Origin: a virus
Length of the DNA stretch: 43,297 bases
Direction: 5' to 3' (one strand)
Virus record (IMG/VR): IMGVR_UViG_3300032304_001187
Coordinates: 1-43,297 of that record
Position numbers and translations under genes: made by a program. Positions 1-43,297 of this stretch are shown in pieces. Each line of letters begins with the position of its first letter. Position 1 is the stretch's first letter. The notes beneath the pieces are model-generated. The model saw nothing but the letters and a program-made list of their open reading frames with translations. It did not search any database and was not told where the DNA came from.

Positions 1-560
1 CCGTTGTTGTCAACAGCTTGACGCACTTGAATCAACATCTGCTCAAGTGAGGTCTGTGACAAGTTAGCAGCAGTATTCAACAAGTTGCTGAATGTGCCGT
101 TAACGATTGGGTGTGATGCACTGTTAAGAGCAACACCGTCACCACCTGCATAAGAGCTGTTGAAAGCGCGGTTCAATACGTTAGCGCAGAGCAGTTCTTT
201 GGTTTCAACCAAAGATTGAGCTAAGTGCTTCGCATATACTTGACCAATACGGATGTGGTCACCGTCTTCAACCAGAACTTTGGTCAAAGCAAATGCCAAA
301 CCGAACACTTGGTAAACATAGCGTTGTAAGAACAGCACGCCACCTTGTTGATAGGTTACTGGTGAGCCATCAGGTAACTGAGGAGCTGCGCCAAAACCAT
401 ACAACACTGGTTCTTCGTGGTAGTTACGTGGGATACCAGATTGCTCACGGAATACAGTACTCCATTCGTCAGCACGCTGGTCATATACGCCATCAAAGGC
501 TTCGTTTAGGATTGGTTCTACAATTGAACGGAAATCCGTACTTCTCATCGGAGCTGCCAT
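1..560 (-). CDS. major capsid protein, N-terminal part (runs off left edge)
   Basis: An open frame starts at ATG 560 and stays open to base 1, giving about 186 residues without a stop. A good ribosome site (GGAGAG, about 6 nt before the ATG) supports the start. The protein begins MAAPMRSTDFRSIVEPIL and later carries DGVALNSASHPIVNGTFSN, a pattern I associate with Mu gpT-like or HK97-fold major head proteins of environmental phages (from memory, not searched). It is the last gene seen in the head operon, after the portal, GroES-like and scaffold-like genes, which is the expected place for the shell protein. The C-terminal part lies outside the window. Fair certainty for capsid, lower for the exact family. 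Confidence 0.72.
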   Translation of the reverse strand, partial: MAAPMRSTDFRSIVEPILNEAFDGVYDQRADEWSTVFREQSGIPRNYHEEPVLYGFGAAPQLPDGSPVTYQQGGVLFLQRYVYQVFGLAFALTKVLVEDGDHIRIGQVYAKHLAQSLVETKELLCANVLNRAFNSSYAGGDGVALNSASHPIVNGTFSNLLNTAANLSQTSLEQMLIQVRQAVDNN

Positions 561-572
561 GTTCTACTCTCC

Positions 573-1136
573 TTATGCTATGGCTGCAACGTTAGCAGTA
601 AACTGCTGTTGCGAGATTTGAACACGTACGATCACATAAGGATCGCCCCAGTTATTATCAGGATATGGTGCAATATCAATCACACGGAGGAGATTATTAC
701 CGCTGGTTGTTCCTGAGTTAGACATAGTCGCTGCAGAAAGACCTGTGGTAGTAGAACCTGCGTATGGGTTTGTGATATCAAACTGACTTCCGATAGCTGT
801 TTGGCTAAGCGTGCCGTCTGTTTGAATCTCATAAACGATTTGCTGATCTTGATAAAAGTAAGCAATGATATCAGTACCAGTAGTATTAGCTGGCCAATAA
901 TTGCTTACACGACGACGCCCAGTGGTGTCAGTGAATTCAACGCCAGCGAATGCGCCTTGAATTGTATCTGTACCGTCTGAACGAACAATGACACCACCAG
1001 ATAATTCTACTGGCTGTCCTTTTAACAGGTTTTGGTTATACCCTGATGTAATACCGTTGGTAAGCGCTATAGCACGATCCAACCCAGTTGGATGATAAGC
1101 TGGGCGCAAACCAAACGGAGCTGATATTGCTGACAT
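573..1136 (-). CDS. small head protein, possible capsid decoration protein
   Basis: 187 residues, starting MSAISAPFGLRPAYHP, with an AAGGAGAT-type ribosome site just upstream. The composition is Thr/Ser/Gly/Asn-rich with alternating hydrophobics and few charges, which suggests a beta-rich structural protein. It lies 12 nt upstream of the capsid gene in the same operon. In many phages a small protein expressed with the capsid at this position is a head decoration or cement protein. That role is inference from position and composition; no catalytic motif is visible. It ends in a hydrophobic Val-Ala-Ala-Ile-Ala tail. Confidence 0.6.
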   Translation of the reverse strand: MSAISAPFGLRPAYHPTGLDRAIALTNGITSGYNQNLLKGQPVELSGGVIVRSDGTDTIQGAFAGVEFTDTTGRRRVSNYWPANTTGTDIIAYFYQDQQIVYEIQTDGTLSQTAIGSQFDITNPYAGSTTTGLSAATMSNSGTTSGNNLLRVIDIAPYPDNNWGDPYVIVRVQISQQQFTANVAAIA

Positions 1137-1159
1137 AAAAATCTCCTTTGAAAAAAGAC

Positions 1160-1696
1160 CTATTCGAAAACAGGTGCTTTTACAGTTTGGTCAAAATTCA
1201 TGCCTTCGCCTTCTACAGTACCCAATCGTTTTCCATTACTGTCTTTTGCTCCCAGCAATTGGTCTTGCTGAACTTTAATCTTTTCCTGTTCATCTAGTGG
1301 GGCATTATGGTGCATTTCTGTCATAATGTCTTGATAGATTTCATTCGGAAGTTTATAAAGCAGCATTTCATTGCAAGCAACAAAACCTTCATGCTCACCA
1401 GCTTTTACCTTCAGGTGTTCAAAGCCAGGAAGTTCCTCGGCTTTCACTGGGGTGTAGCCCATGCGTATGCGTTTGTGTATTGGATCGTATTGACTATTTG
1501 AAGACAGCCAGCACAAGTGGAAGCCCGGAATCTCAGGCGGGGTCGGAAGTGCTTCTTGAAGCCACTCCGAACGGAACATCCTACGACGCTCCTCGGAAGA
1601 AACAAATTTTTCTTCAGGTGCTGCACGACTCTGGTCGTCAATTGCACGACTCTCACGTCCAGCATTGTTGTTTTTCTTTAGTCTGTTATCCATCAT
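1160..1696 (-). CDS. hypothetical head-region protein
   Basis: 178 residues. The ATG at 1696 overlaps the stop of the preceding gene as ATGA, and an AAGGGG ribosome site lies just before it. A second ATG follows at 1693. An upstream in-frame start at 1726 would overlap the previous gene by 34 nt and is less likely. The N-terminus is charged and disordered-looking (KKNNNAGRESRAIDD). The middle is more ordered, with PEIPGFHLCWLSSNSQYDP and a segment RIRMGYTPVKAEELPGFEHL. The C-terminus is acidic. I recognise no fold. Position between scaffold-like and capsid genes implies a head assembly role. Confidence 0.6.
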   Translation of the reverse strand: MMDNRLKKNNNAGRESRAIDDQSRAAPEEKFVSSEERRRMFRSEWLQEALPTPPEIPGFHLCWLSSNSQYDPIHKRIRMGYTPVKAEELPGFEHLKVKAGEHEGFVACNEMLLYKLPNEIYQDIMTEMHHNAPLDEQEKIKVQQDQLLGAKDSNGKRLGTVEGEGMNFDQTVKAPVFE

Positions 1697-2682
1697 TGCC
1701 CCTTGTTTTTGTTTTGACGATCCCATTCAGCATACTTGCTGATGGCTTTTTTGCGAAGCTCTTGATCATTCCACATGCCAGCCTCTTTCATAGCGGAGAC
1801 GCGAGCTGGACTCAATCTAAATTCATTAGATTTAGTTGTTGCTGTTGTTTCTCTACCTGAACTCGTCATTACAGACCTTGGTCGTTGATGTTTGACACTA
1901 GAGGCATTATAACTTGAATTATATTGCTGGGGCAAATATTTTTTCAATCGGTCATCTAATTCATCCCAGTAATCTTCCGTAGTCGGGTCGAAACCCTCGG
2001 CTGTGAGCTTTTTATCAATTACTTGAGCGATTTCTGATTCCTCATTTCGCCCATTCGGATCGTACCAAGTATTCCGCTCCATCCAGTCCGCGGCATAGCG
2101 TTGGACGACAGGATCCGGAACTTGGATATTTTGCTGGGGTTGGCTCATCTGCTTGGATGCCTGATGTTTCAGGTTTTGAAGCGATTCAAGCCTACGCTTA
2201 GAATCATACCAGAGCTCTTGAGCCTTTGTTACGCCTTCGCCATCTTGACCTTGAACGGCTTCGGTCATTTTCATTTTGGCGTATTCAACTTGAACGCCAG
2301 CGTCTTCAATTGCTTTGTCCACCCTAGCCAGCTCGGCTCCAGAGGTTTTTTGCTCTACTTTAGCTAATCGCTCAGCTAATTCAGAGTTTTTCTTCTGTAG
2401 CGCGTTGATAAGATGGCTAGACTCACGTGCTTTTTCACGATGAATCTGCTTTTTTAGCGCTCGTTCTTTGCGCCGTGCTTCCCTAATTTGCTGGCGATCA
2501 TCATCTCCATCCGCAGCGGAGAAACCTTCGCCGTCGTCGGTTTTAGACGAATTTTCGTTGCTATCGTCATCTTGATCATCAGCTACTTGTTGTGGATTGT
2601 CAACTCCTTCAGGCAGCTCAACGCTTGCGCCACCGTCTTGTAACTCTTCCACCTGCATTTCCATTTTTTCAGTCGAATTCAT
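1693..2682 (-). CDS. scaffold-like protein
   Basis: 329 residues, highly charged. Residues 10-65 are strongly acidic with Asp/Glu/Asn runs (ADDQDDDSNENS). Residues about 65-180 form a long Lys/Arg/Glu-rich helical stretch (REARRKERALKKQIHRE, then NSELAERLAKVEQK) typical of coiled coil. The C-terminus is Ser/Thr-rich then basic. Acidic, coiled-coil, low-complexity proteins between portal and capsid genes are usually internal scaffolds that direct shell assembly and are lost on maturation. No protease domain is seen here or nearby, so if this is the scaffold it probably leaves uncleaved or is cut by something outside the window. The assignment is by composition and position. Confidence 0.62.
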   Translation of the reverse strand: MNSTEKMEMQVEELQDGGASVELPEGVDNPQQVADDQDDDSNENSSKTDDGEGFSAADGDDDRQQIREARRKERALKKQIHREKARESSHLINALQKKNSELAERLAKVEQKTSGAELARVDKAIEDAGVQVEYAKMKMTEAVQGQDGEGVTKAQELWYDSKRRLESLQNLKHQASKQMSQPQQNIQVPDPVVQRYAADWMERNTWYDPNGRNEESEIAQVIDKKLTAEGFDPTTEDYWDELDDRLKKYLPQQYNSSYNASSVKHQRPRSVMTSSGRETTATTKSNEFRLSPARVSAMKEAGMWNDQELRKKAISKYAEWDRQNKNKGQ

Positions 2683-2702
2683 ACAGTTTTCCTTTCAAAA
2701 CT

Positions 2703-3125
2703 TTAGATGAATGCTTTAATATCACGAGGATCGCCTGTAACTCTGCCGATTAACTCATGGTCATTAAAGAACGTAAACAACGCTTTTCCTTTACAACCTT
2801 TGTCATCTTCAAAGTCCACTTCCCATCGGTCACCGCCCCATTTAGGTACTCGAACAAAGTCGCCTTTACGCGCCCAAGCACCTTCTGGCCAAGGTTGCAT
2901 CGTCTCACGCATTTTGAATGCGAGGGGACCAACTGCAATAACCTTACCGATCATCGTGTTCCATTTTTCTACTTCTTTCGTCTCTTCAGGAATAAATATA
3001 CCTGCTGTGGTAACTTTTTCCTTCACAGCTCTCAATTGAACGAGAACTCTAGCACCATACGGCGCCATTAACGGATCTATAACTGGAAACGCTTCTTCAA
3101 GCGTCTGTTCGATATCATTCGACAT
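2703..3125 (-). CDS. GroES-like co-chaperonin
   Basis: 140 residues from ATG 3125, with an AGGAG site 10 nt upstream. A TTG 18 nt further upstream is a weaker start. The core reads PYGARVLVQLRAVKEKVTTAG then IFIPEETKE, IGKVIAVGPLAF and KGDFVRVPKWGG. This matches the Cpn10 pattern of a first strand (P..DRVLV), a mobile loop ending in a hydrophobic GI(F)IP tripeptide, a GkVlAvGp strand and a GD.V strand. The protein is longer than bacterial GroES (about 97 aa), with extensions at both ends. T4 gp31 is the classic phage example: it pairs with host GroEL to fold the capsid protein. The location inside the head operon supports the same job here. Confidence 0.85.
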   Translation of the reverse strand: MSNDIEQTLEEAFPVIDPLMAPYGARVLVQLRAVKEKVTTAGIFIPEETKEVEKWNTMIGKVIAVGPLAFKMRETMQPWPEGAWARKGDFVRVPKWGGDRWEVDFEDDKGCKGKALFTFFNDHELIGRVTGDPRDIKAFI

Positions 3126-3303
3126 CTTTTCGTTTCTCCTCAAGTAGATTGTTTAAAACTTCCAAGGCTTTATTCAAGCCTATACTTTGCCCGACCAACC
3201 GCTGATAACTATCAAAATTGACACAGTTTCCATTCAACATGGAAGTGCCGATTTCTTTCTTTTCAGCTTCGATACGGGAAATCAGCTCGCTAATGAAATT
3301 CAT
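3115..3303 (-). CDS. small helical protein
   Basis: 62 residues. Its ATG (3303) overlaps the previous stop as TAATG, and its end overlaps the GroES-like gene by 11 nt, so it is translationally coupled on both sides. The sequence is predicted helical with Leu/Ile heptads (ELISRIEAEKKE and KALEVLNNLLEEKRK), suggesting a short coiled coil. No family recognised. The tight packing between head genes argues it is real and structural or assembly-related. Confidence 0.6.
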   Translation of the reverse strand: MNFISELISRIEAEKKEIGTSMLNGNCVNFDSYQRLVGQSIGLNKALEVLNNLLEEKRKDVE

Positions 3304-3581
3304 TAACGCCCTCTTGCTGAGCTTTTCTTCGGCATTGCGATAGCGATCAAAATTCCAGGCTTTTTAGCCATGCCGCCTTTTTTCATCGTGGCTACTTTTG
3401 CTTTGCCAGCGTTCATATCAACGCCTGCATTACGCTTGTCGCCTCGGGCTGGCAGGTTTGCCACCTTCGATTCAGCTATGCCGCCTTTGGCAAATTTTTG
3501 AACTTTGCCACCCTTCTTCATGACATTACCTTCTGTCATTCCCATAGCCATCTTTTTATGGGCATTGATTGCTTCAGCCAT
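3303..3581 (-). CDS. basic KGG-repeat protein
   Basis: 92 residues, strongly basic and rich in Lys, Gly, Ala and Met. It carries repeated motifs MKKGGKVQKFAKGG (about residues 21-34) and MKKGGMAKK (about 66-74). The start is ATG 3581 with a GGAG site. It sits 1 nt after the portal stop. Similar Lys/Arg-Gly-Gly segments occur near the C-termini of the 1880-aa and 681-aa proteins in this window, so this may be a shared virion-associated signal or nucleic-acid-contacting tail. The function is unknown. Confidence 0.6.
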   Translation of the reverse strand: MAEAINAHKKMAMGMTEGNVMKKGGKVQKFAKGGIAESKVANLPARGDKRNAGVDMNAGKAKVATMKKGGMAKKPGILIAIAMPKKSSARGR

Positions 3582-3582
3582 A

Positions 3583-6096
3583 TCAAACTCCTAAGTTAGA
3601 TTGAATCCTGTTTTGCGCTTCTATAGCAGTTTTTATCTGCTCTTGCTGTAAAGCAGCGGCATCGCGCGTAAGTTCCGCAGCTTTAATTCTTTCTTCAGTT
3701 AAGTTGTCTTCAGTATTCATGAGTACTCGAGCCTGAAGTTCGGCAGCTTTACCTTCATTCTCAGCGACCATATCCTGCTGTTTGATCTGCGCGTCAGCCT
3801 GATCTTTGGCTGTCTTCCGCTGAGTTTCAGCCATCTGGGTTTGTACCAGAGCCTGAATTGAAGGGTCTAAAGGCTGTTGCGCCTTCATCTTCTGTAAGGT
3901 CTCAAGTGCCTGTTGAATCAATGGTCCGATGTTAGCCAACTGTTCGTTCGCGTCTTGATGGACGTGTTGACCTGCAGCAGCTAGAAGCTGTTGTGCTTCA
4001 CGAATAATCGGCTCGATTTTCATAATATTGAATGGGCGATCCAATGCAGCTGAGGTATAACCGTCCATCTGGTTCAAATACCACATTGTCAAATGCTGTT
4101 TCAAATGCTCTAGCACAGCAGGCAAGAATGTCGGCGCCATAATCGGATTGCCACCGTAGAGCGGGTCTTGCAAGTACGCGAGGTGAACTTGGAAGTGAGC
4201 TAGATGATCTTGTTTCGGGAACGCGCCTACAGGTTTACCCAAAGTCATCGCTACGTTCTCTAAAGCAGGGTTCATCTCTTTTACTTCCTGCGGATCAGGC
4301 AATACTTCGTTGACGTCAGGCAATTTGATCTGTTTCAAAATGCGTTTTTCAACTGCAAGTCGGTTGTAAAGATCCGGATTAGCCTGTGCTCGGGCAGCTA
4401 GCGTTTGAATCTGCGCGTAGCGTTGGCTTTCAGCGAAAATATGCGGGTCTGAGACAGGAATAATGTCTGAGTTCGTCTTGAAATCTTCAGATGTGATGTT
4501 TAAATCTGCGACAATCTCATTTTTACGCTGTTCTTCTACGTACCAGCGGTTTAAACGCGCTAAAACACGGAATACACGGCGTTGAGAATCATGAAGTCGC
4601 GCATGGATTGACGAGAATACCGCTGCTCCTTGCTCAATCAACGCTTGTGTAGTACCTACAGGCGCGTTTGAAGTGATGTTAGCGATCTTTTCTTCACTAG
4701 TCGTGACCACGCCCTTTGCCGCATCCGATAAATACCCCAGAAGCTGGAATAATACGGGAGAAGGTGGGTTAAATGGCACTGGCATAGCTATCTTACGCAC
4801 GTCATCAACACCAGGAGCACCTTCTATTTCTGATACTTGGGTGGGTTCGATGGTGGTGGACTGCCCCGAGATCTTTGCTCCTTTGAGCTTGAGCATGGTA
4901 GGGGCGGTATTAATGTGCGCGCTATCCAATAGAGCACGCAATGCACCAGTAAGAGCAGCAGAAAGACCACCGATGAGGTGAGGCAGACCAATAGCATAAG
5001 CCCCACGCCATGGAATGAATTTAAACTCAATGATCCAATCCAACTTAGTACAGGTGTCATCACCGTCCTCCCAGTTTCTGTATAGACCGATAACAGCACT
5101 TTCGTTCTCGTCGATCATTAGGATATAAGGAGCTCTGTCGCCTTTTGAATACGTATCGTCTTCTAGCTCTAACCACGTGAAGATATGGTAAACCCGACGT
5201 ATTCCGTCAATGTTATCGCTCTTGGAGCTACGACCTTCAATCTTGTCAGTCGCTTTTTGGGCTTTACTTTCGTCAGGTGTCTGAGTCGTGCTATATAAGT
5301 CAACGTCTTTATAAAGATTGTTCGCTACACGGAGTTCAAACTCCTCTTCGGTAATATCCTGAACTTCAGTAATGCGCGAAGCCGTATAGAAGTTGCCTGA
5401 AGCGAACGGCAAATAGATGTTGTCAATAGGTACGAACTCAGCGCATGGGCGCTTTTTCTGCTCATCATACCACAGTTTTAAAAATTGCGAGCCACCGAGA
5501 GGAAGCTGGGTGAGCATCTGTTCTTGCTCATCACGGTATTCTTCTATCTGCTCGGTCAGCTGCCAGTTCATATAGTCGCGCTTGCGCTCAGCGGTTGCGA
5601 CCTTTTCTTCTGTCATCTCGCCGATAATCTTGGTTCTTACAGGACCATCGGGCGGGAATAATTCTTTGATTGCACGTGCTGCAAAGTCAACGCATGCCTC
5701 TGCCATGACAGGGTGAACCACCTTAGACGCGCCCATAAACTGAGCACCTCCAGGAGCGTCATGCCCTAAGCCAGTACGGCGAATGCCTTCTTCGTATTGC
5801 TTGTCTCGCTCTTCGCGAGCTTGTTTGTCTTTTTCGATCAGGTCAAGATACTTGAGCGCAATCTTGTCGAGTTCGTAGTCTTCTAACTTGTCAGCAAGGT
5901 TTTCATAAAAGTCAGGGTTCTCTTCTGGACCCTTCATATCGTCTAGTTTGACGATAGCTGAACCATCAGGCAGCTCTTCAACGCTTGAATCCTCATCAAA
6001 GATCTCGTAAACTGATTCGTCCGATTCTAAATTTTGTTCGTTTTCAACAGGTTCAACAAAACGATCGTAATCTTGAGGAATAGGCATTTCTGGCAT
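3583..6096 (-). CDS. portal protein
   Basis: 837 residues, the size expected of large podovirus portals. The ATG at 6096 overlaps the upstream stop as TAATG, with an AAGGAA site. The portal forms the dodecameric ring at the unique capsid vertex through which DNA is packed and ejected. Features fit this: an acidic N-terminal 60 residues, an ordered body with GGSQFLKLWYDEQKKRP and WRGAYAIGLPHLIGG, a stretch TTSEEKIANITSNAPVGTTQ typical of the wing/stem region, and a long Gln/Ala-rich helical C-terminus (about 690-830) resembling a barrel or crown. It lies in the packaging/head operon between the giant protein and the scaffold-like gene. Certainty is good from size, composition and context. Confidence 0.85.
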   Translation of the reverse strand: MPEMPIPQDYDRFVEPVENEQNLESDESVYEIFDEDSSVEELPDGSAIVKLDDMKGPEENPDFYENLADKLEDYELDKIALKYLDLIEKDKQAREERDKQYEEGIRRTGLGHDAPGGAQFMGASKVVHPVMAEACVDFAARAIKELFPPDGPVRTKIIGEMTEEKVATAERKRDYMNWQLTEQIEEYRDEQEQMLTQLPLGGSQFLKLWYDEQKKRPCAEFVPIDNIYLPFASGNFYTASRITEVQDITEEEFELRVANNLYKDVDLYSTTQTPDESKAQKATDKIEGRSSKSDNIDGIRRVYHIFTWLELEDDTYSKGDRAPYILMIDENESAVIGLYRNWEDGDDTCTKLDWIIEFKFIPWRGAYAIGLPHLIGGLSAALTGALRALLDSAHINTAPTMLKLKGAKISGQSTTIEPTQVSEIEGAPGVDDVRKIAMPVPFNPPSPVLFQLLGYLSDAAKGVVTTSEEKIANITSNAPVGTTQALIEQGAAVFSSIHARLHDSQRRVFRVLARLNRWYVEEQRKNEIVADLNITSEDFKTNSDIIPVSDPHIFAESQRYAQIQTLAARAQANPDLYNRLAVEKRILKQIKLPDVNEVLPDPQEVKEMNPALENVAMTLGKPVGAFPKQDHLAHFQVHLAYLQDPLYGGNPIMAPTFLPAVLEHLKQHLTMWYLNQMDGYTSAALDRPFNIMKIEPIIREAQQLLAAAGQHVHQDANEQLANIGPLIQQALETLQKMKAQQPLDPSIQALVQTQMAETQRKTAKDQADAQIKQQDMVAENEGKAAELQARVLMNTEDNLTEERIKAAELTRDAAALQQEQIKTAIEAQNRIQSNLGV

Positions 6097-9000
6097 TATC
6101 GTTTCCTTAGCAGTTCGTAACGCATTTGATCAATGCTGACTTTACCACCAGCATTATAAGTTATATTTCTTGGATTCATAATTTGTTTCAGATCGGCAGG
6201 GGCACCACTACCGCCTCCGCTACTGGGGCTACGGTTCGCGCGTTCACGATTGAAAATCTCTTTGAACTCGGGCGCGTCAGGATTGATGATTTTCTTGACT
6301 GGCTCGACTGGTTTTTTGTGATCGTTGACGCTCGTTGATGGTGAAACAGGTTGAACTTTCCCGCCACCATTCATTTTCTTAATATAGCCGCCACGCTTAC
6401 GACCGCGTGGTCTAGCTGCACGCTCACGCATATAGTTCTCTAAGAAGTTGGCAACTTCGTCAACTGCATTTGAATACGCTTGATTATGATCGGCATATTC
6501 GTTAGCTTCGTCTCTAAGTCTAGCGATGAATTGATCAGGTTCTCTGTCAAAACGAATATCATCATTTTGAATGTTGTCAATAAGATCTGTCATCTCTTGA
6601 ACAACAGCGTCATTGTAAAACTCACGTGCTGCTTCTAACGAACCTTGAAGTGCTGCCTCAGGTGTGACCACGACGTCTCTATTTCTTTCTTCTGCGTTAC
6701 GTTGCTGCCTGTCAAATTCAAGGCGGGACGCTTCTTCGGTTCTGACCAAGCGTGCTCTTAGATCGCCGAGAGCCATATCAACGTCTCCGTCGACACCTTG
6801 CCGCATTCTTATACGATCAATCGTATCGATAAGATTTTCAAAGTCATCGCCAGCATTCATTTGAATTTCATCAACGAGGTCGTAAAATTGGCTATATTGA
6901 TTTGTTGTGAGTATGCGTTCTTGACGCTCTAGTTCATAATCAATCTCATTGGCCATGTCGTCAGGATCATAAACGTATTCGTCTTCACGAGCAGCGCGTC
7001 GTTCTTCTACTGGACGAGGAGGCGTATCAAAGCCATTCCCTTCCATATACTGACGGAGCGCATTGTTCAGCTGTGAGATGCCAGCAGGAGAGTCAACTCT
7101 ATAGAAATCTCTGATTGCTTCGTCATATCTAGCTTCACCATCTGTTCTTAGAATAGCTTCATTGATCGCTCCAGGAGTCATGCGCTCTGCTTGCATTACT
7201 TCGTCAAATGCTCTTCTTGAACCAGTCAGCTCGTTTGTGTAACCATCTCGATAAGCTGCTATGCGAGGGTCGATAGGAGGCAACGCTTCCTGAGCACCAG
7301 CAAAAATGTCAGGAGGTACATCGATATTACGACCTTGAAGCAGTACGCGTAAAGTAGAAGCGATATTTTCTTGAACTTGTGCGCTTGTCTGCTCACCCCT
7401 TGTTCTAGTTAATTCCCTTAATCGAGGGTGATCAAAATTATGAGAATCAAGTGCATGAAGAGTAGAAGTTAAATCGGCACGATCAAATTGTTGAGCTTCA
7501 AAACTTCTGAATAATTCCATAACTAAATCAGTTACCGCGTTCAGAACTGCAGTTGAACGCTGAGGTGCAGGCAGTCGAGCTGTTTGTGGTTCAGCGTCTC
7601 TATGTCCAAGTCTGGTTTGAATCCGCTCGATCATAAAATCAGCAACACGCTCACGAATTTCATTTTCGCGGTTGGGATTCGCGTCAATATATTCTTCCAA
7701 AGTTTGACCTAGATCTCTATCAAGAGGGCTGTTTTGAAAAGATTGAACTTCCCTTTCCAACGCTTCACGGTCTCCTGGGAGAACTGGATTGTACCTATCA
7801 ACGTAGAGTATGAGCTGCGTATTGATTCCAGTTAATAGATTTTCAACTGTTTGATTACGGAAAGCAGCATTAGGCGCGACGATTTCGTTGGCTAAACTTT
7901 GCGCGCTTGGACCTTGAGCTCGTTCAACAGGGTTTGCGTTACCGAGCCTATTTTGAATCTGTTGAATTAGATAGTCTGAGATGGCTCTTCGCGCAGTATT
8001 AATAGAATCGAACCCATTGTCTAACGGCAATTCCATTTCTATTGAACCAGGAATGTCTAACGGATTGCGCTGATATTGAGCAAGAGCTTCTTGTAAAGTT
8101 TCACGGTCTTGAGGTAAATCTCTGATTGAGTTGTTCAATCGCTCAGTAATCCTCTGTATCAGATTATTTCTGTCTGGATGATGGAGAGGAACTACTATGT
8201 CTGCGATATCTCTAGGAACACGCATCGCGGTCTGGGCAGGCGCTGCTTCAGGTGTAAAGTCTTCACCACGCCTACGGCGTTCAATCTGCCCCAAGTATTC
8301 GATTGTTCCAGGATGGGTGTCTTCAATTTCTTCAAGACCTCGACGTGGGTTCTCAGGGTCAAGGTTCTCAGCCATCTGATTGATGTTGGTCTCAGCATAG
8401 TTGTCAAGCTCACGAACGAACAGCTCTCTTTGCATCGGAGTGAACATTATGATGCGGTCTTGGAATCGTCCAAGGCGTTCACGCATTTCATTAGCGAAAC
8501 CAGAAGTATCAGTAGCGTTTGTTAATATCGAAGGTAAATTTTCACTATTACGAACACCATTGATGAAATTTCTCAATGCTATTGGGTAGAGGTCATAATC
8601 ATCTGACCAGAGCTCGCGCAAACCATAAAAATCTTCGGTTAGAAGATCGTCCACCCTCGCGCGTACAGGACCAATCCCGCCGTCTTCTATCCCGAGACCG
8701 TTGGTCAACGCTTCTGTCGTCATGCGTTGGAACAAACTCGCACGAGCTAACTCATTTGCCATGCTGGGCGCGGCTCTGACTTGAGCGGACATTGCACTTA
8801 AACGCGAATCAAGATCTGTGATTTGACTTGCTACGTCTTGCGTCTCAGGTGCGCCTACGCCGTATTCTCTGATGAGTGTTTCTAATTCTCTGGAGGCACG
8901 GGAACGAGCAGCAACGAGGTCTGCGTGGGTTTCGCCAACAGGTTGTTGTCTAGCGAGTTCGCGCAGGTCTTTCATAGTTACAAAACGTGGAAGATCAAAC

Positions 9001-11738
9001 GAACCTAATGCTGATTTCGGAACACCGAGCTCAGTTGAAGCGACCGCTTGTCCTCCTGAGCTTTTCATGTCAAAAATGCCCCACTTACCGAGCGAGGATC
9101 CTGAACCTTCAATGATATCAAGACGGGCATTCAAATAATTTTTGATATCTTCCGCGTACTTGGCTTTCTCATCAGAGCTTGCTTCGTTTTTGTATCCTGA
9201 AACAAAATATAAATTGTATTTATCTTTGCCAGTTTTCTCCATGTTTATGGTAACAACAGGCAATCCTGTTATGTTGTCGCGGAAATGAGAACTGCGTTCA
9301 TTACCGCTTATAACACTTTTCATATAACCTGAAGAAAACTTCCTGTCACCGCGATTTTTTCCAGTCGCAGGATCAACAGGGTAAGAATGATTTTGACGAT
9401 CACCAGTAAACGGATTGATTCCTGGGTGCGGTGCTTCAGTTGCTCCAATGCAATGGTTCAAGACCATGCAGTCAAAACTTTGTTGACGGCGAATTGCGTC
9501 TTCGGTAGACTCTTTAGTAAGCTCAAGAACAGAAGAGTTTTCAAACTGGAGGTCTCTTGGAATCTTAGCTAAAGTTTCTTGGGCGAAGTCATTCAGGCGA
9601 ACCATTGACCTGCTCTTTTCAAAATCTTCTTTCTCTTCTTCTTTGAGGCGACGCTTGGTGATCTGTTCGATAAACTTCTCAACGGAGACTGCAGGTTTAC
9701 CTTTGTCATCGATAGGAACGCGTCCGTCGAGCATAGCGTTGGTGTACTGTGTAGCAAGGAAGTCAATGCCCAGATCCCGCATACCTTTCATCCTGACGTT
9801 GAACATCGGTGCGTCTTCAGGGGTTTTCAGCTCTCCGCTTTCACGTTTGGCGAACAGATTAGGGAAGAACTGTCTCTCCGGATATGGGATCTCTTCTCTG
9901 AACTCCCTCGCGGTCTTGGGTTGGAATGCGATGTCGCTGATTGTTTCGTATGCGCTAGCTATGGTAAAGTTCTCAAGCTGCTTGCGCGTCTTAGCCATCT
10001 TATCGATGAGCGCGTCCATCGGGTTTTTCAGGGCGCGATATTGAGCACCTATCTCAGTTGGGTTTTTCGCAGGGTCTGGCTCTTCAGGCATCATCAAAGA
10101 GTGTTGCTCACGCAATTGATTACGCTTGATGTTCAATTCATTTAGCGCGGTTTGTTGCTCGCTGAGTTCAACTTCTGTCTTACTGATGAGCGGTTGCATC
10201 TCACCTAGAGGATTGAAGCCAGCTTCCTCACGTTTCTTTTTGAGGTCTCTAAAGTCTGAACCACCGCCCGTTATCTGAGTTAAATTTTCGAGCAGTTCTT
10301 TCTTGGTCGGAATCGTAATACCGCGCTTGGCGAGCTCCATCTGTGGACCTTGCGAGGTTCCAATGTACTTGGCGATGTCGTTCCGGAACTCACCGAGAAT
10401 GTATTTGCGTGCTGCGTTAGCACGACGCATGTACTCTGCGGAGTTCGGTGGCATGATACGCTGGAGGTATTGCGCTTGATTTAGTTCGGGCGCGTAGTCT
10501 TTTTGAAGCAGATTGAGTTCAAGCTCGTCAATGCGATCCTTATGTGCTTCTTTTTCTTCAGGTGTCTTGAGCTCAGACTTCGGCGTGTTCTTGACGCGGT
10601 TGTACTCTTCTATGGCACGTTCACGTTGTTCTGCTTGATCTTGGAGCACATACATGGCTTCGGGTGATTCAGCGAACTCCGAGAATATACGCATCTGATC
10701 TAGCGCGAGGGACTTCTGACTTCCTGTGTTGTTGTATGCCCGACGAGCCGTTTCGATATCTGGCGCGTCAGGGAACATCTGCATATAAACGTCATCGGCA
10801 TATGCACGATACGCAGCGTCTAATGCTGGGTTGCGTTCTATGATGGTTCTGTAGTATTCGGCTCGGGTTTGGTTCGGGAAGGCTTCGTCAACGTACGGAA
10901 GGTCTTCTTCAAACCGCAATCCGACGGTCTTGACTTTCGGATTCGCCTCAATATATTTGATGTCAGGTAGGTCTGTCTCTTTGATCATCTGACCTGCGTT
11001 GGGTTGCCGCACAGCGTACATGCGGGTCTCCGGACTGACGATGTCAGGGATTCCTGGAATGGGTGTCAAGCCTTGCATCTCGCGACGAGCGATGACGTCG
11101 CCGAGGTCGTCTGCGATTCGTTGCGCACGTGAGCCGATAGTTTCGCCATCAAAGACATTGCTCTCACGACGGAAGCCTTCTTGACCTGCGCGGAAGTCTT
11201 CAGGTATGTTGCGTATCTCGCGCCCTGTTTCAATTGCGCGCCCACCCATAACTCTTACGTCATCAGGCGTCAGCATCGGACGGCTTTGTAAGCCAAACGC
11301 GCGACGTGGTACAAAGAACTCAGGCAACGCGCCCACTCCCATCTCCGAACCTGTTATCGTTTGCGGCAGACGGGACACACCTTCAAGAATCTCCGAGCCT
11401 GCTTTAGAAGTTGGCGTGTATTGAATCGCATCAGCGAACTTGTCGAACCCTGTCTCGCGTGCAACCGCAGCAGGGAACGAGGAAATCATACCAAGCGCAG
11501 CTTGCGGAATGCCACTAATGCCGAGGCGGTCAGCGATGGCTTGCGGCACGTTGGTTGCCGTGCTTGCTGGTCGTGGCGGAGGTTTGGCTACATACGTCTG
11601 CGGAACTTCGGAAGCGACGTACGGAACGTCAGAACCTCCTGGACGAAGCGGCATTCTTCCCTTTGCTGCCAGCTCATAGTACATCTCGTCAAGCGCAAGC
11701 TCATCAGGAATGAAGTTGCCAAACTCATCATACGGCAT
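6096..11738 (-). CDS. giant (1880-aa) protein with central PcfJ-like motif; probable internal virion protein
   Basis: 1880 residues, the largest gene here, between terL (11-nt overlap) and portal (TAATG). Residues 1-90 are Pro/Ala-rich. A charged coiled-coil stretch lies near 515-560 (ELSEQQTALNELNIKRNQLR). At 757-765 is CMVLNHCIG, followed by GNERSSHFRD and, at 825-833, GLPVVTINM, then a Gly/Ser-rich segment. This order (HC-[IV]-G, a serine/Arg strand, then a P-x-x-TI strand) resembles PcfJ-like domains from mobile-element and phage polyvalent proteins; this is my reading by eye. Residues about 1050-1800 are acidic, arginine-rich repeats of helical blocks. The end is basic (KRGGYIKKMNGGGK). 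It may be packed in the head and ejected, or act in packaging. Function unproven. Confidence 0.7.
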   Translation of the reverse strand: MPYDEFGNFIPDELALDEMYYELAAKGRMPLRPGGSDVPYVASEVPQTYVAKPPPRPASTATNVPQAIADRLGISGIPQAALGMISSFPAAVARETGFDKFADAIQYTPTSKAGSEILEGVSRLPQTITGSEMGVGALPEFFVPRRAFGLQSRPMLTPDDVRVMGGRAIETGREIRNIPEDFRAGQEGFRRESNVFDGETIGSRAQRIADDLGDVIARREMQGLTPIPGIPDIVSPETRMYAVRQPNAGQMIKETDLPDIKYIEANPKVKTVGLRFEEDLPYVDEAFPNQTRAEYYRTIIERNPALDAAYRAYADDVYMQMFPDAPDIETARRAYNNTGSQKSLALDQMRIFSEFAESPEAMYVLQDQAEQRERAIEEYNRVKNTPKSELKTPEEKEAHKDRIDELELNLLQKDYAPELNQAQYLQRIMPPNSAEYMRRANAARKYILGEFRNDIAKYIGTSQGPQMELAKRGITIPTKKELLENLTQITGGGSDFRDLKKKREEAGFNPLGEMQPLISKTEVELSEQQTALNELNIKRNQLREQHSLMMPEEPDPAKNPTEIGAQYRALKNPMDALIDKMAKTRKQLENFTIASAYETISDIAFQPKTAREFREEIPYPERQFFPNLFAKRESGELKTPEDAPMFNVRMKGMRDLGIDFLATQYTNAMLDGRVPIDDKGKPAVSVEKFIEQITKRRLKEEEKEDFEKSRSMVRLNDFAQETLAKIPRDLQFENSSVLELTKESTEDAIRRQQSFDCMVLNHCIGATEAPHPGINPFTGDRQNHSYPVDPATGKNRGDRKFSSGYMKSVISGNERSSHFRDNITGLPVVTINMEKTGKDKYNLYFVSGYKNEASSDEKAKYAEDIKNYLNARLDIIEGSGSSLGKWGIFDMKSSGGQAVASTELGVPKSALGSFDLPRFVTMKDLRELARQQPVGETHADLVAARSRASRELETLIREYGVGAPETQDVASQITDLDSRLSAMSAQVRAAPSMANELARASLFQRMTTEALTNGLGIEDGGIGPVRARVDDLLTEDFYGLRELWSDDYDLYPIALRNFINGVRNSENLPSILTNATDTSGFANEMRERLGRFQDRIIMFTPMQRELFVRELDNYAETNINQMAENLDPENPRRGLEEIEDTHPGTIEYLGQIERRRRGEDFTPEAAPAQTAMRVPRDIADIVVPLHHPDRNNLIQRITERLNNSIRDLPQDRETLQEALAQYQRNPLDIPGSIEMELPLDNGFDSINTARRAISDYLIQQIQNRLGNANPVERAQGPSAQSLANEIVAPNAAFRNQTVENLLTGINTQLILYVDRYNPVLPGDREALEREVQSFQNSPLDRDLGQTLEEYIDANPNRENEIRERVADFMIERIQTRLGHRDAEPQTARLPAPQRSTAVLNAVTDLVMELFRSFEAQQFDRADLTSTLHALDSHNFDHPRLRELTRTRGEQTSAQVQENIASTLRVLLQGRNIDVPPDIFAGAQEALPPIDPRIAAYRDGYTNELTGSRRAFDEVMQAERMTPGAINEAILRTDGEARYDEAIRDFYRVDSPAGISQLNNALRQYMEGNGFDTPPRPVEERRAAREDEYVYDPDDMANEIDYELERQERILTTNQYSQFYDLVDEIQMNAGDDFENLIDTIDRIRMRQGVDGDVDMALGDLRARLVRTEEASRLEFDRQQRNAEERNRDVVVTPEAALQGSLEAAREFYNDAVVQEMTDLIDNIQNDDIRFDREPDQFIARLRDEANEYADHNQAYSNAVDEVANFLENYMRERAARPRGRKRGGYIKKMNGGGKVQPVSPSTSVNDHKKPVEPVKKIINPDAPEFKEIFNRERANRSPSSGGGSGAPADLKQIMNPRNITYNAGGKVSIDQMRYELLRKR

Positions 11739-13167
11739 ATGGGTTTACTCTCCTTGGGCGCGGATCATCAGCGTAATCGTCGCTGTCGTTCGCGATATAG
11801 TCAATCGACAAGAAGCCAAGATCCCGCAGTATGCGGAGAGCTTGTGTAGTCGAGTCCACGAGGTCATCGTGCCGAACTTCTGGGAAGGCGCAAATTTGAT
11901 TGATCAATGGATCCACCCAATCACGTGCGTGTCCTGCGTTGTTTGTTGATTCAGGTAAGTATACGCGCCCTTTTTGGATAAGAGGGGAAATAATGTTGAG
12001 TCGCATCATTTTATCTGCCTGACCTGGATTGTACGAGCGCACAGGCATGCCTGCTCGTTGAAGGTCTTGTATGAGCGAGATACCTGCCGACTTGTCTTCG
12101 ATCAAGATCATGTCTACCTTCTTGCCCACACCGAACTCGTTCTCGTCGCCGTAGATGGTCGAGTACTCTTCGATGACACGCGGACGCAAGTCTGGGTATT
12201 GTAGGTATTCGGTCCAGCAATCGATCAGCATGACGGAGACGGCTTTGTCCTCGTTCGGCTTGAAGACGCCCCAGACTGTGCAAGCAGTCGGGTCGTTCTT
12301 GGTCTTGTCCGAGGTCGCGCAGTCATACGACTGAACGACATACTGGAACTGTGGCAGAGGTCTGTCGGCTGGCCAAAGTTTAAACCACTCGCGCTTGATG
12401 ATGCCCGACTCTTCAGGGTCGATGATCTCAGCATAGATCTCCTGCCGACCGATGTTCGTACCTTCGTATTGCATGATCTGGTCACGGAAGGAGGGCGCGA
12501 GGTTGTCAATGTTGTCGTACGTTGAAGCCGTCGTGTAAACGACATCTTCGCCGTCGCGCTCAACGAGGTCGATGATCAGAGGCTTCGGCTTGGGCGTCGT
12601 GGTACAGATTATCTGAGGATGCTTGCCGAGACGCATGCCGAACTTGAGCATGTCCCACGCGTCATCAAGGTAATCCCATGCAGCGAGCTCGTCACACCAA
12701 CCGCCGTGGAACTGTGGTCCGCGGAAGCGGGATGGCTCAGACGCAGCAATGCCTTTGATCAGAGAGCCGTTGATCAATCTGAGCTCGTGTTGCGACTTGT
12801 TGTAGCCGTTGTTCTCAACCATGATCTCTTGAGGCACTACGCTGAGCAGTCCCGAGTCCCCCTCGAAGCAGACGTCTCTGACGTCGCCAGAGGTGGGCGC
12901 GGAGACCAGCCAGCGGGTTCCAGGGTTGCTCCATGCCTGCCACCAGATCCACTCGGAGGCGCAGCGGGTCTTGCCTGCACCGCGCCCAGCGAGCAGCAGC
13001 CACACCGTCCACCAATCGCCCGCAGGTTCGATCTGGTGCGAGTTCGCTACAGCGAGCCAGCGCAGTCGGGCGCGGAGTGCGGCTTGCTCAGGTTCCGAAA
13101 GAACGCTCAGATCCGGACCAGATTCTATCTTGGTCGCGATCTTCTGAGCGAGCTCTTGCGAGATCAT
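11728..13167 (-). CDS. terL: terminase large subunit
   Basis: 479 residues. TerL is the ATPase/nuclease motor that pumps DNA into the prohead and cuts it. Walker A is GRGAGKT at 61-67. Walker B is WCDE near 157-160, followed by the coupling segment CTTTPKPKP at 188-196. The RNase H-like nuclease has YDCAT with Asp282, IEDKSAG at 356-362 and RHDDLVD at 432-438. The start overlaps terS as ATGA. The length is normal for the family. It is complete with all key residues present. Confidence 0.95.
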   Translation of the reverse strand: MISQELAQKIATKIESGPDLSVLSEPEQAALRARLRWLAVANSHQIEPAGDWWTVWLLLAGRGAGKTRCASEWIWWQAWSNPGTRWLVSAPTSGDVRDVCFEGDSGLLSVVPQEIMVENNGYNKSQHELRLINGSLIKGIAASEPSRFRGPQFHGGWCDELAAWDYLDDAWDMLKFGMRLGKHPQIICTTTPKPKPLIIDLVERDGEDVVYTTASTYDNIDNLAPSFRDQIMQYEGTNIGRQEIYAEIIDPEESGIIKREWFKLWPADRPLPQFQYVVQSYDCATSDKTKNDPTACTVWGVFKPNEDKAVSVMLIDCWTEYLQYPDLRPRVIEEYSTIYGDENEFGVGKKVDMILIEDKSAGISLIQDLQRAGMPVRSYNPGQADKMMRLNIISPLIQKGRVYLPESTNNAGHARDWVDPLINQICAFPEVRHDDLVDSTTQALRILRDLGFLSIDYIANDSDDYADDPRPRRVNPYAV

Positions 13168-13484
13168 TTCTGTTCTTTTTGCCTTGTGGCTAAGATCTCG
13201 CTGAGAAGCTCTTGGGTGAAGTTAGAAGTGCCACTGGTTTCAATCGGTCCACCTTCTGGTCCGGAGATTTCTGTCGCTTGAACTGCGCGACCATCGAGAC
13301 GGTCGAAGAGTTCTTTGATGGCAACCATGTTCCCACCCTCCGCTTCTTCGAGCAACTTATCGACGATCCGCTCCAGCTTTTCTGGCTTCTGCGTCGTGAT
13401 TCTTCTGAGCATCGCAGCAAACTGACCACGCACTTGAGGATTCTTTGCGTTTGCTAGCGCTCTTTTGTTGTCTGTCGTTGCCAT
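13164..13484 (-). CDS. terS: terminase small subunit-like protein
   Basis: 106 residues from ATG 13484, with AGGAA 7 nt upstream. An upstream frame extension to 13640 lacks a ribosome site and crosses the promoter, so it is rejected. The body has ALANAKNPQVRGQFAAMLRR then DKLLEEAEGGNMVAIKELFDRLDGRAVQ, a helical pattern also seen in phage proteins whose genes precede terL. The C-terminus is flexible. TerS recognises the packaging site and recruits TerL. The iteron-rich region directly upstream could be its target. Named from position and pattern, not from a solved match. Confidence 0.72.
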   Translation of the reverse strand: MATTDNKRALANAKNPQVRGQFAAMLRRITTQKPEKLERIVDKLLEEAEGGNMVAIKELFDRLDGRAVQATEISGPEGGPIETSGTSNFTQELLSEILATRQKEQK

Positions 13485-13514
13485 AACGATTCCTATCGAT
13501 TTGATCTGAAACGA

Positions 13515-13543
13515 ATTATGCGGTAGATTTCCCCTCTTCGCAA
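13515..13543 (-). promoter_or_regulatory. sigma70-type promoter for terS and head operon
   Basis: Read on the minus strand: -35 TTGCGA (13543-13538), a spacer of exactly 17 nt, and -10 CATAAT (13520-13515). The start site would be about 25 nt before the terS ATG. The same CATAAT -10 and 17-nt spacing occur in early promoters of this phage. The AAAATATTT/AGTCC upstream elements of the early set are missing, which would allow separate timing. Confidence 0.6.
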
Positions 13544-13558
13544 CCACCAAAAACCAGC

Positions 13559-13785
13559 AGCGACTTCTCCAGCGACTTCCCTTAGGGAAATGATAGAAGT
13601 TGCTGCTGCCCCGAAAAACGGAAAACACCAATGTCTGCATGGCGCAGAGGGCGCCAATGCTACACGACAGGATGTTTTTGGTCCTGTCCCCAACGACTTC
13701 CCCAGCAACTTAGCAACTTCTACAGAAGTCGCTGCCCCGCAAACCCATGCCAGATATAGACCGGAAGCAACTTCCCAGCAACTTC
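13559..13785. repeat. iteron cluster, nine copies of AGCRACTTC; candidate origin or packaging site
   Basis: This non-coding gap (13485-13793) holds exact copies of AGCRACTTC at 13559, 13571, 13712, 13766 and 13777 on the plus strand, and at 13596-13604 and 13725-13733 on the minus strand. One-mismatch copies lie at 13692 and 13704. Spacing between neighbours is often 8-12 nt. The 13712 and 13725 copies face each other across 4 nt and can form a hairpin, and TTCCC-TTA-GGGAA at 13577-13589 forms another. The cluster lies between the primase-helicase stop and the terS promoter. Iterons beside a replicative helicase suggest an origin; iterons beside terS suggest a pac site. Confidence 0.65.
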
Positions 13786-13793
13786 TAATCAAA

Positions 13794-15821
13794 TTAACCA
13801 AGGAACACCCCCTTGATTACATAAATCTCTCGAGTCTGAGAATGCATCTTGAATCGCTTACGATTCTCTTCTGTATTCTCCACCTTCTCAACACGACCTC
13901 GCTCGATGAGAGTAGAGAGCATCTGTATGATCTTCGGCTTGTCTGCTCCCAGCTTCATACCTTTGAGACCATTCACTGTGGCAAACTCTCCAAGCTCTTG
14001 AGAGAAGTGTATCGCTCTGTAAATTTCTTGAATAAGGTTTTCCTCAGAGTTCTCTTCTCTCGCCTCTGATCGCTGTTCTGGGGAAGACTCAAAGTATTCC
14101 GTAGTGAAGTACGCAATGTCAGTCGGGTCGCCGTATGGAGTCAGACCCTCCGCTACGTGGTGGTTGATGGTAACCCGCACTTCCTTGTGCCGCGCCCCGT
14201 CCCTGTCCTTGATGTTCGCTAGGATTCTGCCTTCGATGTTGGCTACGTCAACAATACCCATCGTTCCGTTGCTGTCTCCCGCAATCGCTCCCGCGCCCCG
14301 CGCTGTCAGCTTCTCATAATCGTCACTAGACATGCTAGACTTTGTAATGTGCGTCACGACCCAGACAGGAATACGATTCATCTCCCAGAAGTGGATCTTG
14401 AGCTGGCTAATTAACTTTGAGAGCTCTGCGTTGTTGTTCTCGTCTTCGATGTCGAAGCTCGCAGCTTGCGTGTCAAAAACGACAAGGGGAGGTACTGATT
14501 TACCGTTTTGCACTGTGTTGAAGTTCTTGATGTGGTTCGCCAAGTCTTCAATGTCGCCAGCTTTATACCGCTTGGTCATATGGACTTTGAAATACTTTTC
14601 CCACTCTTCATGCACGTTGTCGAACTCACGGCTCTGGTGCTTCTTCATGCCATAGATCATACGATTGATCTGGTTGGTGTCTTCGGTAAAGTAGAACACC
14701 GCACGACGATGCATCGGGGTCAGGAAGTTCGGCTGGACTAAATGCGCTACGTTGGCACACAGAGGTGAGATGATCGACGTCTTGCCCTTACCTTGCGCGC
14801 CCGAGATTGCTCTCACACCTTCGCCGATGAAGTCGTCAATGACCCAGTCAGGCGCGACCATTTTGTCAGTCCACTGCTTAATCGGTATGAGCAACGGCTC
14901 GTCTGGGTCAGAACGATTCTTGAGTTTGACGTTGGCTGTCCGGACTGACCGCTCGATGTCTTCAAAGCGTTCTTGCCAGCGGTCTTCATCCCCGCGCTCG
15001 GCATAGCTCGCCTTGGCTGAGAGCATCACACCTTGAATCATTTCTATTGTGTCAGACTCCCGCATACCCTTTGCGAGCTGGCTCATGGCTAGCCGATTGA
15101 TGTTGTCGTGTAGCGACGCGCCCGACGTAATCTCTGTGATGGCATGACTGATGTCAAACTTATTGTGCTCGTTGAGATCAAAGTCAATTTCATTCTTTGC
15201 CACACTCAGCTCGAGGAGTGCCGCTACGTTCATCAACGTAAACGTCGCTCCTGGATTCCAAGAAACCATCTTGACTTTGAATGGTGATTCCGGATTCTTG
15301 TTGTTGACGGAGTCGGGCAACCTAGCCAGCCGCACACGGTTATTGCCAGACTTGTCCGCGTAGCCAGACTTGTAGAGCGATTGCATAACCTTGTCAGCTA
15401 GCTCAATGTTGTTGCCGTCTGTAATCTTGAACCCAACCTGATACGAGGGTTTGATTGAGCCGTCGTTTTGAACCTTGCGCTCACTGGTCTGTAAAATGTA
15501 CGTCGCAGTGATTTGCTGCTCATCTAATTTTTCTATGGGGTAGTCATCCGCGACCAACACGCGCATCGCTGGAGAGTCCTGCTTCTCATTGCCTTCGCCG
15601 ATGAACGACCCTACGGAATAGTAACAGTCCAACTCTACGTTGAACTCAATATCTTTGGCTGAAATCGTATAGCGAGTCCAGTTGGGTTTCTTACTGATAT
15701 GGTGACAGCAACCGCGTGTAACGTCTTCACCAAACAGCACACGTAAGAATTCGCTCTGACCCAGCTCTGCCGTGGGTTTGACGGTGGGTCGGCTGTCGTC
15801 CCAGTTAATCTTTTTACTCAT
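13794..15821 (-). CDS. primase-helicase (RepB-like primase plus RepA-like RecA-fold helicase)
   Basis: 675 residues from ATG 15821 (MSKKINWDD), with GGAG 5 nt upstream. A GTG 63 nt further up has no ribosome site. The N-terminal third has the layout of archaeo-eukaryotic RepB-type primases: MRVLVADDYPIEK, YILQTSERK, PSYQVGFKIT and RVRLARLPDSVNNK. The central domain is an AAA_25/RepA-like ATPase, with Walker A GAQGKGKT at about 341-348 and Walker B VVFDTQ, plus a later WVVTHITKSS sensor-like segment. The C-terminus looks like a winged-helix (AVNGLKGMKLGADKPKIIQML). It would open the origin, prime synthesis and unwind DNA for the phage PolB. It is the only minus-strand replication gene and is separated from the head operon by the iteron region. 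Confidence 0.78.
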   Translation of the reverse strand: MSKKINWDDSRPTVKPTAELGQSEFLRVLFGEDVTRGCCHHISKKPNWTRYTISAKDIEFNVELDCYYSVGSFIGEGNEKQDSPAMRVLVADDYPIEKLDEQQITATYILQTSERKVQNDGSIKPSYQVGFKITDGNNIELADKVMQSLYKSGYADKSGNNRVRLARLPDSVNNKNPESPFKVKMVSWNPGATFTLMNVAALLELSVAKNEIDFDLNEHNKFDISHAITEITSGASLHDNINRLAMSQLAKGMRESDTIEMIQGVMLSAKASYAERGDEDRWQERFEDIERSVRTANVKLKNRSDPDEPLLIPIKQWTDKMVAPDWVIDDFIGEGVRAISGAQGKGKTSIISPLCANVAHLVQPNFLTPMHRRAVFYFTEDTNQINRMIYGMKKHQSREFDNVHEEWEKYFKVHMTKRYKAGDIEDLANHIKNFNTVQNGKSVPPLVVFDTQAASFDIEDENNNAELSKLISQLKIHFWEMNRIPVWVVTHITKSSMSSDDYEKLTARGAGAIAGDSNGTMGIVDVANIEGRILANIKDRDGARHKEVRVTINHHVAEGLTPYGDPTDIAYFTTEYFESSPEQRSEAREENSEENLIQEIYRAIHFSQELGEFATVNGLKGMKLGADKPKIIQMLSTLIERGRVEKVENTEENRKRFKMHSQTREIYVIKGVFLG

Positions 15822-15852
15822 CAATTCTCCGCAATATTGTTGACAAAAGCTC

Positions 15853-15942
15853 AAACCCCTTAGGTCTACCCACTCTAGGGACACGTGATCCCCATGATGT
15901 TCGGTCAGCTCTTGCGGAGGAGTGGGTAGAACTAAGGGATTG
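15853..15942. repeat. 23-nt imperfect inverted repeat in divergent control region
   Basis: The arms 15853-15875 and 15920-15942 are complementary at 20 of 23 positions, including a perfect block around CTACCCACTC / GAGTGGGTAG, and are separated by 44 nt. It lies upstream of the primase-helicase start, probably within its 5' leader. It could be a paired operator bound by a looping regulator, an mRNA hairpin, or part of an origin. Confidence 0.6.
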
Positions 15943-15961
15943 AAGCTACCGAACGAGGTGA

Positions 15962-15990
15962 ATTATGCCCTATTTTTGAAATAAAACACC
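15962..15990 (-). promoter_or_regulatory. weak candidate promoter for primase-helicase
   Basis: The minus strand carries CATAAT (15967-15962), the same -10 as the other promoters, but the hexamer 17 nt upstream (GGTGTT) is a poor -35. If used, the transcript would have about 135 nt of leader containing the inverted repeat. An activator could compensate for the poor -35. Confidence 0.3.
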
Positions 15991-16031
15991 GAATACTGTG
16001 GAACCAAGGGTTTTCACTGGTGTTTTTTCTT

Positions 16032-16080
16032 AAAATATTTTAGAAAAGTCCTTGTTTTATGTGGCAGAGTATCCCATAAT
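16032..16080 (+). promoter_or_regulatory. early promoter 1
   Basis: AAAATATTT (16032-16040), then AGTCC immediately before -35 TTGTTT (16052-16057), a 17-nt spacer, and -10 CATAAT (16075-16080). Two further sites (16886-16934 and 18132-18180) share the same elements at identical distances. It drives the gene at 16137. Confidence 0.75.
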
Positions 16081-16136
16081 TCACTCAGGTCGTTAAGTTT
16101 CATGACCTGTTTAATAATCTTAATAAAGGAAATATC

Positions 16137-16451
16137 GTGAATACAGTAACTTCAAAAATCGTTTCAGATGCAGTATCCCAGTCCGCTCAGATGAAGGACT
16201 TAGACCGTCTCGGCTTACTTCAGGCTCAGATTGCTGAGTTGACTGAGCAAGCAGAGATCATCAAAGACGCGTTCAAAAACGCTGGTGAAGGCAAGTATGA
16301 AGGTGACCTCTACAAAGCCTCTGTCTCTATGTCTGCACGTAACACTGTTGACTACAAGACACTCATCGCTGACCTGAACGTATCTGACGAGTTGATCGCC
16401 AAGTACACCAAGCAGTCTGTCTCAATCGCTATCCGCGTTACCGCTCGTTAA
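16137..16451 (+). CDS. conserved phage hypothetical protein, first early gene
   Basis: 104 residues starting at GTG 16137, placed 8 nt after AAAGG of the recurrent leader. It has a helical N-terminus (LDRLGLLQAQIAELTEQAEIIKDAFK), then GKYEGDLYKASVSMSARNTVDYKTL, ending SIAIRVTAR. This 'helix, GxYEGxLYxAxVS, RVTAR' pattern is one I recall from many small early phage proteins of unknown role. It is the first gene after the strongest early promoter, so it is likely made first on infection and may act on host functions. Confidence 0.68.
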   Translation: MNTVTSKIVSDAVSQSAQMKDLDRLGLLQAQIAELTEQAEIIKDAFKNAGEGKYEGDLYKASVSMSARNTVDYKTLIADLNVSDELIAKYTKQSVSIAIRVTAR

Positions 16452-16457
16452 TAACGC

Positions 16458-16475
16458 AGTCCCCTTCGGGGGACT
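16458..16475 (+). terminator. UUCG-capped hairpin, attenuator or transcript stabiliser
   Basis: A perfect 7-bp stem AGTCCCC/GGGGACT closed by a TTCG tetraloop, 6 nt after the stop of the first early gene and before the next ribosome site. The following CTTCATAAAG has no T-run, so full termination is unlikely. Partial termination or 3'-end protection is more plausible. Confidence 0.5.
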
Positions 16476-16494
16476 CTTCATAAAGGAAATAATC

Positions 16495-16845
16495 ATGTCT
16501 ACTCAAAATCATCTCAATACCCTCTCCGTTGATGAGCTACAGAGCTATTTCAGCGACTTCCACAAAGACTTCTATGGTTTCCGTCCACGCCATGTCATCT
16601 CTGATTCGTTGTGGCGCGACAGTGCTTACCTGATCAATCAGATCGAGCAGATTCACGACATTATGGACTCGATGAAGTTGACTTTCGCGGGTCGTGAAGA
16701 GCTCCGTCAGAATGGCTGGGTCGTAGAAGAGGAAAATGACGACCTCGCTCAGCAGGCAGAGTGGTTAGCTAGGGAGCGTGACCGCGAATACGCTGAGTGG
16801 GCTGCAGACCAAGATGCACAGGCATACGGCGAGCAGGTAGCCTAA
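16495..16845 (+). CDS. hypothetical early protein
   Basis: 116 residues, ATG after the AAAGGAAATAATC leader. Acidic overall. It starts MSTQNHLNTLSVDELQSYF, contains FHKDFYGFRPRHV and ends with a helical Glu/Asp/Trp/Ala-rich tail (EWLARERDREYAEWAADQDAQ). The tail may be a short coiled coil or partner-binding helix. It is not recognised as a family of known function. It is co-transcribed with the first early gene through the UUCG hairpin. Confidence 0.62.
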   Translation: MSTQNHLNTLSVDELQSYFSDFHKDFYGFRPRHVISDSLWRDSAYLINQIEQIHDIMDSMKLTFAGREELRQNGWVVEEENDDLAQQAEWLARERDREYAEWAADQDAQAYGEQVA

Positions 16846-16885
16846 GCCGAAACGGATCCGAGCTGAGGGACTTCCCTTGGTTCGG

Positions 16886-16934
16886 AAAATATTTGACGAA
16901 AGTCCTTGTGTTATAGTTTCTAATGGTTTATAGT
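16886..16934 (+). promoter_or_regulatory. early promoter 2
   Basis: AAAATATTT at 16886-16894, AGTCC, -35 TTGTGT (16906-16911), a 17-nt spacer and -10 TATAGT (16929-16934). It has the same geometry as the promoters at 16032 and 18132 and drives the gene at 16983. Confidence 0.72.
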
Positions 16935-16982
16935 TTTAACTGTTGTACCGATAAACGTATTAATTGAATAAAGGAAATAAAA

Positions 16983-17270
16983 ATGAAATTCACCAACGAT
17001 GCTAACGTCAACATGACTTCCCTCAGAGGTTCAGTCAATACTAACTTTTCAAAACTGGTCGAGATGTTCGGCGAGCCAGACCGTGGTCCCAACTACGATG
17101 GCGACAAGACCACCTGCGAGTGGCACTTGTGTTTTGAAGACGGCACTGTAGCTACCATCTACGATTGGAAGGTTGGCTACACACCAATGCAGCAATATGA
17201 GTGGCATATCGGTGGTCGTAGCTCTGAAGCTGTTGACCGTGTTCTTGAAGTTCTGTATCAAACTGCTTAA
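16983..17270 (+). CDS. conserved phage hypothetical protein
   Basis: 95 residues, with its own promoter and the AATAAAGGAAATAA leader. The central segment KLVEMFGEPDRGPNYDGDKTTCEWHLCFEDGTVATIYDWK, followed by EWHIGGRSSEAVDRVLEVL, looks like a small compact alpha/beta fold. I recall this Trp/Cys/Asp-rich pattern (CEWHL..EDGT.A.IYDWK) from early proteins of other phages without a known function. Confidence 0.65.
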   Translation: MKFTNDANVNMTSLRGSVNTNFSKLVEMFGEPDRGPNYDGDKTTCEWHLCFEDGTVATIYDWKVGYTPMQQYEWHIGGRSSEAVDRVLEVLYQTA

Positions 17271-17279
17271 GGAGTCATC

Positions 17280-17396
17280 ATGTCCCTATCAGCTATCCGT
17301 AGTTTCGTCACCAAGTATTACTACCCTGTGTTCTTCTGCTTGGATTTAGTTATCTATTCAACCCTCTTTATTTTGATTGCGAGTGCCCTATCATGA
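17280..17396 (+). CDS. tiny single-membrane-segment protein
   Basis: 38 residues. ATG 17280 follows GGAGTCATC, and the stop overlaps the next start as ATGA. After a basic N-terminus (SLSAIRSFVTKYYYP) comes one hydrophobic stretch (VFFCLDLVIYSTLFILIASALS), long enough to span the inner membrane. The coupling to both neighbours supports it as a real gene. The function is unknown; small early membrane peptides sometimes block superinfection. Confidence 0.5.
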   Translation: MSLSAIRSFVTKYYYPVFFCLDLVIYSTLFILIASALS

Positions 17397-18133
17397 CCGA
17401 AGTTTTAGATCTCCCTACCTCAGCTCTTGAAGGTCTCAAGTATGAGAAACTTTCAGCTAACTACCAGCTCATCGACACCAAAGATGTTTTAGACATCATG
17501 CGTGAAAATGGCTTCCGCGTAACACAGACTTTTGCTCTGCGCCCACGTACTCGTGACCCACGTGTTGTCAAGCACGCTCTCCGTATGCGTCATCAATCAT
17601 TCATGGACGCTAAGAACGGAACCATCCCTGAGCTGGTCTTGATCAACTCGCACGACGGCTCTACTTCGTTGCGTATGGACGTAGGCTTGTTCCGTATCGT
17701 TTGCTCTAACGGTCTCATCGTCAAGTCAAACGATATCTACTCTTCACGCACACGCCACATCGATGTCAGCGAAGAGCTGGTCGTCAATGAAGCGATGAAA
17801 GTAATCACTGCGGCAAAAGAGTCTGCTTTCCGTATCGAGAAGTTTATGGGCAAGATTCTGACCCCAGTGGACCAGCTTGAACTTGCTACGCGTGCTGCTG
17901 AAATTCGCGGTCTCAAAATTGAGCCCAAAGAGTTGCTCGCAGTGCGTCGCGATGAGGACGCAGGAAATGACTTGTGGCGCGTTTTTAACCGTGTTCAAGA
18001 AGCCGTAATCAAAGGCGGGGTGACTGGGGTCTCGCCTAACGGCAGACGCATCAGAACGCTGGGAATCAAAGCCATGGGTGCTACTGTCAAGACCAATACA
18101 AAGCTCTGGACATTAGCTGAAGAATATTTATAA
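17393..18133 (+). CDS. DUF932-family protein
   Basis: 246 residues, ATGA overlap with the upstream small gene. The region PELVLINSHDGSTSLRMDVGLFRIVCSNGLIV matches the hallmark of DUF932 (TIGR03299-like) proteins, common on phages and plasmids. The rest is helical (VNEAMKVITAAKESAFRIEKFM). Length and layout are normal for phage members. DUF932 proteins have no firmly established biochemical role; links to recombination or anti-restriction have been proposed. Family call good, function open. Confidence 0.8.
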   Translation: MTEVLDLPTSALEGLKYEKLSANYQLIDTKDVLDIMRENGFRVTQTFALRPRTRDPRVVKHALRMRHQSFMDAKNGTIPELVLINSHDGSTSLRMDVGLFRIVCSNGLIVKSNDIYSSRTRHIDVSEELVVNEAMKVITAAKESAFRIEKFMGKILTPVDQLELATRAAEIRGLKIEPKELLAVRRDEDAGNDLWRVFNRVQEAVIKGGVTGVSPNGRRIRTLGIKAMGATVKTNTKLWTLAEEYL

Positions 18134-18180
18134 AATATTTGTGGGAAGTCCTTGTTTTCCTCAGAGGCTTCCCGCATAAT
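18132..18180 (+). promoter_or_regulatory. early promoter 3
   Basis: AAAATATTT (18132-18140, beginning inside the upstream stop codon), AGTCC, -35 TTGTTT (18152-18157), a 17-nt spacer and -10 CATAAT (18175-18180). Geometry is identical to promoters 1 and 2. It is the last clear promoter of this type and probably drives the long gene run from 18213 onward. Confidence 0.72.
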
Positions 18181-18212
18181 TATTTCAAATAACTGAATAA
18201 AGGTAATAACAA

Positions 18213-18728
18213 ATGAATATCTTCTTCCTTCATCGCGCTGCTCCCATAGCTGCTCAAATGCACGCTGACATTCACGTCGTCAAAATGATTCTTGAGTGCG
18301 CTCAACTGCTTGCCACTGCGCATCATCATTACGACAGCCCAGTGACGTACAAGCCTACGCACGCCAATCATCCTTGCGCTGTATGGACTCGTGCTTCCCG
18401 TCTTCACTATCAGTTTGTTCAAGACCTTGCTTCGGCTTTGTGCCGCGAGTATCGCTTGCGCTTTCAAAAGACTCATAAGTCAGAAGAGCTCATCCTCGGT
18501 GAGTTGCGTCGCCCACCTGCCGCGCTTACCTCCAGCAAATGGACTGAGCCTCCTCTGGCTATGCCTGACGAGTTCAAGAGTGATGACCTCGTTGAATCCT
18601 ATCAACGTTACTACGCGTCTAAGAATGATAAGATGCTTATGCGTTGGAACCGTGGTAGGTCGTTACCTCCGTTCTGGTTTTCCCTCAGGGTCAATGAAAT
18701 TGCATACGAGCGTAAGGAGGCAGCATGA
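18213..18728 (+). CDS. HVVKM-type conserved phage protein
   Basis: 171 residues, AATAAAGGTAATAAC leader. The sequence HADIHVVKMILECAQLLATAHH, followed by NHPCAVWTRASRLHY, ELILGELRRPPAALT and LAMPDEFKSDD with a C-terminal YQRYYASK and MRWNRGR, follows a family I recall from cyanophages and other marine phages. There the pattern is 'MNIF.LD.....A...DKHVVKMILE.AQLL...NHPCAVW'. Several His, Cys and Asp residues are conserved in it, suggesting an enzyme or metal-binding protein. No reaction is established to my knowledge. Confidence 0.65.
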   Translation: MNIFFLHRAAPIAAQMHADIHVVKMILECAQLLATAHHHYDSPVTYKPTHANHPCAVWTRASRLHYQFVQDLASALCREYRLRFQKTHKSEELILGELRRPPAALTSSKWTEPPLAMPDEFKSDDLVESYQRYYASKNDKMLMRWNRGRSLPPFWFSLRVNEIAYERKEAA

Positions 18729-18997
18729 AACCATTTTTTATGTTTATGTATCAAAAGAAGTCAAAGATGACTTTTCGCAAAGACCTCATTCTTGATATCT
18801 TGGGCGCACAAAGCACTGTCATTGACCTCGTTGACTTTTGCGTCACGATGGGCGTTGCCAGTCAAGCGACTGTTCACAGAGAGGTTCATGAGCTGATTGA
18901 CGCGGGTTTTATTTCGTCAAGAACTCCTCCTCGTGATAAGCGTTTGGTCATTCTCCGCATCACCAAAAAGGGCAGAGACTATCTGAGCAGGTTATGA
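18725..18997 (+). CDS. winged-helix (MarR-like) DNA-binding protein
   Basis: 90 residues, ATGA overlap with the upstream gene. After about 15 residues the fold is a plain winged helix-turn-helix: DLILDILGAQSTVIDLVDFC, then MGVASQATVHREVHELIDAGFI as recognition helix region, then a wing with PRDKRLVILRITKKGRDYL. This matches MarR-type regulators, but it lacks their long dimerisation helices, so it is a minimal wHTH. It is a good candidate for a regulator of the repeated early promoters or the inverted repeat at 15853. Confidence 0.78.
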   Translation: MKPFFMFMYQKKSKMTFRKDLILDILGAQSTVIDLVDFCVTMGVASQATVHREVHELIDAGFISSRTPPRDKRLVILRITKKGRDYLSRL

Positions 18998-19158
18998 ACA
19001 AAGGTTGGAAAAACCGCATTCATGAGCGCGTATACATGGAGCACAAAAAAGAGCAACGTGATGCAAAATTGCAATTCGCTAAATTGCTTCGGCATCAAAT
19101 GGAGCAAGAGTACAAAGAATATTTAGACGAAGTAAAGGAGAAAAATGCAACCCACTAA
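18994..19158 (+). CDS. small charged helical protein
   Basis: 54 residues (MNKGWKNRIHERVYMEHKKE...). The start overlaps the upstream stop as ATGA and the end overlaps the next gene by 14 nt. It is rich in Lys, Glu, Gln and His and almost entirely predicted helix. No family recognised. Supported by its coupling on both sides. Confidence 0.48.
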   Translation: MNKGWKNRIHERVYMEHKKEQRDAKLQFAKLLRHQMEQEYKEYLDEVKEKNATH

Positions 19159-19882
19159 TTGGCTCATCTTGAATGAGTATCCCTTTGAACTGATTCCTGG
19201 AGAGGGACGTAACATGGAAGGCGGTGGTGTGTCGTACTACGATTACATCAACAAGCGTCCGACTGAAACAGGAAAGAATGTTCAGTGTATCGCGTGGCTT
19301 CTCAAGGATCTGAAAAAGGGCATGTCTGTCTGGGAACCCTTTGGCGGTGTCGGTGTCTTTGCTACTGCGGTTCAAGAAATACTGAAGCCCAAAGCGCACG
19401 TCATTCACGAGATTGACGAGACGTGCTTGCTTCAACTTGAGCACGCGCTGTCAAAATACAATGTTGCCATTGACAAGCAAGACGCGACGAAGGTTCTCGG
19501 CACGCAATACGCCGACGTGTTCGTTGTGGACTTCCCTCTGTTCTCTATGCTCAGATATCTCAAGGGTCGTTGGGAACCAGAGTTGCGCCGCATGACACTA
19601 CAACGCCCAAAGGCAATCATCATGACGGACGGTTCATCTTGTCGTTATCATCTTCAGTGGAAAAACTACAAGAAGGTGGACTCACGTATTGATGACACAC
19701 GCACCAGTTACGTATACGCGCTCTCAAGGCTGTTCTACGATCGCTATGGGTATTCAATCGTTGCCTGCGCGTTTCACGCTAACAGCTTCTATTATCGGCT
19801 TGAGAACGTACCGCCTAATCAAGCGCAGTTTATCAATTTCCCCGCAGGTTCAGCCAAAAACGGATTAAGGAGAGTCAAATGA
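19145..19882 (+). CDS. methyltransferase-like protein with atypical catalytic motif
   Basis: 245 residues, ATG after GTAAAGGAGAAAA. The core resembles a class I SAM-dependent methyltransferase: motif I as WEPFGGVGVFATAVQ, an acidic end of strand 2 (HVIHEIDETCLLQLEHAL), DATKVLGTQYADV, then VVDFPLFSML in the motif IV position. DNA base methylases usually have DPPY or NPPY there; here the prolines and aromatic are rearranged. So it may be a diverged DNA methylase, a methylase for another substrate, or inactive. It precedes the modification cluster by 2 kb. Confidence 0.62.
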   Translation: MQPTNWLILNEYPFELIPGEGRNMEGGGVSYYDYINKRPTETGKNVQCIAWLLKDLKKGMSVWEPFGGVGVFATAVQEILKPKAHVIHEIDETCLLQLEHALSKYNVAIDKQDATKVLGTQYADVFVVDFPLFSMLRYLKGRWEPELRRMTLQRPKAIIMTDGSSCRYHLQWKNYKKVDSRIDDTRTSYVYALSRLFYDRYGYSIVACAFHANSFYYRLENVPPNQAQFINFPAGSAKNGLRRVK

Positions 19883-19983
19883 TTCAATACTTCAATCCAC
19901 TCAATCCAGTACCCCATCCTTTTCAGGATCGCATTAAAAACTTCCGCGAGATCCCTAGTCTTGTGACAGGCGGTAAAAAATGA
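19879..19983 (+). CDS. tiny hypothetical protein
   Basis: 34 residues (MIQYFNPLNPVPHPFQDR...). The start overlaps the upstream stop (ATGA) after an AAGGAG site, and the stop overlaps the next ATG. Proline-rich, with no membrane segment or motif. Real by coupling and ribosome site; function unknown. Confidence 0.42.
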   Translation: MIQYFNPLNPVPHPFQDRIKNFREIPSLVTGGKK

Positions 19984-20120
19984 AAAACCGATATATCAAC
20001 CAGCCGACCTTTTGCGAGATTGTGTGCTGGGTAGCAATGCTACTTTTGTTTTTCTGGATTCTCTTTTGGGGTCTGAATTATATACTTCAGGGTGTCGTAT
20101 GGCTAACCAGTTTCATTTAG
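19980..20120 (+). CDS. small membrane protein
   Basis: 46 residues. A hydrophobic run (IVCWVAMLLLFFWILFWGLNYIL) after a short basic N-terminus (MKNRYINQP) gives one membrane segment. It overlaps the previous stop and the next gene. Function unknown. Confidence 0.48.
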   Translation: MKNRYINQPTFCEIVCWVAMLLLFFWILFWGLNYILQGVVWLTSFI

Positions 20121-20212
20121 ATTATGCGCGAAGAGTAGCAAAATTGATTAACCGCGACCCTAAGAAATGGATCCCGATATGGAAATACCACATGACGCAG
20201 TATCTGATGTAG
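20099..20212 (+). CDS. tiny basic protein
   Basis: 37 residues from ATG 20099 (MANQFHLDYARRVAKLINRD...). An earlier in-frame start at 20012 would lie inside the membrane protein gene. Basic and helical at the front, aromatic at the end (KKWIPIWKYHMTQYLM). No family recognised. Confidence 0.42.
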   Translation: MANQFHLDYARRVAKLINRDPKKWIPIWKYHMTQYLM

Positions 20213-20247
20213 AAGTTGAATATATACCTTTTTATGGAGTATTAAAA

Positions 20248-20646
20248 ATGAACGAATCGAAAAAAGAAGTAGCAAAGAAAAAAGCGAAGCCTGTTGAGCA
20301 GGTAATTGAAGCGCCAGTCGAAGTTATTGAAGAGCAAACTCTTGAGGAAGCAATTGAAGAAGCAAAAGAATGGGTAAAGCCTGTTGAGGAATACACGCCT
20401 ACTGATTTCGCTGCAGTAAATGACCCGCCTGAGCCTGGAACTGTAGGTGTTGCTACTACCCCGCGCGCACCTAATGTTGTTCGTAGAGGCTTTACAACAA
20501 TTCAGATGGCGCGTGCGTTCCTCAGTCGCATTCAAGACTCCGAAGATTATTTAATCGTTGAAGTAAGAGAAGCGAATGGTATGATGCTTGACGGACCAAT
20601 ATTGGCGCATTACGTCATTCATAAAAGCGAAGAGCAAGATGATTGA
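20248..20646 (+). CDS. acidic hypothetical protein
   Basis: 132 residues from ATG 20248, chosen because GGAG lies 8 nt upstream. The in-frame ATG at 20167 would overlap the previous gene by 46 nt. Residues 1-80 are a low-complexity Lys/Glu/Val/Pro region (KKAKPVEQVIEAPVEVIEEQ). The last 50 residues look folded (GFTTIQMARAFLSRIQDSEDYLIVEVREANG). Possibly a flexible adaptor. No family recognised. Confidence 0.52.
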   Translation: MNESKKEVAKKKAKPVEQVIEAPVEVIEEQTLEEAIEEAKEWVKPVEEYTPTDFAAVNDPPEPGTVGVATTPRAPNVVRRGFTTIQMARAFLSRIQDSEDYLIVEVREANGMMLDGPILAHYVIHKSEEQDD

Positions 20647-20740
20647 AACTGTCATGATCGTATTTGCGGTTGGCGTGTTCGCTCTGTTTGCGACAGCGAT
20701 GATAGCCGCATTGATACTTTATTTTTGGACAAATAAATGA
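20639..20740 (+). CDS. tiny membrane protein
   Basis: 33 residues, almost all one hydrophobic segment (MIVFAVGVFALFATAMIAALILYF). It overlaps the previous gene by 8 nt and the next by ATGA. A hydrophobic peptide of this size would insert in the inner membrane. Function unknown. Confidence 0.45.
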   Translation: MIETVMIVFAVGVFALFATAMIAALILYFWTNK

Positions 20741-20844
20741 GAGCAAAACTGTTTGGGGTACGTTTCATTTTTGAAGTGAGATGTTGGCGCCCATTAGTGA
20801 TTGTTTATGGGTATGTGAAAAAGGAAAAAAGTAATGAGCAATAA
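20737..20844 (+). CDS. tiny hypothetical protein
   Basis: 35 residues (MRAKLFGVRFIFEVRCWRP...), ATGA overlap with the preceding membrane peptide. The end overlaps the next gene by 11 nt. Basic, partly hydrophobic. Supported only by coupling. Confidence 0.35.
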   Translation: MRAKLFGVRFIFEVRCWRPLVIVYGYVKKEKSNEQ

Positions 20845-21103
20845 AAAAGAATTAAGCCCACTGGCTAAGCAGTTACTTTCCGGATCTGGCGCACTAGACT
20901 TGTTTACGCAAAGTGAATTTGATGAAGCGTTGGCACTCGGTAAAGCCGAGATTATGAAAGTTGCAATTGACACAACCAAAACCGCTATCCGTATTGAGCG
21001 TAGCGAGTGTGCTAAGATTGCACGCGAGTGGGAAGGTGAGCTCGATTTAGAAGCGATTGCCAACGCGATTGATAACAGGTTAGCTTCTCAGGTGAACCAA
21101 TGA
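20834..21103 (+). CDS. small hypothetical helical protein
   Basis: 89 residues after AAAAAGGAAAAAAG. It begins MSNKKELSPLAKQLLSGSGALDLFTQSEF and continues as Ala/Glu/Ile-rich helices. It overlaps the next gene as ATGA. It is directly upstream of the modification cluster. No family recognised. Confidence 0.55.
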   Translation: MSNKKELSPLAKQLLSGSGALDLFTQSEFDEALALGKAEIMKVAIDTTKTAIRIERSECAKIAREWEGELDLEAIANAIDNRLASQVNQ

Positions 21104-22107
21104 TTGACTACCGCAAAACTGAAAACAGGATGGACTACTTCAAGTCCCTCTACAATTTGAATCTAGTTTTCAGAATTCATCCTGGACTGGTGTATCTCTA
21201 TATGCCTGAGCTCAAAAAATACTACGACTGGGATGACGAGACCGCGCTCTGGTTCGCTACAATCAATGGGCACACCCAAAACCCTATCACCTCTCTGAAG
21301 ATGCTTGAGTTTATGCCCTCTGTTGAGATGAGCAAAGCGGAGTGGAAAAAAGCAGACGAAATATTCAACAAGGAGTGGGCTAACCTGTCTTTTGATACTG
21401 ACCGCAATAAGCAGAAGAAAGACACGCTACTTGGTCTCTATTCTTACGCGCAGATGGTTAATCACAAGCCACAAGCAGACCTCTGGTCAGGCAAAACATA
21501 TCTTGAATATTGGGAGATAGCAAGAGCGATTAGAAGTTTCGGTCGTCTGTCCGCGTTTTCATATTTGGAGTATGTACAGATCAACGGCTTCGGCGCAGAT
21601 TGCACTACGCTCATGTTTAATGACTTTGACGGCTCGCGTTCTCATCGTAATGGAATGTTTTTCCTGCTAGGCAGAGATGAGCTCGTGTTTGACAAACGCC
21701 AGCCCAACTCACACGACGGTAAGTATCCGTACTTTGAAGAAACGTGCATAATGCTGGAAAACAAAGCGGATAAATTTATTCGTGAGTTCACTGAAGAATA
21801 CGGTTATAATTTACATACTTCAAAATTTACTCTTGAGTCTTGTTTGTGTCAGTTCAAGAATGGGTTTTTTAGTCGTCGGTATCCTGGAGTTTATTCGGAT
21901 ATGGGCTGGGATAGAATCAAGTGGTATGATAATCGTAATATGGATAAATATACAGAACCATTCAAAGCAATTCGTGCGCAGCATCTACCTGACTGGCTTA
22001 GGGAAGAATGCGAGAAAGATGTCGTTCCTCGTAAGGTCAAAGCGAGCATGTTCGCTGAGACTGGTAAACCATTCCGCGGTGAATATTTGCTGGAGAAAGA
22101 ACAATGA
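21100..22107 (+). CDS. unrecognised 335-aa protein at head of modification cluster; candidate base-modifying transferase
   Basis: 335 residues, ATGA coupling to the preceding gene. The sequence is rich in Tyr, Trp, Phe and charged residues, mixed alpha/beta, without transmembrane segments, signal peptide or P-loop. Notable segments are FRIHPGLVYLYMPELKKYYDWD, a central helical ADLWSGKTYLEYWEIARAI, then FGADCTTLMFNDFDG, HDGKYPYFEETCIM and FTLESCLCQFKNG with a RRYPGVYSDMGWDR end. The size and its place just before a 5-hmdU kinase-like gene and a hydroxymethylase-like gene make an amino-acid:DNA transferase or related base-tailoring enzyme plausible. This is inference from context only; no motif proves it. 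Confidence 0.55.
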   Translation: MIDYRKTENRMDYFKSLYNLNLVFRIHPGLVYLYMPELKKYYDWDDETALWFATINGHTQNPITSLKMLEFMPSVEMSKAEWKKADEIFNKEWANLSFDTDRNKQKKDTLLGLYSYAQMVNHKPQADLWSGKTYLEYWEIARAIRSFGRLSAFSYLEYVQINGFGADCTTLMFNDFDGSRSHRNGMFFLLGRDELVFDKRQPNSHDGKYPYFEETCIMLENKADKFIREFTEEYGYNLHTSKFTLESCLCQFKNGFFSRRYPGVYSDMGWDRIKWYDNRNMDKYTEPFKAIRAQHLPDWLREECEKDVVPRKVKASMFAETGKPFRGEYLLEKEQ

Positions 22108-22319
22108 ACGCATACGAATTGGCAGATAAATTAAACGAATGGTATAACTTTTCTCACGAAAATATGTGTAATGAAGCTGCTCAAATGCTTCGTCAACAAG
22201 CAGACGAATTAACTGAAGCTGGGCATATGATTGGTGTGTTGCGCGAGTACATTTCTGACCTAGAAAAGGGGTTGGAGTCTTCGATCAAATTAAACAAGGC
22301 ACAAGCGGAGAGACAATAA
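22104..22319 (+). CDS. small helical hypothetical protein
   Basis: 71 residues, ATGA overlap. It begins MNAYELADKLNEWYNF and contains NEAAQMLRQQADELTEAGHMIGVL, a pattern common in small early phage proteins of unknown function. It is helical throughout, with a likely coiled-coil end. Confidence 0.58.
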   Translation: MNAYELADKLNEWYNFSHENMCNEAAQMLRQQADELTEAGHMIGVLREYISDLEKGLESSIKLNKAQAERQ

Positions 22320-22321
22320 AA

Positions 22322-22912
22322 ATGAATGTTATTCTCAGTCTAAGAGGAACTAGCGGAAGCGGTAAGACTACCGTAGCGCGCAAGTTCATTACGGATTACC
22401 CAGTCAAGGTTCTGCCTGACCCAAACAAGAAGAAGCATTGGGGATACGAAGTTGACTTGTCAAGCGAGGGTATCAAAGAGAAGCTCTACGTCATCGGCTC
22501 TTATGAGAACACCTGCGGTGGAACTGACGGCATCAGTACGCAAGAAGAGATCGCAGACCGCGCCCTTGCCGCTCATCCTCGTGGGCATGTCTTGCTTGAA
22601 GGTTTATTGCTGAGCAAAGTTGGACCCAACGCGATTACCACGCAAATGTTGAAGCCGACTGGTGCTTATGTTGCCGCATATTTAGACACTCCGCTTGAGG
22701 TTTGTCTTGACCGAGTTCTTGCACGCAGGAAAGAAAGAGGCGACGAGCGCCCATTTAATCCTGAAAATACAATTAGCGCGCACAAGTCTACTTATGCTGC
22801 GTGCAAGAACCTTCACGAGATGGGCGGTGTTACCGTCGTCACTATTGATCATACTGATGCATTCAATCGGACTCTTGACATATTTAAGAAAGCTGAAAAT
22901 GGCACTTTATGA
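22322..22912 (+). CDS. P-loop kinase, probable 5-hydroxymethyl-dU DNA kinase
   Basis: 196 residues. Walker A is GTSGSGKTT at 9-17. A core strand HVLLEGLLLSK stands where many small-molecule kinases have their Walker B, and a lid-like basic segment VLARRKERGDERPF and YAACKNLHEM follow. The fold is that of nucleotide-type P-loop kinases. Phage 5-hmdU DNA kinases are small proteins of this class that phosphorylate the hydroxymethyl group of the base in DNA, activating it for substitution. The call rests on the neighbours: the next gene matches the helical partner domain of those kinases and the one after is a hydroxymethylase-like protein. A plain nucleotide kinase is the alternative. Confidence 0.65.
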   Translation: MNVILSLRGTSGSGKTTVARKFITDYPVKVLPDPNKKKHWGYEVDLSSEGIKEKLYVIGSYENTCGGTDGISTQEEIADRALAAHPRGHVLLEGLLLSKVGPNAITTQMLKPTGAYVAAYLDTPLEVCLDRVLARRKERGDERPFNPENTISAHKSTYAACKNLHEMGGVTVVTIDHTDAFNRTLDIFKKAENGTL

Positions 22913-23756
22913 GTATTTGATTGACTTCGTAAACGAACGCGAGTTAATTCGTAAGCGTAAGGAGTCAAGTTTGCAGCCGTACACGCAGAATGAAATCTTG
23001 AGTAGATATCGTTTCTGTAATGTTCGCAGGAAGGATGACCGCGTAACGCGCTGGTTGTTGCAGCATTACTACACGAATAATGTTGGTGATGTTTGGTTCA
23101 AAGCAATGATCGCCAGACTGATCAACTGGCCACCTACCTTGAAATATCTTCTTGAGAAAGATGCAATACCGCACCGCGTTGAGGAGTTTGACGTTGACTA
23201 CTTTATCACTTGCCTTGAAGAGCTCAAGAAAAAAGGCATCAAAATGTTTTCAAGCGCATATGTTGTTTACCCTACGCGCTTAGAAGGAACTAAGTCTGAG
23301 AATATGAGCAATCATATCATTGCGCCGTTGTCAATGAAAGCGCATGAAATCAGAGAAGCGATAAGCCGTAACTCAATTGAAGACGTTACGAATACTCTGG
23401 CGACTTGTTTCGGAATCAAAACATTCATAGCGGGTCAAGTGTCAGCTGATCTGACGTACATCATGGGGCAACTCCTCAATGCTGAGGATTTATATACCTA
23501 CGCGCCGAAAGGTCCAGGAAGCCAGCGTGGTCTCAATCGCCTTCATGACAGATACCTGAAAGCGTCCTTCGTAAAGAACCAGTTTACGGACGAATTGATG
23601 GATGCACGGGAAAAAATTGTAAGGTCAAATGCTGAGTTCAATGATCTTACTCTTCACGATGTTCAAAACGTAATGTGTGAGTTTGACAAATATCTGCGGG
23701 TCAAATTCAATGAAGGAAAGCCTAAGCAGATTTATAAACCAACAATGGAGTTTTAA
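22899..23756 (+). CDS. HMUDK_hel / aGPT-PPlase-type helical protein, probable DNA base hypermodification
   Basis: 285 residues from ATG 22899, overlapping the kinase end by 14 nt. An earlier frame start at 22695 lies inside the kinase gene and is rejected. The N-terminal part reads DFVNERELIRKRKE, QPYTQNEILSRYRFCNVRRKDDRVTRWL, then a helix with WPPTLKYLL. The signature 'F..ER..I..rR......T.D.IL..yrFcNv.Re.DrvtrWL' is the one I know from the helical domain of 5-hmdU DNA kinases and from alpha-glutamyl/putrescinyl-thymine pyrophosphorylase families. It is entirely helical. It probably acts with the kinase on hmdU in DNA, activating the base or swapping its phosphate for an amine or amino acid. 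Confidence 0.7.
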   Translation: MALYEYLIDFVNERELIRKRKESSLQPYTQNEILSRYRFCNVRRKDDRVTRWLLQHYYTNNVGDVWFKAMIARLINWPPTLKYLLEKDAIPHRVEEFDVDYFITCLEELKKKGIKMFSSAYVVYPTRLEGTKSENMSNHIIAPLSMKAHEIREAISRNSIEDVTNTLATCFGIKTFIAGQVSADLTYIMGQLLNAEDLYTYAPKGPGSQRGLNRLHDRYLKASFVKNQFTDELMDAREKIVRSNAEFNDLTLHDVQNVMCEFDKYLRVKFNEGKPKQIYKPTMEF

Positions 23757-23757
23757 A

Positions 23758-24732
23758 ATGGAAATAGCCGCAATAAACGTAAACGATCTTTTTGTAGAAG
23801 GACTCTGGCGATTCAAAACGTGTGGGGTGCTTAATCAAACCCGTAATGGTGAGGTATACAGGATTGATGAACCTGTCTTGACTAAGATAACTAACCCGAC
23901 TGAGCGTGTTTTGTTTCACGGTGGTCGAGATGCGAACCCAATCTTTCATCTGATGGAAAGCATCTGGATACTCGCGGGTCGTAATGATGTCGCGTTTTTA
24001 CAAAACTTCAATTCAAATATCGGTCAGTTCAGCGATGACGGCGTGCGGTTCAACGCGCCTTACGGTCACAGGATGCGTCGTCAATTCGGCTTTGATCAAT
24101 TGAAAGAGATTATTGATTTGATTAAGCACACCCCGAACACACGGCAAGCAGTTATGCAGCTTTGGGACACTTCAGACTTCAACAAGAGTACGCTTGACAA
24201 AGCCTGCAATACGTCAGTAATGTTTTCTGTCGTTAATGGTAAGCTGGATATGATGATCACAAACCGATCAAACGACTTCTGGTGGGGATACTGCGGGGCT
24301 AACCCAGTTCACTTTTCTATTATTCAGGAGTTCATTGCGATTGCCCTAGGCATTCCAGTCGGCATGTATTACACCGTATCAAATAATCTTCATCTTTACA
24401 CAAAGCTATACAACGCGCTACCTTTGATGCTTCAACCACCTACATCAAGCGAAGACTTTGATTACTATTCTACTGGTGCTGTCCAGCCTATGGATCTTTA
24501 TTACGATGACTGGGAGTCTTTCTTAGAAGAGTGTGAAGTGTTCTGCGAAGCACCGCTAGCGTACTACGACTATAAGCACGAGTTTTTCAGGCATGTTGCG
24601 CGCCCTATGGCGTATGTAAGCTACGACCGCAAGAACAAGATTAGCGACGGTAAAGTATACGCGAATCAGATTATGGCGTCTGATTGGAAAACAGCAGTTC
24701 AACAGTGGATCATGAGAAGGGAATCAAAATGA
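23758..24732 (+). CDS. thymidylate-synthase homologue, probable dUMP hydroxymethylase
   Basis: 324 residues from ATG 23758, GGAG 7 nt upstream. Thymidylate synthase landmarks are present: APYGHRMR at 100-107, the nucleophile Cys150 in DKACNTS, GKLDMMITNRSND at 161-173 (phosphate and base contacts), GANPVHFS at 180-187, and the ribose-contact segment NNLHLYTK near 210-216. The usual PPCH is ACN, and the LGxPFNI loop is replaced by WWGYCGANPVHF, a form I associate with phage pyrimidine hydroxymethylases. The retained Asn182 favours a uracil over a cytosine substrate. It would convert dUMP and methylene-THF to 5-hydroxymethyl-dUMP. Ordinary dTMP synthesis cannot be excluded. Confidence 0.8.
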   Translation: MEIAAINVNDLFVEGLWRFKTCGVLNQTRNGEVYRIDEPVLTKITNPTERVLFHGGRDANPIFHLMESIWILAGRNDVAFLQNFNSNIGQFSDDGVRFNAPYGHRMRRQFGFDQLKEIIDLIKHTPNTRQAVMQLWDTSDFNKSTLDKACNTSVMFSVVNGKLDMMITNRSNDFWWGYCGANPVHFSIIQEFIAIALGIPVGMYYTVSNNLHLYTKLYNALPLMLQPPTSSEDFDYYSTGAVQPMDLYYDDWESFLEECEVFCEAPLAYYDYKHEFFRHVARPMAYVSYDRKNKISDGKVYANQIMASDWKTAVQQWIMRRESK

Positions 24733-24977
24733 GCGCGAACAAACGACAAGTAGCAGGTAGTCATTACAAATCAACAATAGAACATTGGGACTACGTAGTG
24801 GCAAATGATCTTGATTACTTTCAGGCTCAGATTACTAAGTACGTCACCCGCTGGAAGAAAAAGAACGGAATGACTGACCTATTGAAAGCGCAGCACTTTC
24901 TTGAAAAGTATATTGAAGTTCACAACGCTAGTGAAAACGCTGGCGAAGATGCAAGTCCTGCTTACGTGAATCAATGA
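24729..24977 (+). CDS. DUF3310 protein (T7 gp1.7-like domain), possible nucleotide kinase
   Basis: 82 residues from ATG 24729 (ATGA overlap, AAGGGA site). An earlier in-frame start at 24684 lies inside the previous gene. The domain reads VAGSHYKSTIEHWDYV, then QITKYVTRWKKKNGMTDLLKAQHFLEKYIE, the DUF3310 pattern 'sHY......D.......KY..R..KK....DL.KA..yl'. T7 gp1.7, which contains this domain, is a nucleotide kinase acting on dTMP and dGMP. Placement right after the hydroxymethylase-like gene suggests it could raise hmdUMP toward the triphosphate. It is much shorter than gp1.7, so activity is uncertain. Confidence 0.75.
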   Translation: MSANKRQVAGSHYKSTIEHWDYVVANDLDYFQAQITKYVTRWKKKNGMTDLLKAQHFLEKYIEVHNASENAGEDASPAYVNQ

Positions 24978-26734
24978 AAACAATCGTAATCGATACCGAA
25001 GTATTCAAGAATCTGTTTCTGCTCTGCGGATTGATTCTTGAGACTGGTGACCGCTTTCATATCTGGGGTCATCAGGAAGATGCTTGCGAACGATTAAAAG
25101 AACTGATGAAGTCAAATAATACCTTCGTTACCTTTAACGGCAATCGCTATGACATGCCTGTCATTTCATATTTCATGACAGGTAAAACTACGTTGGAGAC
25201 GAAGGCGTTGGGTGACAAAATCATTCAGGAAAACCTGATGCCGTGGCAAGCGGAAAAGGAATACGGCTTCAGAATCCCGATGATTGACCATATTGATATC
25301 ATTGAGGTCGCGCCCAGCTTTGTTAGTTTGAAAACATATGGTGCGCGTATGAACATGCCTGTGATTCAAGATTTACCATTTCATCACGACTCTATCATTG
25401 CCGAAGATGACTTTGATGATGTCTTGAAATATTGCCACAATGACTTAGACACGACCGCTGAGTTATATAACAGGCTTCAGGGGCAACTGCAGCTTCGTGT
25501 TGAGATCAGTAAGGAGTATGGGTTTGATGCACGGTCTAAGTCGGACTCACAAGTAGCGGAATATATGTTCATGAAAAAGCTTAATTTGAAGAAGAAAGAG
25601 CCAGTCATACCTAAGTTCGTTAAATACGTAACTCCACCATTTATTGAGTTCAGAACACCAGCCCTGAAAGACCTTGAGCAACGTATAGCAGCGCATAACT
25701 TTGACGTAAAGGAAAGTGGTCACGTTGATTTGCCAGACTTCTTGAAGGACGATCTCGTTACGATTGGAAAGGGTGTTTATCAGATGGGCGTGGGCGGTTT
25801 ACATTCTCAGCACGACAGGAAGATTTGCCATGTTTCTGATGATGACTTTTGCGTAGTTGATTATGATGTGGCTTCGTACTATCCTGCGATCATGTTGAAC
25901 TGCAATCTGATCCCTATGAATACAGGTATAAAGTTCATTGAGGAATATCGTAAGGTTTTTCACAGAAGGCTGGAGGGAAAGCGTGCAAAGAATATGGTCA
26001 TCGCTGACTCGTTACGTATCGCGCTAAACGGAACATTCGGCAAGACCGCGAATAAGTTTTCGCCTCTTTACTCTCCGGACGTAATGATAAACATTACTTT
26101 GATCGGGCAGCTAACTCTGCTAAGTTTGATTGAGATTCTTGAATACCACAGGATTGAAGTCATATCCGCGAACACGGACGGAATCATGCTCTACTACAGG
26201 AAGAAAGGGCAAGCGGTAGTCGAAAACATAATTAAGCAGTTCAGTGAGAAGACAGGATTTATTTTTGAAGCAACACCATATCGGTGTGTCGCGTTGAAAG
26301 ACGTTAATAATTATTACGCAGTGAAAGGAGATCGTAGTGTTAAAATAAAAGGCATTTACAGCGAACCAACTCTCAGCAAGAACCCAACTGCACCTGTTGT
26401 ATCTAAGGCGGTAGCTAATTGGCTTTCTGAAGGAACACCATTTGAGGACACTCTTAAAAACGCTACACTAACTGATTTCATCAGCGTTAGGAATGTTACT
26501 GGAGGCGGTGTTCAGGACGATCAGTATCTTGGTAGAGTTGTGCGCTGGTATCAAACCACGGAACAATTGCCTCCGATTGTATATGCGTCAAACGGAAACA
26601 AAGTTGCCAAGACTGATGGTGCAAAGGCGTGCATGACTTTACCAAAAAATATTCCTGCGGATTTGAACTTTGATTGGTATTTTCAAGCTATAATAAAAAC
26701 TGTCAAGGATATTGGCGCAAGCAAGTATTTATAA
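24974..26734 (+). CDS. family B DNA polymerase
   Basis: 586 residues, a compact phage form, ATGA coupling. The 3'-5' exonuclease motifs are intact: Asp7/Glu9 in IDTEVF, Asn55 with Asp60 in FNGNRYD, and Tyr153/Asp157 in YCHNDLD. The polymerase domain has the G-G-x-H link at 274-277, motif A DVASYYP with Asp298, motif B RIALNGTFG (348-356), and motif C NTDG (400-403). Motif B has Arg in place of the usual Lys, and motif C has Asn400 for the first Asp while Asp402 is kept. It replicates the phage genome with the primase-helicase. Sitting directly after the modification genes, it presumably incorporates modified dUTP. Confidence 0.92.
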   Translation: MKTIVIDTEVFKNLFLLCGLILETGDRFHIWGHQEDACERLKELMKSNNTFVTFNGNRYDMPVISYFMTGKTTLETKALGDKIIQENLMPWQAEKEYGFRIPMIDHIDIIEVAPSFVSLKTYGARMNMPVIQDLPFHHDSIIAEDDFDDVLKYCHNDLDTTAELYNRLQGQLQLRVEISKEYGFDARSKSDSQVAEYMFMKKLNLKKKEPVIPKFVKYVTPPFIEFRTPALKDLEQRIAAHNFDVKESGHVDLPDFLKDDLVTIGKGVYQMGVGGLHSQHDRKICHVSDDDFCVVDYDVASYYPAIMLNCNLIPMNTGIKFIEEYRKVFHRRLEGKRAKNMVIADSLRIALNGTFGKTANKFSPLYSPDVMINITLIGQLTLLSLIEILEYHRIEVISANTDGIMLYYRKKGQAVVENIIKQFSEKTGFIFEATPYRCVALKDVNNYYAVKGDRSVKIKGIYSEPTLSKNPTAPVVSKAVANWLSEGTPFEDTLKNATLTDFISVRNVTGGGVQDDQYLGRVVRWYQTTEQLPPIVYASNGNKVAKTDGAKACMTLPKNIPADLNFDWYFQAIIKTVKDIGASKYL

Positions 26735-26744
26735 AGGAAATAAT

Positions 26745-27113
26745 TTGAATAAACATATACAACTTGAATTCAGCATTACAAATGAAAAGGAAGGAGTGTA
26801 CATGGGAGACGATCAATCCGTCGTATGGGTCGTTGATAACTCTCTTAACAAGACTATCAAAGATGCACTAAGGTTTGGAACAATCGAGCATGTTTTTACT
26901 GATGTGAACATTGACAATGTTGACCTCGTAGAATACGCTAGAGATGTTTTAAAAGATTTTCATGACAACGACTGTTTGTGTTTGATTGGGGATCCGAAGT
27001 TAGCAGCAATATGTGTAGGTGTTCTCGCTCAGAATCGTCCAGGAGAAGAATTGAGATTACTTCAATTTGATTCACGGACATTTCGTTACAATGAAATTGC
27101 ATTGAACTTTTAA
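26745..27113 (+). CDS. hypothetical protein, conserved in phage replication regions
   Basis: 122 residues from TTG 26745, chosen because the recurrent leader ATAAAGGAAATAA ends just before it. An alternative is ATG 26802, which has GGAG 5 nt upstream and would remove 19 residues. The folded part is VVWVVDNSLNKTIKDALRFG, VDLVEYARDVLKDFHDNDCLCLIGDPKLAAIC and LLQFDSRTFRYNEI, an alternating alpha/beta pattern. I do not know its function. Its neighbours are DNA polymerase and recombinase. Confidence 0.6.
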   Translation: MNKHIQLEFSITNEKEGVYMGDDQSVVWVVDNSLNKTIKDALRFGTIEHVFTDVNIDNVDLVEYARDVLKDFHDNDCLCLIGDPKLAAICVGVLAQNRPGEELRLLQFDSRTFRYNEIALNF

Positions 27114-27126
27114 TAAAGGAAATACT

Positions 27127-27864
27127 ATGAGCTTTATAAAATCGCTTGTCGTCGGCAAGCAGGAGTTACCACCCCGAGTTTGCATTTATGGGAACCACGG
27201 TATCGGTAAATCCACAATCGCTTCTCAATTCCCTGACCCTATCTTCATCAATACTGAAGACGGCTTGGATTCATTAGACGTAACGTCATTCCCTCGCGCC
27301 GTTGAAATCAATGACGTAGTTGAGGCTATCAAGAACCTGTTGAAAGAAGAGCATCAATTCAAGACGCTCGTAATCGACTCAGTGGACTGGCTTGTTGAAC
27401 CGCTGATTGTGAAGGATATTGAAGGCTCTCACGACGCGAAAGATCTAGGCTACGGCAAAGGTCAAGTGTTCGTTGCTGAAGCGTTCAGAGAGATACTTCA
27501 GGGTCTTGACGCGTTACGCCGCAAGCGTGGTATGAACATTGTTCTGCTCGCGCATGCTAACGTAGTTCGTTATGAAAACCCTCTGACTGAGCCGTATGAC
27601 CGATTCTCGCCTAAGTTGCCGAATCGTTGTAATGCTCTATTGCAAGAATGGTGTGATGTGATTGCTTACGCAGGTTTCAAAGTAATTGTCAAGAAATCTG
27701 ATGTTGGCTTCAATAACACTGTAAACCGTGGAATTACGACAGGTGAGCGACTGCTACACGTAGTTGAGAACCCAGCGTATATTGCGAAGAATCGTTATGC
27801 ATGCCCAGACTCGTTCGACATGAATATCGAGGAAATCTCAAAACACATCCCAATCGTATCTTAA
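27127..27864 (+). CDS. Sak4-like (AAA_24) recombination ATPase
   Basis: 245 residues, AATAAAGGAAATA leader. Walker A is GNHGIGKST at 22-30, followed by FINTEDGLDSLD, a Walker B at FKTLVIDSVDWL, a segment with GYGKGQVFVAEAFREIL, and LRRKRGMNIVLLAHANVVRYENP as sensor region. This order is typical of the RecA-like Sak4 ATPases that phages use for annealing or strand exchange with an SSB partner. The next gene is a DUF669 SSB-like protein, the usual partner. Likely roles are recombination-dependent replication and repair. Confidence 0.85.
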   Translation: MSFIKSLVVGKQELPPRVCIYGNHGIGKSTIASQFPDPIFINTEDGLDSLDVTSFPRAVEINDVVEAIKNLLKEEHQFKTLVIDSVDWLVEPLIVKDIEGSHDAKDLGYGKGQVFVAEAFREILQGLDALRRKRGMNIVLLAHANVVRYENPLTEPYDRFSPKLPNRCNALLQEWCDVIAYAGFKVIVKKSDVGFNNTVNRGITTGERLLHVVENPAYIAKNRYACPDSFDMNIEEISKHIPIVS

Positions 27865-27877
27865 TAAAGGAAATATT

Positions 27878-28381
27878 ATGTCTAAATTTGGATTTGACTT
27901 AAACGAATACGCGTCAGAGCAACGCGATTACAGCCCATTACCTAAAGGTGACTACGTGCTCAAGTGCACAGAAGCCGAGGTGAAATCAACAAAGTCTGGC
28001 GGTGAAATGATTGCCGCTACGTTTGAAGTCGCCAGCGGTGAAGGCACTGGTCGTAAGATCTGGAACAACTTTAACATTCACAACGCGAGTGAAAAAGCCC
28101 AGAAGATCGGTCGTGAGCAAGTTGCGGCTTGGGCACGTGCTTGTGGAAAGCCGAACGCAGCTAGCTTTGATGAGCTCTTAGAGCGCAAGTTTACTGCGAT
28201 GGTTGACATTGAAAAAGGTACAGGAGGCTATGCTGATAAGAACCGTATCGTCGGCTATAGTTCACCTGACAGCGCACCAGCAAAACCGAAAGTCGCGGCT
28301 AAATCTTTGATGGATATCGAAGATGATGAGCCAGAAGCTAAGGAAGAAAAAGCTGGTAAGAAAAAGAACCCTTGGGATTAA
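27878..28381 (+). CDS. DUF669 single-strand-DNA-binding-like protein
   Basis: 167 residues, AATAAAGGAAATA leader. The N-terminal half has the DUF669 pattern: PLPKGDYVLKCTEAEVKSTKSGGEMIAATFEV, RKIWNNFNIHN, AWARACGKPNA and FTAMVDIEKGTGGYADKNRI, an OB-like beta-rich domain. A flexible Ala/Lys/Glu region follows, ending KKKNPWD. An acidic tip on an SSB tail commonly recruits partners. With the preceding ATPase it forms the phage recombination pair. Good family match by eye. Confidence 0.82.
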   Translation: MSKFGFDLNEYASEQRDYSPLPKGDYVLKCTEAEVKSTKSGGEMIAATFEVASGEGTGRKIWNNFNIHNASEKAQKIGREQVAAWARACGKPNAASFDELLERKFTAMVDIEKGTGGYADKNRIVGYSSPDSAPAKPKVAAKSLMDIEDDEPEAKEEKAGKKKNPWD

Positions 28382-28390
28382 GGAAAGACT

Positions 28391-28528
28391 ATGCCTACTA
28401 GAAACGAACTCATATTTCAATTTATGATATCTTTAGCAGCCAATGGTAACGTAGCGTGTACTGATGCGAGTTACGTGTACCGAATCGCTTCCGATTTAGC
28501 TGATGAGTATATAAAGCGTCAAGGGTAA
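28391..28528 (+). CDS. tiny hypothetical protein
   Basis: 45 residues, ATG 28391 after AAGGAAAGACT, 9 nt after the SSB-like gene. The sequence MPTRNELIFQFMISLAANGNV ... IASDLADEYIKRQG looks like two helices. No family recognised; no membrane segment. Confidence 0.5.
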   Translation: MPTRNELIFQFMISLAANGNVACTDASYVYRIASDLADEYIKRQG

Positions 28529-28598
28529 CTTCTGGGGGAAAGCACTTTTTCACGCTTCGCATACGGTGTGTGAGTACCCCACCTCTAAAGGAATAATT

Positions 28599-28877
28599 AT
28601 GAAAAACGTAATAATCGCAATAAGTGTTTTAGGTTTAGCTGCTTGTAGCTCTACCCCTCCTACGCATGTGCCTATGGGACTTAACGCGCCCACCGTAGTG
28701 CTGCATTATGACGCGCAGGTTCAGCAGATGAGTCGCCAAGAAGTTATACAAGCTACTATGGATTGTGAGAGCGCAGGAATGCGTGCATCCCCAGTCATGA
28801 GTAAGCGTAAGGTGTCGGGTATGCTTTCCGATATTATCATAGACGTTCAATGTATTCCTCGATATAGGTTGTTCTAA
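28599..28877 (+). CDS. small lipoprotein
   Basis: 92 residues from ATG 28599 (AAAGGAATAATT leader). An earlier frame start at 28566 lacks a site. The N-terminus is a lipoprotein signal: MKN, hydrophobic VIIAISVLGLAA, then Cys16 in a canonical LAAC lipobox, followed by Ser-Ser-Thr-Pro-Pro. The mature part (about 77 residues) contains two further Cys, in DCESAG and QCIPRY, possibly a disulphide. It would be anchored to a Gram-negative membrane facing the periplasm. Its place among early genes rather than with holin/endolysin argues against a spanin and makes receptor masking or superinfection exclusion (as with T5 Llp) a fair guess. Confidence 0.72.
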   Translation: MKNVIIAISVLGLAACSSTPPTHVPMGLNAPTVVLHYDAQVQQMSRQEVIQATMDCESAGMRASPVMSKRKVSGMLSDIIIDVQCIPRYRLF

Positions 28878-29738
28878 ATGGCTACTAAAAAACCTTTACC
28901 AATTCCTATACCTGTTCAAGAGGTAGAGGTTGTTGATAGAATATATGAAGCTATAAAGAAAGACAGCAAACGCCCATTCAGATTGTCTAGGTTGGGCGCG
29001 TCCGGAATAGGCGATGATTGTATTCGTAGAATCTGGCTTTCTTGGCGCGGTTACGATAACCCATCATTTGACGGCAGGATGTTGCGGTTGTTCGAAACAG
29101 GCAATCTTCAAGAAAAGCGTGTAATCACTGATCTGCGTAATGCTGGCTTCGGGGTATGGGACGCTTATGAGAATGGACTTCAGTTTGCGTATACTGATGA
29201 CACTAAACATTTCGTAGTCAAGGTGGACGGAATCATCAAAGGCATTCCAGGAGCGGAAGATATACCTCATGTTCTTGAAGTGAAAACGCACAACGCGAAG
29301 TCTTTCGCTGATCTTGAGAAGAACGGTATAGCTAACTCTAAGCCATCACACTATTATCAGATCCAAGCAGGGATGCTGATGACAGGAATGGACCGAGGCT
29401 TTTATATCGCTTTGAACAAAGATACTGAACAATATTACGTAAGACGGATCAAACCTGACTACGAAGTTCAAAACGACATACTAGCTAGAATCAAACTCCT
29501 AGTAGAAGCGGATCTGAAACCTGCAGGTATCGGCGAGAATATGGAAGCATATCCTTGCCGCTGGTGTGACTACAAAGAAGTGTGCTATGACCTCAAACCG
29601 CCTATCAAGTCCTGTCGTTCTTGCGAGCATTCAAAGCCGTTCACGAATGGGGATTGGCTATGTACGCTTAAGAGTCAGACTTTAACTCTAAATGCTCAGC
29701 TTGCAGCTTGCGAGAGCTACGTTCAGAAAGGAAAGTAG
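28878..29738 (+). CDS. Cas4/RecB-like PD-(D/E)XK nuclease with Fe-S-type cysteines
   Basis: 286 residues. PD-(D/E)XK residues are Asp117 in KVDGI, Glu134 and Lys136 in LEVKT, followed by a helix with YYQIQAGMLM, a RecB-like signature. Cys48 (DDCIRR) plus a C-terminal C-x2-C-x5-C (PCRWCDYKEVC) reproduces the four-cysteine layout of Cas4/AddB-type iron-sulphur nucleases. A second Cys cluster follows (KSCRSCEHSKP ... DWLC ... AACES), possibly zinc-binding. Likely a DNA end-processing exonuclease working with the Sak4-like ATPase and SSB-like protein. Confidence 0.82.
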   Translation: MATKKPLPIPIPVQEVEVVDRIYEAIKKDSKRPFRLSRLGASGIGDDCIRRIWLSWRGYDNPSFDGRMLRLFETGNLQEKRVITDLRNAGFGVWDAYENGLQFAYTDDTKHFVVKVDGIIKGIPGAEDIPHVLEVKTHNAKSFADLEKNGIANSKPSHYYQIQAGMLMTGMDRGFYIALNKDTEQYYVRRIKPDYEVQNDILARIKLLVEADLKPAGIGENMEAYPCRWCDYKEVCYDLKPPIKSCRSCEHSKPFTNGDWLCTLKSQTLTLNAQLAACESYVQKGK

Positions 29739-30221
29739 ATGAGATACTACTTAGGTATTGATCCAGGAATAAGCGGTGCTCTCGCTGTTCTAGACGAGAA
29801 TGAGGATATCGTTCAAATCTTCGATATGCCCACCTTAGAAGTGATTACGGGCAAATCAAAGAAACAAAGGGTAAACCCTCAGTCTATCGTATCGGAGCTG
29901 AAGCTATTCAAAGATCAGCGTATCGAAGGTCTAATTGAGCAGGTAAACGCTATGCCGAATCAAGGTGTAACGTCCATGTTCTCTTTCGGTCGGTCTCTCG
30001 GGATATTAGAGGGTGTTCTCGCAGGTTTAGATATACCGTATAGCCTTGTCACGCCGACTGTCTGGAAAAAGCGTATGGGCGTTAATTCAAGCAAAGACGG
30101 AGCTCGTGAATTAGCGATGAGAACATGGTCTAGTAAATCTGAGCTATTCAAGCGTAAAAAAGACGACGGAAGAGCTGAGGCTGCACTTTTGGCGTTATAT
30201 TTGATTAGAGATAGAAAATGA
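29739..30221 (+). CDS. RuvC-like Holliday junction resolvase
   Basis: 160 residues. An RNase H fold with GIDPGISGALAV (catalytic Asp8), a second acidic strand LIEQVNAMPNQGVTSMFSFGRSLG, and a C-terminal DDGRAEAALLALYL supplying the last acids. This is the RuvC layout and normal length. It would resolve branched replication intermediates before packaging. It is adjacent to the nuclease and recombination genes and starts right after the nuclease stop. Confidence 0.85.
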   Translation: MRYYLGIDPGISGALAVLDENEDIVQIFDMPTLEVITGKSKKQRVNPQSIVSELKLFKDQRIEGLIEQVNAMPNQGVTSMFSFGRSLGILEGVLAGLDIPYSLVTPTVWKKRMGVNSSKDGARELAMRTWSSKSELFKRKKDDGRAEAALLALYLIRDRK

Positions 30222-30370
30222 TAGCTGATCAAGTTAAAAAATCTGAGTTCACGATTGTAGCGAATGGCGTTTGGATTTGCTTCTCTAAACAGCCTACTTT
30301 AGAAGACGTAAAGGAAGCTAGGAAACTGCTTGATCAATTGACTGACGAACTGATAAAAGAGAACCTATGA
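30218..30370 (+). CDS. tiny hypothetical protein
   Basis: 50 residues, ATGA overlap with the resolvase. The sequence MIADQVKKSEFTIVANGVWICFSKQP, then a helix EDVKEARKLLDQLTDELIKE, is a beta-hairpin plus helix. It is coupled to the next gene by ATGA. No family recognised. Confidence 0.5.
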   Translation: MIADQVKKSEFTIVANGVWICFSKQPTLEDVKEARKLLDQLTDELIKENL

Positions 30371-30561
30371 CATTCAAACTACAACCTAGGCATGATCGCA
30401 ATGCTCTAGCCTCGCGTAGGAGAGCGTCACGTTTTCTAAAAGGCAAGTTCAGTCGCTTTCAGGCTTTCAAGGCGCTCATAAAATTTGGGCGAAAAAAGCC
30501 TATCCGCTGGTGGCAGTCCACTTACCAGCATTATAAACTTTGGAGAGATAGAAATGGTTAA
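30367..30561 (+). CDS. very basic small protein
   Basis: 64 residues with an extreme excess of Arg and Lys (about a third of the sequence), almost no acids, and several Trp and Phe (RRRASRFLKGKFSRFQAFKAL; KKPIRWWQSTYQHYKLWRDR). It could bind nucleic acid. ATGA overlap with the previous gene and 8-nt overlap with the next. No family recognised. Confidence 0.5.
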   Translation: MTFKLQPRHDRNALASRRRASRFLKGKFSRFQAFKALIKFGRKKPIRWWQSTYQHYKLWRDRNG

Positions 30562-30679
30562 TTTTATAATCGGAATAATAGTAGGGTTTTTCATCGCGAC
30601 ATACGGAGTAGGTGATGTAGCGGATTCAGTAGATGACGGTCTAAAGACTTTGAAAAATATTAGAGTGGTGGAGAAATAA
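30554..30679 (+). CDS. small membrane protein
   Basis: 41 residues from ATG 30554, GGAGAGATAGAA upstream. A hydrophobic first half (FIIGIIVGFFIATYGVG) spans the membrane, followed by a polar tail. An in-frame start at 30485 lies in the previous gene and lacks a site. Function unknown. Confidence 0.5.
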   Translation: MVNFIIGIIVGFFIATYGVGDVADSVDDGLKTLKNIRVVEK

Positions 30680-30680
30680 T

Positions 30681-30857
30681 ATGACCTCGAGTGAAAGAAT
30701 TGATTACGTCGCGTTAGAAATGCTCAAGTTGATTGTGGTTACATACAAGGGTGAAGACACGGAGTCTGCTTCTCTAGCAGCTTACGACTACGCTGTTGAG
30801 ATGGAAAAAGCGCGTAACGGCGCATTAACAAAGAGGGCATCTTATGAAAAAGAATGA
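30681..30857 (+). CDS. small helical hypothetical protein
   Basis: 58 residues, ATG 30681 after GGTGGAGAAATAAT. All helical (RIDYVALEMLKLIVV; AAYDYAVEMEKARNGALTK). It overlaps the next gene by 14 nt. No family recognised. Confidence 0.48.
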   Translation: MTSSERIDYVALEMLKLIVVTYKGEDTESASLAAYDYAVEMEKARNGALTKRASYEKE

Positions 30858-31059
30858 TATGCACGTATGGACAGCTTCAGGAACAAATATTGAAGAACGC
30901 TGGAAGCTCAAATATGGCTGGGTTCGACCGTCAGAGCAGGTCGAATATCAGCAAAAATTTAAGTATTACCAAGAACTGCCATTGCGTAAATTAGATGACG
31001 TGGCTAAAGTTGAATATGAACGCATATTGAAAACAGCGAAGGTTGCTAGGATAAGATGA
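30844..31059 (+). CDS. small hypothetical protein
   Basis: 71 residues, rich in Tyr, Lys, Trp and Glu (EERWKLKYGWVRPSEQVEYQQKFKYYQELPLR). It looks like a helical hairpin. It is coupled to both neighbours (14-nt overlap upstream, ATGA downstream). I recall similar short sequences from other phages without a function. Confidence 0.55.
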   Translation: MKKNDMHVWTASGTNIEERWKLKYGWVRPSEQVEYQQKFKYYQELPLRKLDDVAKVEYERILKTAKVARIR

Positions 31060-31232
31060 TAGACAAAAAATTCTGTGCATGTTGTCAATGTCCTAGAGAA
31101 CCATCGGATATGAAAATTGTCACAATTAACAAAAGAAAACTATGGCGTTGTACGTTGTGTATTGAAAAACGTGCTCAAGCCAGATATATATCAAAATCAA
31201 GTCAGGAGAAATCAGATGGAAAAACAGTATAA
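31056..31232 (+). CDS. small zinc-finger-like protein
   Basis: 58 residues, ATGA overlap. It has FCACCQCPRE near the N-terminus and WRCTLCIEKR later: two CxxC pairs about 26 residues apart, a zinc-ribbon layout, with basic flanks. HNH endonucleases often carry such a ribbon, but the His-Asn-His residues are missing. It may bind DNA or a host protein. Confidence 0.52.
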   Translation: MIDKKFCACCQCPREPSDMKIVTINKRKLWRCTLCIEKRAQARYISKSSQEKSDGKTV

Positions 31233-31380
31233 CGATTGGGTTGAATTGCTCAAGCGCACTGGTAATACGAGTCTTTTAAATGATCCGCTGAATGTTTGGA
31301 TAGAAGCGTGGAATGCGGCACTCATCGTAATGCGGAAAAAAGACCCCACCGAAGCGGGGTCTAAACACTCTGAAGATTGA
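31216..31380 (+). CDS. small hypothetical protein, last early gene
   Basis: 54 residues from ATG 31216 with CAGGAG 8 nt upstream. A TTG start at 31117 would lie inside the zinc-finger gene and is rejected. It contains YNDWVELLKRTGN and VWIEAWNAALIVMRKKD, a Trp-rich helical pattern seen in small phage proteins. Its last 15 codons coincide with the terminator of the opposing tail operon. Confidence 0.5.
   Translation: MEKQYNDWVELLKRTGNTSLLNDPLNVWIEAWNAALIVMRKKDPTEAGSKHSED
31336..31362 (-). terminator. rho-independent terminator of tail/ejection operon, inside opposing coding sequence
   Basis: Read on the minus strand: a stem of AGACCCC pairing with GGGGTCT around GCTTCGGT, followed by six T. 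It lies about 40 nt after the stop of the last tail-operon gene (31402) and overlaps the coding end of the plus-strand gene at 31216-31380. In the plus direction there is no T-run, so it acts mainly on minus-strand transcripts. Confidence 0.8.
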
Positions 31381-31390
31381 AGTCAGAGTG
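31366..31390. terminator. secondary hairpin at convergent junction
   Basis: Perfect 8-bp arms CACTCTGA / TCAGAGTG separated by 9 nt, spanning the stop codon of the last early gene. On the minus strand a short TTT follows. It may help terminate the minus-strand transcript just before the main terminator, or protect the plus-strand 3' end. Confidence 0.4.
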
Positions 31391-31401
31391 AGGACGAAGG
31401 G

Positions 31402-32247
31402 TTAGCGACCTTTGTAACGGTCGTAAACTTCAAGTGCTAAAGGTGAAGCAATACCTAAGGCAGTTCCGATACCTCTAACAACAGGGTGCGGAACCATAGA
31501 AGCAGCACTACCTAACGCGCCAACTCCTGAGATAAGCGCTCCAGGAATATCTCGGTTTTCACCGAACGCACGGTTATATGCTTCTGTTCCCTGATAACCC
31601 GCACCAGCTGCGCTCAAGCCTGTCATCAAACGCGGTGCGACGTCAGTAGCTACTTCCATACCTCTACCGATTGCCGCTGCACCTCGCTTTGATCTTTCCA
31701 TGAGCATTTTTTGCTTAGCTTCTTGCATCATGCGCTGTTCAGCTTCCGTTTTATTCGGAAGTATAATACCTTCCCGATTAGTTTTAAATTGAGCTGATTC
31801 GGTTGGTGTAAGTGATTGTTGAATCCGATAGTTACGTGCAGCTTCAGTTACCGACTCACCTCCAGGACCCATCATACCTACTACTTTTGATGACCATTTG
31901 TCACCTGATGCCATGGGCGCACCTGAAGCGGCAGCAGGCGGGGCAGACGGAGCTGGCGGTGGAACTGTAGATGGCGCGACGGGTGCGCTTCTTGATGAAG
32001 GCGCTAATCGCTGTTGAATCATTTTGGCTTTTTGCCCTGCTAAGAAACCTAATGTTCCTGTTCCTGCCGCGACCATTTCAGGACTTATATCATTGTATTC
32101 TTCTGGCGCAGCTGAGACCGTTACAGACGCTTGTTGTTCAGTAGTCGGAGTGTAAATAGGCTTATATGTGCCTTTGTCGTCAAAAGCGGAAGGTAGCAGT
32201 TCTTTTAACTTCGCTTCGGGGTCAAATTTATCTTTTTCTTCTGCCAT
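31402..32247 (-). CDS. ejection-type virion protein, last gene of tail operon
   Basis: 281 residues. Proline/alanine-rich low complexity at about 85-115 (PSTVPPPAPSAPPAAAS) separates an acidic N-terminus from a helical region with AEQRMMQEAKQKMLMER. The C-terminus is Gly/Ala-rich and hydrophobic with helix-breaking Gly spacing (LISGVGALGSAASM; VVRGIGTALGIAS). This composition is typical of proteins stored in the capsid or tail and ejected to cross the membrane. It lies at the distal end of the operon with three similar proteins. No family recognised. Confidence 0.58.
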   Translation of the reverse strand: MAEEKDKFDPEAKLKELLPSAFDDKGTYKPIYTPTTEQQASVTVSAAPEEYNDISPEMVAAGTGTLGFLAGQKAKMIQQRLAPSSRSAPVAPSTVPPPAPSAPPAAASGAPMASGDKWSSKVVGMMGPGGESVTEAARNYRIQQSLTPTESAQFKTNREGIILPNKTEAEQRMMQEAKQKMLMERSKRGAAAIGRGMEVATDVAPRLMTGLSAAGAGYQGTEAYNRAFGENRDIPGALISGVGALGSAASMVPHPVVRGIGTALGIASPLALEVYDRYKGR

Positions 32248-32254
32248 ATTATTC

Positions 32255-33853
32255 TCAAAGTGGTGATAAGTCGTTCAACTTACGAAGCGTTTTTGTGTAT
32301 TGATCCGCGACTTCGAAGAACTCTTTAGATTTAAAGAACTGAGAAGTTTTCGCAGCTGGGTTGCGCTCAAAATATTCTTGTTGCGCCTTATTCATTTCAC
32401 CTTGGAAATGGTTCATGATTTTGAACTTATTCACTAACGATGAAATTACAACCGCGGAGTCAGTGTTTTTGAATCCTGGTTCTGCCATTTTTTGAGCGTC
32501 ATAAACGCTGATCTGAGGACCAAAAATGTCTTTACCTTGTTTCATGACACCCATGTTCAAGTCTGAAATAGCCTGTGCGATCAGACGCGCGGTATTTTGC
32601 TCAGAAGGTTTCAATTCCAGCTTTTGTAAAATCTCAAGAGCAGGCGCACTTAGTGATCCGATAGGAGTAGTGATACCTGATTCAGCACCTTGCGCAATAG
32701 CCGTTATGACACCTTGCTTGTTCATAATGCCAGTAATCCGTCTACCTTCCGGAGTGTTGACCATTTTATATAGGTTGTCTAATTTTGCATTAGTATTACC
32801 TACCATCTCTTGATCATAAGTAGCAATCAAATCAAACTTTTTCTGTGGTGAAACCTCACGTGCTTCAATACCCTTTTGGCTAATGTTAAGCTCGGTTGTA
32901 GCTTCCGCTTTGATACGTGCGTTGTATGCGTCAAGAGTCTCTCCTGGACGTCGTGGTGAAATCCGTGCGAGTTGTGTATCAGCTGAAACAGGAGGCTCAC
33001 CTGTTTTTCTGGACAGCTCAAAAGCAGCACGACGTTGATCAACAGGCATATTGTTGAACAAAGTAGCTACATCAGGTCGATCTAATAAGTTATTATTTAA
33101 TCCTGAACGCTCGTACTGCTCATTAAGTCTTTGCCGCTCACTCGGAGTTAGATTCTCAAAGCGATAAGAATCAGTTTTTGATGTATCCGCGCCCGCAGCT
33201 GGCGGTCTAACTGGCAACGTAGGTGCTGGAGCAGGAACTGGGGCAGCTTGAGCACTGCCACCTCTTGGTTGAATTTGAAACTCAGGATCGTATTTACCTC
33301 TGAATTCACCTTCTTTAAGTTCAAATTCTTTCTGTTTAATACCAACATCTGCGCCCTTGACTTGCATGTCAAATAAATTTTTCAGCATTTCAGCACGAGG
33401 GGGAGACAGAGTCGCGATAGCTGGGTACAGTTGTGGAATTTTTGAAATTTGGGATTGTGTCAGATTGCCCGAACTCAGAGACTGCTGTGCCTCTCGAGGG
33501 TCAATCCCTAAATTGTCTGCGATAATGTTTAACGCTTTTGCGTCGTTAGCGAGCGTATATTTTTGCCCTGCCAACTGCGCCCTCATTAACGCTAAATTAG
33601 GCGCGTTTGCTCGTTGAGCTTCAACATCTCTACCTATCGAAGCGGACGCTCTACCCACTGATTCACCAAAAGAACCTGTGCGACCTGGATCAAAAAACTG
33701 CCCAGCTACATTGAAATAGTTTATCTCGTTTCGTTTTTCAAGTGAATCGATAACCTTCGTAAGAGCGGACATATACTCTTGTTGCGCGGTTGGGTCACTT
33801 GTTATGCCTGCAGGAATGTTGGTTGGCAATGCGCCGACTGGATTAGTAGCCAT
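32255..33853 (-). CDS. probable ejection/internal virion protein
   Basis: 532 residues. The N-terminal 190 residues are helical (SALTKVIDSLEKRNEINYF; GKYDPEFQIQPRGG). A Pro/Ala-rich linker follows near 205-220, then a long helical C-terminal domain (LTPSERQRLNEQYERSGLN; KKFDLIATYDQEM; ELKPSEQNTARLIAQAI). No transmembrane segment or enzymatic motif is seen. The size and place in a run of four large proteins after the nozzle-like gene match the ejection proteins of podoviruses, which leave the virion ahead of DNA. By context. Confidence 0.6.
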   Translation of the reverse strand: MATNPVGALPTNIPAGITSDPTAQQEYMSALTKVIDSLEKRNEINYFNVAGQFFDPGRTGSFGESVGRASASIGRDVEAQRANAPNLALMRAQLAGQKYTLANDAKALNIIADNLGIDPREAQQSLSSGNLTQSQISKIPQLYPAIATLSPPRAEMLKNLFDMQVKGADVGIKQKEFELKEGEFRGKYDPEFQIQPRGGSAQAAPVPAPAPTLPVRPPAAGADTSKTDSYRFENLTPSERQRLNEQYERSGLNNNLLDRPDVATLFNNMPVDQRRAAFELSRKTGEPPVSADTQLARISPRRPGETLDAYNARIKAEATTELNISQKGIEAREVSPQKKFDLIATYDQEMVGNTNAKLDNLYKMVNTPEGRRITGIMNKQGVITAIAQGAESGITTPIGSLSAPALEILQKLELKPSEQNTARLIAQAISDLNMGVMKQGKDIFGPQISVYDAQKMAEPGFKNTDSAVVISSLVNKFKIMNHFQGEMNKAQQEYFERNPAAKTSQFFKSKEFFEVADQYTKTLRKLNDLSPL

Positions 33854-33855
33854 GT

Positions 33856-35670
33856 TTATTCCTCATAATTAGGGTAGTAGTAATCTGGAGGAGGAGGTTC
33901 ATAATTTGGGAAATAGTTGTCATTGTTATAATAATCGTAATAATTATCATAGTAATTTGCATAGTCGTTGTACGCAGCTTCACGGTCATACAAATCTTGC
34001 TCAGTGATTCCACCTGGACCAACATATCCTGGATCAACTGAACCTGATGGCAAAGGATTATTATTTCTGTCAAAATTCAAAACCCTGCCGTCTTCATACA
34101 TAATGGAACGAGTGCCGTCTGTCGCGACGTTCAATACCCCACCGTCAGCTAAGGGTTGTTGATAAGCAATCGGTTTAGTTCCACCAGGACCACCAGTAAG
34201 CGCATTGAAGCCTCGATTAACAGCGTTACCTACAGCACCTGACGCTATTTTATCAACACCTGAACTAATTGAAGAGAACAAGTTTGGAACTTCTTTAGCC
34301 AACGCTCCAAGACCTGCGATTTGAGACAGTGGTGAAGCGTTGTACGCTCCAGGAATCGGACCAGTGTATGACGATGAAGTAGAGGTAGGTATTGTTTGCC
34401 CTCTGAGCAGAGCAGCTTGTGACGTCAACTGTTGCATCGGGAAGAGCTGTTGATTCTGTGCTAATGCGCGTTGTTGCTCACCTATGGTCGCGGTAGCATT
34501 AATATCACCTAAGCCTAATGCTTGTCTTTGATTTGCAATATCACTGAACCGCTGGCTACCAGCTAGCCTTGCTTGCTGCTCTTGTTGAGAAGCCTGAAGT
34601 GCTTGACTATAACCTGTTTGTAACGCTTGAGACTGTGCTAAATTGAGATTTGACAGTCCTGTATTAATTGCGTTACCGAGCACTTCTGCACCGCGTTTTG
34701 AACCGAACTGACCTGAACCTACGGCAGCAGCTGTAGCTCCTGGTGCTAAATACTTTTCAATATTCCTGCGCCCTTCAACACCCAACGCGTCAACTACGTT
34801 TTGGGTATAAGGGTTCATGTATCTACCTGCTGCTGCGGCAGCGTCATAAGCCCCCGCTTGACCAGCTAAGTTAGTAGCTGCATCTAACGCAGGGTCGTAT
34901 GAACCTACGTTTCTTCTGGTTAGATCAAACGCTTGATTTTGAAGCGCAGTCGGTCCAACGAATTGAGCATTTTGAGCAGCACTTGCGCCTTGCTTAGCTA
35001 ATTGGTTTAGATAGTCAGTGTAGAACGTAGGTGTCGCGGTTGCTTGTTTTTGAACTGTAGTGATATTAGGCAGCGCAGTTCCTTGCGTCAGTCCACCGCC
35101 TCCTGGAGCCGAACCCGCAGTCATACCTAAATCAGGAACAGCAGCAAAGTTAGGCACTGATCCTGGAATAGTCATTGACAGAGGATTATTGATAGTAGGT
35201 TGGCTTGGGATTAATGATGAAAGCGGTCCACCAGGATTTATTTTTGGGGTATTCATTCCTGCTGAAGCATCAAATCCTGGTTGCTGTGGCATTAAAACAG
35301 GAAGCGTCACACCTGAATTTATCTGTGACGGGGCATTTGCGTAATTCTGGTTATAATACTCATTGAATTTTTGCGCGTCAGTAGCGCTACCAAATTGTTG
35401 ACCGAATTGATCGTTACCTATGGCAGCTACACCTAATCCAGGAATTACTCTATTAGGGTCATATGGAGCATTTCTATAATTTTCCATCTCCTGTCTTTGA
35501 AACTGATCAAATGCATTCCTAGCTTCTTGGTAATTAGCAGGTGGTAATGAAGCTGATGATTGAGGTGTTGCAGATAGTGGCGCTGCAGTCTTAGGTACGG
35601 CTTCAGGTGCTGCACCCATTGCAGGACCCATCATCATTTGTGAATTTGATGCGAATGGAGTTAGCGCCAT
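33856..35670 (-). CDS. probable ejection protein with Tyr/Asn-rich tail
   Basis: 604 residues, TAATG overlap with the gene upstream. Low complexity first (Ala/Pro/Gln/Asn), then a helical core rich in Gln/Ala/Asn with RYMNPYTQNVVDALG and RRNIEKYLAPGATAAAVGSGQFGSKRGAEVL, a pattern shared by phage DNA-injection proteins as I recall them. The last 45 residues are unusual: repeated Asp-Tyr, Asn-Tyr and Pro (NDYANYYDNYYDYYNND), acidic and aromatic. The segment LADGGVLNVATDGTRSIMYEDGRVLNF is beta-hairpin-like. Likely a virion protein; the tail function is unknown. Confidence 0.6.
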   Translation of the reverse strand: MALTPFASNSQMMMGPAMGAAPEAVPKTAAPLSATPQSSASLPPANYQEARNAFDQFQRQEMENYRNAPYDPNRVIPGLGVAAIGNDQFGQQFGSATDAQKFNEYYNQNYANAPSQINSGVTLPVLMPQQPGFDASAGMNTPKINPGGPLSSLIPSQPTINNPLSMTIPGSVPNFAAVPDLGMTAGSAPGGGGLTQGTALPNITTVQKQATATPTFYTDYLNQLAKQGASAAQNAQFVGPTALQNQAFDLTRRNVGSYDPALDAATNLAGQAGAYDAAAAAGRYMNPYTQNVVDALGVEGRRNIEKYLAPGATAAAVGSGQFGSKRGAEVLGNAINTGLSNLNLAQSQALQTGYSQALQASQQEQQARLAGSQRFSDIANQRQALGLGDINATATIGEQQRALAQNQQLFPMQQLTSQAALLRGQTIPTSTSSSYTGPIPGAYNASPLSQIAGLGALAKEVPNLFSSISSGVDKIASGAVGNAVNRGFNALTGGPGGTKPIAYQQPLADGGVLNVATDGTRSIMYEDGRVLNFDRNNNPLPSGSVDPGYVGPGGITEQDLYDREAAYNDYANYYDNYYDYYNNDNYFPNYEPPPPDYYYPNYEE

Positions 35671-37715
35671 TATGCTTTTCCTTTTAAATATTGTAAAGGC
35701 GATTTAGCCTTCGGAGGAATTTTATCGTGAGGTGCAGACCTCTTATGTTTACGAATCGCTTCACGCATTTTGTCTAATTGTAACGCTCCAGCCTTAGAAG
35801 AACCATTTCCAAGAGCAGCTACAGTGTCAGCATCAAACACATACTCACCGTCAGCGAGCATAGCAGGTATATCGTCAGATTGCCCATCGCCTCTCCCTTG
35901 AACAAAGTGCCCTGTCGCGCCAGTAATGAACTCAGGTTTATGATCCACTGTGCCACCCTTTGCACGATTTACAAAATATTGTGAGGAAATAGGTCTATTG
36001 TAATTGCTTGATGGATCACCGTATGGAACTCGAGCGGCAAATCGATCCTGATTAGGAGGGCTCAGGCTTTGTGCTGCCATTCTGAACCCTCGGTCGTTTT
36101 GAGCGAATTCATAGTCTTCTTGTGCTTTTCTATATCTTTCTAAAACATCGCGAGGATTACCGCCTCTATTCATTCGAACTGAGCCACCCATAGCATAACC
36201 AGCTGCAGGACCATCTGAAGTGATGGAGGCTAATATTCTTGGATCTACGTTTTGAAGCTGTGGGTAAAGCTGTTTTAATTGATTCATCTTAGGGCTGTCA
36301 GGCTCAGCCATCGCTTGCGAAGTCAACACTCCTGAAGCTAGCGGTGCTGGTAGTCCTGACGCATTCAAACCTGAACTCGGGAACAGACCAGTAACATTAC
36401 CTACGTTCGCGTTAGGTGATGAGCCAGTTGGAACACCTGCAGCACCGCCCACGAGAGCTACGTCTGAGGTGTTTGAAGTCGTAGCTGCCATTGTAGGCAA
36501 ACCTGTTTGACCGATCAACGACGAACTGCTTGACTCGTTTCCAAATATAGGCGCACCTGCGGCACTCATTCTGGGGGTAAATGCGTTCATCTGACCCACT
36601 TGAGGATTTCTCGGCAAAGCTCCGGATGGTTGTGCGTAACTGACTTGGCTGGGCGCACCTGCTAACCGTGTGCGTGGCATAGGTTGACGCATTCTAGGGT
36701 CTGGATCTTCAGTCAAAAGATCACGAGTTTCAGAACGAGCTAAAGAGCCTAATACGTCACCAGTGAATGTGCTTCTATCAGCATCACCTGTTAATTCATT
36801 CTCAAACATAGTACCTAGCTGCCGACCTGCAACACCTGCCGTTCCTACAGCAGCACCAGTCAAGCCACCTGTAAGTATGTCTTGATTATTCAATGCTGCG
36901 CTGGTTGCCCCACTGGTCGCGCCTGACAAAGCACCTTGACTATACGGATCTAAACCGAATTCTCTTCCGATCATAGAAGTAGCACCGCCTGATGTACCGC
37001 CTATAGCGCCTCTCAGCGCTCCTGTGGCAATATCACGGTCATTCATAGCTGCGTTAAGTGCACCGCCTACAGTGCCGCTTATACCGCCTGCAAGCACTTT
37101 ATCTGCACCGTAAGTATTGAGCGTATTCCCAAGACCACCCATGACCCCGCCTGTAACTCCCGCTTTGATAGCTTGGTCAGGATCAAGATTACCTGTAGTT
37201 ACTAATTGCGTAGCGGAATTGATTGCCGCGCCTTTTGCAGCATTTACCGCAGCTGCTTGCAATGCTGCCTGAGCAGACGTTGAAGCGGCTGCTGATGAAG
37301 TTCCAGCTACCATGCCTGCCGTAGTTGCGCCTTCAGCTATAGCAGCTGCTTCTAAAAGTGCGGCTGCTTCTGTAGCGGCTGCTGCGGCTCCCGCTTCTGC
37401 AGCGAGGTATGGCGCGGCATATGGGGCAGCTACCATCAGAGCAACTGTACCTACTGTAACCCAGCCTCCTGGAACTACGTCATTAACGCCTTTGTCAATC
37501 GCTACACCTACGTCGCCAATACCTTGAGCAACGTCACCTATCACATCGCCCACACTTTGAGCTACGTCACTTACCGCGTCAACGATACCTCCGATAACGC
37601 CCCCACCGCCCCCACCCTCTAGGGTCATGCCGTAGGAGAATGGTCCTCGCCCTCCTCTGGGCTGGAAAGCGTGCATAGGTAAGTCAGGCGAATCAGTGAA
37701 GTTGTTATATTTCAT
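35670..37715 (-). CDS. glycine-zipper ejection protein with conserved DGEYV C-terminus
   Basis: 681 residues. Residues about 35-330 are dominated by Gly and Ala with regular small-residue spacing (GGVIGGIVDAVSDVAQSV; DIATGALRGAIGG and the related DILTGGLTGAAVG), typical of proteins that insert into or line a membrane channel. A flexible middle follows. Near 590-660 the sequence HFVQGRGDGQSDDIPAMLADG, DGEYVFDADTVAALGNGS and KAGALQLDKMREAIRKHKR is a block I recognise as common near the end of phage virion proteins. KGG-type motifs (RAKGGTVDHK) precede it. It likely forms part of the DNA ejection channel. Confidence 0.68.
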   Translation of the reverse strand: MKYNNFTDSPDLPMHAFQPRGGRGPFSYGMTLEGGGGGGVIGGIVDAVSDVAQSVGDVIGDVAQGIGDVGVAIDKGVNDVVPGGWVTVGTVALMVAAPYAAPYLAAEAGAAAAATEAAALLEAAAIAEGATTAGMVAGTSSAAASTSAQAALQAAAVNAAKGAAINSATQLVTTGNLDPDQAIKAGVTGGVMGGLGNTLNTYGADKVLAGGISGTVGGALNAAMNDRDIATGALRGAIGGTSGGATSMIGREFGLDPYSQGALSGATSGATSAALNNQDILTGGLTGAAVGTAGVAGRQLGTMFENELTGDADRSTFTGDVLGSLARSETRDLLTEDPDPRMRQPMPRTRLAGAPSQVSYAQPSGALPRNPQVGQMNAFTPRMSAAGAPIFGNESSSSSLIGQTGLPTMAATTSNTSDVALVGGAAGVPTGSSPNANVGNVTGLFPSSGLNASGLPAPLASGVLTSQAMAEPDSPKMNQLKQLYPQLQNVDPRILASITSDGPAAGYAMGGSVRMNRGGNPRDVLERYRKAQEDYEFAQNDRGFRMAAQSLSPPNQDRFAARVPYGDPSSNYNRPISSQYFVNRAKGGTVDHKPEFITGATGHFVQGRGDGQSDDIPAMLADGEYVFDADTVAALGNGSSKAGALQLDKMREAIRKHKRSAPHDKIPPKAKSPLQYLKGKA

Positions 37716-38077
37716 CGTGTAATCATGTGTTGATATTGCGGTCTATCAGATGGAACAATCTTGAGATCATTCATTCTTAACACTTGTAACATTTGTGCGT
37801 CACGTGGGTCTGCGATATACGCGACTTGCGTTTCGGAATCTTTTAATTTTTGAATTAATATTTTCATTGACGATATGAGTTTAAGCCCACTTTCAACTGT
37901 ATAGGCATGCACTTCGACTGCCCCGTCACCTAGCCGAACTACGACTAAAACTGTTCCGTTATGTTGAAGAACAACCGCCAAGTTATCTTGAACTAATTTG
38001 CTGACGGCTGCTAAAACTCTAGCTGGACCATCTTCTTGGCTGTATTTGTCGTTATAAATAACTTCAGATGCTTTCAT
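37712..38077 (-). CDS. small virion-region protein, weakly acetyltransferase-like
   Basis: 121 residues, ATGA overlaps at both ends. The alternating pattern (LAVVLQHNGTVLVVVRLGDGAVEVHAYTVES; LKLISSMKILIQKLKDSETQVAYIADPR; MLQVLRMNDLKIV) suggests an alpha/beta fold like a reduced GNAT domain, but no acetyl-CoA loop is evident. It is next to the ejection genes. Function unknown. Confidence 0.52.
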   Translation of the reverse strand: MKASEVIYNDKYSQEDGPARVLAAVSKLVQDNLAVVLQHNGTVLVVVRLGDGAVEVHAYTVESGLKLISSMKILIQKLKDSETQVAYIADPRDAQMLQVLRMNDLKIVPSDRPQYQHMITR

Positions 38078-38313
38078 ACCTGCGCCTTAATTGTCATAAT
38101 TCCAACCAGTTGGGTTGCCCATTCTTGCCATGTTTTGAAACCTCTAGGATCAGGCACACCCGAGTCCATAAAATAACCGATTCCTGCCATGCCAGAAGCC
38201 CAATCTCTCCAACGCTCTTCAGGCGCAGTTCCTAACTGCTGCTCTGCGAACAAGTCTGCCATCAAAGGGCACCATTCGCTCCAAGTCATATATCGAGGAT
38301 CATAAGTAACCAT
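38074..38313 (-). CDS. small tail-region protein
   Basis: 79 residues, TAATG overlap with the nozzle-like gene. Trp-rich (MTWSEWCPLMADLF; ERWRDWASGMAGIGYFM; GFKTWQEWATQLVGIM) with two similar Trp-Glu-Trp helices, hinting at an internal duplication. It may be a small tail or head-tail component. No family recognised. Confidence 0.55.
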   Translation of the reverse strand: MVTYDPRYMTWSEWCPLMADLFAEQQLGTAPEERWRDWASGMAGIGYFMDSGVPDPRGFKTWQEWATQLVGIMTIKAQV

Positions 38314-40409
38314 TATGGGTTGCCTGTTCCGCGCTCATCACCTAGATCAGCTGAGAGCAATATTTGACCTGTTTCATAGTTACCATTAACGATGTTGCTT
38401 TCAAATTTAAGCCGCATTTCACGCCGTTGTTCACGCATATCAATTTTAAGCGTATCAGGACTAAAAGCATAGGGGTCGCTAGTTACTGAATCGTCGTTAG
38501 CGTAGCTTTTACCTGTGACATAGAGATTCATCTCTTCGTCTTGAATGAAATCAGGCTCAACACGTTCTAGGCGAATCCAGCGATTGGGACCCACAGGGTC
38601 ATCGGCTCCAGGACCACCTGTTACCCAGCCAATATTGTTCGTTTCAAAGTAGCTTTCAATCGCGTTTTGATTGTTCAAATATATCTCGTTCACACCTGTT
38701 TCATGTTGCCAAAGTGTATATGTTCCGACCGTGTTTTCTTGATTGTCTGCCCATACAGGCTTACGGAAAACTTCTGAGAACACACCTGCTGATCTACGAA
38801 CTCCAAGGGCTGTTCCTGCGTCGTACCAAATTTGCTCACGAATGTTAAATATGACTGCGTCGTTACATTCGGTAGAGTCACCTTTGGGATAAAACCACCA
38901 GATTTCGCCCCAACGAGGTACTTTTGAAACCCAAACTTTCTGACGCTGATTGTAATTTAAGTTGTCAAAAAAGTAGTTCATGTTCATTGAATTAGGTATT
39001 TCTTGAACTACTCCGTTGTACATCAAGAAGCGATCAACACCGCACCAGAAATAAATACCATCGTATTCTATAACGCAGCTCGATGACATAATAGAAGTCT
39101 GTTGGCTGATGATGTCATAACGCCAAAAAATTGTAGAAGCACCGACGGTTATAGGGTTGTAACTGACCCTGATTAATGAATCTAATGACCAAAATAAGCC
39201 TGAAGGTGAGGTAGAGCCGCCTCGAACAGGAAGACCTTTAATTATTTTTCCTGTTGAAACATTAGTCTCGTTGGCGTCCGCGGAGTTCCAATCAAAGAAG
39301 TTTCCTGCTGAACAGTTCTTGATTAACCCGTCGTTACCGTATACAAATAAATATGGGTGAAGCAATACGCACCCGCCTGAAACTGAAATAGGGTCGCCTG
39401 TTGGGGTTGAGCCTTGCGTGTCGGTAAGCGCGATCAAACCGCCACCAGGAAAAGTTCCTGAAAAAACAGGAGTATTTGTCGTGTTGTCAATATTGGTAAG
39501 GTTTAATCCTGGATGGGCAACTAATGAGGCTATGCCTCCGTTACCTGCGTCGTATCCAATGTCAAACTGCCAAAGGTTATTCGCGTTTGCAGAAAACCCA
39601 TTAACTATTGTAGCGACATTGATTGAAAAACCTGACCCTGTTCCACCTATATTTGAATTGTTAGTTGTGAGTACGTTACCTGCTGTGTAATTGTTTCCGC
39701 TTGAAGTCAAAGTGACGGTGGTTACAACAGCACCTGCGACCACTACCGTTGCTACCGCGCCTGAACCTGAACCGCCAGAAAGTGGAACTGCGGTATATGT
39801 ACCATTTGTATAACCAGAACCAGCTACGAGAGTGTTGAGTGTTAATATTGCTCCACTGTTAACTACTGTAGCCGCATTGATTGAAAAGCCTGACCCTGTG
39901 CCGCCAATATTTGAATTGCTAGTCGTGAGTACGTCACCTGCTATGTAGTTTTCACCACCTGCTGTCAACGTAACTGTTGTCACAACATTACCCGCGACTA
40001 CGATAGTCGCTACTGCATTCAAGCCTGAGCCGCCATAAAGTGGGACTGCGGTATATGTACCGTTTGTATAACCAGATCCCGCGACTAAGGTTCCAAGCGT
40101 CAGTATTTCACCGTTAAATCCGATATTAACAGGACCAGTTCCAATTCCATTGTTATTATCAGTTTGCCACATTTTTAAAGATGACTGAGAACCTGAATAT
40201 ACGTAGTTCAGACCGTTTTCCGAGTTCATAATCATGCCGCGTGAAATTTCAGGGGCATTCAAAAATATTCCCCTATAACCGCCCATTTTGCGAGGACGAC
40301 CACGTTGAAAGCGTACCCAACGTCCGTCTGTAAAACAAGGCGCGTCAAATTGCGTACCGTCCCTCTGGATTCCAGGTTTGATCTGAAGGGATATGACTTT
40401 GGCGGTCAT
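38313..40409 (-). CDS. tail nozzle-like protein with inserted tandem repeat
   Basis: 698 residues, TAATG overlap with the fibre-like gene. The start (VISLQIKPGIQRDGTQFDAP, then DGRWVRFQRGRPRKMGGY) and later YGNDGLIKNCSAGNFFDW, WCGVDRFLMYNGVVQE and WWFYPKG match the layout of nozzle/stabilisation proteins closing the podovirus tail tube, as I recall from SU10- and P22-type tails. Residues 102-270 are an insertion of two near-identical 86-residue beta-rich repeats beginning ILTLGTLVAGSGYTNGTYTA. The insertion probably projects outward and may bind the host surface. Confidence 0.72.
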   Translation of the reverse strand: MTAKVISLQIKPGIQRDGTQFDAPCFTDGRWVRFQRGRPRKMGGYRGIFLNAPEISRGMIMNSENGLNYVYSGSQSSLKMWQTDNNNGIGTGPVNIGFNGEILTLGTLVAGSGYTNGTYTAVPLYGGSGLNAVATIVVAGNVVTTVTLTAGGENYIAGDVLTTSNSNIGGTGSGFSINAATVVNSGAILTLNTLVAGSGYTNGTYTAVPLSGGSGSGAVATVVVAGAVVTTVTLTSSGNNYTAGNVLTTNNSNIGGTGSGFSINVATIVNGFSANANNLWQFDIGYDAGNGGIASLVAHPGLNLTNIDNTTNTPVFSGTFPGGGLIALTDTQGSTPTGDPISVSGGCVLLHPYLFVYGNDGLIKNCSAGNFFDWNSADANETNVSTGKIIKGLPVRGGSTSPSGLFWSLDSLIRVSYNPITVGASTIFWRYDIISQQTSIMSSSCVIEYDGIYFWCGVDRFLMYNGVVQEIPNSMNMNYFFDNLNYNQRQKVWVSKVPRWGEIWWFYPKGDSTECNDAVIFNIREQIWYDAGTALGVRRSAGVFSEVFRKPVWADNQENTVGTYTLWQHETGVNEIYLNNQNAIESYFETNNIGWVTGGPGADDPVGPNRWIRLERVEPDFIQDEEMNLYVTGKSYANDDSVTSDPYAFSPDTLKIDMREQRREMRLKFESNIVNGNYETGQILLSADLGDERGTGNP
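39600..40106 (-). repeat. tandem duplication inside nozzle-like gene
   Basis: Two adjacent units, 39849-40106 and 39600-39848, encode residues 102-187 and 188-270 of the nozzle-like protein. They share LVAGSGYTNGTYTAVPL, VVTTVTLT, NSNIGGTGSGFSIN and other blocks. The period is 258 bp. The high DNA identity indicates a recent duplication or ongoing exchange. Confidence 0.75.
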
Positions 40410-41635
40410 TAGAAGGTTCCACCTACCACGCCGTTAACTACGTGTAATCCGTCCGCTTCCAACGTCATTTTAGAAACGCCAGCTAAAGAAAAACCTAGTT
40501 GACCGCTAGAAGGTCTGTAGTAGCCTGTTGTAGTGTCGCCACTATAATTTAAAGACGGAGCTGCCGCTGTTCCGGAGTTCAACGTAAGGCTTGGTAGTGT
40601 TGATATTGTTGCGGAGTTCGCATTATATACGTTGGTTCCGTCGCAAACTAAAACTAGACTCTGCGTTTGCGGAATGACTACCGTAGCCCCACCTACTGCG
40701 GCAGTTCTGAATGTAAGAGTAAAAGCACCTGACGTCAGGTTAGTCACAACATAAAGTTGAACTGTCGAAGGGAAAATAATTTGAGTATTTGCTGCCAGTG
40801 TTCCTGAATACTCTTGAATAACATTTGAGGCTTCTGAAGACGACAGCGTAATTGATGGACCTAACCCTGTTACTACTTTTGATAGAATAGTATAAAAGAA
40901 GCTAGAAGATTGACCGTATCCAAATGAGTTGAATCCATTCGTTCCGTTTGACACAACCACAAAAGACTCACCGATTTGGAGCTGCTGTGATGCATTACCA
41001 TCGATTGTGTCTGCGCCAGTAGGCGTTATCGTCAAAATACCCGTACCATTATTTCTAATATTTATGAACCAGTCATTACCTAAAGTTGCTGAGCTAGGTA
41101 GATTAAAAGACCCTACACCGCCCGTATAAACTGCAAAAGACGCTCTATCCGAGGTGGTGAAGGTCGTTGTTGAGTTATAAGTGGTAAGGTTATATGCTTG
41201 ATTCAGAGTCGTGCTAATAGCCTTCAAACCAAAGCCTGCCAAAGCACCCGCATTCGCGGATGAAGTGCCAGCGCCGAAAGTTACAGTAGCCCAAGTTCCT
41301 GGTTCTGTTGTATTGTTGGTAACGTAGATATATTGCGCAACGCCTGACGAAATTGCAACAATCGTAGAGCCGTCACTTTTGACAACTGTAAAGGGGTTAG
41401 CGCCAATGTTTCTAATTAATACGCTTTGACCTGTTGACACCTGAGTAGCTGCAGGCATAAAAAGATTAAGGCTTGTAGTCGTCGCGGTAACTTCAATAAT
41501 ATTAGCAACAACATTACTTGTGTTTCCGTTTACTGGCCATTGCAAAGTTGTATTTGTACTGATGGTCAGCTGCTCATAACCAACCTGACTCGGTTGAATT
41601 GTTTGCCCTGTGAATGGATTTACATAAGATGTCAT
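40409..41635 (-). CDS. tail fibre-like protein
   Basis: 408 residues, rich in Thr, Ser, Asn and Gly, almost all beta. The body contains three diverged units of about 65-70 residues, each with a pattern of 'L-P, G, I-x-N, T-I, dG' (for example STGQSVLIRNIGANPFTVV; NDWFINIRNNGTGILTI; YVVTNLTSGAFTLTF). The C-terminus has APSLNYSGDTTTGYYRPSSG, a motif of phage tail fibres and spikes ('aPs..f.GD..TGiyrp'). It probably binds the host receptor or connects the fibre to the tail. It lies next to the nozzle-like gene. Confidence 0.68.
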   Translation of the reverse strand: MTSYVNPFTGQTIQPSQVGYEQLTISTNTTLQWPVNGNTSNVVANIIEVTATTTSLNLFMPAATQVSTGQSVLIRNIGANPFTVVKSDGSTIVAISSGVAQYIYVTNNTTEPGTWATVTFGAGTSSANAGALAGFGLKAISTTLNQAYNLTTYNSTTTFTTSDRASFAVYTGGVGSFNLPSSATLGNDWFINIRNNGTGILTITPTGADTIDGNASQQLQIGESFVVVSNGTNGFNSFGYGQSSSFFYTILSKVVTGLGPSITLSSSEASNVIQEYSGTLAANTQIIFPSTVQLYVVTNLTSGAFTLTFRTAAVGGATVVIPQTQSLVLVCDGTNVYNANSATISTLPSLTLNSGTAAAPSLNYSGDTTTGYYRPSSGQLGFSLAGVSKMTLEADGLHVVNGVVGGTF

Positions 41636-41637
41636 AG

Positions 41638-42270
41638 TTAGCTTTCGATAGCAATGGTTTGGCGATCGGCTATTCGAGTAATATCCTCAGACTTCAACGC
41701 TGCCATAGCTTGATCATATTTTTGTTGAAAAATTTGCCGTTGATCATTTTTCAAAAATGGCATAGCTTGAAGAAGAGTTCCGAATAACATAGCGTTTGGC
41801 GCATACTGCGTGAGCCAGTTGGTTTGATTTTCCGTAGACAACGGCGATAACCGCTCATAGAATAAACACTCAAAATCGTAATTTTGATCAGGCGTAGGTC
41901 CAACAATCCAATGCTCGTAGTCGTAATCCCCGTAATAAAGCGGAACGCCCTCAGTGTCGGCATCGGGTGTATAGGCTTTGATATATTCGTACTTGCGCAA
42001 TAAAACTGGAGTTCTTTGGTTGTTCACCACTACATTGAAAGACACCGTCTTACGCCAACGAGCAGGCTTAGGAATGACTGGGTTTCCCGCTAACATATTG
42101 CTCTCAACAACTTGAAGCTGCCCTAGCGTTTTGATTTGCTGTGCAATCTCAAACTCACAAAGCGTAATAAATGTAGGTATCTGATCAATAGTCGATTGAT
42201 CGCTACGCTCTAGATACTGAAGAACAGTACTAGTTAGTGAGTCGTAAGTTAGTACAAAAGAGACGGTCAT
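41638..42270 (-). CDS. head-tail adaptor-like protein
   Basis: 210 residues, ATGA overlap with the endolysin gene. Helical bundle at the start (TYDSLTSTVLQYLERSDQSTIDQIPTFITLCEFEIAQQIKTLGQ), a beta region with PARWRKTVSFNVVV and GVPLYYGDYDYEHWIVGPTPD, and a helical end (NAMLFGTLLQAMPFLKND). This is the pattern I know from podovirus adaptor proteins such as the SU10 adaptor, which joins the portal ring to the tail nozzle. It is followed by the fibre-like and nozzle-like genes. Confidence 0.72.
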   Translation of the reverse strand: MTVSFVLTYDSLTSTVLQYLERSDQSTIDQIPTFITLCEFEIAQQIKTLGQLQVVESNMLAGNPVIPKPARWRKTVSFNVVVNNQRTPVLLRKYEYIKAYTPDADTEGVPLYYGDYDYEHWIVGPTPDQNYDFECLFYERLSPLSTENQTNWLTQYAPNAMLFGTLLQAMPFLKNDQRQIFQQKYDQAMAALKSEDITRIADRQTIAIES

Positions 42271-42695
42271 GAGTAAGCTCTTGTTCCTGTTTTGTCAATT
42301 ATAAGTGCTTGTTTACGAGCTGGGGTATCTTTTTTGTTGGGAATGCTAATATGGGTCCAACGATCAAATTCACGAATGATCTGGTCATATTGCAAATCAG
42401 AGCTAAGAACGGCTTTGACAACTTGATCCGGAGTCATTCCTGGAACACGAATGTCCGCGGCACAGCCGATTCTATGTTGGCTTGTGTCTTTAGAGCCTAC
42501 TGCGTCGTTTACTGCTTTCGACCGAAACGCGCTGTTAACCATGACAGGCTTGCCGCCCAATACTGTTTTAACTTCTTCAAGAAAAGCTGCAAGGCGTTTG
42601 ATATTTTCGATTTCAAGTTCGTTAGGTTCATTGTTTAATTCCCTGTGGTCAGTGTGGGTAAGTTCTTCAAGTGTAAAGTGTTCACTTAGATTCAT
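42267..42695 (-). CDS. M15-family peptidase endolysin
   Basis: 142 residues. Zinc ligands of the D-Ala-D-Ala peptidase M15 fold are His74 and Asp81 in SQHRIGCAAD and His115 in WTHIS, with AFRSKAVNDAVG before them. Length is normal for M15_3-type single-domain lysins. There is no signal peptide, so it needs the holin encoded directly upstream (14-nt overlap) to reach peptidoglycan, whose peptide bridges it cuts. Confidence 0.88.
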   Translation of the reverse strand: MNLSEHFTLEELTHTDHRELNNEPNELEIENIKRLAAFLEEVKTVLGGKPVMVNSAFRSKAVNDAVGSKDTSQHRIGCAADIRVPGMTPDQVVKAVLSSDLQYDQIIREFDRWTHISIPNKKDTPARKQALIIDKTGTRAYS

Positions 42696-43095
42696 TTTTC
42701 TCTTTCGCTTTCATGTCCATAATCTTCTCAAGGGTGCGACCACCGAAGTAGAACGACATAATTAGCATTCCCCATTGACCGAGCAGTTCTACGTATTTTT
42801 GATTTGCGTCTTGCCCAAAAGCACTCATCATGGCAAATAAGAAATAGGCGAACAAGATGAAGATTAAGGTCATAGGGCGAATGTTTTTAGACAGCCAGCT
42901 ATCGCTGCTCATGTCGGCTTGAAGCCTTGCAGTCAGCTCGTGTTGCTCTGCAGCATCGGCATTAATCTTAGCCAGTTCCCCGTTTTGCTGCATTTCTAGC
43001 AGCTTTAACTTAGCTTGTTCTGCTTGGGCAGGGTCAGGAAATACTTTATCTAGTATTTTGCCGCCAATGTCTAATAGTGCGCCTAGTGGAAACAT
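42682..43095 (-). CDS. three-TM-type holin (GTA_holin_3TM-like)
   Basis: 137 residues, TAATG coupling to the upstream gene. An amphipathic, charged N-terminal half (PDPAQAEQAKLKLLEMQQNGEL; a coiled helix) precedes DSWLSKNIRPMTLIFILFAYFLFAMM (first membrane segment about 75-92) and a second at about 104-118 (GQWGMLIMSFYFGGRTLEK). 'W..k.iRP' and 'yfggRtlEK' are the hallmarks of the holin family with this name, originally from gene transfer agents. It permeabilises the inner membrane so the M15 lysin can act. Confidence 0.85.
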   Translation of the reverse strand: MFPLGALLDIGGKILDKVFPDPAQAEQAKLKLLEMQQNGELAKINADAAEQHELTARLQADMSSDSWLSKNIRPMTLIFILFAYFLFAMMSAFGQDANQKYVELLGQWGMLIMSFYFGGRTLEKIMDMKAKEKNESK

Positions 43096-43297
43096 TATTT
43101 TTTGGTCCTTTCTTCTATTAACTTAACCCGTACATGAAGGTCATGTACTTCCTTATAGATTTCTTCACGCATTTTTGCTCGTTTTTCTGCGGATATTGGG
43201 CTATCGGTTGGTACGCCTTCGTTAGTAATTAGGGCTGGCATTTTGCCTTCAATCTTAGTTAAACGCTCTTGGAACGAACCAACTTGACCGAGTAGCC
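43095..43297 (-). CDS. small coiled-coil protein, partial (runs off right edge)
   Basis: An open frame from the right edge to a stop at 43097-43095 that overlaps the holin ATG as TAATG. About 66 residues are seen: GQVGSFQERLTKIEGKMP, then a polar linker, then EKRAKMREEIYKEVHDLHVRVKLIEERTKK. Two helical coiled-coil stretches with no visible membrane segment in this part; an N-terminal anchor could lie outside the window. Its place before the holin suggests a lysis accessory or tail-associated protein. Confidence 0.55.
   Translation of the reverse strand, partial: LLGQVGSFQERLTKIEGKMPALITNEGVPTDSPISAEKRAKMREEIYKEVHDLHVRVKLIEERTKK

Follow-up and report, generated by a model that had tools for sequence, protein, structure and literature searches.

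We found that the virus record IMGVR_UViG_3300032304_001187 likely carries a phage operon that hypermodifies thymidine by the amino-acid-type pathway, one without a PLP decarboxylase and probably involving a methyltransferase-like protein (MT). The record, a linear IMG/VR contig that we analysed over its whole length of 43,297 bases (hereafter the window), is incomplete, at 43.3 kb compared with ~54.8 kb in relatives. Several observations give good support to the prediction that its cassette hypermodifies thymidine through an amino acid: the homologies of its amino acid:DNA transferase (ADDT), P-loop kinase, helical protein (HEL) and thymidylate synthase (TS) homologue, a gene order shared with about 90 IMG/VR loci, and dN/dS values. 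The pathway is already known, and the window holds a compact variant of it that is linked to a family-B DNA polymerase (PolB), lacks the PALP-family PLP enzyme (PALP) and has a methyltransferase-like partner.

All genes described here lie on the plus strand. The cassette starts with ADDT (21100-22107, 335 aa), followed by a 71-aa ORF to which no function was assigned (22104-22319), the P-loop kinase (22322-22912), HEL (22899-23756), the TS homologue (23758-24732), a DUF3310 protein (24729-24977) and PolB (24974-26734; phrog_1252, 6.8e-167). ATGA overlaps couple the TS homologue to the DUF3310 gene (at 24729) and the DUF3310 gene to PolB (at 24974), while the ATG of HEL, at 22899, lies inside the end of the kinase gene (22912). 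An initial annotation had proposed a compact hypermodification cassette at 21100-24977, consisting of the kinase, the helical protein, the TS homologue and the DUF3310 protein directly before PolB. We confirmed that these genes are open, contiguous and translationally coupled, and both peptides quoted for them, YRFCNVRRKDDRVTRWL and WWGYCGANPVHF, are found in window proteins. The cassette is therefore real, but the gene that starts at 21100, ADDT, had been left unmentioned. The site of the 71-aa ORF, between ADDT and the kinase, is a variable spot that in relatives is empty (L008, L028) or occupied by other small ORFs or by a 2OG-Fe(II) oxygenase (L010). A DNA-level search of the cassette against phage records gave no match.

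Searches of IMG/VR, which yielded 28 loci and then 60 more, showed that the order ADDT-kinase-helical-TS-DUF3310-PolB recurs in about 90 loci. In the second set, 56 of the 60 loci hold ADDT, kinase, helical protein and TS homologue together, and the rest are truncated or belong to a different type (L085, L086). Every gene is under strong purifying selection when the window is compared with its nearest relatives (dN/dS 0.04-0.08), and this selection, together with the conserved order, argues that the cassette is not a product of chance. Some relatives carry a YfbR-like 5'-deoxynucleotidase between the TS and DUF3310 genes.

The unmentioned gene provides the transferase of the predicted pathway. 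ADDT matched PF18724 above the gathering score (E 2.3e-9; 37.8 bits against a cut-off of 26.2) and phrog_3271 (E 5.7e-55). An AlphaFold2 model built from 17 clade members was all helical (pLDDT 79.6, pTM 0.80), and its best PDB fold matches in Foldseek were 8z2m and 8z2n, structures of PaMx11 gp46, a 5-PmdU glycinyltransferase (probability 1.00, TM 0.54/0.61). The relationship is divergent (E 6.6e-3 and 13% identity against 8z2m), and OGG1-type DNA glycosylases came next, far behind. Neither the ADDT nor the kinase sequence matched PDB chains, and the ADDT relative surfaced only by the fold search. PF18724 also covers M6 gp51, Pam3_47, ViI Vi01_199 and one phiW-14 protein, in addition to PaMx11 gp46. 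The ADDT tree contains a fully supported split between an M6/PaMx11/Pam3/phiW-14 side and a ViI-type side; the window falls on the ViI side, although the ViI protein is very distant, on a long branch. A GS.S.RNG motif is common to the ADDTs of the window, ViI, RawrgerThat and Montesquieu. M6 and PaMx11 attach glycine through nitrogen, and ViI attaches serine through oxygen. To our knowledge, ViI is the only phage with a ViI-type ADDT for which the amino acid is known. Given the position of the window ADDT on that side of the tree, serine linked through oxygen is our best guess, by analogy, for the amino acid that it would use.

The kinase, which has a GTSGSGKT Walker A motif, is a predicted 5-hmdU DNA kinase. 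Its clade HMM matched PaMx11 gp49 (1e-26), M6 gp54 (1e-10), a phiW-14 protein (2e-7) and ViI Vi01_061c (5e-6). This clade profile shows homology to the M6 and PaMx11 kinases, but in the comparison suggested in the initial annotation the match to PF18748 (HMUDK) was weak and under the gathering score (3.8e-4). Several kinase homologues carry the wrong label 'terminase small subunit' in public records. For HEL, the same kind of comparison gave a clear answer, PF18723, the '5-hmdU DNA kinase, helical domain' (HMUDK_hel, formerly aGPT-PPlase1; E 1.9e-42), as well as phrog_2396. HEL is unlikely to be the amine transferase, which is instead the ADDT encoded at 21100-22107. In L036, L037 and L038 a HEL-family protein accompanies a TS homologue and a DUF3310 protein, in L036 additionally with a TET-associated glycosyltransferase (PF20691), and the parts of these loci that were read contained no recognised kinase gene. 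This association suggests that HEL is a module for recognition of 5-hmdU in DNA. HTVC023P-type pelagiphages likewise pair a TS with this helical protein, and the region also includes a glycosyltransferase in some of them (PMC9599517).

The TS homologue (PF00303, 2e-21; phrog_5131, 2e-102) keeps the catalytic Cys and a dUMP-type Asn, and groups with the hydroxymethylase-type enzymes of M6 and PaMx11, with which it shares an RSND..WG..GAN..HF motif (M6 gp58, PaMx11 gp51). Its nearest PDB relative by sequence is CMP 5-hydroxymethylase. The loop WWGYCGANPVHF aligns with IWGAYGANAVHF in M6 and VWGALGANCVHF in PaMx11, and is therefore a signature of this phage subfamily rather than a peculiarity of this genome. 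From these similarities, the enzyme is predicted to be a dUMP hydroxymethylase and the source of 5-hmdU. The DUF3310 protein matched PF11753 (8.9e-7), a family that T7 gp1.7, annotated as a nucleotide kinase, matches at 4.5e-23. This shared family suggests that the DUF3310 protein may be a 5-hmdUMP kinase; its clade HMM did not match T7 gp1.7, although both proteins match PF11753.

Together, these assignments are consistent with the following pathway. The TS homologue would convert dUMP to 5-hmdUMP, which the T7 gp1.7-like DUF3310 protein and host kinases would raise to 5-hmdUTP for incorporation into DNA by PolB. The P-loop kinase and its helical partner would then phosphorylate 5-hmdU in DNA to 5-PmdU, and ADDT would replace the phosphate with an amino acid. 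As no PLP decarboxylase step follows, the carboxylate is probably retained, and MT is probably either a partner of ADDT or an enzyme that alters the adduct. Homology is shown for each enzyme, whereas we infer which amino acid is used, in what order the steps run, that the carboxylate stays and what MT does. The core of this scheme, 5-hmdU formation, phosphorylation in DNA and substitution by an amino acid, had been anticipated in the initial annotation and is now backed by homology to genes of M6, PaMx11, ViI and phiW-14, as well as by the fold match of ADDT to the PaMx11 glycinyltransferase.

Comparison with described phages places the window among known arrangements. The Pseudomonas phages M6/YuA encode ADDT (gp51), PALP (gp52), radical SAM (gp53), kinase (gp54), helical (gp55), Nmad5 (gp56), TS (gp58) and DUF3310 (gp61) proteins, and share with the window the placement of ADDT, kinase, helical protein, TS and DUF3310 immediately ahead of the DNA polymerase. 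However, M6 also encodes an HD protein and the PLP, radical-SAM and Nmad5 enzymes, all of which the window lacks, and combines a glycine-side ADDT with PolA, whereas the window combines a ViI-side ADDT with PolB and MT. Pseudomonas phage PaMx11 (ADDT gp46, FAD gp47, acetyltransferase gp48, kinase gp49, helical gp50, TS gp51) has the nearest characterised kinase and TS and an ADDT of the same fold, but its ADDT belongs to the other subfamily and it has a flavin lyase and an acetyltransferase, both missing from the window. Salmonella phage ViI (kinase Vi01_061c, TS Vi01_060c, helical Vi01_130c, PALP Vi01_182, ADDT Vi01_199) shares the ADDT subfamily, yet its genes are spread over 157 kb, a PALP is present and no MT was found. 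In Pseudanabaena phage Pam3 (Pam3_39, 43, 46-53), ADDT, a small ORF, kinase, helical protein and TS form one run, as in the window, and Pam3 stands alone among described phages in having an MT homologue (Pam3_39, 28-29% identity); it differs in its PLP, photolyase/radical-SAM-like and Nmad5 genes, glycine-side ADDT and PolA. Mycobacterium phage RawrgerThat and Rhodococcus phage Tonitrus have the order ParB-Tet_JBP-ADDT-P-loop kinase, with a ViI-type ADDT adjoined by a kinase as in the window, but their thymine is hydroxylated in DNA by the Tet_JBP oxygenase and not via a TS homologue.

These phages differ in how the adduct is finished. The 5-NeOmdU of ViI is a decarboxylated base that needs a PLP decarboxylase (PALP), the 5-NedU of M6 needs the PALP decarboxylase plus radical SAM, and the aminomethyl/acetylaminomethyl-dU of PaMx11 depends on a FAD lyase and an acetyltransferase; SP10 DNA contains alpha-glutamylthymine. 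The incomplete window record contained no match to the M6/ViI-type product genes (PALP; radical SAM for 5-NedU) and, by tblastn, none to the PaMx11-type FAD lyase and acetyltransferase genes. Radical-SAM, FAD, acetyltransferase, Nmad5 and Tet_JBP relatives were all absent by tblastn from the window, G001 and G002. Whole-record searches for PALP found none in the window, G002 (54.8 kb), G006 (54.0 kb) or G007, and one in G001 (54.9 kb). The ends of the window map onto the capsid gene and the holin region of G002, where the intervening 11-12 kb encode head, tail and unknown proteins and no recognisable modification enzyme. By synteny, the 11-12 kb missing from the window are thus structural genes and the genome is probably truly PALP-less, although a tailoring gene could lie in this unseen part. 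A final base decarboxylated like 5-NeOmdU, with a PLP enzyme in the unsequenced part or from the host, seems unlikely to us on this evidence. What speaks for it is the distribution of the family, which includes M6 gp52 and ViI Vi01_182: a PALP lies upstream of ADDT, mostly adjacent, in 36 of 60 related loci, and G001 and L029 also carry one. Its distance from ADDT can reach 5-8 kb, and in L101 it is on the opposite strand. On the ADDT tree, PALP was gained or lost at least 7 times, which makes its presence and absence a natural experiment, and the PALP-less lineage predicts that the amino acid is retained on DNA.

The proposal of a pathway with fewer genes was borne out insofar as PLP, radical-SAM and flavin enzymes are all missing from the record. 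However, this record is incomplete, and a methyltransferase-like gene at 19145-19882 (MT, 245 aa) had been overlooked. MT matched no Pfam or PHROG family, and only 2 of 17 family members, both distant, weakly matched RrnaAD in Pfam. The family pattern, E..(F/Y)(G/A)G.G followed by D, D and D, is class I (SAM-dependent) methyltransferase-like, and the residues invariant in the 17 members (E64-G68-G70, D91, D113 (nearly), D129 and D162) fit class I motifs. All top Foldseek matches were SAM methyltransferases, as obtained from a poor model (pLDDT 52). The best PDB matches of the MT profile were CD8 chains (Ig domains), which we judged spurious, and methyltransferases scored no better than E 0.13.

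In IMG/VR, a profile search yielded 33 MT-family loci. MT and ADDT share a contig in 30 of these, and the other 3 contigs end less than 500 bases from MT. The two genes directly adjoin each other in 27 of the 33, often overlapping by the four bases ATGA, and a PALP gene alone separates them in two further loci; in the window they are 1.2 kb apart, with three small ORFs between. The pairing spans ADDTs that are only 32-59% identical and occurs with TS, kinase and helical protein as well as with ParB, Tet_JBP and Ploopntkinase3, which indicates that MT follows ADDT whatever the source of 5-hmdU. We therefore infer that MT acts at or after the ADDT step, as a new candidate partner or tailoring enzyme of the pathway. 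MT does not replace PALP as a general rule, since L131-L133 have both. MT could instead be an orphan DNA methyltransferase of the usual kind, intact or broken, outside the thymidine pathway: it has class I motifs and no curated family, and its motif IV-like DFPxxS could derive from DPPY. We regard this reading as doubtful in view of the association with ADDT across TS-type and Tet_JBP-type pathways. Moreover, of 50,697 phage records only that of Pam3, itself an ADDT phage, contains an MT relative, and a scan of 84,980 bacterial and archaeal genomes with one stringent peptide pattern confirmed none.

The MT-ADDT pair thus points to a pathway enzyme outside the curated families and annotations examined. 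We found no description of an MT-like ADDT partner in the literature consulted, though Lee 2022 or Iyer 2013 may mention one. Tentatively, MT may be a dedicated SAM-dependent hypermodification enzyme that works with ADDT, for example by N-methylating or esterifying the attached amino acid. If so, thymine in the DNA would bear an amino acid that is methylated and keeps its carboxylate, which would be a so far undescribed class of DNA base, and one enzyme would be common to the TS-based and Tet_JBP-based pathways. The earlier suggestion that the final base is a simple adduct is plausible, as the record has no PALP, but unproven, given an upstream MT-like gene whose family nearly always neighbours ADDT.

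That the cassette ends at 5-hmdU or its phosphorylated form, with ADDT inactive or acting on another substrate, would fit the divergence of ADDT from 8z2m and the finding that some restriction enzymes are blocked by phosphorylation without any further step (PMC7653180), but it is very improbable given that ADDT has an open reading frame, evolves under purifying selection (dN/dS 0.065), is invariant at about 125 positions across 17 members and is present wherever the cassette is complete. An amino acid on many thymines should hide phage DNA from host defences, and the cassette is small enough for one expression plasmid, so that its chemistry is directly testable. One related locus, L031, has two glycosyltransferase-like genes ahead of ADDT.

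We found that the operons of related loci L147, L149, L153, and L154 have the gene order (ParB)-Tet_JBP-MT-ADDT-Ploopntkinase3, where MT is a class I methyltransferase-like gene and ADDT an amino acid:DNA transferase gene, in which thymidine hypermodification would begin with in-DNA oxidation. ParB was not seen in the L153 operon, and L154 has its operon's Tet_JBP and kinase genes on the opposite strand.

Genes for the 5-hmdU kinase helical domain (HMUDK_hel), the thymidylate-synthase homologue, and DUF3310 adjoin a TET-associated glycosyltransferase (PF20691) in L036 (3884-7006); in L038 (9181-12710) and L037 the same trio lies beside a protein that resembles it in look, the PF20691 assignment being that of the L036 copy. 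No 5-hmdU kinase was detected near HMUDK_hel in the stretches read of these three loci.

Other genes accompany ADDT. A 2OG-Fe(II) oxygenase (PF13640; L010 2468-3049), a candidate further tailoring enzyme, sits between ADDT and the kinase, and a Gly_transf_sug glycosyltransferase gene and a second, glycosyltransferase-like gene lie immediately upstream of ADDT in L031 (6709-8017). PALP-less relatives (L068 9046-9585, L083 8830-9366, and L070 1635-2186) carry a conserved protein of ~180 aa between DUF932 and ADDT; the L068 copy, when scanned, had no Pfam match, and by eye the protein resembles phage pyrimidine-dimer-glycosylase-like proteins. Within the cassette, L012 (6211-6879) and L084 (4703-5287) have inserted genes, HNH-like and GIY-YIG-like, of the homing endonuclease type.

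Public records label M6 gp54, YuA gp13, PaMx11 gp49, and ViI Vi01_061c, predicted or known 5-hmdU DNA kinases, as 'terminase small subunit', a label that PHROG 800 (phrog_800) also places on such kinases. The kinase-type gene is duplicated in tandem ahead of the helical protein gene in L133 and L135 (12888-13999). Amid the window's structural genes lies a GroES-like co-chaperonin (2703-3143; PF00166, 8e-8), also kept in the genome-length relatives G001 and G002.
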